Source: Nitrosopumilus sp. (GTDB lineage: Archaea; Thermoproteota; Nitrososphaeria; Nitrososphaerales; Nitrosopumilaceae). From it: 64,000 nucleotides of DNA. The notes beneath the pieces were generated by a model. That model searched no databases. It was not told where the DNA came from and saw nothing but the letters and a program-made list of their open reading frames with translations. A program made the position numbers and the translations under genes. Numbering within the stretch: the stretch's first letter is position 1; every line of letters starts with the position of its first letter. The stretch is from assembly GCF_025698945.1 (NCBI RefSeq), contig NZ_JAILWM010000001.1, positions 310,001-374,000 of the forward strand, written 5' to 3'. Positions 1 through 64,000 of the stretch are shown one piece after another.

Positions 1-1031
1 TTACTGTTAGTAGTACCAAACACAATGTCTGAAGGAATTGGGTATTTTGCATCTATCTGGATACTTTGAAGAGCTCCAGACCATCCCATATAGTATGTTG
101 ATGTTTTACCTTTTGGACCTTTATGCATTAACGCATCATCAATTTCCAATGTTTTTTGTGACATTAACGTGTCCTGAACTATCTTCAGTCGTTCTGGAGT
201 GATCTCGGGGCTGTTTACAAGATTTATGTTCAGATTTCTGTCATTAATCTTCCATGCGATCCAAGTATCAATGGTATCTCCCCTAAGATTTTGTATTACA
301 AACGATGATTTAATGTCAGATATCTCTACATTAGACTCTTCAAAATTAACATATCCAAACATGACTGAAACTGCTATGGCAGAAATGATTAGTGGATAAA
401 CTATCTTCTTATTATTACGTATATGTGGAAGTAATTTTTTATGTTTGTTTTTTACCATCAAAATGTTTTCTGATTGTTGTTTTTGGCTTATATTGATCAA
501 TTTAGATGTGGTTTCATTGAATGTTTGAGTTATAATTTTAGTAAATTTTTTTATTTCTTGTTCGCAAGTATCTGATTGGTTTTTGATTTTTAATTGATCA
601 TTTTTATCCCATGCTTCTTCTTTTAGAATTTCGTGTGTGTTGAATTTTCTGAGTCTTGTTGTGTTTTTTCCATTACTTTCGTAATTCTCTAATTCTTTTG
701 ATTGTTTTGCCATCATCCTTTTTCTAACTTTGGCGTGTTGTTCCTGTAGCATATCTAAGAATGATTCTTTTGTTTTTTCAAGGGTTTCAATTAGTATATC
801 AGATACACATTCCATCTCCTTTTCTAGATCTTTTTGCTTTTGTATCATTTCCTCCAAATCGATATTGTCTGTTTTATGATTGTCTTTCAGCTCCGCCAAA
901 TTATTGTATTTGGTTTTATCAATATCTTTTTTTGTTTGGTGCAACTGGCCTGTTTCTTTGATGTGGTTGTTTTGTTTTTCAGGTGGTTCGTGAATGTGCT
1001 TTAGATTCAAAAAAAAATCATGGATATTCAT
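1..1031 (-). CDS. Partial membrane-anchored protein, possibly a matrixin-type protease
   Basis: The reading frame is open from an ATG at 1031 to the window edge, about 343 codons, so the C-terminus is missing. The first 190 or so residues are highly charged and look coiled coil (many E, K, Q). One hydrophobic segment follows (around YPLIISAIAVSVMFGYV). After it comes an extracellular-looking domain with GDTIDTWIAWKIND and MHKGPKGKTSTYYMGW. The latter resembles, from memory, the pro-region of thaumarchaeal matrixin-like metalloproteases, but no zinc motif lies inside the window, so the function is only a suggestion. It is transcribed away from the PAS gene at 1367. Confidence 0.6.
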   Translation of the reverse strand, partial: MNIHDFFLNLKHIHEPPEKQNNHIKETGQLHQTKKDIDKTKYNNLAELKDNHKTDNIDLEEMIQKQKDLEKEMECVSDILIETLEKTKESFLDMLQEQHAKVRKRMMAKQSKELENYESNGKNTTRLRKFNTHEILKEEAWDKNDQLKIKNQSDTCEQEIKKFTKIITQTFNETTSKLINISQKQQSENILMVKNKHKKLLPHIRNNKKIVYPLIISAIAVSVMFGYVNFEESNVEISDIKSSFVIQNLRGDTIDTWIAWKINDRNLNINLVNSPEITPERLKIVQDTLMSQKTLEIDDALMHKGPKGKTSTYYMGWSGALQSIQIDAKYPIPSDIVFGTTNS

Positions 1032-1256
1032 GATGTGTACATACACTTCATAGTATTTACAATGGATCATTTCCCAAAATTGGGATTTACTATCTAGGTT
1101 TTGTCATATAGTGAGTCTAGTTTAGAATTAGTTGCAATAGTCGTTTCTTTTTAACTTAGTAAGAACATGGTAAAGTATGGACATTACCATATCAAATTCT
1201 AATATCATATTATTATATGATAATATGTCATTTGTTAATCTGTCCCTAGAGGTATT

Positions 1257-1385
1257 GTGACTTCTAGCAACACGGATAAGAAAAGCAAATATGCCTATTA
1301 TTCTGTAAAACAGAAACGTATTGAAACTGCTACTCTTTTAGAACAAGATAGAATTGAAACTAAAGGATGTGTTTTGGGATTATAA
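1257..1385 (+). CDS. Small basic hypothetical protein (42 aa)
   Basis: A GTG-started frame of 42 codons ends in TAA and overlaps the start of the PAS sensor gene by 19 bases, in a different frame. The peptide is Lys/Glu-rich (SVKQKRIETATLLEQDRIET) with no motif. It fills an otherwise empty stretch and could be the first gene of a two-gene transcript with the sensor. An AT-rich promoter-like stretch lies at about 1200-1235. No family recognised. Confidence 0.35.
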   Translation: MTSSNTDKKSKYAYYSVKQKRIETATLLEQDRIETKGCVLGL

Positions 1386-2629
1386 AAATACGATTATTTC
1401 CAATTTTGATAGGTCTAGTAACATGCAGCATATTTGTTTTGTTTGCATATTATACAATACTGATAAATGTCAGTGAAGTAGATAAAGACAAAACAAGAAT
1501 AACAGATCTTATAAAAACCGAGATTTCAATTCAGAATAGAGATCGGCATGTATTTGCAGATATGACTAATGCGTTTTACGCTGCTTCAGAACACATAACA
1601 GAAAAAGAATTTGAAACATTTGTTTCTTATATCATATCAGATATTACGGAATTAAGAAACATTGCGGTGATGCAAGACGAGCAGATAATTAACTCTTACC
1701 CAATAAAGAATATTTTATTGAATACTACAGATAATAGTTTTGATATGGTAATGGTTGATCAAAGACCTACAATTTTGATAAAACATACAGAAAGTGCAGA
1801 TGATGTTACAGTTTTGTTGTTTATTGATCCTGATAGATTTATCTCATTTCCCGATATTTTGCATGATCCTTACAAGGTAGAGATACTTTTTAATGACAAT
1901 ACAATTTATTATCACACGTCATCAAATGATGACTTGTATTTTACTGATAATGAGTTTGAAAATACACTCACTATATATGAAAACATTAGTACATCAGAAT
2001 ACGATGACACACCCCAAATTATGACAATTAGAATTTGGGAGGGTGGTTTTGTCAATTATTTTCATGTGCCAGTAGGAATAGTATTGAGTGGAGTTGTGAT
2101 GTCAGTGTTAACGTCTTTTTTGGCATATCAAAATACCCAAACCAAGACTAAACTGCAAGAAAAAAATAAAGAACTTTCTTACTACAACCATACATTGGAG
2201 GAAAATAAAAAACACATGAAACAACTCCAGTCTCGTTTGCTAGAATCTGATGAAAAACATCGTAATCTGTTTGAGTTGTCTCCATTAGGAATATTTGTAC
2301 TAGATTTGAATGGATATTTCACTTCCTGTAACGGCAAGGCAGTAGAGATATTCGGATATGATAAAAATGACATGATTGGGAAACATTTTACTTTACTTGT
2401 GGCAGAACATGACATCGACAAACAGTCAAAATTATTTGCAAAAGTGTTATCAGATGGGATCATAATGGAGAAACCAGTTTTATGTAAAATGAAAAATGGA
2501 ACTGAATTTCAAATGATAGTCAATGCTAGTGCCATGAAAGACAATAATGCAAAAATATCTGGCGTTATTGCAGTATTGTATTATTCGAATATGCATGAAG
2601 AACTTCAAACATCGCTTTTATCATCATAA
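1367..2629 (+). CDS. Membrane PAS-domain sensor without a kinase domain
   Basis: 420 residues. A membrane helix at about 8-30 and a second at about 234-253 enclose a 200-residue extracellular sensor region. A short coiled coil (QEKNKELSYYNHTLEENKKH) then leads into a PAS domain at about 300-405 (NLFELSPLGIFVLDLNGYF, FGYDKNDMIGKHF). The protein ends there: no histidine kinase, cyclase or methyl-accepting domain follows, so any output must go through a partner. It lies upstream of and co-directional with acetyl-CoA synthetase, whose other flank also carries a PAS gene. The ligand is unknown. Confidence 0.8.
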   Translation: MCFGIIKIRLFPILIGLVTCSIFVLFAYYTILINVSEVDKDKTRITDLIKTEISIQNRDRHVFADMTNAFYAASEHITEKEFETFVSYIISDITELRNIAVMQDEQIINSYPIKNILLNTTDNSFDMVMVDQRPTILIKHTESADDVTVLLFIDPDRFISFPDILHDPYKVEILFNDNTIYYHTSSNDDLYFTDNEFENTLTIYENISTSEYDDTPQIMTIRIWEGGFVNYFHVPVGIVLSGVVMSVLTSFLAYQNTQTKTKLQEKNKELSYYNHTLEENKKHMKQLQSRLLESDEKHRNLFELSPLGIFVLDLNGYFTSCNGKAVEIFGYDKNDMIGKHFTLLVAEHDIDKQSKLFAKVLSDGIIMEKPVLCKMKNGTEFQMIVNASAMKDNNAKISGVIAVLYYSNMHEELQTSLLSS

Positions 2630-2719
2630 AATTAAATTTTGTAATCCTGATTCTAATAAAACCTGCAAATTCAATCTGTTCTTTAACATTTAGAAAGATC
2701 CGAGTTCATACACTTTTTG

Positions 2720-4636
2720 ATGTCTGAGAAATATGAGATTGGATTAGGCAATCACAATTCAGATATTCGAAAAAGCGCAAATTCTGATTTTGTTTCATTT
2801 TGGGCAGATCAGGCAAAGAATCTCTCTTGGTTTTCCACTTGGAATTCTACTCTTGATTGGAATCCTCCATTTGCTAGATGGTTCTCTGGAGGCACGATTA
2901 ATGCCTCCTATAATGCTCTTGATATTCATCAGAAAAACAGGGCTTCAAAACCTGCCATATTATGGGAGGGTGAAGATGGCGAATCCCGAATTATAACATA
3001 CCGTGAAATGTTTATTGAGGTTCAGAAATTCTCAAATGTTCTAAAATCACTTGGAGTCAAAAAAGGAGATAGAATCACCATTTATCTTCCAATGGTTCCA
3101 GAATTGCCAATTGCAATGCTTGCTTGTGCAAGAATTGGTGCAATCCATACGGTGGTCTTTTCAGGATTTAGTGCATCATCAATTAAAGACAGAATTGAGG
3201 ATTCTCATTCCAAAGTAATCATCACTGCTGATGGTGGATACAGAAGAGGAAAAATTTTAAAGCTCAAAGAAGTAATTGATGAGGCAATTCAGGACTTTGA
3301 TTTTGTTGAACATGTTGTAGTTCTAGAGCGAACAAAAAATGATATTACAATGAATTCTAAAGATAAGCTTTGGGATAAATTAATGAGTAATGCCTCTGAA
3401 GTTTGTGATGCTGAAAAATTAGACAGCACCCATCCTCTTTACATTCTGTATACTTCTGGAACTACTGGGAAACCAAAAGGGGTATTGCATGGAACAGGAG
3501 GATATCTTACTCATTTGTATTCTACATTCAAGTGGGCTTTTGACATAAAAGATTCTGATGTGTTTTTCTGTACAGCGGATATTGGATGGGTTACAGGACA
3601 TAGCTATGTTGTCTATGCTCCGCTACTTCATGGTGCAACAGAGATTATGTATGAAGGTGCGCCTGACTATCCTGATCCATCAAGGATGTGGGAAATATTG
3701 CAAAAATACAAAGCTACAATTTTTTACACAACTCCAACTGCACTTAGAATGTTTATGAAGTTTGGAGATGATATTCCAAACTCTTTTGATTTATCATCAC
3801 TTCGATTACTTGGAACAGTTGGTGAGCCAATTAATCCTGAAGTTTGGAAATGGTATTTCAAAACAATTGGGAAAGAAAAATGTCCAATTATTGATACATG
3901 GTGGCAAACTGAAACAGGAGGTATGTTAATTTCTCCTCTTCCTGGCCTGGAGACAATTCCGCTAAAGCCTGGCTCTGGAACTCTGCCTATCCCAGGTGTG
4001 GATATTGCAGTAGTTGATGAAAACGGAGAAGACGTTCCGGCAAACACAAAGGGATATCTTGTAATTAGAAATCCCTGGCCTGGAATGCTTTTGACCCTTT
4101 GGGGCGATGATGAGAAATATCAAAAAGTCTACTGGTCAAAATATGAAAATTGCTACTATCCAGGCGACTATGCACTAAAAGATGAAGATGGATATCTTTG
4201 GCTGCTTGGACGAGCAGATGATGTCCTAAAAGTTGCAGGACACAGAATAGGAACAGCAGAACTAGAAAGTTGCATTGTATCTCATGGTGATGTGGCAGAA
4301 GCTGCAGTTTGTGGAATTCCTGATGATGTAAAAGGTGAAGTAATAATTGCATTTGCAGTTCTCAAAGAAGGATTGACAAGCTCAGTTGAGCTTGAAAAGG
4401 AATTATCTGAAAAGATACGTAACGATATTGGTGCAATTGCAACTCCAAAACAAATCTACTTTGTTTCACGTCTTCCCAAAACACGTAGCGGAAAAATTAT
4501 GCGAAGATTACTAAAGGCAATTGCAAACAATGAAAAAATTGGTGATATCAGTACACTTGAAGACGGGGCTGCAGTAAATGAGATTCAAATTGCATTTGAT
4601 GAGATTAAAAAATCAATTGAAAAAAACACAAAATAG
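2720..4636 (+). CDS. acs: AMP-forming acetyl-CoA synthetase
   Basis: 638 residues, the usual length for Acs. It activates acetate (or a related short acid) with ATP and CoA via an acyl-adenylate. Adenylation motifs are in order: YTSGTTGKPKGVLHG (P-loop-like), WWQTETGG, the YPGDYALKDEDGYLWLLGR hinge region, and a C-terminal PKTRSGKIMRR whose Lys is the catalytic and usually acetylation-controlled residue. The ATG at 2720 is chosen over the adjacent TTG at 2717. Its stop is separated by one base from that of the convergent PAS gene. Propionate or 3-hydroxypropionate activity cannot be excluded from sequence. Confidence 0.93.
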   Translation: MSEKYEIGLGNHNSDIRKSANSDFVSFWADQAKNLSWFSTWNSTLDWNPPFARWFSGGTINASYNALDIHQKNRASKPAILWEGEDGESRIITYREMFIEVQKFSNVLKSLGVKKGDRITIYLPMVPELPIAMLACARIGAIHTVVFSGFSASSIKDRIEDSHSKVIITADGGYRRGKILKLKEVIDEAIQDFDFVEHVVVLERTKNDITMNSKDKLWDKLMSNASEVCDAEKLDSTHPLYILYTSGTTGKPKGVLHGTGGYLTHLYSTFKWAFDIKDSDVFFCTADIGWVTGHSYVVYAPLLHGATEIMYEGAPDYPDPSRMWEILQKYKATIFYTTPTALRMFMKFGDDIPNSFDLSSLRLLGTVGEPINPEVWKWYFKTIGKEKCPIIDTWWQTETGGMLISPLPGLETIPLKPGSGTLPIPGVDIAVVDENGEDVPANTKGYLVIRNPWPGMLLTLWGDDEKYQKVYWSKYENCYYPGDYALKDEDGYLWLLGRADDVLKVAGHRIGTAELESCIVSHGDVAEAAVCGIPDDVKGEVIIAFAVLKEGLTSSVELEKELSEKIRNDIGAIATPKQIYFVSRLPKTRSGKIMRRLLKAIANNEKIGDISTLEDGAAVNEIQIAFDEIKKSIEKNTK

Positions 4637-4637
4637 T

Positions 4638-5171
4638 TTATTTATTTTTTAATTCCTTTAGATCCACTGCAAGTAACATTTCAAACATTTTCTTTAATCC
4701 GTCATACTCTGACTTTGAACCCTTATCTAGATTATCGTATTCTTTTTCTTTAATTTCATCTAATCTGTTATTTGCATCATGAAAAAATTCCTCATATTCT
4801 TGAATTTTTTTTTCAGTCATCTCAGACAAATTAAAAATCACAGTATTACTGCCGATCAAATTATCATTTTCATCATAAAGGCTAGTTGCTTGCAGCAAGC
4901 CCGGAAAAGTTGTACCGTCTTGTCTTTTGAAGGTGATTTTTCTATCTGTGACTTTGCCTGTATCAAACCAAGTTTTAAGAGAATCATTCATCTCTGACCA
5001 TGATTCTTTTGGAACATGCTCAAATATTGGCCTGCCTAATATCTCTGATTTTGCATATCCTAGGTTTGCCGCATATGTGGAATTGCAATCAAGAATTACT
5101 CCAATTGAGTTTACTCTCCTCCACATTATTGGAGCATCTTTGAGCGTCTTTCTTGCTTCTGTTTGAGGCAT
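4638..5171 (-). CDS. Soluble PAS-domain protein
   Basis: 177 residues with a single PAS/PAC fold at about 12-125: RRVNSIGVILDCNSTYAANL, LGYAKSEILGRPIFEHV, and a PAC part FKRQDGTTFPGLLQATSLYDE. A charged coiled-coil tail follows. No membrane segment or output domain is present. It is convergent with acs, with a single base between the stop codons. Likely a small signalling or adaptor protein; ligand and partner unknown. Confidence 0.82.
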   Translation of the reverse strand: MPQTEARKTLKDAPIMWRRVNSIGVILDCNSTYAANLGYAKSEILGRPIFEHVPKESWSEMNDSLKTWFDTGKVTDRKITFKRQDGTTFPGLLQATSLYDENDNLIGSNTVIFNLSEMTEKKIQEYEEFFHDANNRLDEIKEKEYDNLDKGSKSEYDGLKKMFEMLLAVDLKELKNK

Positions 5172-5212
5172 TTTATAAAATTGGAATGACTAGTAATTAA
5201 ACTCAAATAATT

Positions 5213-6235
5213 TTAAAACCACTTATCCAAGTTCTGGCTTTTTTTCTCTAGTGCTTTTTTTAGTCTGTTAAGGGTTGATGCAACCCTGTCTTCAGAGAAA
5301 CTCCTCTCTTTTACCAAATAGTTTGTAATTGCATCATAGTCGATTTTATCAAAAATAATTTCATCAACATCTGCAACATCTGGATTCAAAAATATCTGTC
5401 TGATTGCATCATAGTCAATCTCTTGTAGTTGCTCTTGAATTTGTGGAATATCTTCTAATCTTGAATACTGCTTTATCATCTTTAGTGCTGTCTTTGGACC
5501 AATTCTTTCAAAACCATTTGGATTAAAGTCTGTTCCAATCAAAATTCCAACATCAATTAATTCTTCTCGTGTTAGACCTAATTCATCTAGTGTTTTTTGT
5601 GTCTCTATAATTTCTGGCAAAATATCGATGTATGTGTTTCTATTTGGAATCTTTCTTCTTCCACTGTTTGTAAAATTTCTCACCAGTCTTTTTGCACCAC
5701 ATAAAATAGAATCAAAGTCCTGACTTGCAGATGCATATGCTTGTCCTGTGTTTGTTAGATGTGCAGCTGTTGCTTCTCCTTCTGATGGTGCTTCAATATA
5801 CGGGATTCCAAAATAAGATAGCAATTCTTTTGATTCTTTGACCATTCCATCTTTCATGCTGGTTGTTTGCTGTGCATATTTTCTTGCATCCTCAATATTT
5901 CCTTCTGCAATTGCTTTTTCGTATTTTATAGTGGCATCTCGCTTAATCTGCTTTCTGCGTTCAATCTCTGCGGTTTTTAGAGATGGTGGCTTGCCATCAA
6001 ACACATAGACTGGCTTTATCCCCAAAGACAAAAAGTTCACATTCCTGTAAAGCAATCCGCTCAAATGACTGGTGATTCTTCCTTCTGAATCTGATAATTG
6101 TAATCCGTCTGGACCTCTAATGCTTGCTAGAAACTGGTAAATTGCATTGTATGCATCAATTGCAATTACTTTGTTTGAGAATGCCTCAAGTGTGGTCTTT
6201 TCTCTTACAACTAAGTCTTTTAGGTTTAATCCCAT
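5213..6235 (-). CDS. fen: Flap endonuclease 1 (FEN-1)
   Basis: 340 residues, normal for archaeal FEN-1. It removes 5' flaps during Okazaki fragment maturation and repair. The N domain starts [30 protein letters not shown] with the first metal-binding Asp; the I domain carries [15 protein letters not shown] and the acidic [10 protein letters not shown] helix-hairpin-helix region follows ([24 protein letters not shown]). The last residues, SQNLDKWF, are a PCNA-interacting PIP box. All expected acidic active-site residues appear present. Divergently transcribed from the small gene at 6338. Confidence 0.95.
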
Positions 6236-6337
6236 TGAAGTTCATTGGATTTTTGTTCTATTTTGTGTTTATCCTTTTGAATAGATCGATTTTCCTAAAA
6301 TCGTTTTTAATATGTGAGGAAATATTTTCAAAATATT

Positions 6338-6604
6338 GTGGCAAAGATGAACATCTCTTCCCAGTTGGAAGAAAAAATTTTTGATTTAAAGACAGATTCT
6401 GATGGAATGATTGCCAAGATTGTTTCCTATTTTCCTCTTTCTGAGAGTGAAAGAAAAGAAATCCTTTCATCTTTGGGATCTGATTCTTTTGTTAATTTCT
6501 CGTCTATCTTTTTAGACACTGTCTCTGAAGAAGAATGGAACAAAACTAAAGAGCAGATCATAAAAAAATTCCATGATGAACTATTTGATATTGATAACAT
6601 CTAG
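6338..6604 (+). CDS. Conserved-looking hypothetical protein (88 aa)
   Basis: An acidic, helical protein of 88 residues with no cysteine motif or membrane segment (MNISSQLEEKIFDLK, SDSFVNFSSIFLDTV). Three starts are possible: GTG 6314, GTG 6338 and ATG 6347. GTG 6338 is preferred because a TTTTTAATA box at 6304-6312 lies about 26 bases upstream, as for a leaderless transcript. It sits between FEN-1 and tRNA-Ser. Function unknown. Confidence 0.6.
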   Translation: MAKMNISSQLEEKIFDLKTDSDGMIAKIVSYFPLSESERKEILSSLGSDSFVNFSSIFLDTVSEEEWNKTKEQIIKKFHDELFDIDNI

Positions 6605-6653
6605 TAAACTATTTTCTAATTTGCTTTATTATGGAGAAAATCTCAGAATAGAT

Positions 6654-6735
6654 GCCGGGATAGCCAAGTGGTACGGCGGCCGTCTCGAAAACGGCTACGC
6701 GCAAGCGTGCAGGGGTTCGAATCCCTTTCCCGGCG
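6654..6735 (+). tRNA. tRNA-Ser (anticodon CGA)
   Basis: A complete type II cloverleaf. The acceptor stem GCCGGGA (6654-6660) pairs with TCCCGGC (6728-6734), with discriminator G at 6735. The anticodon arm GCCGT-CTCGAAA-ACGGC gives CGA, reading UCG serine codons. A long variable arm (TACGCGCAAGCGTGC) is typical of tRNA-Ser, and the T arm has the TTCGAAT loop. No CCA is encoded and no intron is seen. Confidence 0.96.
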
Positions 6736-6798
6736 CGCTTAACATCATAAAATATGATCTAAAATCTTGAACTAAAATGTATAATTATTTTTAAAGAC

Positions 6799-7269
6799 TC
6801 ATCTTTCATTGATTCCTGTCTTATCTCCTAACAAATTCTTACTAAATGATAGTCCTGATTGTTCAAAACCAAGACCTTTGTAGAACTTGTGAGAATCTTT
6901 TCTCTGATTGCCTGATTCTAAACGTATTCTATAACAGTTCTTCTTTCCTATCTCAATACATTTTGCAATTAATTTTTTACCTACGCCTGAAAACCTGTGC
7001 TTCTTTTTTACAACCAGTTCTGGAATATACATCTCAAACTTTGCATGATTTAATCTCCTAAGAAATATGATACTTACCAGTCCTACAATCTCTGAATCTA
7101 TCTCTGCAATTAGGATGAGTTTTGACGGATCTAAAAAATAATCCTTAATCTTGTTCTTGAATACTGTGATTTCTTTATTGTCAATTGGTTCTGGTCTCCC
7201 TAACTCGTAGAGAAGTTCTAAAATTGAAGGAATGTCTTTTTCAGTTGCTTTTCTAATATTCAATCTCAT
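6799..7269 (-). CDS. GNAT-family N-acetyltransferase
   Basis: 156 residues covering one GNAT domain: N-terminal LNIRKATEKDIPSILELL, central sheet ILIAEIDSEIVGLVSIIFL, the acetyl-CoA-binding region VVKKKHRFSGVGKKLIAKCIEIG (the usual R/QxxGxG/A signature is RFSGVG), and the C-terminal SHKFYKGLGFEQSGL. The substrate cannot be read from sequence; a small molecule or protein N-terminus are both possible. Single gene, tail to tail with the tRNA. Confidence 0.85.
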   Translation of the reverse strand: MRLNIRKATEKDIPSILELLYELGRPEPIDNKEITVFKNKIKDYFLDPSKLILIAEIDSEIVGLVSIIFLRRLNHAKFEMYIPELVVKKKHRFSGVGKKLIAKCIEIGKKNCYRIRLESGNQRKDSHKFYKGLGFEQSGLSFSKNLLGDKTGINER

Positions 7270-7399
7270 ATATTATTGTCTTTGAAATTTTTAAACTGCA
7301 CCATTGATTCTATAATTGAATCAAACATAATTCTATCCATTTAGAACATCTGTACGTGTCTATAATTCCTTTAAATGGCTATTTTTTGACCTGTTTTTA

Positions 7400-7646
7400 A
7401 TGAGAAAAATAACTACATCGACACTTCTAATGACTTCGATACTTTTCTCAACTATGTCGTTTGCTTTTGCTGACTCTGTTCAGGAAAAATTCGAGTTTGC
7501 TTTTTCCCTTGAGGAAACATTGGGTCACTTTTGGGCACGAGCAAAATCTTGATGATAAAAATGCTGAACTTGCATTGATTTATGATGGTGTGGATGTTGA
7601 TTATGCTGGTGAATGCAAAGATTTACCAATTCGTGCTGGCCAATAA
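7400..7646 (+). pseudogene. Frameshifted gene for a small secreted protein
   Basis: The frame opened by the ATG at 7400 encodes a signal peptide (MRKITTSTLLMTSILF... ending SFAFADS) and then FEFAFSLEETLGHFWA before stopping at 7552. The neighbouring frame continues, without a start of its own, as EQNLDDKNAELALIYDG to a TAA at 7646. The two halves join naturally at about 7538 (ETLGHFWA-x-EQNLDDKNAELAL), suggesting loss of two bases or gain of one. This looks like a broken copy of a secreted thaumarchaeal protein. A sequencing error would give the same picture. Confidence 0.6.
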
Positions 7647-7650
7647 TTGA

Positions 7651-7788
7651 TTAACTTTTTTGCTCATCTTTGATGTTTTGTTTTAATTCTTCGTAGGATT
7701 CCAAATATTCTTTTTTCATAAGGTTCTCAGGCTTTGTCTTGTTATTTTTATTAATTTGTTGAGTCTGTTTGTTTTGTTTTTTTGTCAT
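7651..7788 (-). CDS. Small Lys/Gln-rich protein (45 aa)
   Basis: A complete ATG-to-TAA frame of 46 codons running toward the frameshifted gene. The peptide is very basic and polar at the N-terminus (MTKKQNKQTQQINKNNK), then has a helical acidic stretch (MKKEYLESYEELKQNIKDE). No family recognised. Lysine-rich miniproteins of this kind recur in the window, for example at 30980. Confidence 0.5.
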   Translation of the reverse strand: MTKKQNKQTQQINKNNKTKPENLMKKEYLESYEELKQNIKDEQKS

Positions 7789-7977
7789 GGTTGCCTTACA
7801 CACTTCTATCTAATATAGAGCACATATTCTATATGGCATGCTATCTAAATTTGTTCATTTAACACAAAATATGAATTTCTAAAAATATCATTTACATCAT
7901 TCCTACAAATTTCTAAATTAACTCGAATCAACAATTGCATTCAAAATGTTTAAAATTGCATTCAAATCAGGGCAATC

Positions 7978-8163
7978 ATGACTGATAAAACTAGTTCAAA
8001 AATTGAACAATCCGGCATTTCAAATGCTGAATTAATTGCACATTTTAGAGAAAAATGTAAGATTTGTGGTCATCATAGAATCATGCATGATGAAGCAGGA
8101 AAATGTGAAGGTGTAATGAATAAACCATGTACTAGTGGATGCGATTCATTTGAATCTGAATGA
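7978..8163 (+). CDS. Small zinc-binding protein (61 aa)
   Basis: 61 residues with a likely zinc site made of CKICGHHRIMHDEAGKC and CTSGC. The arrangement CxxCxHHxxxH is typical of small archaeal zinc proteins. A TTTAAAA box near 7950 lies about 27 bases before the ATG, consistent with a leaderless message. Role unknown; nucleic-acid or protein binding is the usual guess for such modules. Confidence 0.75.
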   Translation: MTDKTSSKIEQSGISNAELIAHFREKCKICGHHRIMHDEAGKCEGVMNKPCTSGCDSFESE

Positions 8164-8193
8164 GGAATTAAAAATTTTTACAATCTTTATTAG

Positions 8194-8862
8194 ATGATTT
8201 TTTCCATAATATTTGTGGATTCAGAAAAAAAAGAAGAAAAGATCTATCCATTAGGATATGAACCTAAAGTAATTCCTGAAACAACTGATCCAAATGTTCG
8301 AAATCAATTACTTGATTTTATTTTACAGTCAGGACCATCTGAAGTTGTAGACACTGATTTGTTTGCAGTAATGGCAAAGAGACGTTCTACTAGAAAATTT
8401 TTAGATAAACCTGTGGAGACTACAAAGATTGATAAGATAATTGCAGCAGCTGATACTGCTCCTACGGCAGGAAACTTTCAAGGGTTTGAAATTTTTTATG
8501 TCAAAAGTCCTGAGAAGAAAAAACTTCTAGTTGAAGCATGCAATAAACAACCATATGTTGATGCACCTGTTGTTTTAGTTTTTTGCAAAAATCCGTCTAG
8601 AGTTAAATTTGATTTTCCTGATTATGTTTTAAAAAAATTTGCAATACAAGATGCAACCCTTGCTGCAGGTTATTCTCAATTAGCAGCCCAAGCATTAGGA
8701 TTAAGCTCAATCTGGATTGGAATGTTTGATGAACAGAAGGTAATGGATATTTTAGGAACAGACCTTGTCCCATCATCTGTTTTGTGTATTGGTTATCCAA
8801 AGCAAACAAAATTCCCCAAGCCAAGAAGAAATCTCAAAGACTTGGTACATGTTTCTTGGTAA
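8194..8862 (+). CDS. Nitroreductase-family flavoprotein
   Basis: 222 residues. The FMN-binding nitroreductase fold is visible from FAVMAKRRSTRKFLDKPVE (Arg/Ser FMN phosphate site) through AADTAPTAGNFQGFEIFYV to the C-terminal GLSSIWIGMFDEQKVMDILG and SVLCIGYPKQ. The family reduces nitro compounds, quinones or flavins with NAD(P)H, or carries out flavin-dependent dehalogenation; the substrate cannot be told here. The start is uncertain between ATG 8194 and an in-frame GTG at about 8212, where the residues become polar. Confidence 0.88.
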   Translation: MIFSIIFVDSEKKEEKIYPLGYEPKVIPETTDPNVRNQLLDFILQSGPSEVVDTDLFAVMAKRRSTRKFLDKPVETTKIDKIIAAADTAPTAGNFQGFEIFYVKSPEKKKLLVEACNKQPYVDAPVVLVFCKNPSRVKFDFPDYVLKKFAIQDATLAAGYSQLAAQALGLSSIWIGMFDEQKVMDILGTDLVPSSVLCIGYPKQTKFPKPRRNLKDLVHVSW

Positions 8863-8914
8863 GCTTTACCTAAAATTATTGATCTTTAAATAATAAAGAA
8901 TATTTGCTAAATTT

Positions 8915-9148
8915 ATGACGGATGCATATGTTATGCTAAATTGCGAGCTTGGTGCAGAAGCAGAAATCATTGAAAAACTCAAAGAACTTGAACAAGTCAA
9001 AGATGTCTTTGAAACTATTGGAACTCATGATATGTTGGTAAAATTACAGGCTGAAAACTTTGAAAAGATTAGGGAGATTATCTCCTGGAATATTCAAAAA
9101 CTCGACAAAGTACGATCAACTGCAACCCTCATAAAAAAAGATAATTAA
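8915..9148 (+). CDS. Stand-alone Lrp/AsnC ligand-binding (RAM) domain
   Basis: 77 residues forming only the effector-binding half of an Lrp/AsnC regulator: AYVMLNCELGAEAEIIEKLKEL, VKDVFETIGTHDMLVKLQAENF, then the last helix and strand. No helix-turn-helix is present. Such proteins form rings that bind amino acids and may modulate full-length Lrp proteins; one is encoded at 41491. Co-directional with the small gene at 9170, 21 bases downstream. Confidence 0.85.
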   Translation: MTDAYVMLNCELGAEAEIIEKLKELEQVKDVFETIGTHDMLVKLQAENFEKIREIISWNIQKLDKVRSTATLIKKDN

Positions 9149-9169
9149 GATTAATTCCAAATTATTCCT

Positions 9170-9346
9170 ATGGTTGATGAACAAAATGAGATTGAAAAAC
9201 TCATTGACAATATGATTTCTAGTGGTGATGAACTTGTTGCTAATCTTAAAACTGTCTTACCTAATTCATTAGCTGAATCTATGGTGATGTTTCATGAATC
9301 AAATGTTACAAATCTTAAGAAAATAAAGGCATTTTTGAATAAATAA
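9170..9346 (+). CDS. Small acidic hypothetical protein (58 aa)
   Basis: A 58-residue frame starts at an ATG 21 bases after the RAM-domain gene and is probably cotranscribed with it. Sequence features are an acidic helix (VDEQNEIEKLIDNM) followed by DELVANLKTVLPNSLAES and a basic C-terminus. There are no cysteines or membrane segments. No family recognised. Confidence 0.6.
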   Translation: MVDEQNEIEKLIDNMISSGDELVANLKTVLPNSLAESMVMFHESNVTNLKKIKAFLNK

Positions 9347-9411
9347 TTACAAAGGACTCATTCCTATCAATGATACTATATCTTTTTTAATCATTATCTG
9401 CAATTTGGTCC

Positions 9412-9792
9412 ATGACTAGATCTAGAACTATTACATTTACCGTAAATAAAAAAACAGGGGATGCTTTTGATGCAATACTGAATGTTCCTCCAAAAATGAT
9501 GCCTGATGCAAAAATTAACGAAGATGGATGGTGGTTTTTTACTGGACCTCACGGAAAATCTCAATTAAAATTTAATGAAGACAAATCACGTGGCATTTTA
9601 GATCATCAATATATTGACGAAGAATCCTCATGGGATGTTCCTATGAGAGTTATTTCAAGTGGAGATTCTTCTGAAGTAACACTTACTCTGACAAAACCTG
9701 ATAATTTGACTGACGAGCAATTTGATCAAAGAATGACTGAGCTAAGTGAATTGATGAATAACATGAAAAAAATCATTGAAAATGATTTTTAA
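9412..9792 (+). CDS. Hypothetical protein, possible SRPBCC-like fold (126 aa)
   Basis: 126 residues beginning TRSRTITFTVNKKTGDAFDAILNVP, then a sheet-rich middle (GWWFFTGPHGKSQLKFN, SSWDVPMRVISSGDSSEVTLTL) and a long C-terminal helix (FDQRMTELSELMNNMKKIIE). This strand/helix layout resembles START/SRPBCC lipid- or ligand-binding proteins, but no signature confirms it. Monocistronic by position. Confidence 0.65.
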   Translation: MTRSRTITFTVNKKTGDAFDAILNVPPKMMPDAKINEDGWWFFTGPHGKSQLKFNEDKSRGILDHQYIDEESSWDVPMRVISSGDSSEVTLTLTKPDNLTDEQFDQRMTELSELMNNMKKIIENDF

Positions 9793-10018
9793 TTTTTTGC
9801 TCTAAAACTATTAGAAGTATGCCTAACGATTTTTAAAATCAAAATTATTTTTGGTTATGTTATTAGAAAATGATATTATGCCTTTTCATATATTATAACA
9901 TAAACAATACTATTATCCCTCAAAAAACGTCATATTTTCTTCAAATCTGGGTATAACTAGAGTTCAAATCATTCTTCAAGCTTAAATGTAAATTTTACAA
10001 TAATATACTAGAAAAAAA
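9793..10018. other. AT-rich intergenic stretch
   Basis: About 226 bases with no open frame or stem that I can support. The last 40 bases (ACAATAATATACTAG) probably hold the promoter of the miniature gene at 10019. Confidence 0.4.
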
Positions 10019-10120
10019 ATGCCATATGAAGAAGTATATTTTCAAAGATTAGAGGAAGAAAATTCTGAGGAAGATAAACAAGCCAATCAGAATGTTTCTT
10101 CAAAAAAATCTGAGGATTAG
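10019..10120 (+). CDS. Acidic miniprotein (33 aa)
   Basis: A short complete frame, ATG to TAG, encoding a strongly acidic peptide (MPYEEVYFQRLEEENSEEDK). A TATA-like AATATACT lies about 20 bases upstream, supporting transcription. No known family. It is isolated between the SRPBCC-like gene and the leftward genes at 10211. Confidence 0.45.
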   Translation: MPYEEVYFQRLEEENSEEDKQANQNVSSKKSED

Positions 10121-10210
10121 ATGATAGATTATTTTCTATCTCTTCCTTTTATGATACTTGAAAAATATCTAAAATTATTGTATTTCTAAAATCAAAAAAC
10201 AGAAATAATT

Positions 10211-10555
10211 CTAATCTTTTTCAGGCTTGTCTGATTTTTCATTTTGAGATCCTCCTGGACCTACCATGTCTTCAGGTTTTACTTTGTTATCCCAGTCTCC
10301 TTTGACTCCTTTTACTAGTGATATAATTCCTGAACCAATAAAACCAATAACTAATGCAAAAAATAATGTTTGATCCATTATCTTAAATGAACAGTTAATC
10401 TCAACAGGTGGTTTGTCATCAAAATACTCATAGCATGTTCCAAATTCACTTGATTCCAAAGTTGCAGCTTGATAATTATGTCCTTGAGAACCTAGAATAA
10501 TAAACCCAACAAAAATTAACGCAATTCCAATAATGGTAAATCGCATATCGCTCAT
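10211..10555 (-). CDS. Small membrane protein with two helices (114 aa)
   Basis: 114 residues. Helix one is at about 6-25 (FTIIGIALIFVGFIILGSQ) and helix two at about 66-84 (TLFFALVIGFIGSGIISLV). They flank a loop of 40 residues with two cysteines (FGTCYEYF and VEINCSFK) that could form an extracellular disulfide. The tail is hydrophilic and acidic. Function unknown. Confidence 0.7.
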   Translation of the reverse strand: MSDMRFTIIGIALIFVGFIILGSQGHNYQAATLESSEFGTCYEYFDDKPPVEINCSFKIMDQTLFFALVIGFIGSGIISLVKGVKGDWDNKVKPEDMVGPGGSQNEKSDKPEKD

Positions 10556-10608
10556 ATTTTGAATCTTAATTTATCATATTTACACTTTAATCCAAAATTT
10601 CACTAGTG

Positions 10609-11070
10609 TTATTTTTCTAGTGATTCTTTTAGATTTTCAAGTGATGCGACGTAAAATGAGCTCAGATATTCAACAAATTCTGTAAACTGTTTTTTTGTCA
10701 TTTTTTTGCTATTCAGATATGATTGCCAAGTGAGCTCAATGAGATTTTTTGATTTTGTTTTAATTGAGATGGTGGCAACATATGCTCTTAGTGGCAATCC
10801 TTCGGTTGCTATGTATGTGAAATATTCTCCATCTTTCCATGCCACAACATGCTCTTCAATTTTATTTCCATCTGAAAAAGTAATTAATCTGACTGCACCT
10901 ACTCCTTTTCTCTTCTTTGAAAGATAGATTGTTTTTTTTACATCTATAAGCCATGTTGGTAATCCAACCAGGTTACTCACTTTTCTCCAAACTTTATCTC
11001 TTGATGCCTTAATTTTGATTGTTTTTTTAACCACATCTGTATGAAATGATTTTTTTTCTATTTTTTTCAT
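10609..11070 (-). CDS. SRPBCC (START-like) ligand-binding protein
   Basis: 153 residues with the polyketide-cyclase/START pattern: KKTIKIKASRDKVWRKVSNLVGLPTWL at the N-terminus, a central sheet (GAVRLITFSDGNKIEEHVVAW, YIATEGLPLRAYVATISI), ELTWQSYL, and a long C-terminal helix. Members bind hydrophobic ligands or act as cyclases or quinone-binding proteins; nothing selects among these here. Start at ATG 11070. Confidence 0.75.
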   Translation of the reverse strand: MKKIEKKSFHTDVVKKTIKIKASRDKVWRKVSNLVGLPTWLIDVKKTIYLSKKRKGVGAVRLITFSDGNKIEEHVVAWKDGEYFTYIATEGLPLRAYVATISIKTKSKNLIELTWQSYLNSKKMTKKQFTEFVEYLSSFYVASLENLKESLEK

Positions 11071-11147
11071 ATATCTCCATTCTCATGAGACTGATTTTAA
11101 ATTTTTTTGTACAACCATTTTTAATCCCCTGCAAGTAATGTTATCAA

Positions 11148-12425
11148 ATGGTCTTTGGATGGGGTAAAAAGAAAAAAGAAGAATCACGGGAGGAATTCAT
11201 TCAAAATAAAGAGATAAAATTATCTGACGTGCGCAAAGTAGTGACTGATCTTCTTGAACTAAGAACTTCTCAAACAATTTCTGAAATTAAAAATTTGAGA
11301 AACAGTACTGCTCCCCTAATTAATGAATTAATCAAAATTGGCAATCATTTAGAAAAAGATGATCTTAATGTGGATGATATCGATAAACATCTTGCAATTA
11401 TTGTAGTTCGTGGAAAAAAACAAGTAATAGATATGATAAAAAAAGGTGTAACCCCATTACCTAAAGTTTCATCAATTGATGATGCCGTACAATTAAATGA
11501 TTTATTGAATCACATTCTAAAAAAAATCGGTGATGTTCTAGGAAGACAAACTAGAGTTATCCATATCTTTGCAAAAAAATATGCTTCCCAACTAAAAGAA
11601 AATCTTGAAATAATGAATTCTAATCATGCAGAAATTCGTAAAATCCTCCAAAATTTTGATTCTACAAAAAAGTCATCTGAATATATCATTAATACTATGG
11701 ATGAAATTACTTCTCTTAAACAAACAAAAATTGAGAAAATCCAAAAAATTTCTGATACAAATAATAACATAGAATCATTACAAGAACAATCCATTTCGTT
11801 GTTAAATTCAATACAAGAAATAAAATCCTCAGAAAGTTATCAAAACTATATAAAATTAAAACAAGACTTGGATGAATTTGAATCTGAAAAATCCCGAATA
11901 AAAAATGATATTGACGCTCAATTTACCAAAATTTCTAGACCTCTGAGTAGATACGAATATGCCTCCTCGCTAGAAAAAGATCAAAAAATCATCTTAACAA
12001 AACTAGTCAATAATCCCTTTGATGTTCTGAATCATACATACAAAGATTCTGTCATCCTTATTTTAGAAAATATTAGAAAAGCAATCACTTCTGATTCTAT
12101 TTCTGTTAAAGATGTAGACAAGACCATGACTAATCTTACTGAAACCGAGATAGCATTAGATTCCTTTGTCAATAGAGTATCGGACTATCAAGAAAAACAT
12201 GATAAAATGCTAAAGGATTTGAAATCTCTAAAGCCGGCAAAATTGGATTCGCTAGAATCTGAATTAACTAAAACGTCATCATTCCAAGAGGATTACCTTC
12301 AAAAGTCTAAAACATTACAAAGTGAAATTGATGAAATTGACTCAAAGATTCCAAAACTTTTCAAGGAAATAGAATCAAAACTACGGGAGTACTCTAATAC
12401 AAAATATACCTTATTAACATCTTAA
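11148..12425 (+). CDS. Long coiled-coil protein, first gene of a JAMM pair
   Basis: 425 residues, almost wholly helical. A basic N-terminus (FGWGKKKKEES) leads to a conserved-looking head at about 20-165 (SDVRKVVTDLLELRTSQTI, HLAIIVVRGKKQVIDMI) and then about 250 residues of SMC/SbcC-like coiled coil, without Walker motifs. It may be a scaffold or cytoskeletal partner. A JAMM metalloprotease gene begins 31 bases after its stop, suggesting an operon. Confidence 0.7.
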   Translation: MVFGWGKKKKEESREEFIQNKEIKLSDVRKVVTDLLELRTSQTISEIKNLRNSTAPLINELIKIGNHLEKDDLNVDDIDKHLAIIVVRGKKQVIDMIKKGVTPLPKVSSIDDAVQLNDLLNHILKKIGDVLGRQTRVIHIFAKKYASQLKENLEIMNSNHAEIRKILQNFDSTKKSSEYIINTMDEITSLKQTKIEKIQKISDTNNNIESLQEQSISLLNSIQEIKSSESYQNYIKLKQDLDEFESEKSRIKNDIDAQFTKISRPLSRYEYASSLEKDQKIILTKLVNNPFDVLNHTYKDSVILILENIRKAITSDSISVKDVDKTMTNLTETEIALDSFVNRVSDYQEKHDKMLKDLKSLKPAKLDSLESELTKTSSFQEDYLQKSKTLQSEIDEIDSKIPKLFKEIESKLREYSNTKYTLLTS

Positions 12426-12456
12426 AATTAATTTATTTTGTAGATAAGGTGGTTCT

Positions 12457-12855
12457 GTGATTTTTAAAACAAAAAAATTTGATCGTAAAGTATCACTTCA
12501 AAAAGATGTTCTAGACAGCATATTGTCTTACTGTCAAATGAAACATCCCAATGAAGGCATCTTGATTCTTAAAGGAAAATCAAAAAATGGTGAAATTAAG
12601 ATTGATGGACTTGTAATCCCTCCTTTTAATTATTCAGGACCTACATTTGCAGGATTTCCACAATCATTCTTGCCCTTTGATTTGAGCTATGTTGGTAGTG
12701 TTCATTCTCATCCTAGTGGCTCAGCTGAGCCATCTGTCACTGATCTTCATAATTTTTTTGGATTGATATCCATAATTGTAAAATCCCCCTATGATGAACA
12801 ATCTATTTTTGCGTGGGATAGTAGTGGTAATGCTGTCCCACTATCAATTCAATAA
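12457..12855 (+). CDS. JAMM/MPN-type metalloprotease (132 aa)
   Basis: 132 residues from a GTG start. The JAMM zinc site is complete: Glu in HPNEGILIL, then HSHPSGSAEPSVTD (HxH, a conserved Ser and the distal Asp). In archaea such proteins remove ubiquitin-like SAMP/Urm1 modifiers or release sulfur-carrier proteins. The gene directly follows the coiled-coil gene and precedes a membrane zinc-ribbon gene, which could be part of the same pathway. Substrate unknown. Confidence 0.85.
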   Translation: MIFKTKKFDRKVSLQKDVLDSILSYCQMKHPNEGILILKGKSKNGEIKIDGLVIPPFNYSGPTFAGFPQSFLPFDLSYVGSVHSHPSGSAEPSVTDLHNFFGLISIIVKSPYDEQSIFAWDSSGNAVPLSIQ

Positions 12856-12930
12856 ACTAATTATTTCTAGGGTAAAAATGAAAAAAGCTGACAAAACTTT
12901 ATAACCTTTTTTTGGGCTACTTTCATTGAA

Positions 12931-13254
12931 TTGTTTAGTTATAAATCGTATTTGATATTCTTATTTGCCTCACTTGCCATAAGTATTGGCTTGCAAATGG
13001 TTCTTCCATTCCCATATGGATTGGGTGCAGCACTTGCAATTTTCATTGCATTTCCATTGTTGCTCCGAAGACGATACATGAGTCGTATGAGGGGATATGG
13101 GGGTGAATCTGGAACTGGTGGTGGTGGATTCTTTGGAATGGGTTCATCAGGTGGCTCGTCTGGGGTTAGATACGTCTGTCTTGTTTGTAATAACAAACAC
13201 AAAGGCGGTACTTGTCCTCGTTGTGGTTCAAAGATGCAAAGAGCAGATTTTTAG
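12931..13254 (+). CDS. Membrane protein with C-terminal zinc ribbon (107 aa)
   Basis: Two hydrophobic helices (about 5-25 and 28-45) are followed by an Arg patch, a Gly/Ser-rich linker (ESGTGGGGFFGMGSSGGSSG) and a zinc ribbon, CLVCNNKHKGGTCPRCG. The TTG start is supported by an ACTTTATAACC box about 27 bases upstream. Topology suggests the ribbon is cytoplasmic. Function unknown; possibly linked to the JAMM gene 75 bases upstream. Confidence 0.72.
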   Translation: MFSYKSYLIFLFASLAISIGLQMVLPFPYGLGAALAIFIAFPLLLRRRYMSRMRGYGGESGTGGGGFFGMGSSGGSSGVRYVCLVCNNKHKGGTCPRCGSKMQRADF

Positions 13255-13264
13255 TTGATACGAA

Positions 13265-13582
13265 ATGGCATTAGAAGAATTAAGAAAAAAAGTACTTTAT
13301 CAAAATTCAATTGAGATCTGGATTGGTATTAGTAAAGAAAAAAACATAGACTGGGTTGATACTGAAAATTATAAAAAATTCATTGCTTTTCTTTTAAAAA
13401 ATAACTTAAACATGAAAAAAATGAATATTTGCTTTGATGAGTCCGATAAAGCGACTGAAGGTGGACACAGCAAAAAAGTATTTGCTAACAAATTGGCTGC
13501 AATAAATGATGAATATTCATCATGCTATTCCATAAAATTAAACGACAACGCCATAGAATTAATTCGTAAATTTGAACTCTAG
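13265..13582 (+). CDS. Hypothetical protein (105 aa)
   Basis: 105 residues, start 10 bases after the zinc-ribbon gene and so likely cotranscribed. Mixed helices and strands (ALEELRKKVLYQNSIEIWIGI, MKKMNICFDESDKATEGGHSK). No recognised motif. Its stop lies five bases from the convergent ABC permease gene. Confidence 0.65.
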   Translation: MALEELRKKVLYQNSIEIWIGISKEKNIDWVDTENYKKFIAFLLKNNLNMKKMNICFDESDKATEGGHSKKVFANKLAAINDEYSSCYSIKLNDNAIELIRKFEL

Positions 13583-13587
13583 TATTT

Positions 13588-14955
13588 TTACCTCTTTAAT
13601 TTAGGGTTAACAATTGCATCTAGGGCATTTCCAATAAAAACAAAAGCTAATCCTGTTATTGCAATCATTACACCTGGTGGCATTATCCACCACCATAATC
13701 CTCTTGCAGCTGCACCAAACGTATTTGCATCATGTAGAATTTGACCCCATGTTGGAAATGATGGATCTCCTAACCCTAGAAAACTCAGACCTGCTTCTGT
13801 GGTAATTGCAGCAGGAACTGATATTGCAATGCTGGCAAATGCGTATGGTAGTAATTGAGGTAAAATATGTTTGAATATTATTTTTGATTTACTCTGACCC
13901 ATCATTGTTGCTGCATCCACATACCCTCGTGTTTTGATTTGAAGAGACATGCTTCTTGCAACTTTGGCAATTCCTACCCACCCAAAAATCATCAAAAATC
14001 CTACCATTAGAAAAATACTGTTGCTGATTGTTACTGAAAGAATGATGAGAAATGGCAATGCTGGCAATGCATAGATCACATCATTGAATCTCATCATGAC
14101 CTCATCTGTTTTTTTACCTTTATACCCTGCATAAACCCCATAGAGCAATCCTGCAATCACTGATGCAATTGATACTACTAAACCAATAAACAATGCAAGA
14201 GGAGTCCCCCAGAGGAGTCCTACGGCTAAATCTCGTCTTAACTCGTCTGTTCCCATAACCCCAAATGCTTTTCCACCTATGATGAGTTTTGATTCTTTAA
14301 TTTGATTATCAGTGGATATTCCATAGAGATTAATCATAAAGACATAATCGCCCTTTAGTGGGGAATTACTTTGAGTTTGGGAAAAAATAATGTCTTCTGC
14401 AGACAATCTAGATAAATTATGATTGAAATATTCTGACTGTAATGATAGTTTTTTCTTTATAGATTCATCTGTAGAAAAAATCCTTTCACTGTGGATAGTT
14501 TTTGAATTTGAATAAGGAAGTGAAATTGAGGTGATATCTAACTTTATTCCATCTGGTCTTATAACTGAGATTTGTAGTAATGGAGTACCCGAATACTCTG
14601 CAGTATATTCATAGATGAAATCATTTGGAAAGTCATCATAGATGTAATTAAATCCAAATTGGTGTGATTCAAGATTAATTTCTCCCTCTGAAATTTTTTG
14701 AATAATTGGCGTGTCAATAATTTTGTGCTCTGGAATTTTTTCAGCTAGGAATACATTGACCCAAACTGGTATTGCCACTTTGGGATATGAAATCCAATTT
14801 CCTGGATTGTTCCACTCTTGAAACGTCTCAATTGGTATGATGATCATTGCAAGAATTGAAATTACAATTAATATAGACAGAATTAAAATTCCAACAATTC
14901 CTAGACTACTTTTAAAAAATTCCCTTTTGATTTCTTCAGGTGTTATCCCACTCAT
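13588..14955 (-). CDS. DppC/OppC-type ABC transporter permease with a large external insert
   Basis: 455 residues, well above the usual 300 for DppC. The N-terminal helix (about 15-40) is followed by an inserted soluble domain of about 190 residues, and then by the normal permease core with the EAA loop region GYVDAATMMGQSKSKIIFKHILPQL. The core ends GLWWWIMPPGVMIAITGLAFVFIG. The substrate may be peptides, nickel or another solute. Its start overlaps the stop of the DppB-like gene by 4 bases (ATGA), so the two are translationally coupled. No ATPase or binding protein is adjacent. Confidence 0.88.
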   Translation of the reverse strand: MSGITPEEIKREFFKSSLGIVGILILSILIVISILAMIIIPIETFQEWNNPGNWISYPKVAIPVWVNVFLAEKIPEHKIIDTPIIQKISEGEINLESHQFGFNYIYDDFPNDFIYEYTAEYSGTPLLQISVIRPDGIKLDITSISLPYSNSKTIHSERIFSTDESIKKKLSLQSEYFNHNLSRLSAEDIIFSQTQSNSPLKGDYVFMINLYGISTDNQIKESKLIIGGKAFGVMGTDELRRDLAVGLLWGTPLALFIGLVVSIASVIAGLLYGVYAGYKGKKTDEVMMRFNDVIYALPALPFLIILSVTISNSIFLMVGFLMIFGWVGIAKVARSMSLQIKTRGYVDAATMMGQSKSKIIFKHILPQLLPYAFASIAISVPAAITTEAGLSFLGLGDPSFPTWGQILHDANTFGAAARGLWWWIMPPGVMIAITGLAFVFIGNALDAIVNPKLKR

Positions 14956-16067
14956 TGACCTGTCCTCACTCTAGGATCAAAGTAACCATAAAGTAAATCT
15001 GCAATGAAGATGCTCACTAGGAAAAATACTGTGAGAATGTATGTGGCACCAATAATTACTGGTAAATCCATCACTGTAATTGCCTCAAAATAGAGTCTGC
15101 CCATACCTGGCCAATCAAATACTGCTTCTGTAATGATTGCTCCTCCGAGTGATCCTGATAAGCTCAAAGCCAAAATTGTTACAATTGGTGGTGCTGCATT
15201 TTTTAGAGCATGTGTATAGATAATCTTTTTTTGATTAATGCCAATCGTTTTTTTTGCAATGATAAAATCTTCTTGCATAATTCCTACCATGAAATTCCTT
15301 ACAAGATACGCCCATGATCCAAAACCAATCATTACAATTGTAATTAACGGTAATGCCATATGGTATAGTAAAGCTACCAGATATTCTGGGTCTGATGATG
15401 GAATGTCAGGTGTGGCTCTTGCTGGAAATATCTGATACATAAATGAGAAGAGAAAAATCATCAACATCCCAATCCACCATACCGGAAAACTGGAACTAAT
15501 TATTGCAAAACTAGATGTAATTCTATCCACTACGGATCCAACCTTACTACTTGAAAATGCTCCGAGAAAAATTCCTATTATTGAAATTATAATTGTTGCA
15601 GTTGTGAAAAGTAAAACTGTTCTAGGGAGTTTTTCAAACAATATGTCTTTTACATTTGATGAACCGGAATCACTTGTAAGAAAAGTCGCATGTCCAAAAT
15701 CTAGTAATAATATTTTGTACATTGTTATTCCTATTCTTTGAGGAGAATACCATGGCTCATCTAATCCTAGAATCTTGATTCTTTGATCAATTTGACTCTG
15801 AATGAATTCTTCGAATTCTCCAACTGATGAGAAGCTCTCGGCAACAGCGGGATTTTCTGCCATTTCAGCCCTTACCTGAAATACTATTCCTTGTTTCAAA
15901 ATGGTGTCCATATTTGATCCAACTAGAAGTATGGTGATCAGCAGTGTTATCATTAAAACTCCAAACATAGTTGCCATTCTAGTGGCAACATATCTCTTCA
16001 AGCCCAATAGAGACAAGTAAGAAAAATAGTTTATAATTTTTTGATATGGTTTGTGCTCAAAAATCAA
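14952..16067 (-). CDS. DppB/OppB-type ABC transporter permease
   Basis: 371 residues with six predicted helices. The first is preceded by RYVATRMATMFGVLMITLLI, and the EAA loop is DFIIAKKTIGINQKKIIYTHALKNAAPP. It forms the heterodimeric channel with the DppC-type partner encoded just downstream. The family imports peptides or nickel using two ATPases and a binding protein, none of which is in this neighbourhood. First gene of the pair, divergent from the zinc-ribbon gene at 16131. Confidence 0.88.
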   Translation of the reverse strand: MIFEHKPYQKIINYFSYLSLLGLKRYVATRMATMFGVLMITLLITILLVGSNMDTILKQGIVFQVRAEMAENPAVAESFSSVGEFEEFIQSQIDQRIKILGLDEPWYSPQRIGITMYKILLLDFGHATFLTSDSGSSNVKDILFEKLPRTVLLFTTATIIISIIGIFLGAFSSSKVGSVVDRITSSFAIISSSFPVWWIGMLMIFLFSFMYQIFPARATPDIPSSDPEYLVALLYHMALPLITIVMIGFGSWAYLVRNFMVGIMQEDFIIAKKTIGINQKKIIYTHALKNAAPPIVTILALSLSGSLGGAIITEAVFDWPGMGRLYFEAITVMDLPVIIGATYILTVFFLVSIFIADLLYGYFDPRVRTGQ

Positions 16068-16130
16068 GAATTTCTGAACAGTCTGTTTCCCACAGTTTAA
16101 TTACAGCAGGCTTTCACCCAAGTCAGAAAT

Positions 16131-16484
16131 ATGTCATACGATAGAGAACGAGAAATGTTTACTGCAACCTGTGGTGACTGTGGAAATGAATGTCAAATAC
16201 CATTCAAACCAAAAGACGACAGACCTGTATATTGCAGAGAATGTTTCCAAAATCACAAACCAGCCCCACGAAGTGGCGGCTCTAGATTTGGTGGAAGATC
16301 TGGCGGAAGATCAAACTATGGAGACAACAGACGTTCCAGATTTGGATCACGAGATGATAGACCAAGAGAGATGTTTGATGCAACCTGTGGTGACTGTGGA
16401 AATGAATGTCAAATACCATTCAAACCAAGAGAAGACAGACCTGTATATTGCAGAGAATGCTTCCAAAATCACAGACAAAATTAG
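16131..16484 (+). CDS. Tandem CxxC-x17-CxxC zinc-ribbon protein
   Basis: 117 residues containing two nearly identical zinc ribbons (about 11-42 and 83-114), each CGDC...PVYCRECFQNH with exactly 17 residues between the CxxC pairs. They are separated by an Arg/Gly-rich linker (GGSRFGGRSGGRSNYGDN) like RNA-binding RGG tails. The fold matches the zf-trcl probable zinc-ribbon family. The halves are 92/95 identical at DNA level. A nucleic-acid-binding role is inferred from the RGG-like linker. Confidence 0.82.
   Translation: MSYDREREMFTATCGDCGNECQIPFKPKDDRPVYCRECFQNHKPAPRSGGSRFGGRSGGRSNYGDNRRSRFGSRDDRPREMFDATCGDCGNECQIPFKPREDRPVYCRECFQNHRQN
16163..16473 (+). repeat. Two 95-base direct repeats inside the zinc-ribbon gene
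   Basis: Copy one is 16163-16257 and copy two 16379-16473. They differ at three positions by eye. Each encodes one zinc ribbon, and the 121 bases between encode the RGG-like linker. The near identity at third codon positions indicates a recent duplication or ongoing gene conversion. Confidence 0.9.
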
Positions 16485-16556
16485 AATTTGTTTTGAGTCA
16501 ATTCAAAACTTTTTCATTTTATTAAAAATTCATTATTTTATTATTATGATTAAAGA

Positions 16557-16615
16557 TGACGAGAGTGAAACGAATTCCAGGCTCCACTGTTGGCAGAAAA
16601 GCAAATCTCTCGTCA
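16557..16615 (+). ncRNA. Possible structured RNA in an AT-rich gap
   Basis: A 9-base perfect stem TGACGAGAG (16557-16565) pairs with CTCTCGTCA (16607-16615). It encloses a segment of about 41 bases that is about 47 percent GC, well above its surroundings, with a possible inner CCA/TGG pairing. A TTATTTTA box about 25 bases upstream could start the transcript. A 28-codon frame (16556-16642) runs through it, so a miniature gene is the alternative. Confidence 0.3.
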
Positions 16616-16711
16616 AATATTATAGGTGATAATATAATTTAAATATTTTATGAAAATATGAGTTATTTTTAAAAATTAAACTGTTTTAACAAAGTTTATC
16701 TTTTAAAATAT

Positions 16712-17005
16712 GTGAGTAAAAAACCCCCATTTGATCCAGACAAACTTGTTCTAACAAAATCTGAAATTTTAGAATTTTGTGATAGAGTTTTAAAAAAATG
16801 GAACAAAAATCCTACTAAAAATGCAAATAATATCCTTGCAATGAATGCAGTAAAGACTAGTATTTTGTGGACAGATGATGATTCTCTAAAAGCAATCTGG
16901 GGTGAAATTCTTTCATGGACCTTTGACTTACTATATGAGAATGCAATGGCTCAAGATGGAGAAGAATGGGCAAATATTAGAAAAAAATTAAAGAGTAAAA
17001 AATGA
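16712..17005 (+). CDS. Hypothetical protein (97 aa)
   Basis: 97 residues from a GTG start. Mostly helical with several conserved-looking Trp (VLKKWNKN, TSILWTDDDSLKAIWGEILSW). A TTTTAAAATA stretch is just upstream. Likely cotranscribed with the SWIM-like gene 18 bases downstream. No family recognised. Confidence 0.65.
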   Translation: MSKKPPFDPDKLVLTKSEILEFCDRVLKKWNKNPTKNANNILAMNAVKTSILWTDDDSLKAIWGEILSWTFDLLYENAMAQDGEEWANIRKKLKSKK

Positions 17006-17023
17006 TAAACTTTTGATAAAATA

Positions 17024-17266
17024 ATGAGTGCAAATACCATTAGAAAGGCAAAAAAACTTGTAGAAAGTGGCGGAGTTGTAAAAATTGACGATGATCTATT
17101 TCAGATAAAATCTTCTTCGGATCCTACAAAATCCTATTTTGTGACTTCTGATACGTGTGAATGCCCTGGATTCAAAAATTTTTACAAGTTTCATCATGGA
17201 AAGGGACTTAAAGCAAACTGTTCTCATTTAGAGGCCATTAGAATTTTCAAAAAAGAAAACCAGTGA
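17024..17266 (+). CDS. Small SWIM-type zinc-finger protein (80 aa)
   Basis: 80 residues. The last half carries CECPGF... and CSHLEAI, i.e. CxC-x(n)-CxH, the SWIM zinc-finger pattern known from SNF2 ATPases and transposases and used for DNA or protein contacts. The N-terminal half is a short helix and two strands (VVKIDDDLFQIKSS). It stands alone rather than fused to an ATPase. Convergent with the ArsC-like gene, with only 2 bases between stops. Confidence 0.8.
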   Translation: MSANTIRKAKKLVESGGVVKIDDDLFQIKSSSDPTKSYFVTSDTCECPGFKNFYKFHHGKGLKANCSHLEAIRIFKKENQ

Positions 17267-17268
17267 GA

Positions 17269-17643
17269 TTATCTTATTATTTTTGAATCAATTTTTCCTA
17301 CAAATACTTTATTTTCTGTAAGAATAATTGGACGCATTATCAATCCTGGATATTTTACCATTAATTGAATGATCTGACTGTCTGTTTTTTTATTGTTCTC
17401 CAAGTTTAGTTCCTTGTACATTTTGTCTCTTTTTCTAATCATCTCTGAAGGTTTTTTTCCAGTCATTTTGATTATTTTTGTTAGTTCTGTCACTGTAAAT
17501 GGATCTTTGAAAAAATCTCTTTTTTCAACATCTGCCTTCATTCGCTCCATTTCTGAAATGGATTTTTTGCATGTAATGCAGCTTGTTTTGTGATATGCAA
17601 TTATTTTTGATTTTTTTCCTTCCTTCTTTTTACTCAATATCAT
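17269..17643 (-). CDS. ArsC/Spx-family thioredoxin-fold protein
   Basis: 124 residues. The N-terminal redox motif KTSCITCKKS is followed by DFFKDPFTVTELTKIIKMTGKKPSEMIRKRD and YPGLIMRPIILTENKVFVG, the last Arg-Pro being typical of ArsC-family folds. The family includes arsenate reductases and Spx-like regulators; the CxxC and lack of other ars genes make a general thiol reductase or redox protein more likely than arsenate reductase. Confidence 0.8.
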   Translation of the reverse strand: MILSKKKEGKKSKIIAYHKTSCITCKKSISEMERMKADVEKRDFFKDPFTVTELTKIIKMTGKKPSEMIRKRDKMYKELNLENNKKTDSQIIQLMVKYPGLIMRPIILTENKVFVGKIDSKIIR

Positions 17644-17730
17644 CCATTTGATGCAGTTGTATATACATCAAATTTTATCCCTTTGAATGGTTGATTAATT
17701 TTTGACTTTAAAATAAGTAAGATTGATCCT

Positions 17731-19092
17731 GTGTATCTCTATATTGGTGAATTACACATTAGTGATATCTTGAGTGATTCAAAAATTCCTAACATTGTTG
17801 ATTTGGAAGAAAAAATTTCTGATTTATTAAAAAAAGAAGGATTGACTGACTCTCCATACTCTGATCTACTATCTTTTAGTTTAAACAAATTCAAAAAACA
17901 AAATTTGGATGAACAATACTATGGCTTTCATAATGTAAGTCATGAGTTAATTGTTACCTACAACACACTACTTGCATCCAGGGGAGAAGAATTCAAGTCT
18001 ATTATTTTAAAAGATGATTTTAAACATCTTTTTGCTGCTGCATTATTTCATGATTATGAGCCAGATAAAAAACAGGATAAACCCCATGAAATTCTAGCCT
18101 CTAATTTTGTTACTACGGATAATTCTTTACTCCACTTATTTGAAAAATGTGGAATTGATCCTAACCTTGTTGCTGTCCTGATTTTAAAAACTACATACCC
18201 ATGGGAATCCCAAAAAAGTGATATTATGAAAATCATCTCAAAACATTTTTCCGAATCTATTTTTGCCAATGATCCAAATAAACAAAAACATTATCTGTAC
18301 TTGGGTTGGTTCTTATCTGTTACAGACAGAATAGGAGCATACGCTTATGGTGAATTTTTAGATTCCCTTGGGTTAGCTAAAAAAAATGCTCATTCAATGG
18401 GATGGAATCCTGAATATTTAGTGAAACATGCAGTTGCATATTTTGAACAATTGATATCCGATGAGAAAGAAATGACAGACAAAGTTCTTCGCTCATTACC
18501 AAAAGAAATGCGTGATAGATTTGTAAATAACGTATTGTCTTTTTCTAAACTTCGAGAAAAAGAGATACAAGTAAGGGCTAATGTTGTTTATGATAAAATA
18601 CCATTAATTCCACATTTTGAAAAAGAAAAAGATTTTGATTCTGAATTCCAAAAAAGACTATTTGAAATATATGATGAAATTCCTGACACTTTGCAATTTA
18701 ACAAAAAAACATTTTTTGAATCTCTTAAAGACTCTAAAACCATTTTGGTTACATTGCGATATGGTTCTGAATCTGGTATGATTGTTGGATTTGCAAAGGG
18801 AGGCCCACTTGAGAATTATTCTCTAATCAGGGACATCTCTGATGAGAATTTTGGAAAATCTAACACTGTGTTTTTGGAACCTCTGGCCCTTGAGATGGGT
18901 TATTGGGGTCATGGCGGTGGACCTAGTATGAGAAAGATGTTTAATGAAATTGCGAAGAATCAGGGGTATTCCTATTTGACCAGCTTACAATTACGTGATG
19001 TCATACAAAATAGAATAGACAGACATGAAAACATTGAATTTGTTCAGAAATTAAACCCAGAAAGATTGGATTACTATCGTGTTACCCTGTAA
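17731..19092 (+). CDS. HD-domain protein with a GNAT-like C-terminal domain (copy 1)
   Basis: 453 residues. The N-terminal two thirds resembles HD/PDEase-type phosphohydrolases: YYGFHNVSHELIVTYNTLL supplies HNxxH, and LFAAALFHDYEPDKKQDKPHE supplies the metal-binding HD pair. From about 330 the sequence looks like an acyltransferase or ligand-binding domain (VGFAKGGPLENYSL, NTVFLEPLALEMGYWG, YSYLTSLQLRDVIQNRID). The GTG start is about 20 bases after an ACTTTAAAATAA box. A close paralogue with the same architecture is at 39106. The substrate is unknown; a nucleotide phosphodiesterase is one option. Confidence 0.72.
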   Translation: MYLYIGELHISDILSDSKIPNIVDLEEKISDLLKKEGLTDSPYSDLLSFSLNKFKKQNLDEQYYGFHNVSHELIVTYNTLLASRGEEFKSIILKDDFKHLFAAALFHDYEPDKKQDKPHEILASNFVTTDNSLLHLFEKCGIDPNLVAVLILKTTYPWESQKSDIMKIISKHFSESIFANDPNKQKHYLYLGWFLSVTDRIGAYAYGEFLDSLGLAKKNAHSMGWNPEYLVKHAVAYFEQLISDEKEMTDKVLRSLPKEMRDRFVNNVLSFSKLREKEIQVRANVVYDKIPLIPHFEKEKDFDSEFQKRLFEIYDEIPDTLQFNKKTFFESLKDSKTILVTLRYGSESGMIVGFAKGGPLENYSLIRDISDENFGKSNTVFLEPLALEMGYWGHGGGPSMRKMFNEIAKNQGYSYLTSLQLRDVIQNRIDRHENIEFVQKLNPERLDYYRVTL

Positions 19093-19176
19093 TACGTACA
19101 AAATGAGTAATTTTTCAGAATTTACTCAAAATTTTACTAAATAAGCCAGTTCATATAGTGAATAAATTAACCAATA

Positions 19177-20109
19177 TTGGTCATATTTTTGGTCTTAGAA
19201 ACAATCAATGCCGATTCTGTATGTCGCAGATGTGGAAAAAAAGGAATGCTCACAGACAATGACACTGGAGAGCGATTTTGTGGTCAATGTGGATATGTAA
19301 TTACTGAAACACTCCAGGATTCTGGACCTGAATGGAGATCATTTTCTAAAGAAGGAGGGGCTGATCCTACAAGAACTGGAGCTCCCACATCTTTGGCAAT
19401 GCATGATAGAGGACTTGCTACAATAATTAATCCCATCAATCGTGATTCTTCTGGTAAACCTCTTACTTCTACAATGAAGAGTACTATTGAGAGGTTAAGA
19501 ACTTGGGATAGTAGAAGTAAAGTAAATGCTTCTGCTGATAAAAATTTACGACAAGCCCTTAATGAGTTGGCTAGATTAAAAGACAAACTTTCATTATCTG
19601 ATTCTGTAATTGAAAAAGCCGCTTACATCTACAGAAAAGCATTGGAGAAAGGTCTTGTTAAGGGACGTTCAATTTCTGCATTAATAGCATCTGCCCTTTA
19701 TGCTGCATGTCGAGATACTGAAACACCTCGAACCCTAAAAGATGTTGCAGAAGCAGGTAACATAAAGAAAAAAGACATTGCAAGATGCTACAGATTATTA
19801 CATAAAGAATTAGAATTAAAAATGCCCGTAGTTGATCCTACTCAATGTGTTTCAAGAATTGCAAGCAAGCTTGGAATTTCTGAGAAGACAAAACGATATG
19901 GGATTAAAGTTCTCAAAGAAGCACAAGAACATAAAGAGTCTGCTGGAAAGGATCCAATGGGATTAGCTGCTGCTGCACTATACTTGTCATGTGTAAAGAA
20001 TTGTGAAGACCGAACTCAACGTGATATTGCTGAAGCTGCAAATGTTACTGAAGTTACTATTAGAAATAGATACAAAGGTCTTAGACTAGATCAGGATATG
20101 GAGATATAG
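19177..20109 (+). CDS. tfb: Transcription initiation factor TFB
   Basis: 310 residues, the normal TFIIB size. An N-terminal zinc ribbon (CRRCGKKGMLTDNDTGERF then CGQCG) is followed by the B-reader (GPEWRSFSKEGGADPTRTG) and two cyclin folds, the second ending DIAEAANVTEVTIRNRYKGL with its DNA-reading helix. It recruits RNA polymerase to TBP-bound promoters. The TBP gene begins 21 bases downstream, so both basal factors are probably made together. The start could be TTG 19177 or TTG 19189. Confidence 0.96.
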   Translation: MVIFLVLETINADSVCRRCGKKGMLTDNDTGERFCGQCGYVITETLQDSGPEWRSFSKEGGADPTRTGAPTSLAMHDRGLATIINPINRDSSGKPLTSTMKSTIERLRTWDSRSKVNASADKNLRQALNELARLKDKLSLSDSVIEKAAYIYRKALEKGLVKGRSISALIASALYAACRDTETPRTLKDVAEAGNIKKKDIARCYRLLHKELELKMPVVDPTQCVSRIASKLGISEKTKRYGIKVLKEAQEHKESAGKDPMGLAAAALYLSCVKNCEDRTQRDIAEAANVTEVTIRNRYKGLRLDQDMEI

Positions 20110-20130
20110 GTAGAGAATAATTATACAAAA

Positions 20131-20691
<561 letters not shown>

Positions 20692-20776
20692 TTCTGTAAT
20701 TCTTCTCCGTTGAAATCATTATTGTAATGTTGGTTTTTTAGAATCTTTAATACGTTCATTGGGGCCCTTTATTGTA

Positions 20777-20932
20777 ATGATTCACAAAATTCGTTATTTT
20801 GAAACAAAGCAATTATCGCAAGGCGTTTATCTGCAAGATGTTGTAAATGATTTTCTTGCTGAAAAGGGTGATAACATCATAGCAGTTCATCCTGTAATGG
20901 ATAATACGCTTATAGTTCATTACACCGAATAA
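20777..20932 (+). CDS. Small hypothetical protein (51 aa)
   Basis: A complete ATG-to-TAA frame of 51 residues, MIHKIRYFETKQLSQGVYLQDV..., with a hydrophobic strand end (NTLIVHYTE). It follows tbp by 85 bases on the same strand. The pattern (short strand, helix with VVNDFLAEKGDNII, strand) looks like a folded domain. Family not recognised. Confidence 0.6.
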   Translation: MIHKIRYFETKQLSQGVYLQDVVNDFLAEKGDNIIAVHPVMDNTLIVHYTE

Positions 20933-21033
20933 TCTTTTATTTTTTCTACTCTGACGTTGACTGTTGATAAATTATAATAGTTGATTTCTGAATCATTGTT
21001 TTTGAAAATTATGCCGTATTGATAAACAATCAT
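20920..21033 (-). CDS. Doubtful small protein (37 aa)
   Basis: A 37-residue frame on the minus strand (MIVYQYGIIFKNNDSEINYY...) fills the gap between 20932 and 21064 and overlaps the end of the convergent gene by 13 bases. The alternation of polar and hydrophobic residues looks protein-like, but there is no motif and its promoter is unclear. Confidence 0.3.
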   Translation of the reverse strand: MIVYQYGIIFKNNDSEINYYNLSTVNVRVEKIKDYSV

Positions 21034-21063
21034 TGTATTATACTGGTAATTATCATTGAATGT

Positions 21064-21249
21064 ATGGCAAATTATTTGGGCGATAAGAACAAAAAACAAG
21101 TTCATGATTTACTTAATGAAACTGACAACTGTTTGATGGATGAGATAATGATGGTTCATAAGAGATATTTTATTCCAGATACCTCTTCCCAGGCAAATTC
21201 TGAAGGGTATCAAAGCTGTATCTACTGTATTGTGAACTCAAAAGAATAA
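21064..21249 (+). CDS. Small hypothetical protein (61 aa)
   Basis: 61 residues from an ATG at 21064; an upstream in-frame start would extend into a hydrophobic, less protein-like stretch. Sequence MANYLGDKNKKQVHDLLNE... with three cysteines (DNCLMDE, SCIYCIV), of which CIYC could bind a metal. Function unknown. Confidence 0.55.
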   Translation: MANYLGDKNKKQVHDLLNETDNCLMDEIMMVHKRYFIPDTSSQANSEGYQSCIYCIVNSKE

Positions 21250-21317
21250 TTTTCCTCGATTTTGTCTAGTCGTCTTTGTTAATGGATACAGTACATGGCA
21301 AAAAATAGAAAATGCTG

Positions 21318-21485
21318 TTATGCACAGCAAATGGATTTTTTAAAATCTTCAGAATTTCTTTCAAAACTGCATTCTTTACACACTTGCCAACTTCGTTTTT
21401 TTAGGATTGAAAATGCTGATTCGTAGCATATTGAATACATTTTACCCCCGCAAGTTGGACATGGTAATGGAATATCTATTTTCAT
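21318..21485 (-). CDS. Zinc-ribbon miniprotein (55 aa)
   Basis: 55 residues, ATG to TAA. It contains CPTCGGKMYSICYES near the start and CKEC in the middle, forming a CxxC...CxxC ribbon, plus a terminal CCA. One of more than ten zinc-binding miniproteins in the window. Likely a nucleic-acid or protein adaptor; no specific family. Confidence 0.62.
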   Translation of the reverse strand: MKIDIPLPCPTCGGKMYSICYESAFSILKKRSWQVCKECSFERNSEDFKKSICCA

Positions 21486-21547
21486 CAATTATTTTTATGT
21501 AATTTTGAATATAAGGCCCGCGTAGAAATTATCAATCGTTCATTGAT

Positions 21548-22462
21548 TTATGGATTTGAATTTGTTTGATTGTCATCAGAAAAATTTTCAGCCTTTTCGT
21601 TTAGTTTGTTTTGATTAAATTCTTCTAGAACTTCTTTTGGAATGCTTATGATGCTTAGATATGCTGCTCTTGCTTCTTCATACGTTCCACCATTTTCAAT
21701 AATTTGTTCTCTGATACTTTGTGCTTGCTCAAAACTATTTTTTGTAAAGTTTAGTTGGCTTACTATTAATTCACGTATCTCTGGGTTCACCCCGTTAATG
21801 TAATCCTCATATTGATATCCTGAATACACTCCAGGACCTGGATTGAACTCTTCAATTGCTTGATCTCGTAGTACATTTGAAATTTGGCGTTGCTGTTCAA
21901 TGTAAACTTGGTCTGCAACTGGTTTTATTGCCTCTTTTTGTTCTAAAATTAACTCATACAGTAAACCGTGATAATATTTGAATAATGTTTGACCAATTGG
22001 GTCTTTTGCAAAATCACTTTCATCTGCACTTAGATATCTTATTGCTTGTTCGGTGTTTAATTTTTCTTGAAGTGATGATATTTGTGAAATCTCTCCTTTA
22101 ACTTGAAACTGTGTACTTGTTAACCCTGTCATTCCATACCATGATGCTACTACATTGATACTGTAAATTCCAGGAGTCTTCTGTAAGTCTTTGAATTCTC
22201 CTCTAAAAACTCCCCATGGGTCTGTAAATGTTTTAGTGGTGTCTGAACCAGTTCTGATTAAAACTTCTGCGCCTTGAATTGGTTTGTAGGCATGATCAAC
22301 GACTTTGCCTGTAATTACTAATGATTCTCCTGAATAGATGGCTGCTTTTTCTACGTTCATATCAATAATTAGTTCCCATAACTTTGCCTCCGAATTTGGA
22401 ATAAATGATGATAGAATCATTATTGAGAATAAACCTACAATTACAACCTTGTTTTTGAGCAC
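21548..22462 (-). CDS. Secreted protein with an Ig-like/carboxypeptidase-regulatory domain
   Basis: 304 residues. The signal peptide is at 1-26 (VVIVGLFSIMILSSF... cut after SEA). A beta-sandwich domain at about 30-125 has the carboxypeptidase-regulatory signature ESLVITGKVVDHAYKPIQGAEVLI and TDPWGVFRGEF. The remaining 170 residues are helical. No C-terminal membrane anchor or PEFG motif is seen, so it may be released or bound to the S-layer. Function unknown. Confidence 0.75.
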   Translation of the reverse strand: MLKNKVVIVGLFSIMILSSFIPNSEAKLWELIIDMNVEKAAIYSGESLVITGKVVDHAYKPIQGAEVLIRTGSDTTKTFTDPWGVFRGEFKDLQKTPGIYSINVVASWYGMTGLTSTQFQVKGEISQISSLQEKLNTEQAIRYLSADESDFAKDPIGQTLFKYYHGLLYELILEQKEAIKPVADQVYIEQQRQISNVLRDQAIEEFNPGPGVYSGYQYEDYINGVNPEIRELIVSQLNFTKNSFEQAQSIREQIIENGGTYEEARAAYLSIISIPKEVLEEFNQNKLNEKAENFSDDNQTNSNP

Positions 22463-22609
22463 AACATATCTGCTAATTTTTGCTGTTAAGACAAGGTATG
22501 AATAAAATTTCGCTATTTTTCAATTTAATTTGAGTAATTTTCTTCTTTGCAAGGGATAACTCTACTCCCAGCTCATTCTTAAACCCCTAAAATTATCTTA
22601 CCTTGAATC

Positions 22610-23269
22610 ATGGATTTGGAAAAATTCCGAAATGATGTAAACAAGATGTGTGAAAATCTGTCACCAAATCTTAATCAAAAAGACATCCCAAAATTGAACT
22701 ATGTTCGGAATCAACTAATTGACATGTATCAAAAAAACTTGGTAAAAATCAATCATTCTATATTGGAATTGATTTGTGCTTCTAATCTAATTTCTAGAGG
22801 ATATGTCGTTGATGTTGAAAAAGAGATTTCCAAAATTCTTGTTTGTGATATATTTGCCAAAAAGGGTGGAGGAAACACAATAATTGAAATTGAAACTGGT
22901 TTTACCCCTCCTGAACACGCAATGGATACTTTGGATTATTATGCTGCAAGAATAATGAGCAAGATTGCAAGATATAGCCAACACTGCTCCAAGTTTTCAT
23001 TAGCAACTCCTGCAGTGGGAATATTGCCTATCTCTAAGATTTTTTTGTTGCCCCCAAATGCAAGAAAGAAAGAAGATATTGATAAAATCAAGAAGTTATG
23101 TGATCGTTACTACAAGAATCCGCCAATAGAATATGATGATATACTTAATGCTCATCTTCATTCAATTTATCTGATAAACATAGACAAGGGATTTGCAAAA
23201 GAATTAGATCCACAGGGCTATGTTGATTTGACAGAAAATTTGCTTGATAGAAGTGAAATAAGCTATTGA
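22610..23269 (+). CDS. PD-(D/E)XK-like nuclease-fold protein
   Basis: 219 residues. After a helical N-terminus comes ICASNLISRGYVVDVEKEI, then LVCDIFAKKGGGNTIIEIETGF. The order Glu, hydrophobic-Asp, then E-I-E after a strand resembles the PD-(D/E)XK core, although the usual final Lys is replaced. The rest (YYAARIMSKIARYSQHCSKFSLATP) could be the helix and last strand of that fold. This is inference from pattern only. Not near the defence island. Confidence 0.55.
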   Translation: MDLEKFRNDVNKMCENLSPNLNQKDIPKLNYVRNQLIDMYQKNLVKINHSILELICASNLISRGYVVDVEKEISKILVCDIFAKKGGGNTIIEIETGFTPPEHAMDTLDYYAARIMSKIARYSQHCSKFSLATPAVGILPISKIFLLPPNARKKEDIDKIKKLCDRYYKNPPIEYDDILNAHLHSIYLINIDKGFAKELDPQGYVDLTENLLDRSEISY

Positions 23270-23323
23270 TTTGCCTCAAATATAGAAAAAACTCAAATTC
23301 CTCTATTGTTTATGTGAGATAAG

Positions 23324-23458
23324 ATGATTTGTGCAGCTTGTGAGGGAAGAAAACATTACGAATGCATTGATTGCATGAATAATCATAAAGCACATCTTTG
23401 TTCATGTGATTGTCATGATGAAAATACACAACCACATCCAATAGGAAAATCCCACTAG
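23324..23458 (+). CDS. Cys/His-rich miniprotein (44 aa)
   Basis: 44 residues with CAAC, CIDC and CSCDCHDE motifs, enough ligands for two zinc ions. The C-terminal cluster resembles that of the miniprotein at 31488 (CNCDCHWE), so the two probably share a family. Convergent with the PAC2 gene, 3 bases apart. Function unknown. Confidence 0.6.
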   Translation: MICAACEGRKHYECIDCMNNHKAHLCSCDCHDENTQPHPIGKSH

Positions 23459-23461
23459 TCT

Positions 23462-24142
23462 TTAATTTTTGAATTTTCTTTCAATCTCTTGTGCCATGGC
23501 CTCTAGTTGACTGGTATCTCCGAATTTTCTATATGTCAATTTTTCAAGAGTCTTAATTATGCTAATTGCTGCTCTGTATTGAGGAATTTCAGGCTCATTT
23601 AGCTCTCCATACATTCCTATTCCTTGAATGGAATTCTGTTTTGCAAATCCTAGTATCAAACCATTAAATCCTGTAATGATTGATTTTTGGGGAGTAGTCT
23701 CTACATCTAATCTTTCCATCTGTCTAGTTAATTCAATATCTGTTGTAGTGATGAATGTCTTTGGATTTTTATCTAAATATCTATTTGTATGAAAACCACC
23801 AAGGGTGTAAATGAATTTTGCAGAATATTTTTTTGCAACATCAATTACATCTTGACATAATTCATTTAATTCACTTGTGCTTTGCGGTTGACCTTTTCCT
23901 CCTCCAAATATAATTAAATCCTCAGTGAATTTGTATTCCCAACTTTCATTTGGAAGATCAATGTATCCGCCCCTGTCTACAACATATGTGGGAAATGGTG
24001 TTTTTGCAATTCTAAAAGTTCTAGTTTTCAGAGAATCATTGATAAAATTTACAACAATACTTCCTACATTTCCCATGTCTTGCATTGCAGCAATGATTAT
24101 TGGTTTTTCAACATTTGGTTCTTCCTTTTGATCAAAATCCAC
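23462..24142 (-). CDS. PAC2-family protein (proteasome-assembly-chaperone-like)
   Basis: 226 residues with the PAC2 fold: IIIAAMQDMGNVGSIVVNFIN, LIIFGGGKGQPQSTSELNELC, KFIYTLGGFHTNRY, and ITGFNGLILGFAKQNSIQGIGMYGEL. Archaeal members (PbaB/PF1951 type) act as proteasome-assembly chaperones or ATP-independent scaffolds. GTG start. A specific proteasome role is inference; no proteasome genes are nearby. Confidence 0.85.
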   Translation of the reverse strand: MDFDQKEEPNVEKPIIIAAMQDMGNVGSIVVNFINDSLKTRTFRIAKTPFPTYVVDRGGYIDLPNESWEYKFTEDLIIFGGGKGQPQSTSELNELCQDVIDVAKKYSAKFIYTLGGFHTNRYLDKNPKTFITTTDIELTRQMERLDVETTPQKSIITGFNGLILGFAKQNSIQGIGMYGELNEPEIPQYRAAISIIKTLEKLTYRKFGDTSQLEAMAQEIERKFKN

Positions 24143-24589
24143 GTCTTTTCTGATATCTTATGAATTTTAAACATATATCGCAGTTTGAATCTTTAAAATC
24201 TTAAAATTATTAAATAAACATGTTTTTTCTAAATATTTTATTTTGACAACTTTAATTTGTTTTTCAAATTATTTTGAAATTCAATTATTGTACTAGGATC
24301 TCTATTTTATAAAATTTAGAAGTAATTTGTCAAATCAGATTTGATCTAATGTAGGATTTTTTAGATTGAAGAAAATGATCCACAAACTCCAATTGAACGC
24401 AGTATTCTTGTTTATTGTTTTTTCATATTGTTAATTTTTGATAAAACGAGCCTGGCTTCAAGATTGAAATTTTTCCCAATAGGTGACAATTCTATCATAT
24501 TTTAACTCTTGCAGATTTTTCTCTGATTATTTAATGATCGTCAAAAACATGAAGATTCATAAGGCAAAAAAACATTCTATCGACAAATT
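24143..24589. other. Intergenic region without a convincing gene
   Basis: About 450 AT-rich bases between divergent PAC2 and SNF2 genes. A few short frames exist but none looks protein-like, and I see no strong stem. Promoters for both genes must lie here. A segment GAGCCTGGCTTCAAG near 24449 is locally GC-richer. Confidence 0.5.
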
Positions 24590-26314
24590 ATGGAAACATC
24601 CATGGAAAATATTGGAACATTGGAATATGTTCTTGACAAATATTCCAAAATTTGGAGCTGGAAGATCACTGGTGAGCGTGCCGTCAGTATGATTTCTAGG
24701 CTGGTTCCTGAGGCATGGTATGGCGAAACTGCCAATGAGGTCATTGTTCCTGACAGCACTGAGAGTGTAAAGCAAATCAAACTAATTCTTGACCGTTATC
24801 CTCTTGAAATACTATCAAAATCTGCATGGCAGAGAAAAATTATCAAAACATTTGCTCCAAAACCCGCCCTGCCTCCAATCAAACACAAATTAAAAAAAGC
24901 AAAAACTGGGGAGCAATTTCGTGGTAAACTCCTAAACTTCCAAAAAGAAGGATTGGATTTTTTGCTCAAATCCTCCGGAAATGCTTTACTTGCAGATGAA
25001 ATGGGTTTGGGAAAAACTGTACAAACATTATCTTATGTGGCAACTGAAAAACAAACTTTCCCTCTGCTTGTAGTTGCCCCCCTTGTTACTCTGAATAATT
25101 GGGAAAGAGAAATTCAGAAATTCCTAAAGAAGAAAAGCAAGAATGGCAGAATACTGGAATCTGAATCTCCTAGTGTAACTTTGATTAGAACTGGAAAATC
25201 AAAAGAACTTCCAAAGACTGACATTTACGTAATTAATTATGAATTGCTATTCAAAAGACAAAAAGACATTGCAAAACTTGGAATCAAAACAATTGTTTGT
25301 GATGAGGTCCACAACTTAAGATCAAAAACTACACAAAAGTACAAGTCTGTTAAGAAATTAGCTGCTCTTCCATCTGTTTTGTATAGGATTGGTCTTTCTG
25401 GAACTCCTATTTACAATCGAGGTTCTGAAATCTGGCCTATTATTGATATTATAAAGCCTGGACTGCTTGGAAGCTTTAAGGAATTTTGTGAATACTTTTG
25501 TTATGTTAATGAAAAAGGCAAAGCAATTGTTTTAGAAAATAAACGTGATTCGCTTAGAAATGAATTGCAAAAACATGTAATGCTGCGAAGGAAAAAATCT
25601 GATGTACTAAAAGAACTAAAAGACAAAGTTCGATACAAAGAGGTTATAGCATCTGATACTGATTACTATCTTGAAGAACTTGATAAAATCTGGAAAAAAC
25701 TAGAGGAAGAACAAAAGGTAGCTGAGACTGAATTCTCAAAATCTGCTTCGTATCATAGGGCAATTCAAAGTGAAAGACAGATTGCAGGAATTGCAAAACT
25801 GCCACATGTAATTAATTTTGTAAAAAATATCATGGAAATTGAAGAAAGTGTGGTGGTGTTTTGCCATCACAAAGTAATCCACAAATTATTGCATGAGAGC
25901 CTCCAAGAATTTTCACCTGTCTCAATAATTGGTGGACAAACCGATAGTTTTAGACAGGATCAGATTGATAAATTCCAGAAAGGCGAGTCAAAACTCATGA
26001 TAGCTGGACTTCGTGCAGGAAACGTCGGCATTAATTTGACTAGGGCAAAATATGTGATCTTTGCAGAACTTGACTGGAGTCCTGCAATTCACCGACAAGC
26101 AGAAGACCGTTTACATAGGATAGGGCAAAAGAATACTGTCTTTGCATACTATTTGATTGGAAATGGAACTCTAGATGATCATGTCGCAAACATTCTAGTC
26201 GATAAGAGTTATGAGATTGATGCTATCATGGATGAGACTGCTGATAACTATGAGAACAAGAACAAGGCCGAGTTGATCCTTGCTCAAATTCAAGACAAAA
26301 TACGCTCAAAGTAA
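24590..26314 (+). CDS. SNF2-family DNA translocase/helicase
   Basis: 574 residues. A small N-terminal domain (about 1-110) precedes the SNF2 core. Motif I is LLADEMGLGKTVQT, Ia is LLVVAPLVTLNNWEREI, Walker B is VCDEVHNLRS, III is IGLSGTPIYN. The second lobe has V/VI as RAGNVGINLTRAKYVIFAE and DRLHRIGQ. It remodels DNA-protein complexes or anneals strands, like SMARCAL1/HARP proteins. In-frame stops upstream fix the ATG at 24590. Its stop abuts the convergent gene at 26315. Confidence 0.92.
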   Translation: METSMENIGTLEYVLDKYSKIWSWKITGERAVSMISRLVPEAWYGETANEVIVPDSTESVKQIKLILDRYPLEILSKSAWQRKIIKTFAPKPALPPIKHKLKKAKTGEQFRGKLLNFQKEGLDFLLKSSGNALLADEMGLGKTVQTLSYVATEKQTFPLLVVAPLVTLNNWEREIQKFLKKKSKNGRILESESPSVTLIRTGKSKELPKTDIYVINYELLFKRQKDIAKLGIKTIVCDEVHNLRSKTTQKYKSVKKLAALPSVLYRIGLSGTPIYNRGSEIWPIIDIIKPGLLGSFKEFCEYFCYVNEKGKAIVLENKRDSLRNELQKHVMLRRKKSDVLKELKDKVRYKEVIASDTDYYLEELDKIWKKLEEEQKVAETEFSKSASYHRAIQSERQIAGIAKLPHVINFVKNIMEIEESVVVFCHHKVIHKLLHESLQEFSPVSIIGGQTDSFRQDQIDKFQKGESKLMIAGLRAGNVGINLTRAKYVIFAELDWSPAIHRQAEDRLHRIGQKNTVFAYYLIGNGTLDDHVANILVDKSYEIDAIMDETADNYENKNKAELILAQIQDKIRSK

Positions 26315-26929
26315 TTAAATTTCTAATTTTCCTTTTAGTTTGGATAGTTTTTCTACCATGCTGTCCTTTTTTGGAATCTCTAAGTTTGAATTTTGAATTT
26401 CTCTAATTACTTCATCAATTAAACTCATTATCTCTACACTTGTTTTTGATTCCTCGAAATTTATTTTATCAAATCCTTCAGTTTCTGTCTTGTCTATTTC
26501 TTCGATTCCTTCTGGTAATATTTCAAAAACCTTCACTAGTTTTTCTTCTTGTCTTTGGGGTGACATTAAAACAAACTGGTTCTTCCTTAATTTTTCAAGA
26601 TCTTCGGATATCTTCTCTTCATTTATGTTTAAGGTATCTGTAATTTCATTAATGCTGCATGATTTTATTTGAAGCAGTCTCAGGATTTTTGCCCAAATTG
26701 GAATATCATTACTCCAAAGAATCTCATTTGCTAGCTGAGTCATGGTAAAAGAGCCATCATCATTAAGTGAAATCATTTTTCTGTCTTTCAATGATGCTAA
26801 TGCATCAAGGATTCTTCCCACTCCCAATCTCTTTAAATTTGAATTTTCTAGATTTTTTTCATTAAATGTTCCGTTTTCTTTTTTTGCCAAATGCAAAATT
26901 TCTAAATCAACAGTTCCTAGTTTTCTCAT
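26315..26929 (-). CDS. Winged-helix-type DNA-binding protein (204 aa)
   Basis: 204 residues. The first 70 residues (LGTVDLEILHLAKKENGTF, RLGVGRILDALASLKDRKMI, SFTMTQLANEIL) look like one winged helix, followed by a second (LLQIKSCSINEITDTLNI...LEKLRKNQFVLM). The tail is acidic. Probably a thaumarchaeal regulator or chromatin-related protein; the target is unknown. Follows the 26955 gene by 25 bases and may be cotranscribed. Confidence 0.65.
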   Translation of the reverse strand: MRKLGTVDLEILHLAKKENGTFNEKNLENSNLKRLGVGRILDALASLKDRKMISLNDDGSFTMTQLANEILWSNDIPIWAKILRLLQIKSCSINEITDTLNINEEKISEDLEKLRKNQFVLMSPQRQEEKLVKVFEILPEGIEEIDKTETEGFDKINFEESKTSVEIMSLIDEVIREIQNSNLEIPKKDSMVEKLSKLKGKLEI

Positions 26930-26954
26930 ATCGTATTCTTGCCTCCAAGACTAA

Positions 26955-27530
26955 TCATTCTTTGCACCTTTTGATTTCTTCGTGAATTTTCTCCAAAGAT
27001 TTTCTTGTTTCTTTTAGGTTGGAGATGTTTGAAATTACCCATTTTTGGTATTCTTCTACTGAACTAAGGTTCGTTTCTGGATTTGTTAATTGCTTTGCTA
27101 AAAACCATGTTTCTCTGTATGCAAATATTATTTTTCCAATCAGTAATCCTTTGTTGTTATGAAAAATTTGTAAAAGCTCTTCAATCTCTTCTTTCCTGTC
27201 TTTGTTTTCATCTATGATTTTTTTAAACTCTGTATCTTTTAGATGATGAAATCTCTCAAAAACTTGATTGCTTGTATTTCTCATTTTACGAATCCTTTCC
27301 TCATAATTTTCTAAAAACTTGACTGCCCAATCTTTTGCAATTTTATTATTTGATAAATTGATGTTTTGTGTTTTGGTAATCTCGTTAATTGTTTGATTGA
27401 TAATATCCAAATGCCATGCTACAAACTCGTTTAATTCATCGACATTGTCCATCTTTTTGCATATCCATGAAAAGAGTGAAACTGTCTGTTGGCTATTTGG
27501 AAAAACTATACTGATGCTAGGATGAATCAT
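26955..27530 (-). CDS. Helical hypothetical protein (up to 191 aa)
   Basis: 191 residues if begun at 27530, but the first 26 residues look non-native and an ATG at 27452 (MDNVDELNEFVAWHLDI) is a good alternative. Almost all helical with amphipathic repeats (EERIRKMRNTSNQVFERFHHL, FKKIIDENKDRKEEIEELLQIF). No motif. Upstream of and co-directional with the winged-helix gene. Confidence 0.6.
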   Translation of the reverse strand: MIHPSISIVFPNSQQTVSLFSWICKKMDNVDELNEFVAWHLDIINQTINEITKTQNINLSNNKIAKDWAVKFLENYEERIRKMRNTSNQVFERFHHLKDTEFKKIIDENKDRKEEIEELLQIFHNNKGLLIGKIIFAYRETWFLAKQLTNPETNLSSVEEYQKWVISNISNLKETRKSLEKIHEEIKRCKE

Positions 27531-27611
27531 ATTTTTTTCAGATGTTTTTTCAATAAAAACTTGATTCAGAATCTACTTCAAAAATATATGTGGATACTAA
27601 TTATTTGACTT

Positions 27612-28232
27612 ATGGTTCATTACGAACTTCCAAGATTGCCATATGGTTATGATGAACTTGAGCCCTTTATCGATAAAGAGACAATGCAAATTCATCACAA
27701 AAAACATCACCAGTCATATGTTGATGGTTTGAACAAATCACTTGAATCAATTGGCGGAGATGCTCATCCAAAGTATATCTCAGCTATACTCTCAGATCTG
27801 AATAGTGTTCCTGAATCTGCAAGAAGTACAATCAATTTTTTTGGTGGTGGTTTTGAAAATCATAGATTGTTTTGGGAGACAATGAATCCAAAAAATGATG
27901 GAGTTCCTGGTGGAAAATTAGAAGATGCCATAGATGTGTATTTTGATAGCTTTGATAATTTTAAAAAAATATTTTCAGAGAATGCTTTGTCTATTCAAGG
28001 AAGTGGATGGTGCTGGCTTGTTTTTAATCCAACATACAACAAAATTGAAATTATGACAACATCCAATCAAACTAGTCCTTGGACTGTACAAAAAACTCCT
28101 TTGCTAGGATTGGATGTTTGGGAGCATGCATACTATCTAAAATATCAAAATAGAAGACCAGAGTATGTTCAGAATTGGTGGAATGTTGTAAATTGGGATT
28201 ATGTAGGTAATCGCTTTTCTGAGCTTGCATGA
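27612..28232 (+). CDS. sod: Fe/Mn superoxide dismutase
   Basis: 206 residues. It converts superoxide to hydrogen peroxide and oxygen. Metal ligands are recognisable: His28 in MQIHHKKHHQSYVDG, the His in GGGFENHRLFW, and Asp and His in LDVWEHAYYLKYQNR. The tail PEYVQNWWNVVNWDYV is standard. Metal preference cannot be read reliably. A secreted-protein gene follows 52 bases downstream. Confidence 0.95.
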   Translation: MVHYELPRLPYGYDELEPFIDKETMQIHHKKHHQSYVDGLNKSLESIGGDAHPKYISAILSDLNSVPESARSTINFFGGGFENHRLFWETMNPKNDGVPGGKLEDAIDVYFDSFDNFKKIFSENALSIQGSGWCWLVFNPTYNKIEIMTTSNQTSPWTVQKTPLLGLDVWEHAYYLKYQNRRPEYVQNWWNVVNWDYVGNRFSELA

Positions 28233-28284
28233 AATTGTCTAATTTGGATAAATTCTTTTAAATTAAAATTCATTTTTGCACCTC

Positions 28285-29568
28285 ATGAACAAGACTCTAA
28301 GATATATTGCAATTCTTGCAATTCTTCCCTTGTTTACAGCAGGATTGACAACTGATTATTTTGCAGATGCCAACGCTCTCAAAAGTAAAGGTACTAGCAC
28401 CTCTCAATATGGTTCAAGTACTGGTGTCTGTGGAGTGCAGCTGTGTTCTGAAATCCCTGGTGGTAAAGCCGCATGGATGGAACAACAAAAATCAACTCCT
28501 GTAACACCAGCTCCTGAAAAAGAAGCCATGGTGGAAAAAGAAGTCATGATGAAAGAAAAAGCCATGATGAAATCCACTATGGAAAAAGAAGCTGATGTTA
28601 ACATGGGATCTGAACTTAGATTATCAAGAACAAATGTTCCTGCAACAATCCCTATGCATCATGGATACTATAATGGTGAAGATGTATTTTTCATCATCAC
28701 TGATTCTAGTGATCCTACACATGCAGATATCATAACAAAGAATCAAGGCTGGCAAGTTGAACTTGCGCCTTTATTGAAAAATGCACCAAAATCTGCCCTT
28801 TCAAAAACATTCATGTTTACAAACGGCGTTGAAGGCGATGGCGTACACGGATACCAAAGTGAAGTTTTTACCAGTACTCCTGCACAAGCAGAAAAGTATA
28901 GTGCATTAACATCTCATGTACATGTTACATGGAATGAAGGTACCACACCAAGAGTACTTGATTCTGAAGAGATGATCATGGATGCTGCAGAATCTGAAGT
29001 AACACTGACTCCAGTTGATGTTGTATTGAATATGCCGCAAATTGTTTGGCCAGAAGGACAAATGATGGTTAAAGAAGACAAGACATTAACTGATGAAACA
29101 CCATATGGTGGTGGACAAGTTCTTGATATCGACAAAGAAGAGATGACAGTAACTTTCATTGCTCATCGTGGATGGGGGCCTGATGGTAGAACAATCTATT
29201 ACATTGTAACAGATGCTACTCCTAGCGGTCCAGCTGAGATGATGGGTGTTGTTAGTTCACCAACATCTGCAAAATTAATTGCAAACTCTGCAGCAGTAGA
29301 TTTGTATCAATTCAAAAATGGTCTAAAGGGAACTGGTCCATTAGGATTCCAACCAGGAATTGCCACAGGTGCACCTGGCGATGCAAATTATTCTCCAATG
29401 TGGAGAATATTTGTAACAGGATGGACAAATCCCGATGAGGCACAATTGCTAGAAACAATTGATGATTTGAATGCATACAGAGAAGCAGGATTGATCGATA
29501 TTGGTATTGCTCGTCCAATGGACAAAGATCACATTGTGAACTGTCCATTCATTGATCCATTCCAATAA
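28285..29568 (+). CDS. Secreted protein with a repeated beta-domain and Met/Glu/Lys-rich linker
   Basis: 427 residues. The signal peptide (LRYIAILAILPLFTAGLTTDYF) is followed by CGVQLCSEIPGGKAAW, with a possible disulfide. A Met/Glu/Lys-rich repeat linker follows at about 70-107 (MVEKEVMMKEKAMMK). Two related domains come next, each starting with a GEDVFFIITDSSDP or RTIYYIVTDATPSGPA strand pair. Met-rich linkers can bind copper, but that is speculation. Start taken at ATG 28285 rather than an in-frame TTG at 28276. No membrane anchor at the C-terminus. Confidence 0.75.
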   Translation: MNKTLRYIAILAILPLFTAGLTTDYFADANALKSKGTSTSQYGSSTGVCGVQLCSEIPGGKAAWMEQQKSTPVTPAPEKEAMVEKEVMMKEKAMMKSTMEKEADVNMGSELRLSRTNVPATIPMHHGYYNGEDVFFIITDSSDPTHADIITKNQGWQVELAPLLKNAPKSALSKTFMFTNGVEGDGVHGYQSEVFTSTPAQAEKYSALTSHVHVTWNEGTTPRVLDSEEMIMDAAESEVTLTPVDVVLNMPQIVWPEGQMMVKEDKTLTDETPYGGGQVLDIDKEEMTVTFIAHRGWGPDGRTIYYIVTDATPSGPAEMMGVVSSPTSAKLIANSAAVDLYQFKNGLKGTGPLGFQPGIATGAPGDANYSPMWRIFVTGWTNPDEAQLLETIDDLNAYREAGLIDIGIARPMDKDHIVNCPFIDPFQ

Positions 29569-29683
29569 GTTCCAATTCTTTTCTTTTTTATTCTTTACAT
29601 CTGTTAATTTTATTGTGTTTTAACTTACAAATTTTCAGAGAATTTACTTACTACTTTATCTCTGATAATGAGTATAGTATGAT

Positions 29684-30058
29684 ATGAGCATCACAGGAAT
29701 GTACATGCTAAACACTGGGGGATATGTTCCAGAAAAGATTACACAAGCACTTGACATGCTATACGTGGATAGAAAAAATGAGTTTCGTGAACTATCTCAA
29801 GTATTGCTAAATGAAAAAGCACTCAAAGCAATGCCTAACTGGAAACAATTTGTCATGAATTTTTGTCTTGATGTAGAGGAGGCATTTAAGACATGGTCTG
29901 GCAAGAGTCGACTTTTGCCCAGTTCTCCCCAAAAAGCACTAACTATCTTAAGACAATTAGGACATGACAAGACATCGATGAACCAACTGGCACATCTGTT
30001 AAACATGTCTTACAACTTGTCAGTTGAATTCAAAGAGATCTATAGGCGACTAAAATAA
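29684..30058 (+). CDS. Hypothetical helical protein (124 aa)
   Basis: 124 residues, helical and basic. Segments ALDMLYVDRKNEFRELSQVLL, FVMNFCLDVEEAFKTWSGKSRL and LRQLGHDKTSMNQLAHLLNM suggest a compact helical fold; the last could be helix-turn-helix-like. No family recognised. Single gene. Confidence 0.6.
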   Translation: MSITGMYMLNTGGYVPEKITQALDMLYVDRKNEFRELSQVLLNEKALKAMPNWKQFVMNFCLDVEEAFKTWSGKSRLLPSSPQKALTILRQLGHDKTSMNQLAHLLNMSYNLSVEFKEIYRRLK

Positions 30059-30148
30059 CCTCTCTTTTTATTTTCACTTGGGATTTTTGTGACTCTGCAT
30101 AAACTTTCATCTAGCAATACTTAACACTGAATACTCTTCTTAGTAATT

Positions 30149-30295
30149 ATGATTGATGTAAAAGATTTGAGAGTGTGCACTGATTGCGGAACCGTGTATA
30201 ATGATAAATTTTCTAGAGGGTTATGTCCAAATTGTCATACTAACAACTATGAGCAAATATCTGCTGATAGTGGTGTAGGAAATTTAGAACGATAA
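30149..30295 (+). CDS. Zinc-ribbon miniprotein (48 aa)
   Basis: 48 residues: VCTDCGTVYNDKF...GLCPNCHTNNYE, a clear CxxCG...CxxC ribbon similar to those in TFIIB- and Spt4-type proteins. ATG start and TAA stop. The first of a set of zinc miniproteins between 30.1 and 33.8 kb. Confidence 0.68.
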   Translation: MIDVKDLRVCTDCGTVYNDKFSRGLCPNCHTNNYEQISADSGVGNLER

Positions 30296-30327
30296 AATAG
30301 AATCAAAAAACTAAATAAATTTGAAAT

Positions 30328-30465
30328 CTATTCTGTTTTGCATTTTTGTTGTTTTTCAAATCTAGGAAACTTTAGCTTGTAGCATATTCTGCAATACAGT
30401 TGATTTGACACACATATTAGGGCCTGCCCTAGTATATCATCTTTTAACTGACGAAATTGTTTTTT
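30328..30465 (-). other. Open frame of a possible fourth zinc miniprotein lacking a standard start
   Basis: 45 open codons follow the 30483 gene by 18 bases on the same strand. The frame reads like protein (QLKDDILGQALICVSNQLY then CRICYKLKFPRFEKQQKC), with zinc-ligand spacing. The only canonical start is a GTG at 30411, which would cut off the first Cys. Either that GTG is used or the 5' end has been damaged. Confidence 0.3.
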
Positions 30466-30482
30466 CTAAAACTTTGAATTAA

Positions 30483-30605
30483 TTATGAAGCAATAACGCA
30501 TCCTTGGGAATCAAGTAAATTCCCACACGTTTGGCATTCCCACTTTTCATCATTACTTGATTGTGTGTTTTTTACTGCATTGCAAACCCTACATCGAATA
30601 GACAT
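30483..30605 (-). CDS. Zinc-ribbon miniprotein (40 aa), third gene of a mini-operon
   Basis: 40 residues: MSIRCRVCNAVKNTQSSNDEKW then CQTCGNLLDSQGC, a CxxC...CxxC ribbon. Its ATG overlaps the stop of the preceding gene by one base (TAATG), indicating coupled translation. Confidence 0.62.
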   Translation of the reverse strand: MSIRCRVCNAVKNTQSSNDEKWECQTCGNLLDSQGCVIAS

Positions 30606-30739
30606 TACTTTGTTTTTCTCCTCGATGTTTTTACTTTGATGAGATTGACGACATGTATCTTTTCATGATCACGAACTTTGTCAAAAGTGTATGAAGTTCC
30701 TTCCCATTTGAAATTGCATTCTTTACAACTGTATTTCAT
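30605..30739 (-). CDS. C2H2 zinc-finger miniprotein (44 aa), second gene of a mini-operon
   Basis: 44 residues with one C2H2 finger, YSCKECNFKWEGTSYTFDK followed by HEKIH, then a Lys/Arg-rich tail (KVKTSRRKTK) suited to nucleic-acid binding. The start overlaps the stop of the 30736 gene (ATGA), and its own stop overlaps the next start. Confidence 0.65.
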   Translation of the reverse strand: MKYSCKECNFKWEGTSYTFDKVRDHEKIHVVNLIKVKTSRRKTK

Positions 30740-30849
30740 TTCACTGAATTTTCATCTTTCTTTTGATGTTCTTTGAATGAATCTACATCATCTATTTTTG
30801 CAGTTTTACAAGAACCGAATTTGAGTTTTTTAATTATTTTTTCGAACAT
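30736..30849 (-). CDS. Miniprotein (37 aa), first gene of a mini-operon
   Basis: 37 residues, basic N-terminus (MFEKIIKKLKFGSCK) and acidic middle, with one Cys. No known family. Its coupling by overlap to the C2H2 gene is the main support. The promoter should lie in the AT-rich stretch at 30860-30890. Confidence 0.5.
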   Translation of the reverse strand: MFEKIIKKLKFGSCKTAKIDDVDSFKEHQKKDENSVK

Positions 30850-30950
30850 ACTTTTGATACTGTTCTTACTGATATATACCAGAGTAATTTTCTAACTTGT
30901 ACCTATTTTTCTATATTTATTTTAATTAACTATAGATTAATGTGCATGGG

Positions 30951-30960
30951 TATATATTAC
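30951..30960 (+). promoter_or_regulatory. TATA box for the 30980 gene
   Basis: GTATATATTA lies about 25 bases before the ATG at 30980, the spacing of a leaderless archaeal transcript. Confidence 0.5.
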
Positions 30961-30979
30961 AGATAAGACTCTATATAGT

Positions 30980-31084
30980 ATGACAAATGAAACAAACCCA
31001 ACAATAGTCGTCGCAAATGATGGCAAAAAAGAAGAACCAAAGAAAGAAGAGCAAAAGAAAGATGCTCCAAAATCAGACAAATAG
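30980..31084 (+). CDS. Lys/Glu-rich miniprotein (34 aa)
   Basis: 34 residues: a short hydrophobic start (TNPTIVVANDG) then a run of charged residues (KKEEPKKEEQKKDAPKSDK). Probably disordered. A well-placed TATA box supports expression. No family known. Confidence 0.5.
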   Translation: MTNETNPTIVVANDGKKEEPKKEEQKKDAPKSDK

Positions 31085-31283
31085 AATAACATCCTATTAC
31101 ACCCTTTTCATGGGATGAAATAATTTTAAAAATTAAAATAAATAAAAACACAATTACAAACTCATCATTACTGTTGGAATTTTGATAATTACTTTTCAGA
31201 CCACCAATAATGTTTCTCAGATATATTGTGGTGAAGGAACACGTGGAGAATTTTTTTAAGATAAGGATTAATTTTGAAATTCA

Positions 31284-31406
31284 TTAAATGGATTCCTTTT
31301 TCCAGACGTTGCATGCAGGACATCTGTTTACTTCGTTTTCGTTGATTTGCTTCAAGAATACGTTGCCGCATTTTCCACAAGATCTTAGATTATTCATTTC
31401 AAGCAT
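31284..31406 (-). CDS. Zinc-ribbon miniprotein (40 aa)
   Basis: 40 residues: SCGKCGNVFLKQINENEVNR then CPACNVWKKES, a CxxC...CxxC ribbon. ATG at 31406, with an in-frame ATG three codons later also possible. Divergent from the cysteine-rich gene at 31488. Confidence 0.62.
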   Translation of the reverse strand: MLEMNNLRSCGKCGNVFLKQINENEVNRCPACNVWKKESI

Positions 31407-31487
31407 GATTCTATTACACGTTACTCACTTAAGAACTAGCGCAATTTGTCGATGTGGGTTAATTAGGATGAAGTGACTACTAGTATT

Positions 31488-31586
31488 ATGAATACCGCCC
31501 CTTCATGGAGACAAAAAATCTGTATTGACTGCAAGAGAGTTAGATGTCAGAATGGATGCAATTGCGATTGTCATTGGGAACCATGA
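31488..31586 (+). CDS. Cysteine-rich miniprotein (32 aa)
   Basis: 32 residues with seven cysteines: CIDCKRVRCQNGCNCDCHWEP. Shares its C-terminal CxCDCH(x)E cluster with the 23324 product. Likely a metal-binding peptide. ATG at 31488. Confidence 0.5.
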   Translation: MNTAPSWRQKICIDCKRVRCQNGCNCDCHWEP

Positions 31587-31657
31587 TAATATAATGAACT
31601 ATTTACTAAACTTGGTTCGAGATTATTTAATAATAGAAAAAAACAGTAGGAATATTT

Positions 31658-32185
31658 TTGGATAATATTTCAAACCTTTTCTTGCAAATATCTGCAAATA
31701 TCGATTTACCTATAATTGCAATTGTGGTTAGTTCCATAACTGCATCTATGTTTGTCTCAATGGTTATAATTACCTGGAAGAGCATTCATGAAAATACAAA
31801 GGCCTCCTATGCCCAACTGCTAAGGGGATTTCATGAAGACTTGACCACCCGTCTTAACAAAAATTCTGTTCTCAAAACCACTGAGGACTGTAAACGATAT
31901 GCCTATGATTATCTGAATACCCTCGATAAGATTGCGTTTTTAGACATTAATGGCAAAATTCCGCAGGGAATTGGGAAATATCTTAGTAGGTTTTTTGCAT
32001 ATGGTCTGAACATTATAGAGTGGCATGATGATATGATAGGGGAGAATTTTTTAGAATCTGCAAAAAATAACTGGCCAAACTATTTTCTATATTGTAAAAA
32101 ATACGACATATCTAAAAATCCCGGAGATAAGCTTCCGCAAATTATGCTCGAGTATAACAAACTAAGTGATCGGGAATTGCAATGA
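31658..32185 (+). CDS. Membrane-anchored hypothetical protein (175 aa)
   Basis: 175 residues with one N-terminal helix at about 17-40 (LPIIAIVVSSITASMFVSMVII) and a cytoplasmic or external helical domain rich in aromatic residues (DCKRYAYDYLNTLDKIAFL, YLSRFFAYGLNIIEWHDDM). TTG start. No family recognised. Next to roadblock-like and cyclase genes, so a signalling role is possible. Confidence 0.6.
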   Translation: MDNISNLFLQISANIDLPIIAIVVSSITASMFVSMVIITWKSIHENTKASYAQLLRGFHEDLTTRLNKNSVLKTTEDCKRYAYDYLNTLDKIAFLDINGKIPQGIGKYLSRFFAYGLNIIEWHDDMIGENFLESAKNNWPNYFLYCKKYDISKNPGDKLPQIMLEYNKLSDRELQ

Positions 32186-32201
32186 TTTGAGATAATTTCT
32201 T

Positions 32202-32591
32202 CTACTTTACATGCTGTAAATACTTCAAAGATCCAACGATCTCATCAATTATTGGCTCTATCTTTGTCGTGGATTTAGCAGAAACTAATACCACATAATT
32301 GCTCACTGGAATCGTAATAATCTTTATGCTCTTTCTTTTTGATATGATGTATTCTAGCTGCCCTAAAACACTATCAAGATCCTTTTTCATAAATAATTCT
32401 AATGCGTGTCCCATACAGATCTTGTATTGTTCTATTTCTGCAATTGGAATGATTCCCTTTTTGTAATTGCCTGCAATAAGATTGCCCATGTTATTTATAA
32501 CTCCGACAAATCTGATTTCTGGAAAATTCAGAATATGCTTGCTTGTAGCTTCCCAATGCACTGTATTTTCAAATGTTAATTTTGACATCAT
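32202..32591 (-). CDS. Roadblock/LC7-like protein (129 aa)
   Basis: 129 residues with the profilin-like roadblock pattern: FPEIRFVGVINNMGNLIAGNY as the opening strands, then a helix (MGHALELFMKKDLDSVLGQLE) and IKIITIPVSNYVVLVSAK. Such proteins regulate small GTPases or act as scaffolds; in thaumarchaea they are frequent stand-alone proteins. It lies just downstream of the cyclase gene on the same strand. Confidence 0.6.
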   Translation of the reverse strand: MMSKLTFENTVHWEATSKHILNFPEIRFVGVINNMGNLIAGNYKKGIIPIAEIEQYKICMGHALELFMKKDLDSVLGQLEYIISKRKSIKIITIPVSNYVVLVSAKSTTKIEPIIDEIVGSLKYLQHVK

Positions 32592-32664
32592 ATTGTTTGG
32601 TTGTTGTTTGTATTAAGGTTATAATGGACTGATTTGGAAAATTATGAAACTGATTTGACACAAT

Positions 32665-33456
32665 TCATTGGTATTTGTATCTGTAAACATGGTAATTTTT
32701 CTCTTGATCATTTGAATAATGCTTCAAAGGATAATTCAATTCATCTGTCATGTCCAAGAAAAACTCTTGCATGTATGGGTCTAGTTTATTGTAAATGTCT
32801 TGACCAACTATGATCTGGTTTGGCTTTGCCAAATTTTGTATCTTTGCTGCTACATTCATTGCAGGTCCAAGCAAATCGACATATGCCTTTTGTTCATCCG
32901 CGCCATATCTGACTACCGTATTATTGCCAAAATCAATTCCAATCTTTATGCTAATCTCAGAGAGCGCCATTTTTTCAATTAGGATTGGGTTTATTCCTTG
33001 TTTTACTACCTTTATCATGGATTCTGCACAGGCCACTGTGTTATATGCAGCAGGAATCTGGTCTGTCTCGTTTTCTACAAAATATCCTATAACTGCATCA
33101 CCTACAAATTTTAGAACATATCCATGAAACTTTTCAATCATATACGACATTTCTTGAGAAAATGAGCTTATTATTGTCGATAGTTTGTCAGGGGGCAATG
33201 TCATACTCATTTTAGTAGAACCGACAATATCCACATACAGTACTGCCATGTTTATTTGCCCAAACACATTTTTTCTCAGAAATTTTTCAGACGAATCAAT
33301 CACTCTGGTGTATTGATATCCTTTTTCCAATGCATTGTTGATTCTGTCTTGCACATTTTTTATCAGCGTGTCTGAATCAATTGTTTTATCCGGATTTTTG
33401 CTCAAAAGCATGTCTATTATGTTGGGCGTTTTTTCTTTGCCTGATTTAAAACTCAT
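32665..33456 (-). CDS. Class III adenylate/guanylate cyclase
   Basis: 263 residues. The catalytic domain has LYVDIVGSTKMSM (first metal Asp), YVLKFVGDAVIGYF (substrate-selecting Lys and second metal Asp) and YVDLLGPAMNVAAKIQ. The last normally reads N-xxx-R but here has Lys in the Arg position. Start at ATG 33456: a GTATATACTA box on the minus strand lies about 25 bases upstream, and the longer frame to 33675 has an unlikely N-terminus. It would make cAMP or cGMP; no receiver domain is seen. Confidence 0.86.
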   Translation of the reverse strand: MSFKSGKEKTPNIIDMLLSKNPDKTIDSDTLIKNVQDRINNALEKGYQYTRVIDSSEKFLRKNVFGQINMAVLYVDIVGSTKMSMTLPPDKLSTIISSFSQEMSYMIEKFHGYVLKFVGDAVIGYFVENETDQIPAAYNTVACAESMIKVVKQGINPILIEKMALSEISIKIGIDFGNNTVVRYGADEQKAYVDLLGPAMNVAAKIQNLAKPNQIIVGQDIYNKLDPYMQEFFLDMTDELNYPLKHYSNDQEKNYHVYRYKYQ

Positions 33457-33476
33457 TGATTTGTATTGTATTACTA

Positions 33477-33486
33477 GTATATACAC
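33477..33486 (-). promoter_or_regulatory. TATA box of the cyclase gene
   Basis: Read on the minus strand this is GTATATACTA-like sequence about 25 bases before the ATG at 33456. It supports the shorter start and a leaderless message. Confidence 0.5.
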
Positions 33487-33622
33487 CATAATTTTCATTT
33501 GTTTTTTCATGCTTACCTTTTCACAATTTTGATAAGTTTGATGCTCCTTATCTTTGGATACTGTTTTCCAAATTATTTGTAGAATAGATATCCTAAAGAG
33601 TACTAAACTATATTCAGATACT

Positions 33623-33769
33623 ATGAACAAAGAAAAAGTTATGAAGAATTTTATAAAATGTACCTTTTGCGGCAAGTCTGATAATGTTGAATATTTGGGT
33701 GGACTTGATTGGTTTTGTAATAAGAGATGTCATTACAATTTCAGGCATCAAAAGATTGATCAAGAATGA
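33623..33769 (+). CDS. Zinc-finger miniprotein (48 aa)
   Basis: 48 residues: FIKCTFCGKSDNVEYLGGL then WFCNKRCHYNF, giving C-x2-C...C-x3-C-H, like MYM/TRASH-type treble-clef fingers. ATG at 33623 preferred over an upstream in-frame TTG. Divergent from the cyclase gene. Confidence 0.65.
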   Translation: MNKEKVMKNFIKCTFCGKSDNVEYLGGLDWFCNKRCHYNFRHQKIDQE

Positions 33770-33815
33770 TCATAATATGACCATACTGACAAACTTGTCT
33801 ACAAAACTAACAAGT

Positions 33816-33835
33816 ATGTCAGCGTAGGTTAATAC
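33816..33835 (+). promoter_or_regulatory. 20-base promoter element, copy 1
   Basis: ATGTCAGCGTAGGTTAATAC matches the copy at 34879-34898 in 19 of 20 bases. Its TTAATAC end lies 28 bases before the TTG at 33857, so it probably contains the TATA box, with the TGTCAGCG part serving as BRE or regulator site. Confidence 0.6.
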
Positions 33836-33856
33836 TCTATAAAATAAGATCATGTA

Positions 33857-34453
33857 TTGTCTATATCATCTAAATTACATACAACAAAAATGAATTTTAC
33901 ATATGGCTTTCTTATTGCAATTGTTTCTGTGTTAGTTATGTCTAGTTTCAGTGAAAATACTTTTGCTCAAGAAGTCATAATCCCTTCCCCTTTTAGTTTA
34001 GGTGCAAACCATGGGGGTTCTATGATAAAAATGGAAACCGTTTCAGATGATGGTTCTACCTGGATATTAATTACATCTACAGAACCTGTGGAAAGAGAAC
34101 ACATGACAATCAATGTTAGATTCACTGATAAAAATGGACTAGAGATTTATGATGTAAACTATGATATTTTGGTGACTCAAAACGATCAAGTGATTTTAGA
34201 TAAAACAATGATTAATCAAAAAATTGCAATTGGTGATCATCTTACAGAAGCATTACCCAGCAATGAGAATGTGAACATCAAGATTACACTGCAGGGAACT
34301 GGGGTAAACATCCCTTTGACTGGCCCTCATGGAGAATCCCTTGAGGTTAATGTGGTTCCTGAATTTGGGACGATAGCAATGATGATTTTAGTAGTTTCAA
34401 TTGTAAGTATAGTGGCAATTAGTGCCAAAAGCAAACTATCTCTCAAACTTTAG
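33857..34453 (+). CDS. Secreted protein with C-terminal PEFG-type anchor
   Basis: 198 residues, or 187 from ATG 33890. Signal peptide (FTYGFLIAIVSVLVMSSFS, cut near FAQ), an Ig-like beta domain with DGSTWILITSTEPVEREHM, then VVPEFGTIAMMILVVSIVSIVAISAK: the PEFG signal, a membrane helix and a basic end. In thaumarchaea this motif marks proteins for archaeosortase-type anchoring. TTG 33857 sits at leaderless distance from the shared promoter element; ATG 33890 is the alternative. Surface adhesin or structural role inferred. Confidence 0.8.
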   Translation: MSISSKLHTTKMNFTYGFLIAIVSVLVMSSFSENTFAQEVIIPSPFSLGANHGGSMIKMETVSDDGSTWILITSTEPVEREHMTINVRFTDKNGLEIYDVNYDILVTQNDQVILDKTMINQKIAIGDHLTEALPSNENVNIKITLQGTGVNIPLTGPHGESLEVNVVPEFGTIAMMILVVSIVSIVAISAKSKLSLKL

Positions 34454-34507
34454 ACTTTTCATGCCTGTTAATTGAGATAGGTTATAAACAGTGATTCTGT
34501 TAAATAA

Positions 34508-34819
34508 TTGGTTTCAATATTGGGAAAATCTGTCAATCCTAAAGTAATACAAATTCTAAAAACAAAATCTCTTGCAGCTACTTTTGATCCTAGTATGAAA
34601 ACTCTTATGCGTATAGTAAAATTCATGATGGAACACCCCTCTGGCGGGAAAACACAGTTAGCCCTTGATACCAAACTAAACTATGCAAGACTTGCAAAAC
34701 ACATAGTATGGATGGAGAAAAAGGGCCTAGTTGAATCTACAATTGAAGAAAATAAGATCAACATTACTCTGACAAAAACTGGTAGAGATTTTGCAAAATT
34801 AATTTCAAAGATTATCTAG
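34508..34819 (+). CDS. Winged-helix regulator (103 aa)
   Basis: 103 residues, TTG start. A winged helix-turn-helix: MKTLMRIVKFMMEHPSGGKT, LALDTKLNYARLAKHIVWME (recognition helix), KKGLVESTIEENKINITLT (wing), then TGRDFAKLISKII. It lies between the two secreted-protein genes that share a promoter element and could be their regulator. Confidence 0.75.
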   Translation: MVSILGKSVNPKVIQILKTKSLAATFDPSMKTLMRIVKFMMEHPSGGKTQLALDTKLNYARLAKHIVWMEKKGLVESTIEENKINITLTKTGRDFAKLISKII

Positions 34820-34878
34820 ATCACACATTTACAAAAACGTCTACTATACTATCACATAGGTACATTAAACACACCATC

Positions 34879-34898
34879 ATGTCAGCGTTGGTTAATAC
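34879..34898 (+). promoter_or_regulatory. 20-base promoter element, copy 2
   Basis: ATGTCAGCGTTGGTTAATAC; one mismatch to the copy at 33816. The TTAATAC lies 29 bases before the ATG at 34921, almost the same spacing as in copy 1. Confidence 0.6.
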
Positions 34899-34920
34899 CG
34901 TAAATCTCATTTAACATACA

Positions 34921-35679
34921 ATGACAAAAATAAAACAAATTCTAATACTTCCTGTATTAGCAGTATTGATTTCTATGATTGCTTTTTCTGCTCAAGACGC
35001 AGAAGCATTAGTTTCTACAGTCAATAGTGAAATATCCTGTGAAGCTCCAGCAGTAGGTGGAACATGGAACTCTGTTACTACAACATGTACAGTAGCAACT
35101 TTGGTAATTGGTCCAACTGATAAAGTAACAGTTGGAACTGGTGTTAATTTTGACATTGGAACCGTAACTAGCAGTGGTGTGATCCAAAATAACGGACAAA
35201 TTAACATCGCAAGTGGCGGTGTAATTACAACTTCAGGCAAAGTTATCAATAATGGTGTTATTGATAGTGTAACTGGTACAATAACAAACAGTGGACTATT
35301 CTATAACTATGATGCCATAACCTCATCTGGAACAATCACTAATGGTCCAACAGGTGTGATTCAAAATTTCGGTCACATTGATAGTACTGGCGTGATTACC
35401 TCCTCTGGTACCATAAACGTGAAAGAAAGTGGTATCTTGAGTAGTAGTGGTGTATTTACCAACTCTATGTATGTGACTAATGATGGTACAATCATGACAA
35501 CTGGCACATTTACTAATAGCGGTCCTGTTATGAACAATGATACAATCCTAAATCAAGGCTTGTTTACCAACAGTAATACAATCACAAACTGGGGTCAGAT
35601 AATCAATCTATGTGGTGGCTCTATCACAAATTCAGGAACAATAGAAGTACACACAATAATACAACTCTGCATAGCATAA
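34921..35679 (+). CDS. Secreted repeat protein, probable beta-helix
   Basis: 252 residues. The signal peptide ends near SAQDAEA. A region with VNSEISCEAPAVGGTWNSV is followed by about 160 residues of irregular repeats of the kind ITNSGTITSSGVI, one turn per 10-13 residues, typical of solenoid surface proteins. It ends with two cysteines (INLCGGS and IIQLCIA) that may close the helix. No anchor. Expression probably shared with the PEFG gene through the 20-base element. Confidence 0.75.
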   Translation: MTKIKQILILPVLAVLISMIAFSAQDAEALVSTVNSEISCEAPAVGGTWNSVTTTCTVATLVIGPTDKVTVGTGVNFDIGTVTSSGVIQNNGQINIASGGVITTSGKVINNGVIDSVTGTITNSGLFYNYDAITSSGTITNGPTGVIQNFGHIDSTGVITSSGTINVKESGILSSSGVFTNSMYVTNDGTIMTTGTFTNSGPVMNNDTILNQGLFTNSNTITNWGQIINLCGGSITNSGTIEVHTIIQLCIA

Positions 35680-35849
35680 CCACTTTTTTATTTTTTTTAG
35701 ATTAGATTTTATTCAAATTCTTTATCGTAAAGAGCAACTTTTTGGTCTCAGATATTTAGTATATGCAGTATCTTGGTTATTTTAGGATGTATTTTTGATT
35801 TGTTGAATTTCCTACATACTGGAATTCAAAAATAAAACACTGAATACAA

Positions 35850-36353
35850 CTAAATTTGCAGTTCTTTTAGTGCCATTCTTGCAGCGATTCTAGCTGTTCT
35901 TGAAGCTATGGTAGCTTTTTGTGTTTCCTTTTCAGCAACTTTGGCAGCACGTATTGATGCTTCTATCTGAATATTGTATGTCTTTTGATGCTTGTTTACA
36001 AGTTGTGGATTTGTCATTTTCTTTGATGTAATCAATGCAGCATTGGCTGATTTTTGTGAAGCGATTGCAGCATATTTTGCATTTCTAGTATGGGTGATGG
36101 TTTTTGCTATTTCTTTTTTTACTGCTTCTAATCTGGATTTTGCTCTAGATTCAGCTAATTTAGCTCCCTTCATTGCTTTGCCTGTACTTGAAATTACACT
36201 TTGCATAATTTTGCTTAATTCTATAATATGTTCAGGATGGATATTTGATTTTTTTATTAGAAGTTTTTTTGATGTATTTCTAACCATTTTTGCATTATGA
36301 ATGGCTCTTGCGGCATTTTCAATATGAGAATCTATATTCATATGTAGTTTCAA
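35850..36353 (-). CDS. Ala/Lys-rich helical protein (167 aa)
   Basis: 167 residues, or 163 from an ATG at 36341. Nearly all helix, rich in Ala, Lys and Arg (ENAARAIHNAKMVRNTSKK, TRNAKYAAIASQKSANAAL, KATIASRTARIAARMALKE). Composition resembles histone-H1 tails or a long coiled coil, so DNA binding is conceivable. No family recognised. Confidence 0.6.
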   Translation of the reverse strand: MKLHMNIDSHIENAARAIHNAKMVRNTSKKLLIKKSNIHPEHIIELSKIMQSVISSTGKAMKGAKLAESRAKSRLEAVKKEIAKTITHTRNAKYAAIASQKSANAALITSKKMTNPQLVNKHQKTYNIQIEASIRAAKVAEKETQKATIASRTARIAARMALKELQI

Positions 36354-36542
36354 ATCTTGAGAATGGAATTTATGCTTATAGGTTAACGTGAACTGTCTTA
36401 GTTACCCATTGTGTAATTACAAAATAATTTTTTTATTAATGGAGTTTTAAAAAACATGAATAATTAATTTCCAACTTTGATTAAAGGGAATTTTAAAAAA
36501 GTCTAAATTATTCATGTAAATCCATTGTTTGTATTGGATTTC

Positions 36543-36785
36543 ATGCTAGAAGAAGAACTCATTGATCTGATGACTTTTTGTCTACAAAACCCTGACTCTG
36601 ATGAGATTGCTGAAAAGCACAACAGAATTTCAGAAATCGGGAAAGAATTGTATGCTGATGGTGGAATTGATGCATTGGAAAATTTCTTTTTTGTATTAAA
36701 AAATCGCATAACAGAAGAAATAGAAAAAGATCCATCCCCAATGCGTTCACTATGGAATGGTCTCACTGATGAATGGCAGTACTAA
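36543..36785 (+). CDS. Hypothetical protein (80 aa)
   Basis: 80 residues from ATG 36543 (TTG 36525 is the longer option). Acidic, helical, with LIDLMTFCLQNPDSDEIAEKH and ALENFFFVLKNRITEEIEKD. The layout is that of a small globular helical domain. No motif. Convergent with a zinc-ribbon miniprotein gene. Confidence 0.6.
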   Translation: MLEEELIDLMTFCLQNPDSDEIAEKHNRISEIGKELYADGGIDALENFFFVLKNRITEEIEKDPSPMRSLWNGLTDEWQY

Positions 36786-36803
36786 AATTCTCTTGTGAGA
36801 ATT

Positions 36804-36947
36804 TTATCCTCTACCAATTCTGAATATGGCTGTGCTGCATTTTGGGCATGTGCCTTTGATTGCAGGTTTACCATTTTTCATGGTGTATGGTTTTGCGCCA
36901 CCGATTTCTCGTTTGTCTCGGCACTTAACACAATATCCTATTGTCAT
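36804..36947 (-). CDS. Zinc-ribbon miniprotein resembling DUF5679 (47 aa)
   Basis: 47 residues: GYCVKCRDKREIGGAKPY, MKNGKPAIKGTCPKCSTAI, FRIGRG. CxxC...CxxC with the KNGxPAxxGxCPxC block matches, from memory, the DUF5679 group of small archaeal and bacterial zinc ribbons. Function unknown. Confidence 0.75.
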   Translation of the reverse strand: MTIGYCVKCRDKREIGGAKPYTMKNGKPAIKGTCPKCSTAIFRIGRG

Positions 36948-37141
36948 AACTGCAATAGGCTCAAACTTCTATTAGCGAGAACTTGTTGAACTTTTTTCAC
37001 TAAGAGGCAAACCTCAGATCTTAATACGAACAATTTCAAGCTAAATTCTCTATATTGAATGTATTTTGGACAGTTTTAGGAACAAATTCTTAGTATTGTT
37101 AAATAAATTACATCTTTGATTATTGAATATCTTTTCAAAAA

Positions 37142-37573
37142 CTAACTGACGTTGATTTTCAATGTTGTATACTCTGCTAATGCTTTGTGATTAATTGGAA
37201 AACCTTCCCAAACATAAATCTCAGCTGTAAACTCTCCTTCAGATTTTGGTGACCAAGAAAGAGATGGACTCAGTTTTTGATCTGGTGTTAGTTGTCCACT
37301 AATCCATCCCAACGAAACAACAAAACCTGTTTTATCTTTTATCTGAACAAGATAGACAAATGTCTGTGATTTGTCTTGATTGTTTGTAATATCAGCTGAG
37401 ATCTGCATTTGGTGATTGACATTTACATTGTCAGAAATTTGCAATCCAAATGCATTCTCTAATCTTGGATTGTTAACACTTGATCTTTCTAATTCTGTTA
37501 ACGCAAATGCTGGGGTAAAACTAATTGTAATTACTAATAGTGCTATTGCAAACCCGATGCCCTTACTTACCAC
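37142..37573 (-). CDS. Small secreted beta-sandwich protein (143 aa)
   Basis: 143 residues. Signal peptide 1-24 (IGFAIALLVITISFTPAFA). The rest is one Ig-like or CARDB-like domain: HQMQISADITNNQDKSQTFVY, LVQIKDKTGFVVSLGWISG, SWSPKSEGEFTAEIYVWE. Such domains bind or space cell-surface proteins. No anchor. Confidence 0.72.
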   Translation of the reverse strand: MVSKGIGFAIALLVITISFTPAFALTELERSSVNNPRLENAFGLQISDNVNVNHQMQISADITNNQDKSQTFVYLVQIKDKTGFVVSLGWISGQLTPDQKLSPSLSWSPKSEGEFTAEIYVWEGFPINHKALAEYTTLKINVS

Positions 37574-37635
37574 GATATTTTGGACAAATTTTTTGTTAAT
37601 AAAGCGTTTCTGCGTTGTTATTTTTGATTCTGAAT

Positions 37636-39096
37636 CTAATTAGTTGTATAGTTTTCCAAATTATTGACAATTGTGCTTTTTTTGGAAATTTTTTTCCCTG
37701 GATTTAACAGGTTATCTGGATCAAAAAACCTCTTTAGATCCTTGAATATTTTGTAGTTTGCATCTCCGTATTGCTCACGCACAAACTCTGAGCGTGCCAA
37801 ACCATCACCGTGTTCAGCAGTAATTGTACCGCCATTTTTGAGAATTTCATGAAAATACTCTTTGGCAATCTTCTTTATCATGCCGATCTTTTTTCTATCT
37901 GAAATCAATCTTACATGAATATTGCCATTGCCTGCATGTCCATAGGCAATTGATTTTGTATGGTACTTTTTATTGATTTTATTTAGGATCGAAAATAGTC
38001 TTGGAAGCTTTTCCAAAGGAACAGCTGCATCCTCAATTACATGTGGGATTCTGTTTTCTTTTTTGATAGTCTTTAGGCTATAGTATAATGATGAATCTCT
38101 GTACTTCCACCACTTTTGAATTTCAGATTTTTTTAGTAACGTTTGAACAATCTTTCCAGTATTGATTGTTTTTAATTTTCTTTCATTGTTTTTTATATTT
38201 TCATCATACTCTACAAATAGCAGGCATTTTGTTTTCTTGTTAAATTTGAAATTGATTTGATTCAGAGTTGGCTTGTCTACAAATTCTATTGCAGAGGGAT
38301 TTGTTTTGTTAATCTCGATACAGTTCTCTGCTGCATTATTAACTGAATCATATTCAATGATGAACAAAATTCTTTTTTTAGGAAGTGGTTTTATTTTTAG
38401 TGTAGCTGAAATTATAATGCCTAGTGTTCCTTCAGAGCCAATGATTATTTTGTGAGTATCATTGATGGTTTTTATTTTATCTAGTCTGTATCCTGAAGAG
38501 TTTTTAGAAACTTTGGGAAATTTTTTCAGTTCAGTTCTTTTTATCTGATTTAAAATTTGATTTGAAATTTTTTTGTTTTTTGGCAGTGTGATTGTTTTTC
38601 CATTGCCGTTTACAAATTTTATTTCAGAAACATTATCAATTACACTTCCGTACTTTAGACTTCTACTTCCACTGGAATTATTGCCAAGCATTCCACCAAC
38701 AGAACAAAAAGAACCAATTGATGGGTTTGGTGGAAAGAACATTTTTTTCTGATTCAGTATGATGTCAAGCTTGCCCTTAATCACGCCTGGCCCTACCTTG
38801 ATGTGATTTTTTAAAACACTGTGGGAATCTAGATTTTTCAAATCAAGAATTATTCCATCATTTAGCGCACTTCCAACAAGCCCAGTTCCAGCACCTCTGA
38901 CTGTTACAGATATCTTGAATTTTTTTGCAATTTTGACTGTATTGACAACATCATTTTCATTTTTTGCAATCACTATGATTTTTGGAATTATTTGGTAAGA
39001 GCTGGCATCAACTGAATAGAATCTTCTAAACTCTTTGCCATCTTGTACTTGTCCTTTGATTGATGACTGTAGTGCTTTGAGAATAGTTTTCTTCAT
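37636..39096 (-). CDS. FAD-linked oxidase, GlcD/D-lactate dehydrogenase type
   Basis: 486 residues. The FAD (PCMH) domain shows VRGAGTGLVGSALNDGIILDL and GMLGNNSSGSRSLKYGSV; the C-terminal domain ends TAEHGDGLARSEFVREQYG. These are diagnostic of D-2-hydroxyacid dehydrogenases such as glycolate oxidase GlcD and D-lactate dehydrogenase. Iron-sulfur partner genes (glcE/F) are not adjacent, so it may work alone or with distant subunits. Nine bases separate it from the HD-GNAT gene upstream. Confidence 0.9.
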   Translation of the reverse strand: MKKTILKALQSSIKGQVQDGKEFRRFYSVDASSYQIIPKIIVIAKNENDVVNTVKIAKKFKISVTVRGAGTGLVGSALNDGIILDLKNLDSHSVLKNHIKVGPGVIKGKLDIILNQKKMFFPPNPSIGSFCSVGGMLGNNSSGSRSLKYGSVIDNVSEIKFVNGNGKTITLPKNKKISNQILNQIKRTELKKFPKVSKNSSGYRLDKIKTINDTHKIIIGSEGTLGIIISATLKIKPLPKKRILFIIEYDSVNNAAENCIEINKTNPSAIEFVDKPTLNQINFKFNKKTKCLLFVEYDENIKNNERKLKTINTGKIVQTLLKKSEIQKWWKYRDSSLYYSLKTIKKENRIPHVIEDAAVPLEKLPRLFSILNKINKKYHTKSIAYGHAGNGNIHVRLISDRKKIGMIKKIAKEYFHEILKNGGTITAEHGDGLARSEFVREQYGDANYKIFKDLKRFFDPDNLLNPGKKISKKSTIVNNLENYTTN

Positions 39097-39105
39097 GTGT
39101 TAAAA

Positions 39106-40428
39106 TTAGATTTTGATTCTATAGTAATCCCATCTTTCAGGGTCAAACAAAGTTACAAATTCGGCTTGCTCTCTATCTATTCTTGCCCTAATTACATCCC
39201 TCAAGGCAAAACTTGTGAGGTACTTGTACTTCATGGAATGAGCTTGCATGATAAACAAATGGCGCATCTCACTTCCTCCCTTTAATCCCCAGTAGCCCAT
39301 CTTTAATGCAAGGGGCTCTAGAAATATTGTATTTCCTAAACCGTAATTCTCGTCTCTTATCTCTTCACGAAGATTGTATGATTCAAGCGGTCCACCTTTG
39401 GAAAATCCTACCACTTCACCTTGTTTGTTATTTAGTCTCAGTGTGTTTAGAATTACCTCTGGATCTTTGACTGAGTTTTCAAAGTCTTTTTTTCTAAATT
39501 GCAATGGGGTTGGAAGCTCTAAAAATATATCATAAAGATCTTTTATGAAATCAGGATCATTTCTTGTTGCCATTTTTTCTATTGTGGGAACTAGCTTGAG
39601 ATTATCATATGCATAATTTGCTTGAATTGTTATCTCCTGCTGGCGTATTCTCATAAATGATAACACAGTATCAAAAAAATTCTTTCTCATTTCTTTTGGA
39701 AGGACCTTGAGAATCTCTTTTGCCATATCTGTTTCTTTGTTTAACAATTCTTCAAAATATGCAACTGCACTTCGTACAATTAATGATGGCATCCAGGCAA
39801 GTGCATGTGCATTCATCTTTGCCATCTCCATTGCTTTTGAAAAATCACCTAGTGCATATCCGCTAATTCTATCCACAACTGATAGATACCATCCCATTTG
39901 CATTATATGCTCTTGGAACTGTTTGTTATTTCGTGTCAGCTCGCAATTTTCAAAACACTGTTTGATTTGCAACAATGCATTTTTCTTTAGTTCACCACTC
40001 CATGGATATGTTGTTCTCAAAATCAACACTTTGATAATTTCTAAATCAACTTTTGCAGATATTAGCAAATCTCTTAGCTTTTTATCCATTGAGATAAATC
40101 TCAAGACACTTTCTTCGTGTGGCTTGTCTACATTTTTTTGTGGATCAAAATCATGAAACAAAGCTGCAATGTATAGGTATTTTATATCTTCTAGAGTAAA
40201 CTTTACTTTTTCTTGTGATGCAGCTAAAAGCGAAATGTATGTCACCTCTAATTCGTGATTGATGTTATGATATCCATAGTAATCAGTACCAAGTCCCTGG
40301 CTTTCAAACAAGTCAATTGTATAATCTAGCATTTCAACATAGCAATCATCTTCTAATCCGTTTTGTACCATCAAGTTGAGAATCTCATTTCTCATTGAAA
40401 TCGTGGTTGCAAACTGCTGCAATACCAA
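39106..40428 (-). CDS. HD-domain protein with a GNAT-like C-terminal domain (copy 2)
   Basis: 440 residues, paralogous to the 17731 product along the whole length: YYGYHNINHELEVTYISLL, LYIAALFHDFDPQKNVDKPHE, VLILRTTYPWSGE, MGWYLSVVDRISGYALG, and C-terminal VGFSKGGPLESYNLREEIRD, NTIFLEPLALKMGYWG, YLTSFALRDVIRARID. The metal-binding His and HD residues are kept in both. It precedes the GlcD-type gene on the same strand by 9 bases, so cotranscription is likely. Substrate unknown. Confidence 0.72.
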   Translation of the reverse strand: MVLQQFATTISMRNEILNLMVQNGLEDDCYVEMLDYTIDLFESQGLGTDYYGYHNINHELEVTYISLLAASQEKVKFTLEDIKYLYIAALFHDFDPQKNVDKPHEESVLRFISMDKKLRDLLISAKVDLEIIKVLILRTTYPWSGELKKNALLQIKQCFENCELTRNNKQFQEHIMQMGWYLSVVDRISGYALGDFSKAMEMAKMNAHALAWMPSLIVRSAVAYFEELLNKETDMAKEILKVLPKEMRKNFFDTVLSFMRIRQQEITIQANYAYDNLKLVPTIEKMATRNDPDFIKDLYDIFLELPTPLQFRKKDFENSVKDPEVILNTLRLNNKQGEVVGFSKGGPLESYNLREEIRDENYGLGNTIFLEPLALKMGYWGLKGGSEMRHLFIMQAHSMKYKYLTSFALRDVIRARIDREQAEFVTLFDPERWDYYRIKI

Positions 40429-40539
40429 AAAGACAGGATAATTGTTTTTAAAGATGATCTATTCTTGAGCAAAAATTCATTTGTTTTTCTTGGCTTTCTT
40501 AGAAAGATTCAATAGAATTACGAAGTGGGTATCACTTGA

Positions 40540-40932
40540 ATGTCAGTCAATCCAGATTTGCTTGAAAAACTAATGAAATCAAATGAGATTTCACCTCTGA
40601 AATTCACACTATCCCTTAATGATAAGAAATACCCAATTACTGGTGTATCCATTACAAACTCTCCAACTCCTGTAAATGAGCCTACCACACGTGGAGGTGT
40701 CTACTTTTCAGACAAATTTGCCTACAAGATGAAGGGTGTGATAGAAGATCTCTCAGTTATTCCATTATTGACCAAAAAGATGCTTGGACCAAACACAGAG
40801 TTTGCAGATCTTAAAATTGAAACTAGCATTGACTCTTTGAATCTTGAAATTATTACAAATCTTACAAACAGTGTACAGACTCCAACATCAATTGAGCTAA
40901 GTATGATTATTGTAAAAATAGAATCAGTCTAG
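40540..40932 (+). CDS. Hypothetical protein (130 aa)
   Basis: 130 residues, sheet-rich: PLKFTLSLNDKKYPITGVSIT, TTRGGVYFSDKFAYKMKGV, FADLKIETSIDSLNLEIITN. No signal peptide or known motif. Its TAG stop overlaps the stop of the convergent J-protein gene within a CTAG palindrome. Confidence 0.65.
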   Translation: MSVNPDLLEKLMKSNEISPLKFTLSLNDKKYPITGVSITNSPTPVNEPTTRGGVYFSDKFAYKMKGVIEDLSVIPLLTKKMLGPNTEFADLKIETSIDSLNLEIITNLTNSVQTPTSIELSMIIVKIESV

Positions 40933-41480
40933 ATTACTTTAAAGTATTTATCATATCTTTCTCTGCTCTCTTTGTCTGATAGTATCTCGTAAGCTTTGTT
41001 AATTTTAGCCATCTCTTCTTCAGAATCTGCTTTTGTTTTGTCTGGATGAGTTTTTTTTGCCAATTCTCTGAATTTACTTTTAATCTCATCTGGTGTTGCA
41101 TCTGGTGTGACTCCTAGAATCTCATAGTAGTTTGGCAGCTCATCATTTAGTGCAGCTTCTCTGAATTTTTTATCCTCTGATGTGTTCTTTCTTTTCCCCA
41201 ACTCCTCATAGTCATCTCCCCAGTCAGAATGATACTTTTCAAATGTCTTGTCTTTTTTTGATTCAAGATCGTCCTTGTCATATTTTGTCTTTTTTCTCAG
41301 TATGATGTCTCTAGCTAGAAACAAAAACACTGCAACTATTGCAATGATGAATCCTGAGAAGAGCATAATTTTTTCTTCATCAGTTACCTCTAATTCCATA
41401 TCCAAAGTTTTTTGTGCATTGGCAGTTTGTGTAGTTGCAAAAATAATCATTACAAATATGAAGAGACTGAATTTTTTCAT
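40929..41480 (-). CDS. Membrane-bound J-domain protein
   Basis: 183 residues. An N-terminal signal or anchor (FSLFIFVMIIFATTQTANA), a second helix at about 38-58 (MLFSGFIIAIVAVFLFLA), an acidic linker, then a C-terminal J domain with YYEILGVTPDATPDEIKSKF and the essential HPD in KKTHPDKTKAD. It should recruit and stimulate DnaK at the membrane. Separated by 10 bases from the Lrp gene upstream, so possibly cotranscribed. Confidence 0.9.
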   Translation of the reverse strand: MKKFSLFIFVMIIFATTQTANAQKTLDMELEVTDEEKIMLFSGFIIAIVAVFLFLARDIILRKKTKYDKDDLESKKDKTFEKYHSDWGDDYEELGKRKNTSEDKKFREAALNDELPNYYEILGVTPDATPDEIKSKFRELAKKTHPDKTKADSEEEMAKINKAYEILSDKESRERYDKYFKVI

Positions 41481-41490
41481 TGGTTTCTCC

Positions 41491-41934
41491 CTATGTTAAT
41501 CTAAAATCTTCTTTGGTAGTATTTAGAACAACATGTGTTATGGTGTTCTCTACATTTGGAATTGCTGCTAGACTCTTGACAAAACTGCTCAGCTCATTTC
41601 GTTCCTTGAATTTTGCAATAACTATTGTATCTGTGGAACCAGTAATATCATAAACTCCGCAGACATTTTCAAACTTTGATATTTCATCTTCTATTCCCAG
41701 AATCTTGTCATTTTTTGCCATCACCTCAATTATTGCAGTCAATGTGTATCCCAACTTTTCATGGTCAATTATTGCAGTGTATCCTCGAATGATCTTCTCT
41801 TTTTCTAATTTTTTTATTCTAGATAGAACGGTAACTGTGGACATTCCTAGCTTTAGCGCCATTTGTCTTGCTGAGAGTCTTGCATCTACCATCAAATTTT
41901 TGAGTATCTTTTCATCTGTTTCATCTAAATTCAT
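41491..41934 (-). CDS. Lrp/AsnC-family transcription regulator
   Basis: 147 residues: N-terminal helix-turn-helix (ETDEKILKNLMVDARLSARQ, LGMSTVTVLSRIKKLEKEKI) and C-terminal RAM domain (YTLTAIIEVMAKNDKILGIE, VCGVYDITGSTDTIVIAKF). It binds DNA as an oligomer and may respond to amino acids. The stand-alone RAM protein at 8915 is a potential partner. Confidence 0.92.
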   Translation of the reverse strand: MNLDETDEKILKNLMVDARLSARQMALKLGMSTVTVLSRIKKLEKEKIIRGYTAIIDHEKLGYTLTAIIEVMAKNDKILGIEDEISKFENVCGVYDITGSTDTIVIAKFKERNELSSFVKSLAAIPNVENTITHVVLNTTKEDFRLT

Positions 41935-42055
41935 GAAATACCTATATTGAAAAATTTATTTAAATTTATGCTGATTGGCTGAATGTTTGTTTAGTTTTCA
42001 TATGTAATTTTTGGTGTCATTTCAGATTTAATAGAAATGACTTTGGTTGTATTTT

Positions 42056-42283
42056 GTGGATGAAATAAAAGAACTGGTCTCAAAGGGCCAGAAGTCACTT
42101 GATGATGGAGATTTTAATGCAGCACTTGGTTATTTTGAGCAGGCATTGCTGCTAAATCAGGACGATCCTGACCTTTGGAACCACAAGGGTGTTGCATTGC
42201 GAAGTCTGGGAAGATATGAGGAATCAATGGAGTGCTTTAACAAGTCACTGGAAATTGATCCAAGGGATAAACATGCATCTTAA
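42056..42283 (+). CDS. Small TPR protein (75 aa)
   Basis: 75 residues: two TPR motifs, LDDGDFNAALGYFEQALLLN and LWNHKGVALRSLGRYEESME, followed by a capping helix. GTG 42056 is preferred because a GATTTAATA box lies about 25 bases upstream; TTG 42047 is the longer alternative. A protein-interaction module, last gene before the defence island. A related longer TPR protein is at 62503. Confidence 0.75.
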   Translation: MDEIKELVSKGQKSLDDGDFNAALGYFEQALLLNQDDPDLWNHKGVALRSLGRYEESMECFNKSLEIDPRDKHAS

Positions 42284-42465
42284 TTCTATATTGTTTTTTA
42301 AAATCATTAATCAGGAATAATGAATTTGTTGTTAAAGTTGACCTCAAATGTATGACTTTTTGTGGCTTTTTCATGCGTAAAATAGAATTTTTTGGCTTAT
42401 ATGAGATCCGCATAATTCATTCTTAAACTAGCCCAAAAACTTCAGAGAAATCTAAACTAGAAATA

Positions 42466-44685
42466 TCATAAAATTTCAAAAAGATTTTTCAAATCATCAG
42501 AAGATATCGGAATAGTGAGAGGTAAAAAGAGATATTTTTTATAACCTTCACTTAAGGTGTTTAATTCATCAAGACCTTGCTGAAGTGAATTAATTGAAAG
42601 AGAAGATACATTAGCATATTTTGCATTATCAGCTAAATCACCATAAGATATAATCAAAATATTTGAGTTTGTGGCCTTAAGTAATTTTTTTAGAAAATCA
42701 ACAGAAATATTTTCACAGATGATAATATGTTCTAATTTATGACTTTGAGCCCCATTGTAAGTCAACTCATTATGATGGAAAGTAGCATTCGGGATTCCAG
42801 AAGCAGTCAAAACACCCCTACTTATATCACCCAAAGTTGCTCCAATTTGCAAATTTGTAATTTGTTTACCAAATAAGCTAGTCAACAAAGTCAAAAATCC
42901 TTTCTTGAGTTGAACATAACCATTTCTAATTTCAGCAGTCATTTTTTGTAATTGTTCGGATGGATAAACAGAAGGATCATCCCCTACCAAGTCAAAATAT
43001 ATCACTCGATGTTCGGCCAAAGTTGTTATGTTAAAGTAAGGAGTTATGCAATCAACGAATGAATTCCATTTACTGTTAATATTTTCAATAGAAAAAATTT
43101 CTCCCAAATTGTTTATATGATTATTATGGGAGTTTGCCATGTTAATAGCAATATTTAACATATGTTCATATTCTTCTATGAATTTTCTTTGTTCTTCAAC
43201 AAAAACTCCACCTTTTGTTTCATTGATGGAAGATATTGTTCCTATTTTTTGAAATTGGAAATCATTTATTTTTTGCAAATAGCCCTGACTAGTTAGAAAA
43301 ATTAACAAGTCCATTGTTGCAGAAAATAATTTGGGATTAGTAAGATTAATCGAATTAACATTAAATTTGAAAGTGGTTTTATCAACCGTCACATTATCTA
43401 AAATAGGCAAATTTTCAAGTTGATCACAAACATGATACAAAGTACTTAACAACAGATCATTTTCAGACCACAGTGAAGGAGAAGAGAGTTTTTTTCTGTC
43501 ATAAACCCATTCGATTGATTTTTGAAGATTTGCTTGAGTAATTTTCTGCCCATTAAGAGTTAAATCAATCACAGGACCTTCTATATCATTAGTTATAATA
43601 CAATCTCGTATCACATCATACAAATCAAAAAAACTAGTTTTAGATTTATAACATAAATAATTTTGAAAATTATTGTAATCTTCTCTTGAGGTTAATTCTT
43701 TACCATTCAAGATAATTTCAGTTACAAATTCCTTCATTTCATCAAACAAAGGGCGTTTTAGAAACAACAACTGTGAAAATAATGTACTACTTGGACTAGA
43801 CTTGTCTTTAATCGTGGTTAAAAATTTTGGATCTGTAATAAAGATGAATAATGCATTACCTTGATTGATCAACATTTTCAAATTTGAAATAATTTCAAAT
43901 GAATCATCTCCAACTTTATCAAGTTCATCTAGAATAAACAAGATTTTGAAATTCTCCTCTTGGAATTTTTCTAAAAGAGATTCTAATTCAGATTGCATTG
44001 TAGAAAAATCATAATCATGTAGATAGTAATATGATGCTAAATCAGATGAAGTCTTTTTGACAATTTTGGAATAATCAAATAAAAGCCAACCACCACCTAA
44101 AATGGATATTAATGGAAAAAGCCATGAGTAATCAGAGAGTAATCCCAAAAAGAAAAGTGAGCTAACTACAATAATAGATATTGCAGAAATTAGATTCACA
44201 TGAATACGATAAGTTTTTTTACGAAAAATTTTTTCTTCAAATAATTTTTCATTTTTTACTTGTGAAGCTATTGCTTTATTATACAATTGAGATGTTTTTG
44301 ATTTTAAATCACTACTAAAGTTTGAATCTTCTTTAGATATCTTATACAGTGATCTGATAAAGCTTCTCAGAATATTCTTTTTTTTCTCTTCTTCTAAATT
44401 GATAGATGTTGCTTTAATCAAAATGGGTTTTATTTTTGGATTCATAGTGACAGATTCATTAACTGCTTTGAAAACAGAACTGGTTTTACCTGCTCCTCTA
44501 TGTCCACTAATTAGCATAGACCCCTCACTTCTACGAGAAATAAAATCAAGTAAAATTTGGTGTTCAGATTGTCTTGTTACATGATGGCCAAGTTCACTAC
44601 CAATTTTTGGTTGATAATCCCAATGATTTTTCAATATAGTTTTTGGAGCATCTACAACATCAGATTTTATATTTTCACTAGACAT
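42466..44685 (-). CDS. KAP-like transmembrane P-loop NTPase
   Basis: 739 residues. Walker A is SGHRGAGKTS (61-68) and Walker B FKILFILDELDKV (about 245-257). Between them lie two membrane helices (about 165-183 and 187-203), the hallmark of KAP-family NTPases. The C-terminal half is a large unassigned region. In bacteria KAP NTPases occur in membrane signalling and in defence loci; here it is the last gene of a leftward defence cluster, 68 bases after a zinc-ribbon gene. Codons look more AT-rich than in hsdR, hinting at separate acquisition. Confidence 0.72.
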   Translation of the reverse strand: MSSENIKSDVVDAPKTILKNHWDYQPKIGSELGHHVTRQSEHQILLDFISRRSEGSMLISGHRGAGKTSSVFKAVNESVTMNPKIKPILIKATSINLEEEKKKNILRSFIRSLYKISKEDSNFSSDLKSKTSQLYNKAIASQVKNEKLFEEKIFRKKTYRIHVNLISAISIIVVSSLFFLGLLSDYSWLFPLISILGGGWLLFDYSKIVKKTSSDLASYYYLHDYDFSTMQSELESLLEKFQEENFKILFILDELDKVGDDSFEIISNLKMLINQGNALFIFITDPKFLTTIKDKSSPSSTLFSQLLFLKRPLFDEMKEFVTEIILNGKELTSREDYNNFQNYLCYKSKTSFFDLYDVIRDCIITNDIEGPVIDLTLNGQKITQANLQKSIEWVYDRKKLSSPSLWSENDLLLSTLYHVCDQLENLPILDNVTVDKTTFKFNVNSINLTNPKLFSATMDLLIFLTSQGYLQKINDFQFQKIGTISSINETKGGVFVEEQRKFIEEYEHMLNIAINMANSHNNHINNLGEIFSIENINSKWNSFVDCITPYFNITTLAEHRVIYFDLVGDDPSVYPSEQLQKMTAEIRNGYVQLKKGFLTLLTSLFGKQITNLQIGATLGDISRGVLTASGIPNATFHHNELTYNGAQSHKLEHIIICENISVDFLKKLLKATNSNILIISYGDLADNAKYANVSSLSINSLQQGLDELNTLSEGYKKYLFLPLTIPISSDDLKNLFEIL

Positions 44686-44753
44686 AGATTACACCTAAAA
44701 TTACTCATAAACTCATACAATTTAAGCATCAGGATAATGTGGAGACAAATCAG

Positions 44754-45017
44754 CTATAGATCAAAATTACAATTCATACAATATACTTGTCCATCGGCAG
44801 TTGTGTCCCTCATCTTTTTAGGATGATTGCAGTTAGGAATCAATTCTTTTCGAATAACTTCAAGATTTAAAATTATTGTTTTCTCTGAATGCAATAGTGC
44901 TTTTTCAACACCATAAGCATCATCAGAGTTTAGCCATTTATTTTGAAGCTCTTGGATTGTTTGTTTCTTTTGTCCAATCCACCAATCTATAATTTTGATT
45001 GCCTTTTGCACGGTCAT
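44754..45017 (-). CDS. Small protein with C-terminal zinc ribbon (87 aa)
   Basis: 87 residues. A helical N-terminal part (VQKAIKIIDWWIGQKKQTIQ, YGVEKALLHSEKTIILNLEV) is followed by PNCNHPKKMRDTTADGQV and YCMNCNFDL, ligands CxH and CxxC. It precedes the KAP-like NTPase on the same strand and may act with it. No family recognised. Confidence 0.65.
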   Translation of the reverse strand: MTVQKAIKIIDWWIGQKKQTIQELQNKWLNSDDAYGVEKALLHSEKTIILNLEVIRKELIPNCNHPKKMRDTTADGQVYCMNCNFDL

Positions 45018-45078
45018 AAATAAGAAAAATTTTCAATATATTTTTGAATTTGGTATTATCATATCCCCATACTAAAAA

Positions 45079-45756
45079 TTATGATTTTTTCAGTTTGGAT
45101 ATTTGTTCATCAATATCTTTGATTTGAGCCTTGAGATCTTGTTCTTTTTGCTCATTTTCTGCAGCCATTTTATTAAATTCGGCAGCTTTTCTATTTACAA
45201 AATTTTGTATTGATAGAAGAATGCATTTCACTTCTTCCATTGCATTATTTATTCCATCATAATCTAAATGAATTTTTTTATCGCCATCATAAAGAAAAAC
45301 CCCTTCTTTCGTAATATCATAATCTTCATGTGCCAAAGAATTTCTGAAATTTACATAGAGTTTATCAAATAACATATCTTTGTAGGATTGTTCATATTTT
45401 ATCTCATTACAAATTTTTATGATTAGTGTTCCATATGTCGTTTTGTCATTAAATGAAATTTTTGAATCATCAAGTAACAATGACAAAAATACTTTAGATA
45501 GTTCCAAAGTTGAATTAACAATATTCATTGTATTCCAATACAAAAAAACCATTCGTTCATCAGAAGTAAGAATCTCTTGTTTTTCTGTAGATTGAGATAT
45601 TTTAACATAAGAACCAGATATGATCTTATAACGTTTCAAAAACTCCTTTATCTTTAGAGATTTTTTTGTAAATCGTTCATCATTAAACTGAAAAATATCG
45701 TGTTCTTCAAGCGATTTAAGAAAGTCATCAGTAATTTGTTCAACTGTTTGAGACAA
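45079..45756 (-). CDS. HEPN-like protein, possible RNase
   Basis: 225 residues. The helical middle ends with LYVNFRNSLAHEDYDIT, containing R-N-S-L-A-H, i.e. Rx4H, the catalytic signature of HEPN ribonucleases. A coiled-coil tail follows. HEPN proteins often serve as RNA-cleaving toxins in abortive-infection and toxin-antitoxin systems. It starts 3 bases after the HNH gene stop in the hsdR operon. The assignment rests on this motif and helical context only; no MNT antitoxin gene is adjacent. Confidence 0.6.
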   Translation of the reverse strand: MSQTVEQITDDFLKSLEEHDIFQFNDERFTKKSLKIKEFLKRYKIISGSYVKISQSTEKQEILTSDERMVFLYWNTMNIVNSTLELSKVFLSLLLDDSKISFNDKTTYGTLIIKICNEIKYEQSYKDMLFDKLYVNFRNSLAHEDYDITKEGVFLYDGDKKIHLDYDGINNAMEEVKCILLSIQNFVNRKAAEFNKMAAENEQKEQDLKAQIKDIDEQISKLKKS

Positions 45757-45759
45757 ATT

Positions 45760-45990
45760 TTATCTCCATTTTTTCTTATCCCATTGGTCTTTATTTCTAT
45801 GACATTTTAAACAAAGTATTCTTAGATTTGTAATACTGTTATCGGAAGGTATGCGATTGATATGATCCAAAGTCAAATTTTCAGTAGTTCGAATTCCTTC
45901 CTTATGACATTGTTCACAATATGCATTGAGGTATTTTAGAAGCGTTGTACGTGAAAATAATTTCTTTTTTGATTTCTTTTTTTGGTTCAT
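45760..45990 (-). CDS. HNH endonuclease (76 aa)
   Basis: 76 residues: YCEQCHKEGIRTTENLTLDH, then SITNLRILCLKCHRNKDQW. CxxC...LDHI...N...CLKCHRNK is a full HNH zinc-finger nuclease motif. A strongly basic N-terminus (NQKKKSKKKLF) would help DNA binding. Its start overlaps the end of the metalloprotease gene by 4 bases. It may be a nuclease of the defence island. Confidence 0.82.
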   Translation of the reverse strand: MNQKKKSKKKLFSRTTLLKYLNAYCEQCHKEGIRTTENLTLDHINRIPSDNSITNLRILCLKCHRNKDQWDKKKWR

Positions 45991-46538
45991 TTCTTTTTGA
46001 ACAATTCCTTAGAATGAAGTTCCAGCCAATTAATTTTGTCTTGAAATTTCTTATCATGAGAATACAACAAACTCCAAAATTTACTAGAATGGTTTCTAAT
46101 TTTCAAATGACACAATTCATGAATTATCACATAATCAATAATTCGTGGAGGAGTTTTCAATAGAACTTCATTAAGTGTGATTATTCCTGTTTTTCCAGCA
46201 CTTCCCCATCTCGATTTTAATTTCTTCACTACAACTTGTGATGGTTTGACGCCTATTTTTGAGGCTAATTTCCATGTTCTTCTCTCTAAATATTCAAGAG
46301 TCTTTGTTTTTGTTTTGACTCTCTTTCTATTTTTTTTATCTTGAAACTCTAATCTTTTTTTGAAGATCCATTCTTTCTTGTTTGTAACCATCTTTTTGAT
46401 TTCAGAATTTGTTTTTGATAACGGAGTCTGTACTTGAACGCCTTTAGAATCCACAATAATTTGTGATGTTTTTCTTCTCTTGCTTTTAGAAATAGTATAT
46501 GTTATACTGCTATTACCAAATCTAATTTTGTCTTTCAT
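45987..46538 (-). CDS. YgjP/SprT-like metalloprotease
   Basis: 183 residues. Zinc-peptidase motif YVIIHELCHLKIRNHSSKFW (HExxH, downstream His), preceded by KKLKSRWGSAGKTGIITLNE, typical of the YgjP (DUF45) family. Genes of this family are often linked to type I restriction genes, where their role is unclear. ATGA overlaps on both sides couple it to hsdR and the HNH gene. Confidence 0.88.
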   Translation of the reverse strand: MKDKIRFGNSSITYTISKSKRRKTSQIIVDSKGVQVQTPLSKTNSEIKKMVTNKKEWIFKKRLEFQDKKNRKRVKTKTKTLEYLERRTWKLASKIGVKPSQVVVKKLKSRWGSAGKTGIITLNEVLLKTPPRIIDYVIIHELCHLKIRNHSSKFWSLLYSHDKKFQDKINWLELHSKELFKKK

Positions 46539-49534
46539 AAATCATTCTTTGCCAATGTGATTACTGTATCAGATAATTCATTAATTTTATCATCTTCAAA
46601 TTTAGCACTACTTAGAACTTCATACAGTACTGCTCGTATGTTTTTCTCCACACTTGTTTTATTTTTCCAGCCTACAAGTTCTGTCTCGCTTTTTATTTTT
46701 GAGAAAATTTCTTTTGTTAGTTCTATGGAATCCTTTCTGTCTTTGTCTTTGTTTAGCTCACCATACAATGCAAATTCAAATGGAGTTGCCTCATAATCAC
46801 CAAATACCTTCTTTCGCTCTTCTTCCTCAGATAGGGCCTTGTTGTAAATTTCCTCATATAATGCAGGATTTGTAAAATAGCCAGCATTCTTTCTTCTTCT
46901 CTCGGTTTCCTCATCAATAATTCTCTGTAATCGCTCACGCAAACTCTCATAGAAGGCAGGATTATTGGGAGTGAGCTCATCAATTACAGATATTGCCCTT
47001 GTTTTGATTAGTGCAGCCTTTGCTTTGTCGCTTTTTACATCCTTTTTGACAAATGCCATGAAATTCTCATATGATATCTCCATTAGGTTTACCAATCCAG
47101 TTACATGCAATGATCGAATATGATCATCAATTAACTGCTGAATCTTTTTGGCATATGGGCGTGTACTAGGCTTGACACCATCGTATCTGGTGCGTATTAG
47201 TTGCCTTGCCTCACTTGCAAACTTGAAATCAGCAAGATATGGGTCTGCTGTCTTATCAGGCATTACAGCATCAAGGGCCTTTGAGAACATTTTAAAATCA
47301 TATTCGTATTTTTCTCTCAAGTCAACTGGTTCAAATTTTTCAATTATACTATCATAGTCTTTCTTGTCAATTCCTTCAAAGTATGCCATAACATCAAGAT
47401 GTCGTTCATGTAGTTCATGTAACAAATCTTCTAGAGGGTCTAGTGCTCCTTCAATGTCTTGTTCTTCAAACATCTCAAGTGCTTTTTGTAGTTCTTTGGT
47501 GATTCCAGAATAGTCTATTATCAATCCATATGTCTTTGCTTCATCGTATGGACGATTAACTCTTGCAATTGCTTGAAGCAAGTTATGCTCTCGTATTCCC
47601 TTATCTAAATACAAGACTTGACATACTGGAACATCATATCCTACAAGTAACATGTCTACTACAATGAGAATCTTTGTTGGATCTTCTGAACTTTTGAATT
47701 TCTCAGACTCTGCTTCTCGTTGTTCTGGAGTAAGAAAATATTCATCCCAGCTCAAGTCATCTTTTCCTGTCTCACCAAGACTTGATGTCATAATTATTTT
47801 TGATACAGGTGCGTTTAGCTTGTCTAGTTCCCTCTTGTACAACACAGCTGCTTCTCTTGATGTTGCAACTATCATTGCCTTGTATCCATTTGGTTCAATG
47901 TGTGATGTATAGTGATTTACAATATCTAGTGAGATTCTCTTTATTCTTGAAGGTGCTTCTGCAATTTTGCCCTTTGTAACATATTGTTTTTTTAGTTTTT
48001 CTTGAAGTTCAGAAGTAATGGTAGGATCTTTTCCTATCACTCTATCAAAGACTTGCTCTATGGTATCGCCGCCTTCAACAAATAATTCTGGAAGTCTTCC
48101 TTCATATCGAATTGGTAGTGTTGCCCCATCTGCTTGTGATTCTCTAAACCCATACTTGTCAAGCATTGGTCCAAAGACTCGGTATGTACTTCTGTCATTC
48201 TTATCAATTGGCGTGCCTGAAAAGCCAAAGAATACAGCATTAGGCATGGCTACACGCATCTGTTCGGCATTTACCTTGAATTGAGAGCGATGAGCCTCAT
48301 CTACAAGACAGATTACCTTCTCATCAGTATGAATTTCTGTTCCTGCTGAGAACTTGTCAATTATAGTCATGATAGTCTTGCCTCTAGGGTTTTGCAATAA
48401 TTCTCCTAGATGTTTACCACTTTTTGCTCTGATAGGAGTTGGAAATCCGCAACTCTTGAATGTCTCATGAATTTGTTTGTCTAGTTGTTTTCTATCTGTA
48501 ATAATCACAATAGGAGGATTTCCAAATTTATACATCAGTTGTGATGCAAACCAAAGCATTGAGAGGGATTTGCCAGAACCTTGAGTATGCCATATAACAC
48601 CACCCTTGTCTTTAATTTCTTCAGACTCTTGTAGTCTTGAAATAGATTTTGTAACTGCTCGGAATTGCTGATGTTTAGCAATTTTCTTTATTTTTTGTCC
48701 ATTAACTGTTTCATAAATTACAAAGTTTTGTAAGTGATTAAGTAAATTTTGTTTTGATAGTAATCCCGCAATAATTATTTCTTGTTCTCTTGTTCTACCA
48801 TTGCACATCTCTTTGACATCTTCTTCAGTGAAGGGATAAGCTTCTGCCCATCTCGCATAATAGTTGATATGGGATTGTAATGTTCCAACTCTAGCTAATG
48901 TACCACATGTTGCAATCATACAATGGTTATAAAAGAATAATTTTTCGTATCCTTGTCCAGGATTTTGATAGTGTGTAAAGTTTTTCTCATAAGCTTGCTC
49001 TATGGGTCTTGGAATTGTTGGATCCTTGCATTCTATAATTACAAGAGGAATTCCATTTACAAAAATCATAACATCAGGAAATATTGGATTTTTAAATCCT
49101 TGAACTTTGAATTGATTTGTTACAACAAAGTCATTGTTATCCACATTTTCAAAATCAAAAACTTTTAGAATCTTTTGTTCAGGACCATCACCAAAGTTTT
49201 GTGTAACTACTACAGGTTCTAATCCTCCTGTTTGGGATAATCCAATTAGTTTTGCTCGAAGTTTTTCATTAGTATCAACTGGTGGCAAGTGATGTGGATA
49301 TCTGTCTTCTTCTAGTTGAGAAATCGCATCACGAATTCCATCATCATCAACTTCAGGATTTAGTCGTTTTAGTGCCTCTTCTAGCCTATCATAGAGTATA
49401 ACTTCACCATATTTTCTTCGTGATTTGTTGAGTTCTGCCTGAGTTTTGTACTCATAACCCATTGCTACTAGTTGTTCCAGTGCTGGAAGTTCAGACTCAG
49501 ATGCCTCTTTACCTGCACCAATATCAAAGTTCAT
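46535..49534 (-). CDS. hsdR: Type I restriction endonuclease subunit HsdR
   Basis: 999 residues. The nuclease domain near 150-175 shows FPDVMIFVNGIPLVIIECKD (PD...ExK). The translocase motor has HTQGSGKSLSMLWF (Walker A), CLVDEAHRSQF (DEAH), FFGFSGTPIDKND (motif III) and AIARVNRPYDEAKT (VI). It translocates and cuts unmodified DNA in complex with HsdM and HsdS. Start at ATG 49534. First gene of the leftward operon; hsdM and two hsdS lie about 1.5-5 kb to its right, beyond a Shedu-like gene. Confidence 0.95.
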   Translation of the reverse strand: MNFDIGAGKEASESELPALEQLVAMGYEYKTQAELNKSRRKYGEVILYDRLEEALKRLNPEVDDDGIRDAISQLEEDRYPHHLPPVDTNEKLRAKLIGLSQTGGLEPVVVTQNFGDGPEQKILKVFDFENVDNNDFVVTNQFKVQGFKNPIFPDVMIFVNGIPLVIIECKDPTIPRPIEQAYEKNFTHYQNPGQGYEKLFFYNHCMIATCGTLARVGTLQSHINYYARWAEAYPFTEEDVKEMCNGRTREQEIIIAGLLSKQNLLNHLQNFVIYETVNGQKIKKIAKHQQFRAVTKSISRLQESEEIKDKGGVIWHTQGSGKSLSMLWFASQLMYKFGNPPIVIITDRKQLDKQIHETFKSCGFPTPIRAKSGKHLGELLQNPRGKTIMTIIDKFSAGTEIHTDEKVICLVDEAHRSQFKVNAEQMRVAMPNAVFFGFSGTPIDKNDRSTYRVFGPMLDKYGFRESQADGATLPIRYEGRLPELFVEGGDTIEQVFDRVIGKDPTITSELQEKLKKQYVTKGKIAEAPSRIKRISLDIVNHYTSHIEPNGYKAMIVATSREAAVLYKRELDKLNAPVSKIIMTSSLGETGKDDLSWDEYFLTPEQREAESEKFKSSEDPTKILIVVDMLLVGYDVPVCQVLYLDKGIREHNLLQAIARVNRPYDEAKTYGLIIDYSGITKELQKALEMFEEQDIEGALDPLEDLLHELHERHLDVMAYFEGIDKKDYDSIIEKFEPVDLREKYEYDFKMFSKALDAVMPDKTADPYLADFKFASEARQLIRTRYDGVKPSTRPYAKKIQQLIDDHIRSLHVTGLVNLMEISYENFMAFVKKDVKSDKAKAALIKTRAISVIDELTPNNPAFYESLRERLQRIIDEETERRRKNAGYFTNPALYEEIYNKALSEEEERKKVFGDYEATPFEFALYGELNKDKDRKDSIELTKEIFSKIKSETELVGWKNKTSVEKNIRAVLYEVLSSAKFEDDKINELSDTVITLAKNDL

Positions 49535-49667
49535 AAATTATGAGAAATTGGATGATTAAATAATATTTTGTGGATATGTAATGCTCTTATTTTTCTAAAA
49601 ATTAGAATACTATAATAAAGTATGAAGTAATGAAAGATTTTTTTAATATGATATAAAAGGATAGGAA

Positions 49668-51047
49668 TTGAGATATTATTACGATGTAACTACGGTTCCA
49701 TCATCAAAAGAGAAAGCTACCAATGAATTAAAGGAGGAATGGGAGACTGAAGCTGAAAAACTTGCAAAAATCATTAAAAAGAAGATTCCAGATGTAAAGT
49801 ATTTTTGGACACGAAGAGATACCTTAGGATTTGTCTTTACAGATTTTGAACCAAAAGATGAAAAAAAGATAATTGGTGCAGGGGCCACAGGTTTAAGGAA
49901 AAAAATACAAGAGGATTATGATTTTGTGTTATTAAGTGGAAATGTAACAGGTAAACATAGTGAAATTAAAAGTGAAGGAAAAAAAGGAATTAAAATCAAT
50001 ATAGAGTATTTTAACAACATATTCAAAAAAGCTGGCAATACCGAAAAAGTTGTAGAATTATTTTTATCAAAACCTGTTTTAGATGAATTCGAAGAAGATG
50101 CCATTAAAAAAATCATCCATGATGATCCTGAAAAACTAAAACAATACATGGATTTTGAATCAACTTTAGATACACTACGATTACATGGTGCTGATAAACC
50201 AGAAGAATTTTCAAAAATGATGCAAGAAATGTTGCAGTTTTCTAAAGAGCATGAAATTCAAAATTATAAAGATTTTCAAGAGATTTTAGAAAAAGCAGTA
50301 AGATTTTTTGAATTATATAAAATTAGTAATCCAGATGATTTTACTAATGTTGCAAATTCACTTATAGATATTTTAGAAAAATACGATATTGGTACTGTTA
50401 ACACTGAAAAATTTCTTTCTGCAATGTTAAAACAAATTAAAACACAAAAAATCAGTAGTGTTGATGATCTTGAAAAACTCATAGAAATTACAAAAGCAAC
50501 TGAAAGAAGTATAATAAATGGGCATACATATTTTGAAGAAATATTAGAAGAATTCAGAAAGAAAATTGACACTGATATAGCAGAGATTGAAATCAGAAAT
50601 TTTGTTTTTAAACATATATGGTTATTAGATTTTCGATATTATGGATATAGAAAACTAAAAGAGGAGCATCTTGAAATTGGAAACACAGATTTAACTTTGT
50701 ATGATGATCAATTAGGATTAAACACGATAATCATTAATGAATTCAAACGACCGGATGAACCAACTGTCACACAAAATGACAGGCCAAACAAAGATGCAGT
50801 GCTATCGAAAGTAGGGAGAGCAATATCTCAAACAATTCACTATATGGAAGAAATTAAAGATAAGAAAAACCATGTTGAAGGATATGTAATAATTGGGAGA
50901 AGAAAAGAGTCAAAAGATTATTTTTTGACAAAATTTAACGAATATCTACATGGGATTAAAATCAGAACATTTGATGATCTGTATGACGATGCCAAAGCCA
51001 CCATTGAAACATTCAAACAATTTTCAAAAGTAGAAAAACCTGACTAA
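49668..51047 (+). CDS. Shedu-like (DUF4263-type) nuclease
   Basis: 459 residues from TTG 49668, supported by a TTTAATATGATATAAAA box about 25 bases upstream. The N-terminal 300 residues are helical; the C-terminal domain (about 310-440) reads RNFVFKHIWLLDFRYYGYRK, then GNTDLTLYDDQL, IIINEFKRPDEP, SKVGRAISQTIHYMEEI and VEGYVIIGR. The D...E-x-K order and the final layout match the PD-(D/E)XK core of Shedu (SduA) immune nucleases. Located between hsdR and hsdS, read the other way from both. The Shedu call is from pattern. Confidence 0.68.
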   Translation: MRYYYDVTTVPSSKEKATNELKEEWETEAEKLAKIIKKKIPDVKYFWTRRDTLGFVFTDFEPKDEKKIIGAGATGLRKKIQEDYDFVLLSGNVTGKHSEIKSEGKKGIKINIEYFNNIFKKAGNTEKVVELFLSKPVLDEFEEDAIKKIIHDDPEKLKQYMDFESTLDTLRLHGADKPEEFSKMMQEMLQFSKEHEIQNYKDFQEILEKAVRFFELYKISNPDDFTNVANSLIDILEKYDIGTVNTEKFLSAMLKQIKTQKISSVDDLEKLIEITKATERSIINGHTYFEEILEEFRKKIDTDIAEIEIRNFVFKHIWLLDFRYYGYRKLKEEHLEIGNTDLTLYDDQLGLNTIIINEFKRPDEPTVTQNDRPNKDAVLSKVGRAISQTIHYMEEIKDKKNHVEGYVIIGRRKESKDYFLTKFNEYLHGIKIRTFDDLYDDAKATIETFKQFSKVEKPD

Positions 51048-51099
51048 AAGACACAGATATAGAATTTTCACAATTTATTGACTTTATGAAAGAAGTAGG

Positions 51100-52428
51100 T
51101 CATATCTTTACTCTGATTTGACCTGTTAGGAGTTTCTGCATAAGTCTTTTCTTGAGGGATTCAAGACTAGTCTTTTTGCCTTCTAATTCATTAATTTTTG
51201 AATCAATATTGGAAAGAATGGAAGCAATTTTTTGCTGTTCTGATATTTCAGGATGAGGAAATAAAATTTCCAAAATTTTTTTTGTGGAAGTATGAATTAC
51301 CCCTGTTCCTGCAGATGTTCTTTTAATTTGTTTTTTATAGAAACTGGAATTTAGAAATTGATTAAGATATTTTTTATTTATTTTTTCTTTTAACAACACT
51401 TTTGCTATACGTTGGTTGTGAAGAATTGTATAATCACTCTTTAGAATTATCGCATTACCTAGAATCACTCCATCTCGTGTAAGATCAGTCATCACAATTA
51501 ACAAATCATTATTTTCTAAAATAAATCCTGATGGAATAGGACCCTCATAAAATGTAGTATTTCTGTCTTCAAAATATAATTTCTTATCCTTATGAAAATT
51601 TCCAGGGGTGATTACCACTTTATCGGAGCTAGTGACAAAATAATCACTTTTAAATGCAAAACCATTTTTGAGTTCAATTAAATCAGATAATGGAACAAAA
51701 TACCATTCTTCAGGAATTTCAATCTCTTTTCCAAACAACCATTTCACTTTCTTGAATTTCTTGTGACCAATTCCTTTAGTCAGTAATGTCTGCATCAGAC
51801 CTTTCTTAAGCTGCTTCGTATGTTCTATGGTTTTATCATATGATGAAATCAAATCATCGACATTACTTAATGTGGATGCAATTTTTTCTTGTTCAGGAAT
51901 AGGAGGTAAGAATATCAAAAACTCTTTCCAGGATCCAACGTTTACAACTTGTTGAGCCCCACCTGCTTGGTACATTGTAACCTGTTTTGATATTAATTTT
52001 GAATTTGCTAGATACCCAAGAAATTCAGATACAAATTTTTTATTTTTCCTTGTGATAATTACAGATGCACAATTAATCCCATCATGTTCCTTTCTGACCA
52101 CACTTGTTCTTCCAGGGTAGCCAACTCTCATGGTAACCAAGTCACCAAGCCAAATTCTAGTTGGCTCTAATAGACGGTTATTTTCTTCCGTGATAAAATC
52201 CACCCCATCCAATACAATCCCATTTTCTGTTACATGTTTACCTGTGATCATTGGAACTGTTCCATGATCATCAAAGTACGTTGAAGGATTTATGACTAAA
52301 CCTACTGATACTTTTGTAAGTTCTTTAATTTTTTTTAATTCCCATTCTTCAGGAATTTCTTCATATTTTCCAAAAAGTGACTTTACTAGCTTGTATCCAG
52401 GTCTAGGTTTACGCACAAATTCCTTCAA
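51100..52428 (-). CDS. hsdS: Type I specificity subunit HsdS (two target domains)
   Basis: 442 residues, TTG start. Two target-recognition domains, each preceded by a GYKLVKSLFGKYEEIPEEW or KKVKWLFGKEIEIPEEW block and ending in a helix repeat (PIPEQEKIASTLSNVDDLI; ISEQQKIASILSNIDSKI). The C-terminus is LMQKLLTGQIRVKI. It determines the DNA site for HsdM/HsdR. It is divergent from hsdM, with 62 bases between, instead of following it. Confidence 0.92.
   Translation of the reverse strand: MKEFVRKPRPGYKLVKSLFGKYEEIPEEWELKKIKELTKVSVGLVINPSTYFDDHGTVPMITGKHVTENGIVLDGVDFITEENNRLLEPTRIWLGDLVTMRVGYPGRTSVVRKEHDGINCASVIITRKNKKFVSEFLGYLANSKLISKQVTMYQAGGAQQVVNVGSWKEFLIFLPPIPEQEKIASTLSNVDDLISSYDKTIEHTKQLKKGLMQTLLTKGIGHKKFKKVKWLFGKEIEIPEEWYFVPLSDLIELKNGFAFKSDYFVTSSDKVVITPGNFHKDKKLYFEDRNTTFYEGPIPSGFILENNDLLIVMTDLTRDGVILGNAIILKSDYTILHNQRIAKVLLKEKINKKYLNQFLNSSFYKKQIKRTSAGTGVIHTSTKKILEILFPHPEISEQQKIASILSNIDSKINELEGKKTSLESLKKRLMQKLLTGQIRVKI
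51106..51141 (-). repeat. Inverted-repeat partner at the end of hsdS copy 1
   Basis: Read on the minus strand, ATGCAGAAACTCCTAACAGG and the following 16 bases match 54661-54696 in 30 of 36 positions. Most differences are at third codon positions, so part of the match reflects protein conservation (MQKLLTGQIRVK). See the finding on possible inversion. Confidence 0.6.
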
Positions 52429-52490
52429 ATTTCCTTTGTATTAAGCCATTTTACGAATCAGGATCAAAAGAAACGCTATATGATACTCAT

Positions 52491-53990
52491 ATGATGAATT
52501 TCTTATTGTCTGATAAAGTATCACTAGAATTTCTTAAAGGTCATTTATGGAAGGCAGCTGATATTCTCAGAGGATCACTTGATGCTTCGGACTATAGACA
52601 ACCAGTAATGACTTTATTATTTCTTAAAAGACTAAACGATAGATTTGAAGAAAATATTGAGGTGTTAATCAAGAAAGGAAAATCTGAAAAAGAAGCAAAA
52701 AAAGAGTTTCATCATGACTTCTACATCCCAGATGATGCCAGATGGGAGAATCTTTCTGGTGTTAGAAGCAAGGTGGGAGAAGCTATAGATAAAATTTGTA
52801 AATTAATTGAGGAAAAAAATCCAAAACTTGAAGGTGTTTTAACCAATACAAAATATGCAGATCCTAGAAAATATCCAGACAATGAACTTGCAGAACTAAT
52901 TTCTCATTTTAATTCGCCAAGATTAAGAAATTCAGATTTAGAAAAAGAAGATATTTTTGGTGATGCATATGAATATCTCTTAGAAAAATTTGCAGATGCA
53001 ACAAAGAAGAAAGGAGGAGAATTTTTTACACCAAGAGAAGTTGTGCAATTATTAGTAAACATTACACATCCAAAAGAAGGGATGAAGATTTGTGATCCTA
53101 CATGTGGTTCTGGAGGTATGTTAATCATGTCAAGAAAAGAAGTTGAAAAACACAAAGGAAATCCCAGAGATTTAGTTTTAGATGGTCAAGAATCAAACTA
53201 TGGAAACTTGGCAATGTGTAAAATGAACATGGTATTACACGGAATTGTTGATTTCAACATTACATATGGAGACACACTTGCAAATCCGCAATTAGTGAAA
53301 GGAGGAAAACTAATCACATATGATAGAGTACTAGCTAATTTCCCATTTTCAATGGATTGGGACAATAAAGGAGCTGAAAAAGATCCATATAACAGATTCA
53401 GATTCGGAGTTCCACCTGCAAAAGACAAAGCAGATTTTGCATTCATTCAACATATGTATGCTCAACTTAATGACAAAGGACAAGCTGCAATTATCTGCTC
53501 ACAAGGAGTGCTGTTTAGAGGAAGTGTTGAACAAAAAATACGAGAAGGACTGATTGCAGAGGATGCCATTGAGGCAATTATTGCAATTCCAGAGAAACTC
53601 TTCTTTGGAACAGGCATTCCTGCCTGTGTTTTGGTATTAAACAAGAACAAACCAAAGGCAAGAAAAGACAAGATAATTTTCATTTATGGTGCCAAAGACT
53701 ACAAAGAAGGAAAGAACAGAAACACACTACGTGAAGAAGATATTAAAAAAATTGTAAAGGCATTTGATGATTTCAAGGATATTGACAGATACTGCCATGT
53801 TGCAGATCTAGAGGAGCTCAAAGAAAACGAGTACAATCTCAATGTTCCAAGATATGTCGATATCTCTGAACCTGAAGAAGAGATTGATATTCAGGCAACA
53901 ATAGACGAACTCAAGAAACTAGACAAGGAAAGAGACGAGCTTGAACTAAAAGTCAAACAAGATCTCAAGGCATTAGGATTCAAGATTTAG
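52491..53990 (+). CDS. hsdM: Type I DNA methyltransferase subunit HsdM
   Basis: 499 residues. N-terminal helical domain (LWKAADILRGSLDASDYRQ), then GGEFFTPREVVQLLVNITHP, SAM-binding motif I CDPTCGSGGML, and the catalytic tetrapeptide NFPF in DRVLANFPFSMDWD, where NPPF/Y is usual. It methylates adenine at N6 in sites set by HsdS. Start at either of two adjacent ATGs (52491/52494). One base separates it from the half-length hsdS downstream. Confidence 0.94.
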   Translation: MMNFLLSDKVSLEFLKGHLWKAADILRGSLDASDYRQPVMTLLFLKRLNDRFEENIEVLIKKGKSEKEAKKEFHHDFYIPDDARWENLSGVRSKVGEAIDKICKLIEEKNPKLEGVLTNTKYADPRKYPDNELAELISHFNSPRLRNSDLEKEDIFGDAYEYLLEKFADATKKKGGEFFTPREVVQLLVNITHPKEGMKICDPTCGSGGMLIMSRKEVEKHKGNPRDLVLDGQESNYGNLAMCKMNMVLHGIVDFNITYGDTLANPQLVKGGKLITYDRVLANFPFSMDWDNKGAEKDPYNRFRFGVPPAKDKADFAFIQHMYAQLNDKGQAAIICSQGVLFRGSVEQKIREGLIAEDAIEAIIAIPEKLFFGTGIPACVLVLNKNKPKARKDKIIFIYGAKDYKEGKNRNTLREEDIKKIVKAFDDFKDIDRYCHVADLEELKENEYNLNVPRYVDISEPEEEIDIQATIDELKKLDKERDELELKVKQDLKALGFKI

Positions 53991-53991
53991 A

Positions 53992-54702
53992 TTGAAAAAA
54001 CCAAAACCCGGATACAAGTTTGTAGAAGGTCTTTTCGGAAAAAAAGAGGAAATTCCTGAAGATTGGGATTGGCAAAGAATTGGAGAAAATTCAATTCTTA
54101 AAGGTAGAATAGGATGGCAGGGGTTAACAACAGCTGAATATCGTGATGAAGGAGAGTTTTATCTTGTTACTGGAACTGATTTTAAAAATGGAAGAATAGA
54201 TTGGGAAAATTGCGTATATATTGATAAGGAAAGATATGATCAAGACACAAATATTCAATTGAAAAAAGGAGACGTCTTAGTCACTAAAGATGGAACAATA
54301 GGGAAGATTGCATTCATAGATAAGATTCCTATCCCATCAACGTTAAACACAGGAGTATTTGTCATTCGTCCATTAAATAAAAAATACCATTCATTATTTT
54401 TATTTTACATTCTTTATTCAAACTATTTTACAATATTTTTGAATAGATTAAAAGGAGGATCCACAATTAACCATCTTTATCAAAAAGATTTTGTAAATTT
54501 TCATTTTCCAATACCTCCCATTAAAGAACAAGAAAAAATTACAAATATTTTATCAAATATTGATTCATTAATAGATATTCAGAAAAAAATCATAGGAGTT
54601 AATTTAAAATTCCCAAACTTACAAAATGAAAAAAGTTTAGAAATGATAAAAGTGGGATTAATGCAAAAACTCCTAACGGGCCAAATTAGAGTCAAAGTTT
54701 AG
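53992..54702 (+). CDS. hsdS: Half-length HsdS (one target domain)
   Basis: 236 residues, TTG start one base after hsdM. It has the same opening block as the large HsdS (PKPGYKFVEGLFGKKEEIPED), one recognition domain (LKGRIGWQGLTTAEYRDEGE...), one helix repeat (PIKEQEKITNILSNIDSLI) and the same end, LMQKLLTGQIRVKV. Half HsdS proteins can dimerise to make a functional subunit with a palindromic target. Alternatively it is a cassette for recombination with the inverted copy at 51100. Confidence 0.9.
   Translation: MKKPKPGYKFVEGLFGKKEEIPEDWDWQRIGENSILKGRIGWQGLTTAEYRDEGEFYLVTGTDFKNGRIDWENCVYIDKERYDQDTNIQLKKGDVLVTKDGTIGKIAFIDKIPIPSTLNTGVFVIRPLNKKYHSLFLFYILYSNYFTIFLNRLKGGSTINHLYQKDFVNFHFPIPPIKEQEKITNILSNIDSLIDIQKKIIGVNLKFPNLQNEKSLEMIKVGLMQKLLTGQIRVKV
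54661..54696 (+). repeat. Inverted-repeat partner at the end of hsdS copy 2
   Basis: ATGCAAAAACTCCTAACGGG and the next 16 bases form a 30/36 match, in inverted orientation, to 51106-51141. The pair spans 3.5 kb containing hsdM. Confidence 0.6.
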
Positions 54703-54745
54703 TTATTTCATTGAGAATTTTTTATTTGTAAACACGCAATAAAGA

Positions 54746-55357
54746 TCACTTGGCACATTTATCATGATACCAATATTTTGAAAGATATTTTCTTGCATCT
54801 ACTAACGGTTTTCCGTCCATCTTGATTGCTTTTCCACATTTAGAGCAATCAAAGAAATATTTCTCTGAAGCAATGGAATGATTGACGGTTTCTTCAACAG
54901 AATCTAACATGTTTTTTAGATTGTTGACAGGAGCCCATTGAAGACGGATGAGAATATCTTTTAGTCTGTAAAAAAAGGATTTTGGAACTAATTCCATATT
55001 GTTTAGTTCAGCATACTCTTTTAGGCATTGCTTGACAAAATCTGGACTGAATTCGTTTTTAATGATAATTTGTATTGCAGAGAAACCTTTGTAGAATAGA
55101 CGAAAAACTGCAGCTTTGTCAGAATCAGTTCTTTTTTCCTCATTTTTAGGCTCAAATTCAGCCTTTATTTGGTTGATTTGTGATATATTGAATGTCTTGG
55201 CAGTACCATCAATGTCAAACTTTGTTTTAACAATGTCTCTATAGTTTATTCCGTTTTGTATATCTGAGTAGATTTTTTCTTTTGCTTCTTGTAATGTTTT
55301 GACAGCAAAAATAGAATCAACATCTTTTTTCTTTTTTGAGACAGTCTTGGTACTCAT
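54746..55357 (-). CDS. Hypothetical protein with C-terminal zinc finger (203 aa)
   Basis: 203 residues. The Lys-rich start (STKTVSKKKKDVDSIFAVK) is followed by a helical body with INYRDIVKTKFDIDGTAKTF and KAAVFRLFYKGFSAIQIIIK, which may be helix-turn-helix-like. The end carries DCSKCGKAIKMD and WYHDKCAK, ligands CxxC...HxxC. Possibly a DNA-binding regulator of the island. No family recognised. Confidence 0.62.
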   Translation of the reverse strand: MSTKTVSKKKKDVDSIFAVKTLQEAKEKIYSDIQNGINYRDIVKTKFDIDGTAKTFNISQINQIKAEFEPKNEEKRTDSDKAAVFRLFYKGFSAIQIIIKNEFSPDFVKQCLKEYAELNNMELVPKSFFYRLKDILIRLQWAPVNNLKNMLDSVEETVNHSIASEKYFFDCSKCGKAIKMDGKPLVDARKYLSKYWYHDKCAK

Positions 55358-55522
55358 GATAAGGCAAACTTATCATATTGAAGTACTTAAGCTTTTGAAG
55401 TTTTTCTTGTTTTTCTTAACTAGTTCTTGAATATTCTTAAACCATCTTAAATCATCTTATTATTTCTTAAATTATGTTAATTGTGTAACACACAGACAAA
55501 CAAAACCACGCCTGTATACAAA
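55358..55522. other. AT-rich gap between leftward genes
   Basis: Includes repeated CTTAAA/TCTTAA words (55375-55470, for example TTCTTAAACCATCTTAAATC) on an AT-rich background. No gene or strong stem is seen. It probably holds the promoter of the 54746 gene and the end of the HNH operon. Confidence 0.35.
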
Positions 55523-56005
55523 TTACACCGAGTCAAGTTCTGGTTTCCAAGTTATACAAACAGTACTTACAATCTTGAGTCTCATATAAATTCCAGCAGA
55601 AGAACATACTTTGTCCAGATATCTCTTAATAGTTACTGGAGAAAGGTCAAGTATTTCAGCACATGAATTAATGATATCATTTTCAGGTATTTTGTTATCT
55701 TTGGATGAATTAATCTCTTGGGCCAATAATCGTTTAAATTGTGGTTCTTTAGTGCGATTAATTTGTAATTCAGAAAATTCATGGCTCTCACTTTCACACA
55801 CACTGTCGACTGGTCTTGGATTTTTTAGATAATTACATCTTCGGCATAATAATTGCAAGTTTTCTGAATGGTTGTGATTATTGTTATTGTCATTATGATC
55901 AATTACTAATTGCCTTTCAACACCTGAAACACCACATCTCTTACAAAATTCACCGTCACGTTTTACAAGTAAGAAATATACTCGTTTTCTAGTTCTACCA
56001 TTCAT
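55523..56005 (-). CDS. HNH endonuclease-like protein, last gene of a three-gene operon
   Basis: 160 residues from ATG 56005, six bases after the previous stop (a longer frame to 56041 overlaps that gene). The HNH core is FCKRCGVSGVERQLVIDHND, NHSENLQLLCRRCNYLKNPR. A C-terminal helical part (DIINSCAEILDLSPVTIKRY) resembles a helix-turn-helix. It could be a nicking or homing-type nuclease or a regulator. Linked by operon structure to two small genes upstream. Confidence 0.75.
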   Translation of the reverse strand: MNGRTRKRVYFLLVKRDGEFCKRCGVSGVERQLVIDHNDNNNNHNHSENLQLLCRRCNYLKNPRPVDSVCESESHEFSELQINRTKEPQFKRLLAQEINSSKDNKIPENDIINSCAEILDLSPVTIKRYLDKVCSSAGIYMRLKIVSTVCITWKPELDSV

Positions 56006-56010
56006 CCTAC

Positions 56011-56172
56011 TCACACACAACACCTCCAGACCTTGTGCCACTCAGTTGAATTGAGTTGCTCTGATGTCAAATGATTCTCTAACTCAGAAAGATGTGTAAA
56101 GCAGAGCCACAATTCCTCATTAAAGAAAAAATATTGCTTTTTATGATCTTCGTCTTTGTAAACATATTTCAT
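56011..56172 (-). CDS. Small hypothetical protein (53 aa), HNH operon
   Basis: 53 residues: MKYVYKDEDHKKQYFFFNEELW..., ending HKVWRCCV. Its ATG overlaps the stop of the upstream zinc gene by 4 bases (ATGA), and the HNH start follows 5 bases after its stop. No family recognised. Confidence 0.55.
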   Translation of the reverse strand: MKYVYKDEDHKKQYFFFNEELWLCFTHLSELENHLTSEQLNSTEWHKVWRCCV

Positions 56173-56354
56173 TTAAAACACCTCTCTCTAGGCTTTGACC
56201 TAAGACATACACCGCAGCACATACATCGATTTTGATTAGTTACAAAATAACAGGCACAAAATCTACAGAATTTTCGGCCTCCAGCATATTTTTTCTCACC
56301 ATATGGCGGAATAACCATGTATTTGATGCATTGATTCTTACAAATTGCAACCAT
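56169..56354 (-). CDS. Cysteine-rich zinc protein (61 aa), HNH operon
   Basis: 61 residues with nine cysteines: ICKNQC, FCRFCACYF, CMCCGVCLRSKPRERC. Enough ligands for two zinc ions. First gene of the leftward operon that ends in the HNH nuclease. Function unknown. Confidence 0.6.
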   Translation of the reverse strand: MVAICKNQCIKYMVIPPYGEKKYAGGRKFCRFCACYFVTNQNRCMCCGVCLRSKPRERCFK

Positions 56355-56413
56355 TTTTCTTCAATTTTATTGATATTGATTCATAATATCTAGGATCTCA
56401 AAACCATACTAGT

Positions 56414-57007
56414 ATGAATAAACCAGTCCGTTTTCCAAGACATAGTGAAAAAGAAAGGACAGTATACAAAATAATTGATGAAAATGAAAGAATAAGATAT
56501 AATGAATTACGACGCAAAGTTGTTGAAGATGGCCATATGGCCAAAAACTCATTTGAAAGATCCTTAAACAATTTGTTGCAACTAGAATTAGTAAAAAGAA
56601 TTGAGATAAAAAAACAAAATGTATGCTATGTGACTTCAGAAGAATTCAACAATGAACAAATTGTTAAATGGATAACCAAACTTGTTGTAATGCACATCAG
56701 AGTACAGTTTAAAAAAATTAAAAAAAATTATACAAAAATGAATTATATGCAAAAAGCACAAGCAATATCACATTTAATGTCAGCAATGAATCCATTAGAA
56801 TTTATTTTTTCACCAATAATGAATAAATTGAAATTCCTAAAACCAGATAAATCATTAGAAGAAGTTCAAAAAATAAAAAAAGAGATGATTGAAATCATAA
56901 TTGATGACTCTGACTCAAAAAAACTACTCAAGACATTGTCTGAAATTGTAAATAACAATTCTATTCAAGACATAAACGAAATTAAAAAAATTCTAAAAGA
57001 AATTTAG
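56414..57007 (+). CDS. Winged-helix protein (197 aa)
   Basis: 197 residues. The N-terminal 80 residues form a winged helix (ERTVYKIIDENERIRYNELR, AKNSFERSLNNLLQLELVKR, KKQNVCYVTSEEF). The rest is helical and Lys-rich. The protein is possibly a regulator of the adjacent divergent HNH operon, from which it is separated by 59 bases. Confidence 0.68.
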   Translation: MNKPVRFPRHSEKERTVYKIIDENERIRYNELRRKVVEDGHMAKNSFERSLNNLLQLELVKRIEIKKQNVCYVTSEEFNNEQIVKWITKLVVMHIRVQFKKIKKNYTKMNYMQKAQAISHLMSAMNPLEFIFSPIMNKLKFLKPDKSLEEVQKIKKEMIEIIIDDSDSKKLLKTLSEIVNNNSIQDINEIKKILKEI

Positions 57008-57209
57008 TCACATATACAAAAAAACAAGATCAAACATTTGGAACCGTGTTATTGTTTTTCCATTCATGAAATGCTTTTAATTCTAGCAATTCTTTTGGTT
57101 CTCCAAATCTTGAATAAAATGGTGAATAATTTTTCAAACTCTTGATTGTCTTTACAAATTACTAATCTATTAACAAAATATCGTAAAATAATAAAATAAA
57201 TTCTCGCAA

Positions 57210-57368
57210 TTACACATCTTTGCTTAGTGTCTTTAGTGCAAAATTGCCACATTTTGGACATCGATGTTTTTTCAACAATTCACCATGAGTCTGCATTGAC
57301 TTTTTAGAATACATGATGTTGTGTCCACAATCCACACATATGCCAGGTATGTTGCCCTTTGGAATCAT
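57210..57368 (-). CDS. Zinc-ribbon miniprotein (52 aa)
   Basis: 52 residues: GICVDCGHNIMYSKKSM, KKHRCPKCGNFALKTLSKD, a CxxCxH...CxxC ribbon. Follows the typical small archaeal zinc-ribbon pattern. ATG to TAA. The stretch 57008-57209 between it and the winged-helix gene holds nothing else convincing. Confidence 0.65.
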   Translation of the reverse strand: MIPKGNIPGICVDCGHNIMYSKKSMQTHGELLKKHRCPKCGNFALKTLSKDV

Positions 57369-57454
57369 ATCTTACAAAATCTTAAATGACCTTAAGAATA
57401 TTGATATTGTCAAAAGTATCTAGTCTTTACAAATCCAAAAATAAAATAATTCTA

Positions 57455-58165
57455 TCATACCAAAATGTCCTTTTCAGGATCTAACTTGTACTGATTTGGA
57501 ATGTCATGAATCTTAAGTGATTCTAAATATTGCAGCTGCTCTGAAATCTCTTCTGAATCACCAAATGAAATCAAAATTCTATCATTATGCTTTATCTCAT
57601 ATGAGGAAATCTCTGAATAATATTTTCCATTAATCAAAAATGTCATAGACTTTTCTGAATCAGCACAAAGCAACTCGCTAGCAAGATAACTCAAACCAAT
57701 ACACTCTGAAGTAAGATCCAATCCAATTGATGAGAACAGCATATCTAATGGAACACCAGTTGCATGCTTGTGAATCAGATATGGATTGTGATTCTCAAAG
57801 TGAATGTACTTGCTTTGCAGCTGAAAATCAGGCAGACCAAAGTTTAGCTGCACCCCGTCTACAAAGACTGCTATTGCTGCATGTGCATGATCACTGCCAA
57901 ACTCTCCAACCCCGTACTGGCTGACCATCTTTTGTTCAGCAGTTAATGGCAAGGTATTATCTAAAATCTCTGAATCAATCTGATTTTGGTTCATAAAATA
58001 GTATGAAAAGAATCCTGCCGAAACCAGTACAAATGCCACCGCAGCTATTCCTAGGGTTTTGCTTTTTGATTTGACTGGCACATCATAGTATCCAAAATTA
58101 CTCTCCTCTGCTCTTCCAGGCAAATTGCTATCCGAATTATCAGAAGGTAGGGTCTTCTCAGACAA
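57455..58165 (-). CDS. Single-pass membrane protein with His-rich external domain
   Basis: 236 residues. A cytoplasmic tail of about 35 residues, one helix at about 38-58 (LGIAAVAFVLVSAGFFSYYF), then an external domain with SDHAHAAIAVFVDGVQLNFG, YIHFENHNPYLIHKHATGVP and a CIGL/LLCAD cysteine pair. The clustered His residues could bind copper or zinc, which is inference. Function unknown. Confidence 0.7.
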   Translation of the reverse strand: MSEKTLPSDNSDSNLPGRAEESNFGYYDVPVKSKSKTLGIAAVAFVLVSAGFFSYYFMNQNQIDSEILDNTLPLTAEQKMVSQYGVGEFGSDHAHAAIAVFVDGVQLNFGLPDFQLQSKYIHFENHNPYLIHKHATGVPLDMLFSSIGLDLTSECIGLSYLASELLCADSEKSMTFLINGKYYSEISSYEIKHNDRILISFGDSEEISEQLQYLESLKIHDIPNQYKLDPEKDILV

Positions 58166-58221
58166 TAATACACATAGTCATTGCATCGTATAAATTTCCA
58201 GTGTCAAGACCTAATCTGGCT

Positions 58222-58317
58222 TTACAAATTCTCATCAGTTCTGCAATCCTCGCAGGGACAATGCCAATGACACTGAAGATTCTGGCGTCGTTTTAACTCC
58301 TTTTTCTTTTGTGCCAT
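58222..58317 (-). CDS. Cysteine-rich miniprotein (31 aa)
   Basis: 31 residues: basic start MAQKKKELKRRQNLQ then CHWHCPCEDCRTDENL. The CxxxCxCxxC cluster and a basic half resemble the cysteine-rich miniproteins at 23324 and 31488. Short, so uncertain. Confidence 0.42.
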   Translation of the reverse strand: MAQKKKELKRRQNLQCHWHCPCEDCRTDENL

Positions 58318-58382
58318 GAATGGAATCTAAAATATGCCAACTTAAGGATATTGGAATATAAAAAAAGGAAAAAATAGAATAT

Positions 58383-58571
58383 CTAAAATTCTATTACAGA
58401 ACCTGCCGAAATAGTGAATCTCTGGCTTTGTGGTTCTCCATGGACGTCATACCATGATACGTTCAGATTTACCTTGTTTCGTAGTGCTGACTCTACTGTA
58501 ATGCTGCTTGCGTGTCGCAGTCTATCTTGAATTGGTTTTTCTTGTATTGTCTCTTCTATTGATTTTGTCAT
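58383..58571 (-). CDS. Small hypothetical protein (62 aa)
   Basis: 62 residues: TKSIEETIQEKPIQDRLRHA (helical), then VNLNVSWYDVHGEPQSQRFT and ISAGSVIEF (strands). No cysteine or hydrophobic segment. Family not recognised. Confidence 0.55.
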   Translation of the reverse strand: MTKSIEETIQEKPIQDRLRHASSITVESALRNKVNLNVSWYDVHGEPQSQRFTISAGSVIEF

Positions 58572-58718
58572 GTGTTATGATTAGAAGTGGAGATTTAGCC
58601 CCAGGAGTGAATATTAATTTTTGATCGCCAGATCAATTTTGACAAAACCTGAATGGCACAAATACAATTGAATCAAATTTGATCTAATGTTAACTCTAAA
58701 CTTTTCATATGTTCATTA

Positions 58719-61394
58719 ATGGTATTTCCACTCCAAAACACATTCATGAAATTTTGCTCAACTTGTGACACTAAACTAACTCAGAACTTTGAAGATCTTG
58801 GAGGTCCTGGAATTTGTCCCAAATGCAATCCAGAGATGGTTACTCCAAAAAGACCAACGTATGGCATGAACTATACTGGAAGAACAAAACCTTGCTCCAA
58901 AGGATGCGGAGCTGAAATCTACTGGGATGACCAGTTCAAATCAGACAGTGGAAAGTTTATCCCAATTGATTCGCGGACTGATGAGCCACACCAGTGCAAT
59001 GGTCCGGAAGAGTCTGGCACATACTATCCAGACGAGATAAAGAAATTTGCAAAGAAAAAAGAGACTGTACAAAACAAGATTCCAATCCCTGAAGAAATAC
59101 TATTTGATATCTCTAAAATTCCAAAATCGCTAGCTGAAGATGATTATATCCTTCGTGAAATAATTCAGGGGCACAAGGAGGAATCCCTGGCAATAGTCCA
59201 CTATGAGAATATGGTCTCTGACGAGCCTGAAAAGATTCCAACTGAGACCCTAAGTGACGTGTTATCTGAGGATATCCTAAAGGGAATCAAAAAGTACGGC
59301 TTTACTGGACTTCTTTCATTTCAAGATGAATCAATTCGCTCAATCCTTGCTGGAAATAATTCTATAATTTCAGCTCCTACTGGTTCTGGAAAGACTGAAG
59401 CATTTAGTATCCCGATTTTGCAAAAAATATCCCAGGAAACAAAACCTGGTGTCTTTGCATTGCTTGTCTATCCACTTAATGCACTAATTGATGATCAGGT
59501 ATCTAAAATCTCAAAACTCATTGATGCATGTGGACTGCAAAACAAAGTTGGTGTCTTTTCAATTCATGGGGGACAAAGCTCAGAATACAAAGATTTGATA
59601 GTTGAGGATGCTGCAAAAAAATCCCTAATCATTGCAACAAACTTTGATTTTATCAACTATCACTTGATTCTACAAGACAAGAAATGGAATGAGTTATTCA
59701 AAAATGCAAAAATAATTGTAATGGATGAGGCGCACTCTTACACCAGCTTTCATGGCTCTAATGTGTATCATGTGCTAAATAGAATGAAGCGATACATGGG
59801 AGATGTTCAGTTTGTTGGCTCTTCAGCTACACTTGACAACTCTAGAGAGTTTTTCTCAAACATGTTTGATTTGCCCCAAGAGTCATTTTCATACATCAAA
59901 AGTGATACGGGAAGAAAAAAGAACATGCACATGTTATTTGTAATGCCGCGAAAGTTTGGACAGAGAACTACAATGGAGATGTTAGCATCAATTTGTTACA
60001 AGAATAATTCAACACAACTAATCTTTAGCAACTCACACAATGATTCGGAATTTCTTGCATCAAATGTAGAGTCTGCAAATGAGGGAATACGAATTCAGAT
60101 TCACAGGGGAGGTCTTGACCAAAACAATAGAAAACTCTACGAATCTCAGATGAAGGCAAGTGAACTTGATGCACTATCTTGTACCCCTACACTTGAGCTG
60201 GGAATTGATATTGGGCATGTAGATGTGGTGATTTCAGCCTTCAAAAACGAGTATGACTCCTTTGTGCAGAGAATTGGTAGGGCTGGCCGTATGGGCCAGA
60301 AATCATATGCCCTCTGTGTCTTTGATCCTGATGATGCAGCATGCCACTATTTTGCACGCCACATTGACCAGTATCTCTCACAAGACCATGTAATTCCAAT
60401 TAACAAGAAAAATCCCATCATTTCAGAGAAGCACACTGAATCAATAGAGATTGAAGCAGAATCTTCCCAGACCTCTGAGAAATCTCAGTTCTTTGATTTT
60501 GCAAACAGTGTCAATCTTCGAGGAGCATCAGGTGAGATTGCAATTTATCTCAACTCTAAAAAAATTGGAACACGTAATGTGCCAGTTGGTTACTATCAAT
60601 TACATCAAAATGCAATCTATCACTTTAACAAGCAAAACTATGAGGTAATCTCTTTGAGAAAATCTCAAAACGGTGCAAGAGCATATCTGAGAAGATCCTA
60701 TGAGAATCAGAAAAGAACAATGCCAATAGTTAGAACTTCAATTCTGCAGACATCAGAGCGAAATGCAATACACAGAGAAATAGTTTCAGGTTCTAGGAAA
60801 CTATCAATACGTTATGGAATAATTGAGCTTAGCAGAACCATTACTGGCTATCTCAAAGGAAACTATAATGACTCAGCAGATACATTCCAGACATTTAATG
60901 GAAACAATGTTTCGTCTTGGAGGAACTTTAACTGGAAGTCAAAGCACTCTTCAGTTAGTATTGTAATTCCTTCAGAGTTTTTGGCAAAGTCATATTCAGA
61001 TTCAAAAAGCCAGATGTCCATAGACCCTAGAATTCACACCATTTCTCATGTGTTGATTAATGCTGCTAAAATTATCACAAAATCTGAATCAAGTGATATT
61101 GATGTATACTATGATAATGGCATTATCTATCTGTATGACAATTCTTCTGATGGTTTCAATGGTTGCAGCAAGATAATCTATGAGGAGTTTGAAAAGATTC
61201 TCAAGACCTGTCATTCCCTGCTATCTGATTGTGATTGTCCAACTGATCCTAAACAGAAAAAACTAGTCTCCCAAGGGGAAAGGTGGGGTGGATGCCCAAA
61301 ATGTACATTTACAAATAATTATTGTCAGACAAAAAACAAGGAACTATCAAAAAAAGATGCAATGGATTTTTTTACAATTTTTTTGAAAAATTAA
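58719..61394 (+). CDS. DEAD/DEAH helicase, Hrq1/MrfA-like, with zinc modules
   Basis: 891 residues. An N-terminal zinc part (FCSTCDTKL, GICPKCNPE, CSKGCGAEIYW) precedes the helicase: IISAPTGSGKTEAFSIPIL (Walker A), IVMDEAHSYTSF (DEAH), VGSSATLDN, CTPTLELGIDIG, and QRIGRAGRMGQKSYAL (VI). The C-terminal region ends with a cysteine cluster (DCDCPTDP, GGCPKCTFTNNYC) like the four-Cys site of MrfA/DUF1998 helicases. Those proteins repair crosslinked DNA. ATG 58719 or 58746 could start it. Confidence 0.88.
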   Translation: MVFPLQNTFMKFCSTCDTKLTQNFEDLGGPGICPKCNPEMVTPKRPTYGMNYTGRTKPCSKGCGAEIYWDDQFKSDSGKFIPIDSRTDEPHQCNGPEESGTYYPDEIKKFAKKKETVQNKIPIPEEILFDISKIPKSLAEDDYILREIIQGHKEESLAIVHYENMVSDEPEKIPTETLSDVLSEDILKGIKKYGFTGLLSFQDESIRSILAGNNSIISAPTGSGKTEAFSIPILQKISQETKPGVFALLVYPLNALIDDQVSKISKLIDACGLQNKVGVFSIHGGQSSEYKDLIVEDAAKKSLIIATNFDFINYHLILQDKKWNELFKNAKIIVMDEAHSYTSFHGSNVYHVLNRMKRYMGDVQFVGSSATLDNSREFFSNMFDLPQESFSYIKSDTGRKKNMHMLFVMPRKFGQRTTMEMLASICYKNNSTQLIFSNSHNDSEFLASNVESANEGIRIQIHRGGLDQNNRKLYESQMKASELDALSCTPTLELGIDIGHVDVVISAFKNEYDSFVQRIGRAGRMGQKSYALCVFDPDDAACHYFARHIDQYLSQDHVIPINKKNPIISEKHTESIEIEAESSQTSEKSQFFDFANSVNLRGASGEIAIYLNSKKIGTRNVPVGYYQLHQNAIYHFNKQNYEVISLRKSQNGARAYLRRSYENQKRTMPIVRTSILQTSERNAIHREIVSGSRKLSIRYGIIELSRTITGYLKGNYNDSADTFQTFNGNNVSSWRNFNWKSKHSSVSIVIPSEFLAKSYSDSKSQMSIDPRIHTISHVLINAAKIITKSESSDIDVYYDNGIIYLYDNSSDGFNGCSKIIYEEFEKILKTCHSLLSDCDCPTDPKQKKLVSQGERWGGCPKCTFTNNYCQTKNKELSKKDAMDFFTIFLKN

Positions 61395-61419
61395 TTCCCT
61401 AAGAAATTGATTCCATTTG

Positions 61420-62403
61420 TTATGGTATTGGGATGGAGATAATTCCTTTTTGAATTAAAAATTCTAGTCCCTGAACAAATGTCTCATTGCCAATATAGCC
61501 TTCTGCCCACCAACCTGCATTGTTTTTAATCCATGATGGAATTGATTGTAGTTCTGTTGTTTCTTTTTGAGTTTCAGGAATTACAATTATTTTATTTTCA
61601 ATCAAGTACTCTATTCCTTGAATGAATGTGGAATCATCAATTTGTCCATCTGCCCACCATGCAGCAGTGTTGCGAATCCAATTTGGAATCACTGGCATGC
61701 TTTCTGGATTTTCCAATTCTATAATTTCAGATTCAGTAATGGTGTTTTTAAAATAAAATCCGTTTGGATACATATCGATGACATTTTTTACATCTCCTGT
61801 AGTTATTTTGCCCTTGTAGCTAATCAATTCAAAAGTTGGATGCATCAGAGATGTATTGATATTCACATGACCCAAACCAAGTGCATGTCCGAACTCATGG
61901 CGAAATATGGAACCAAACTCTTCGGTGGTAGCAAGATCAATTGGGCTTCTGCAAATTCCATAATAGATGTACTCTGAATCTCGATTAATCTCACAAGAAT
62001 ATGGTGTAAAATAATACATGTTGATTATTCCCACAGAATCGATTCTCTGAAAAGTTCCTAGTGTTAGTTTACTGTCCTCACCAACAGGTTTGTCTTTGAA
62101 TTTTACGATAATGTTGCAATTGATATCGTCTTGATAGTCTACAATGTCAATATCCCATTTCCAGTTATCTGCTCTTGGGAGGGGAGATTGTTGTTTTAGC
62201 ATGTTTACCCATTCAGTAATTCCTGCCCTGATTTCTTTGATGTAGAGTTCTTTTTTTATCTGCGATAGACTCGAGTCTTCTGGAAATGGCTCCAGGCATA
62301 CCTGGGGCGCAGAAGCTGCATATGATGGAGTGAAGAAAACTGCAACACCGAGCAGTCCTGCAATAACTATTCCAAGAATCATTACAGATTTCATTATGAT
62401 CAA
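61420..62403 (-). CDS. Secreted matrixin-like metalloprotease with a repeated C-terminal module
   Basis: 327 residues. Signal peptide, then the catalytic zinc motif FRHEFGHALGLGHVNI (HExxHxxGxxH) followed by the Met-turn SLMHPTF. The end contains two copies of a 40-residue module: IPNWIRNTAAWWADGQIDDS...IEYLIENKIIVIP and IPSWIKNNAGWWAEGYIGNE...LEFLIQKGIISIP. Such Trp-rich modules recur in thaumarchaeal extracellular proteins. Start possibly ATG 62394. Confidence 0.88.
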   Translation of the reverse strand: MIIMKSVMILGIVIAGLLGVAVFFTPSYAASAPQVCLEPFPEDSSLSQIKKELYIKEIRAGITEWVNMLKQQSPLPRADNWKWDIDIVDYQDDINCNIIVKFKDKPVGEDSKLTLGTFQRIDSVGIINMYYFTPYSCEINRDSEYIYYGICRSPIDLATTEEFGSIFRHEFGHALGLGHVNINTSLMHPTFELISYKGKITTGDVKNVIDMYPNGFYFKNTITESEIIELENPESMPVIPNWIRNTAAWWADGQIDDSTFIQGIEYLIENKIIVIPETQKETTELQSIPSWIKNNAGWWAEGYIGNETFVQGLEFLIQKGIISIPIP

Positions 62404-62502
62404 AATGCTTGGTTCGTATAGTTATGTTTTGATCTATGGTATAGTTGATTGTTCATTAACTACTGGTGAATCTATATTATTAACGAAATATTATCAGTCA
62501 CA

Positions 62503-63000
62503 TTGGATGAGAGATTAGTCAGTATGCTTGCTCAAGCTTTTGAATACGCCGAAGATGGAAATTACGATAAAGCACTCAAGCTATATGATGATGTCTTAAA
62601 AGAAGATCCAAAAAATGTCTCAGCACTAATTGACAAGGGTGCAACACTGCAAAACATGGGACGAGTCAAACTTGCTATTCGCTCATATGACAAGGCCTTA
62701 TCAGTAAAACCAAATCATCTGGATGCATTGCTAAACAAGGGGGCAGCATTACACTCTAATCAAAAGTACCAAGAGGCAATTGATTGCTATGATGCTGCAT
62801 TGAAAATTGATAAAAAATGTGCAATGGCACTAGCTTACAAGGGATTATCCCTAGGTGAGATGGGGGAGTTGCAAAAAGCAATCACTCATTTCAAAAAGGC
62901 ATTATCCATTGACAAGCACTATGACTTGGCACATATCTCAAAAGAGATTGCTCAGGAATTATTGAAATCCATAAACCAGAAAAAATCTAAAATACAGTAA
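62503..63000 (+). CDS. TPR-repeat protein (165 aa)
   Basis: 165 residues, TTG start. Four TPR-type helix pairs: YAEDGNYDKALKLYDDVLKE, LQNMGRVKLAIRSYDKALSV, LHSNQKYQEAIDCYDAALKI, LGEMGELQKAITHFKKALSI. Protein-interaction scaffold; partner unknown. Its 3' end overlaps the convergent C2H2 gene by 14 bases. Confidence 0.88.
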   Translation: MDERLVSMLAQAFEYAEDGNYDKALKLYDDVLKEDPKNVSALIDKGATLQNMGRVKLAIRSYDKALSVKPNHLDALLNKGAALHSNQKYQEAIDCYDAALKIDKKCAMALAYKGLSLGEMGELQKAITHFKKALSIDKHYDLAHISKEIAQELLKSINQKKSKIQ

Positions 63001-63160
63001 CATCGCCAGGTGCAGGCTCTCTTTTGTTTTGTTTCTCGTTTTCTTTGAAATAATCCTTGTGTGCCAAATTCTGGTGTTCACGCAGTTTCTCTATGTTTTC
63101 AAATCCTTTATGACACAAGTAACATTTTGGCTTGTTCTCATCAACTAGTGGTAAGACCAT
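62987..63160 (-). CDS. C2H2 zinc-finger miniprotein (57 aa)
   Basis: 57 residues with one C2H2 finger: KCYLCHKGFENIEKLREHQN followed by LAH, then a charged tail. A single finger of this kind may bind RNA, DNA or protein. It overlaps the end of the TPR gene by 14 bases on the opposite strand. Confidence 0.68.
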   Translation of the reverse strand: MVLPLVDENKPKCYLCHKGFENIEKLREHQNLAHKDYFKENEKQNKREPAPGDVTVF

Positions 63161-63233
63161 ATCTGAAATTACCGCACGGATACTTATCTCTTGAGACTAG
63201 AAGGAATATATCATGATGAGTGATGCATAGTTC

Positions 63234-64000
63234 ATGCTTGAACAACTAGTAGGAGAATCTCAAGCTTTAGATCGTGCATTATCTGGCGAAGAACTATCCT
63301 ACAAAGATGGAATGGATCTGATGAATTATGATAATTTACATTTGCTTGCTGCAGTGGCTGACAATGCAAGAAAAAAACTAGTAGGCGATACTGTAACATT
63401 TGCAGCATCATACTACATGAACTACACAAATGTCTGCGCAGCTAGCTGCCAGATGTGCGCATTTTACAGAAAAGATGGCGCAGATGATGCATACACCCTA
63501 ACTCCACAAGAAATTGAAGGACGAGTTGCAATTGCAAAACAGATGGGTGCAACCGAAGTCCACATTGTTGGAGGATTTCATCCAAAACTTCCGCTGGAGT
63601 ATTATGAGGATATGATGAGGACAATAAAAAAGAGCCATCCACAATTAAACATCAAAGCACTTACTGCAGCTGAGATTTACTATTTATCAAAACTAACAAA
63701 AAATTCCACTAAAGAGATTTTATCTCGTCTCAAAGATGCAGGACTTGATTCAATGCCAGGAGGTGGAGCAGAACTGTTCCATCCTGATATTCGTGATAAG
63801 ATTGTAAGAGGAAAATGCACAGGCCAGCAATGGCTTGATGTAATTGAAGAAGCACATACTATGGGAATTCAAAGTAATGTGACAATGCTTTATGGCCACA
63901 TAGAAAAGCCAGAGCACATCATTGATCATCTCATAAAGATTCGAGACCTTCAAAAGAAAACAAATGGTTTTCTAACTTTGATTCCTTTGAAATTCAGTCT
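63234..64000 (+). CDS. cofH: CofH-type radical SAM enzyme, 5' part
   Basis: 255 codons visible, cut by the window end. The radical SAM cluster motif is NYTNVCAASCQMCAFYRKD (CxxxCxxC); EVHIVGGFHPKLPLEYYEDM follows. The family makes the deazaflavin F0, precursor of coenzyme F420, with CofG; it also contains the menaquinone enzymes MqnC/MqnE. CofH is favoured as thaumarchaea make F420. An in-frame TAG two codons upstream fixes the ATG at 63234. Confidence 0.85.
   Translation, partial: MLEQLVGESQALDRALSGEELSYKDGMDLMNYDNLHLLAAVADNARKKLVGDTVTFAASYYMNYTNVCAASCQMCAFYRKDGADDAYTLTPQEIEGRVAIAKQMGATEVHIVGGFHPKLPLEYYEDMMRTIKKSHPQLNIKALTAAEIYYLSKLTKNSTKEILSRLKDAGLDSMPGGGAELFHPDIRDKIVRGKCTGQQWLDVIEEAHTMGIQSNVTMLYGHIEKPEHIIDHLIKIRDLQKKTNGFLTLIPLKFS

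Follow-up and report, generated by a model that had tools for sequence, protein, structure and literature searches.

A type I restriction locus of a Nitrosopumilus-like archaeon with an HNH nuclease gene and a probable HEPN-like gene behind hsdR and ygjP

HEPN genes located in restriction-modification (R-M) operons have been proposed to encode latent RNases that form a second line of defense (Anantharaman et al. 2013, PMC3710099). Links to R-M systems are known for at least 16 HEPN clades, PrrC has been shown to work by the release of a latent RNase upon restriction failure, and some HEPN genes share operons with HNH and ParB nucleases (PMC3710099). In a review of thaumarchaeal mobile elements, those that carry HsdM, HsdS and HsdR are listed with an M48 peptidase as one of their genes (PMC6563490). 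Here, we analyze a locus from the 1.75-Mb genome of a Nitrosopumilus-like, marine ammonia-oxidizing archaeon, contained in a window (the whole stretch of DNA that was studied) of 64,000 nucleotides. The core of the locus is a known kind of system, and its hsdR gene is followed by genes for a YgjP-like metallopeptidase, a small HNH nuclease and a protein of 225 residues that is probably HEPN-like.

Genomic island and restriction genes

The locus is found in an island of some 20 kb (Table 1) flanked by two TPR genes (42047-42283 and 62503-63000). In six relatives, both TPR genes are adjacent or within about 1 kb of each other and the island is absent from the site, indicating that the 20 kb were either inserted in the lineage of the window genome or lost in the others. 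Neither an integrase nor flanking exact repeats of at least 11 bp were found for the island, and its G+C content is no different (0.326 versus 0.333). Apart from the chain of four genes described below, it carries hsdM and two hsdS genes, together with a Shedu-like gene and genes for an AAA+ ATPase and a helicase. As hsdR, hsdM and hsdS are all present and open, the gene set of a type I R-M system is complete, and the locus is, as predicted from its genes, such a system. A phase-variable inversion of the hsdS genes, which have a 97-nt inverted repeat in common, was considered and rejected, since the repeat, with 74% identity, is too diverged for recent switching. The Shedu-like gene and the AAA+ gene were each present in 1 of 61 genomes, with no other carrier, while the gene for the 87-residue protein is multicopy in some Nitrosopumilus-like genomes. 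The AAA+ gene, two genes downstream of the HEPN-like one, does not encode an ABC ATPase according to its domain matches.

Table 1 Features of the locus, with positions in the window and the basis of each assignment
Feature	Positions	Strand	Basis and remarks
Genomic island, ~20 kb	about 42284-62500		between two TPR genes; ends approximate
AAA+ ATPase, 739 aa, hydrophobic insert	42466-44685	-	AAA_16 E=2e-5, below curated cut-off; possibly same unit
87-aa protein, C-terminal CxxC pair	44754-45017	-	ORF; possibly same unit
Probable HEPN-like protein, 225 aa, TTG start, E85 / R138-N139-x3-H143	45079-45756	-	AlphaFold models, fold search, conserved residues
Small HNH nuclease, 76 aa	45760-45990	-	PF01844 E=6e-7
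YgjP-like metallopeptidase, short form, 183 aa	45987-46538	-	PF01863 E=4e-36; HELCH intact
hsdR, type I restriction subunit, 999 aa	46535-49534	-	TIGR00348 E=1e-152, SWI2_SNF2, HSDR_N
Shedu-like gene, SduA C-terminal nuclease domain	49668-51047	+	PF14082 E=6e-9; PADLOC SduA E=7e-7; divergent from hsdR
hsdS, two target-recognition domains, 442 aa	51100-52428	-	PF01420 twice
hsdM, 499 aa	52491-53990	+	PF02384 E=2e-107, TIGR00497
Half-size hsdS, one target-recognition domain, 236 aa	53992-54702	+	PF01420 once

The hsdR-ygjP pair and the genes behind it

A preliminary description of this DNA had presented four leftward genes as chained by ATGA overlaps or a 3-base gap, and both the coordinates and the junctions proved to be as claimed. 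By direct reading, hsdR and ygjP share a 4-bp ATGA overlap, ygjP and the HNH gene share another, and the TAA stop codon of the HNH gene is followed by AAT and then by the TTG of the 225-residue protein gene, leaving a gap of 3 bp. From this spacing, we infer that the four genes would be cotranscribed. Two more leftward genes lie behind the HEPN-like one, that for the 87-residue protein 61 bp downstream and the AAA+ gene 68 bp further, so the unit may exceed four genes. The HNH and HEPN-like genes are in the same reading frame, with one TAA between them, and the possibility that this shared frame reflects a single broken gene was rejected; two genes are the simpler reading because the relatives of the HEPN-like protein begin at the corresponding residue.

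The association of hsdR with ygjP is standard and ordinary, in agreement with the preliminary description, which had treated it as known. Relatives of HsdR were found with an alignment of six HsdRs as the query; a scan of the genome collection with the single HsdR gave no match. In 32 of the 64 related hsdR loci whose sequence continues for 700 bases or more past hsdR, from both archaea and bacteria, ygjP is the next gene, usually with a gap of -4 or -1, and in the Nitrosopumilus relatives the pair comes after hsdM-hsdS. The YgjP of the window scored 125.6 bits against PF01863 (cut-off of 26) and carries HELCH at residues 141 to 145. Aligned with five longer relatives, it is without about 50 internal residues between its halves, a short form that recurs in two other loci (L146 and L154). 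The HNH protein exceeded the cut-off of PF01844 (30 versus 21.4 bits), and the CxxC-DHI-N-CxxCH pattern was present in a pattern test. Its role might be that of an additional DNA nuclease or of a structural partner, with no preference for either.

The extension of this pair was seen only once. None of 80 hsdR loci had an HNH gene of this type or the HEPN-like gene behind hsdR-ygjP (in the two closest HsdR relatives, with 73 and 65% identity, the sequence stops 56 and 182 bases past ygjP), and the four-gene order was absent from the ygjP loci of Nitrosopumilus and from all the neighborhoods of HEPN-like genes examined. In bacteria, ygjP is followed in single cases by other defense genes, namely, DUF5655 with a Piwi-domain gene (L185) and GmrSD_N (L209). 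The earlier remark that the HNH and HEPN-like additions do not belong to a standard set agrees with these results, given that they occur in no other searched locus. The proposal that the four genes make up a layered defense fared worse, as this gene-neighborhood survey found the order in no other genome of the sample searched, an outcome that the preliminary description had itself named as counting against it. The extension is real in the window genome and has the look of a local addition to a defense of known type; the locus does not look like an established new system.

The 225-residue protein and its family

Sequence comparisons did not place the 225-residue protein. It had no match in Pfam, PADLOC, NCBIfam or the PDB sequences, a search of the PDB sequences with the profile of its family returned chance matches only, and profile-profile comparison with members of PF05168 and PF13643 was no better than that of the reversed controls (the control set consisted of reversed sequences and YgjP). 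In two confident AlphaFold models (pLDDT of 89.8 and 92.5), a pair of long helices is followed by a helical insert and by a short helix that ends with RNSLAH; a beta stretch of three strands and a long final helix come after it. According to Anantharaman et al. (PMC3710099), the HEPN motif closes helix 3, helices 2 and 3 are separated by an insert, and helix 2 carries an acidic residue; the models show all three. The Rx4H motif, R138-N139-S-L-A-H143, has a polar residue after the R and belongs to a helix spanning residues 135 to 142; E85, within the helix from 65 to 92, is E in five of five deep branches and D or E in 26 of 36 sequences. The best PDB match in both Foldseek searches was the HEPN domain of sacsin, at values that are not significant (E of 0.09 to 0.10, TM of 0.31 to 0.47), with YutE and HepT lower in the list, and neither removal of the last helix nor a deeper alignment made the matches significant. 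Conservation is the strongest point. In four members outside the chromosomal group described below, namely, the window protein, L027, L029 and L239 (20 to 25% identity to each other), 13 of 168 columns were invariant, including E85, R138, N139 and H143, the positions of the HEPN catalytic set.

The fold model and these conserved residues suggest that the protein is probably HEPN-like. It would probably be a metal-independent RNase that works as a dimer through R138 and H143, with E85 nearby. The HEPN-like label of the preliminary description is backed in part, by a probable HEPN-like fold in the AlphaFold layout and by the catalytic residues, with the Rx4H motif. On the sequence side it found no backing, as no HEPN family was matched and the profile comparison with two of them failed; the lack of a HEPN match, which that description had named as counting against it, thus holds for sequence searches and is offset by fold and motif.

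Relatives with 20 to 28% identity were detected in about a third of the Nitrosopumilus-like genomes and in a few others of Nitrosopumilaceae, with none outside this group among 400 genomes of the class and none in plasmid and viral collections. Loss of the motif is frequent (24 of 36 relatives). In a chromosomal group of 29 members, R or H is lost in 24 and five keep the motif intact. The window genome itself has a second copy (contig 1, 627335-628009), with the motif decayed to RDAISN. As for the intact members, the window copy is within a defense island, L027 lies at the end of a contig with its 3' end overlapping that of a cas1 gene, and L029 is inside an integrated element that also carries a tyrosine integrase; no such context was seen for L239 or for the five chromosomal-group members with an intact motif. 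As the motif is kept in divergent members and lost in most copies of the chromosomal group, it is under selection in the former and has decayed in the standalone version. The placement of the window protein in the tree was unsure, with long branches. A family with live and dead forms is a more interesting lead than the operon.

Possible function and comparison with known systems

We favor, with a probability of roughly 0.45, a reading in which type I restriction has recruited the HNH protein and a probably active HEPN-like RNase, the latter acting as a PrrC-like second line. The operon would have taken up both genes downstream of ygjP, and the HEPN-like protein would be made together with HsdR, which we infer would keep it silent and harmless. 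If restriction failed or were overwhelmed, the RNase would be released, cut RNA and stop growth. YgjP would most likely be a local protease acting on HsdR or its complex and tuning restriction, by analogy with the ClpXP-dependent restriction alleviation of E. coli (PMC11109961). A HEPN-like protein as a backup killing arm, as proposed in the preliminary description, would fit what has been put forward for HEPN genes within R-M operons (PMC3710099). The second-line reading is favored by the tight junctions, the complete hsdMSR set, the recurrence of ygjP, the absence of the island from the site in six relatives, the sacsin HEPN domain as the best PDB match in both fold searches, the conservation of E85, R138, N139 and H143 and the known links of HEPN clades to R-M systems. 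Against it are the standalone location of most relatives of the HEPN-like protein, away from R-M genes, the loss of the motif in 24 of 36 of them, the lack in this protein of a sensor domain such as the ATPase of PrrC, the absence of a HEPN family match, the fold matches, which are nonsignificant alone, and a gene order seen in no other genome searched.

It is also possible, at odds clearly short of even, that the HNH and HEPN-like genes are chance neighbors, i.e., separate cargo behind ygjP that shares a transcript and does no joint work with restriction. The arrangement is unique among the genomes searched, the island is full of unrelated defense-type genes, unrelated defense genes trail ygjP in the single bacterial cases mentioned above, and other HEPN-like members are standalone, one of them beside cas1 (L027) and another in an integrase element (L240). 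However, a self-contained gene that had simply been inserted along with its promoter would not leave junctions this tight, and such coupling usually reflects selection for joint expression. The 3-bp gap and the shared frame across a single TAA could point to the two genes being a unit of their own (a nuclease with a helical partner, or a toxin with its inhibitor) that moved as a pair, with a precedent in the HEPN operons with HNH and ParB nucleases (PMC3710099). We find this improbable, given that no second HNH/HEPN-like pair was found, with the neighborhoods of part of the HNH relatives inspected, and that the relatives of the two proteins come from different places.

A different doubt concerns the 225-residue protein, which might be another all-helical protein, such as a structural or RNA-binding adaptor, in which RNSLAH would be incidental. 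The absence of a HEPN profile match, profile-profile results no better than the reversed controls, Foldseek E values above 0.09 and the loss of R or H in most family members are what would be expected from such a protein. Nevertheless, E85, R138, N139 and H143 are among only 13 invariant columns in four divergent members and fall at the HEPN catalytic positions, and a HEPN structure came out on top in two independent fold searches, making an unrelated helical protein unlikely.

If the second-line reading is true, the two-line defense of restriction plus HEPN, known mainly from bacteria, would extend to the abundant marine ammonia-oxidizing archaea, and a first function would be gained for the HEPN-like family of Nitrosopumilaceae, in which most chromosomal copies no longer have the active site. 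The locus also raises an older open question, the reason why a YgjP metallopeptidase comes right after hsdR in so many type I systems. Taken together, the data could describe an unrecognized HEPN RNase family of ammonia-oxidizing archaea with an active mobile form and a widespread dead chromosomal form, the active one being wired in the window to a type I operon, possibly controlled by YgjP and assisted by HNH, a combination that we consider doubtful as a whole.

Among described systems, PrrC-PrrI, an anticodon nuclease in a type Ic R-M locus, is similar in having a HEPN RNase gene in a complete type I locus (PMC3710099), but PrrC has an ABC ATPase that senses the trigger, whereas the 225-residue protein has no ATPase domain and no detected sequence similarity to it. 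The HEPN families linked to R-M (AbiJ solos, AbiU2, DUF4145, ApeA and pEK499_p136) are likewise stand-alone HEPN genes in R-M operons (PMC3710099), although the protein matches none of their Pfam models. The chromosomal paralogues of Nitrosopumilaceae align with it in length and fold; they stand alone, in many cases with a PD-(D/E)XK gene converging on them, and most have no Rx4H, while the window copy is in an hsd chain and retains the motif. The likeness to Shedu is the C-terminal SduA domain of a gene that here sits between hsdR and hsdS, outside the four-gene chain. The hsdM-hsdS-hsdR-ygjP operons of Nitrososphaerota and bacteria share with the window the overlap of YgjP with the hsdR stop codon, and their HsdR is 40 to 73% identical in the Nitrosopumilus loci. 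In contrast to these operons, the window set is split, with hsdM and the half-size hsdS rightward, hsdS and hsdR leftward and the Shedu-like gene between them, its YgjP is short, and the HNH and HEPN-like genes follow behind.

Relatives of the HEPN-like protein and of hsdR-ygjP

The genome that contains the island carries a second member of the 225-aa family on contig 1, at 627335-628009 (positions 8336-9013 of locus L046), where it is a standalone gene with a decayed motif, RDAISN. Intact motifs were observed in relatives from two other genomes. In one region (L027, 9541-11199, from G059 contig 230) the relative, with the motif RNAIAH, runs tail to tail into a Cas1 gene and overlaps its 3' end; the contig end is reached at this overlap, and the pair may belong to a casposon. 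In the other region (L240, 1608-6303, from G032 contig 19) the relative is found inside an apparent integrated element that also contains a tyrosine integrase and a 414-aa gene without match, and that adjoins a gene resembling dihydroxy-acid dehydratase. As for the hsdR-ygjP pair, two genes come after it in a bacterial locus (L185, 13033-16695), one for DUF5655 and one with a Piwi domain, all in one direction.

The hsdS/hsdM locus

The arrangement around hsdM is the layout of a shuffling hsdS locus, and it includes a 97-nt inverted repeat (74%). Recent switching was rejected, since this repeat is too diverged. In L155, another of the loci compared, a second hsdS is likewise placed in divergent orientation.

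Other genes of the island

Features of the island, in window positions
Feature	Position
739-aa AAA+ protein, hydrophobic insert near residues 160-210	42466-44685
87-aa protein, C-terminal CxxC pair	44754-45017
Shedu-like gene, between hsdR and hsdS	49668-51047
Full hsdS and half-size hsdS flanking hsdM, divergent orientation	51100-54702
DEAD helicase with MrfA-type Zn-binding domain	58719-61394

The Shedu-like gene and the gene of the AAA+ protein were absent from all others among the 61 genomes. Relatives of the 87-aa protein are present in several copies per genome in G009 and G010, which suggests that it belongs to a mobile or repeated family. The DEAD helicase resembles SngC and BrxH, helicases of several defence systems.
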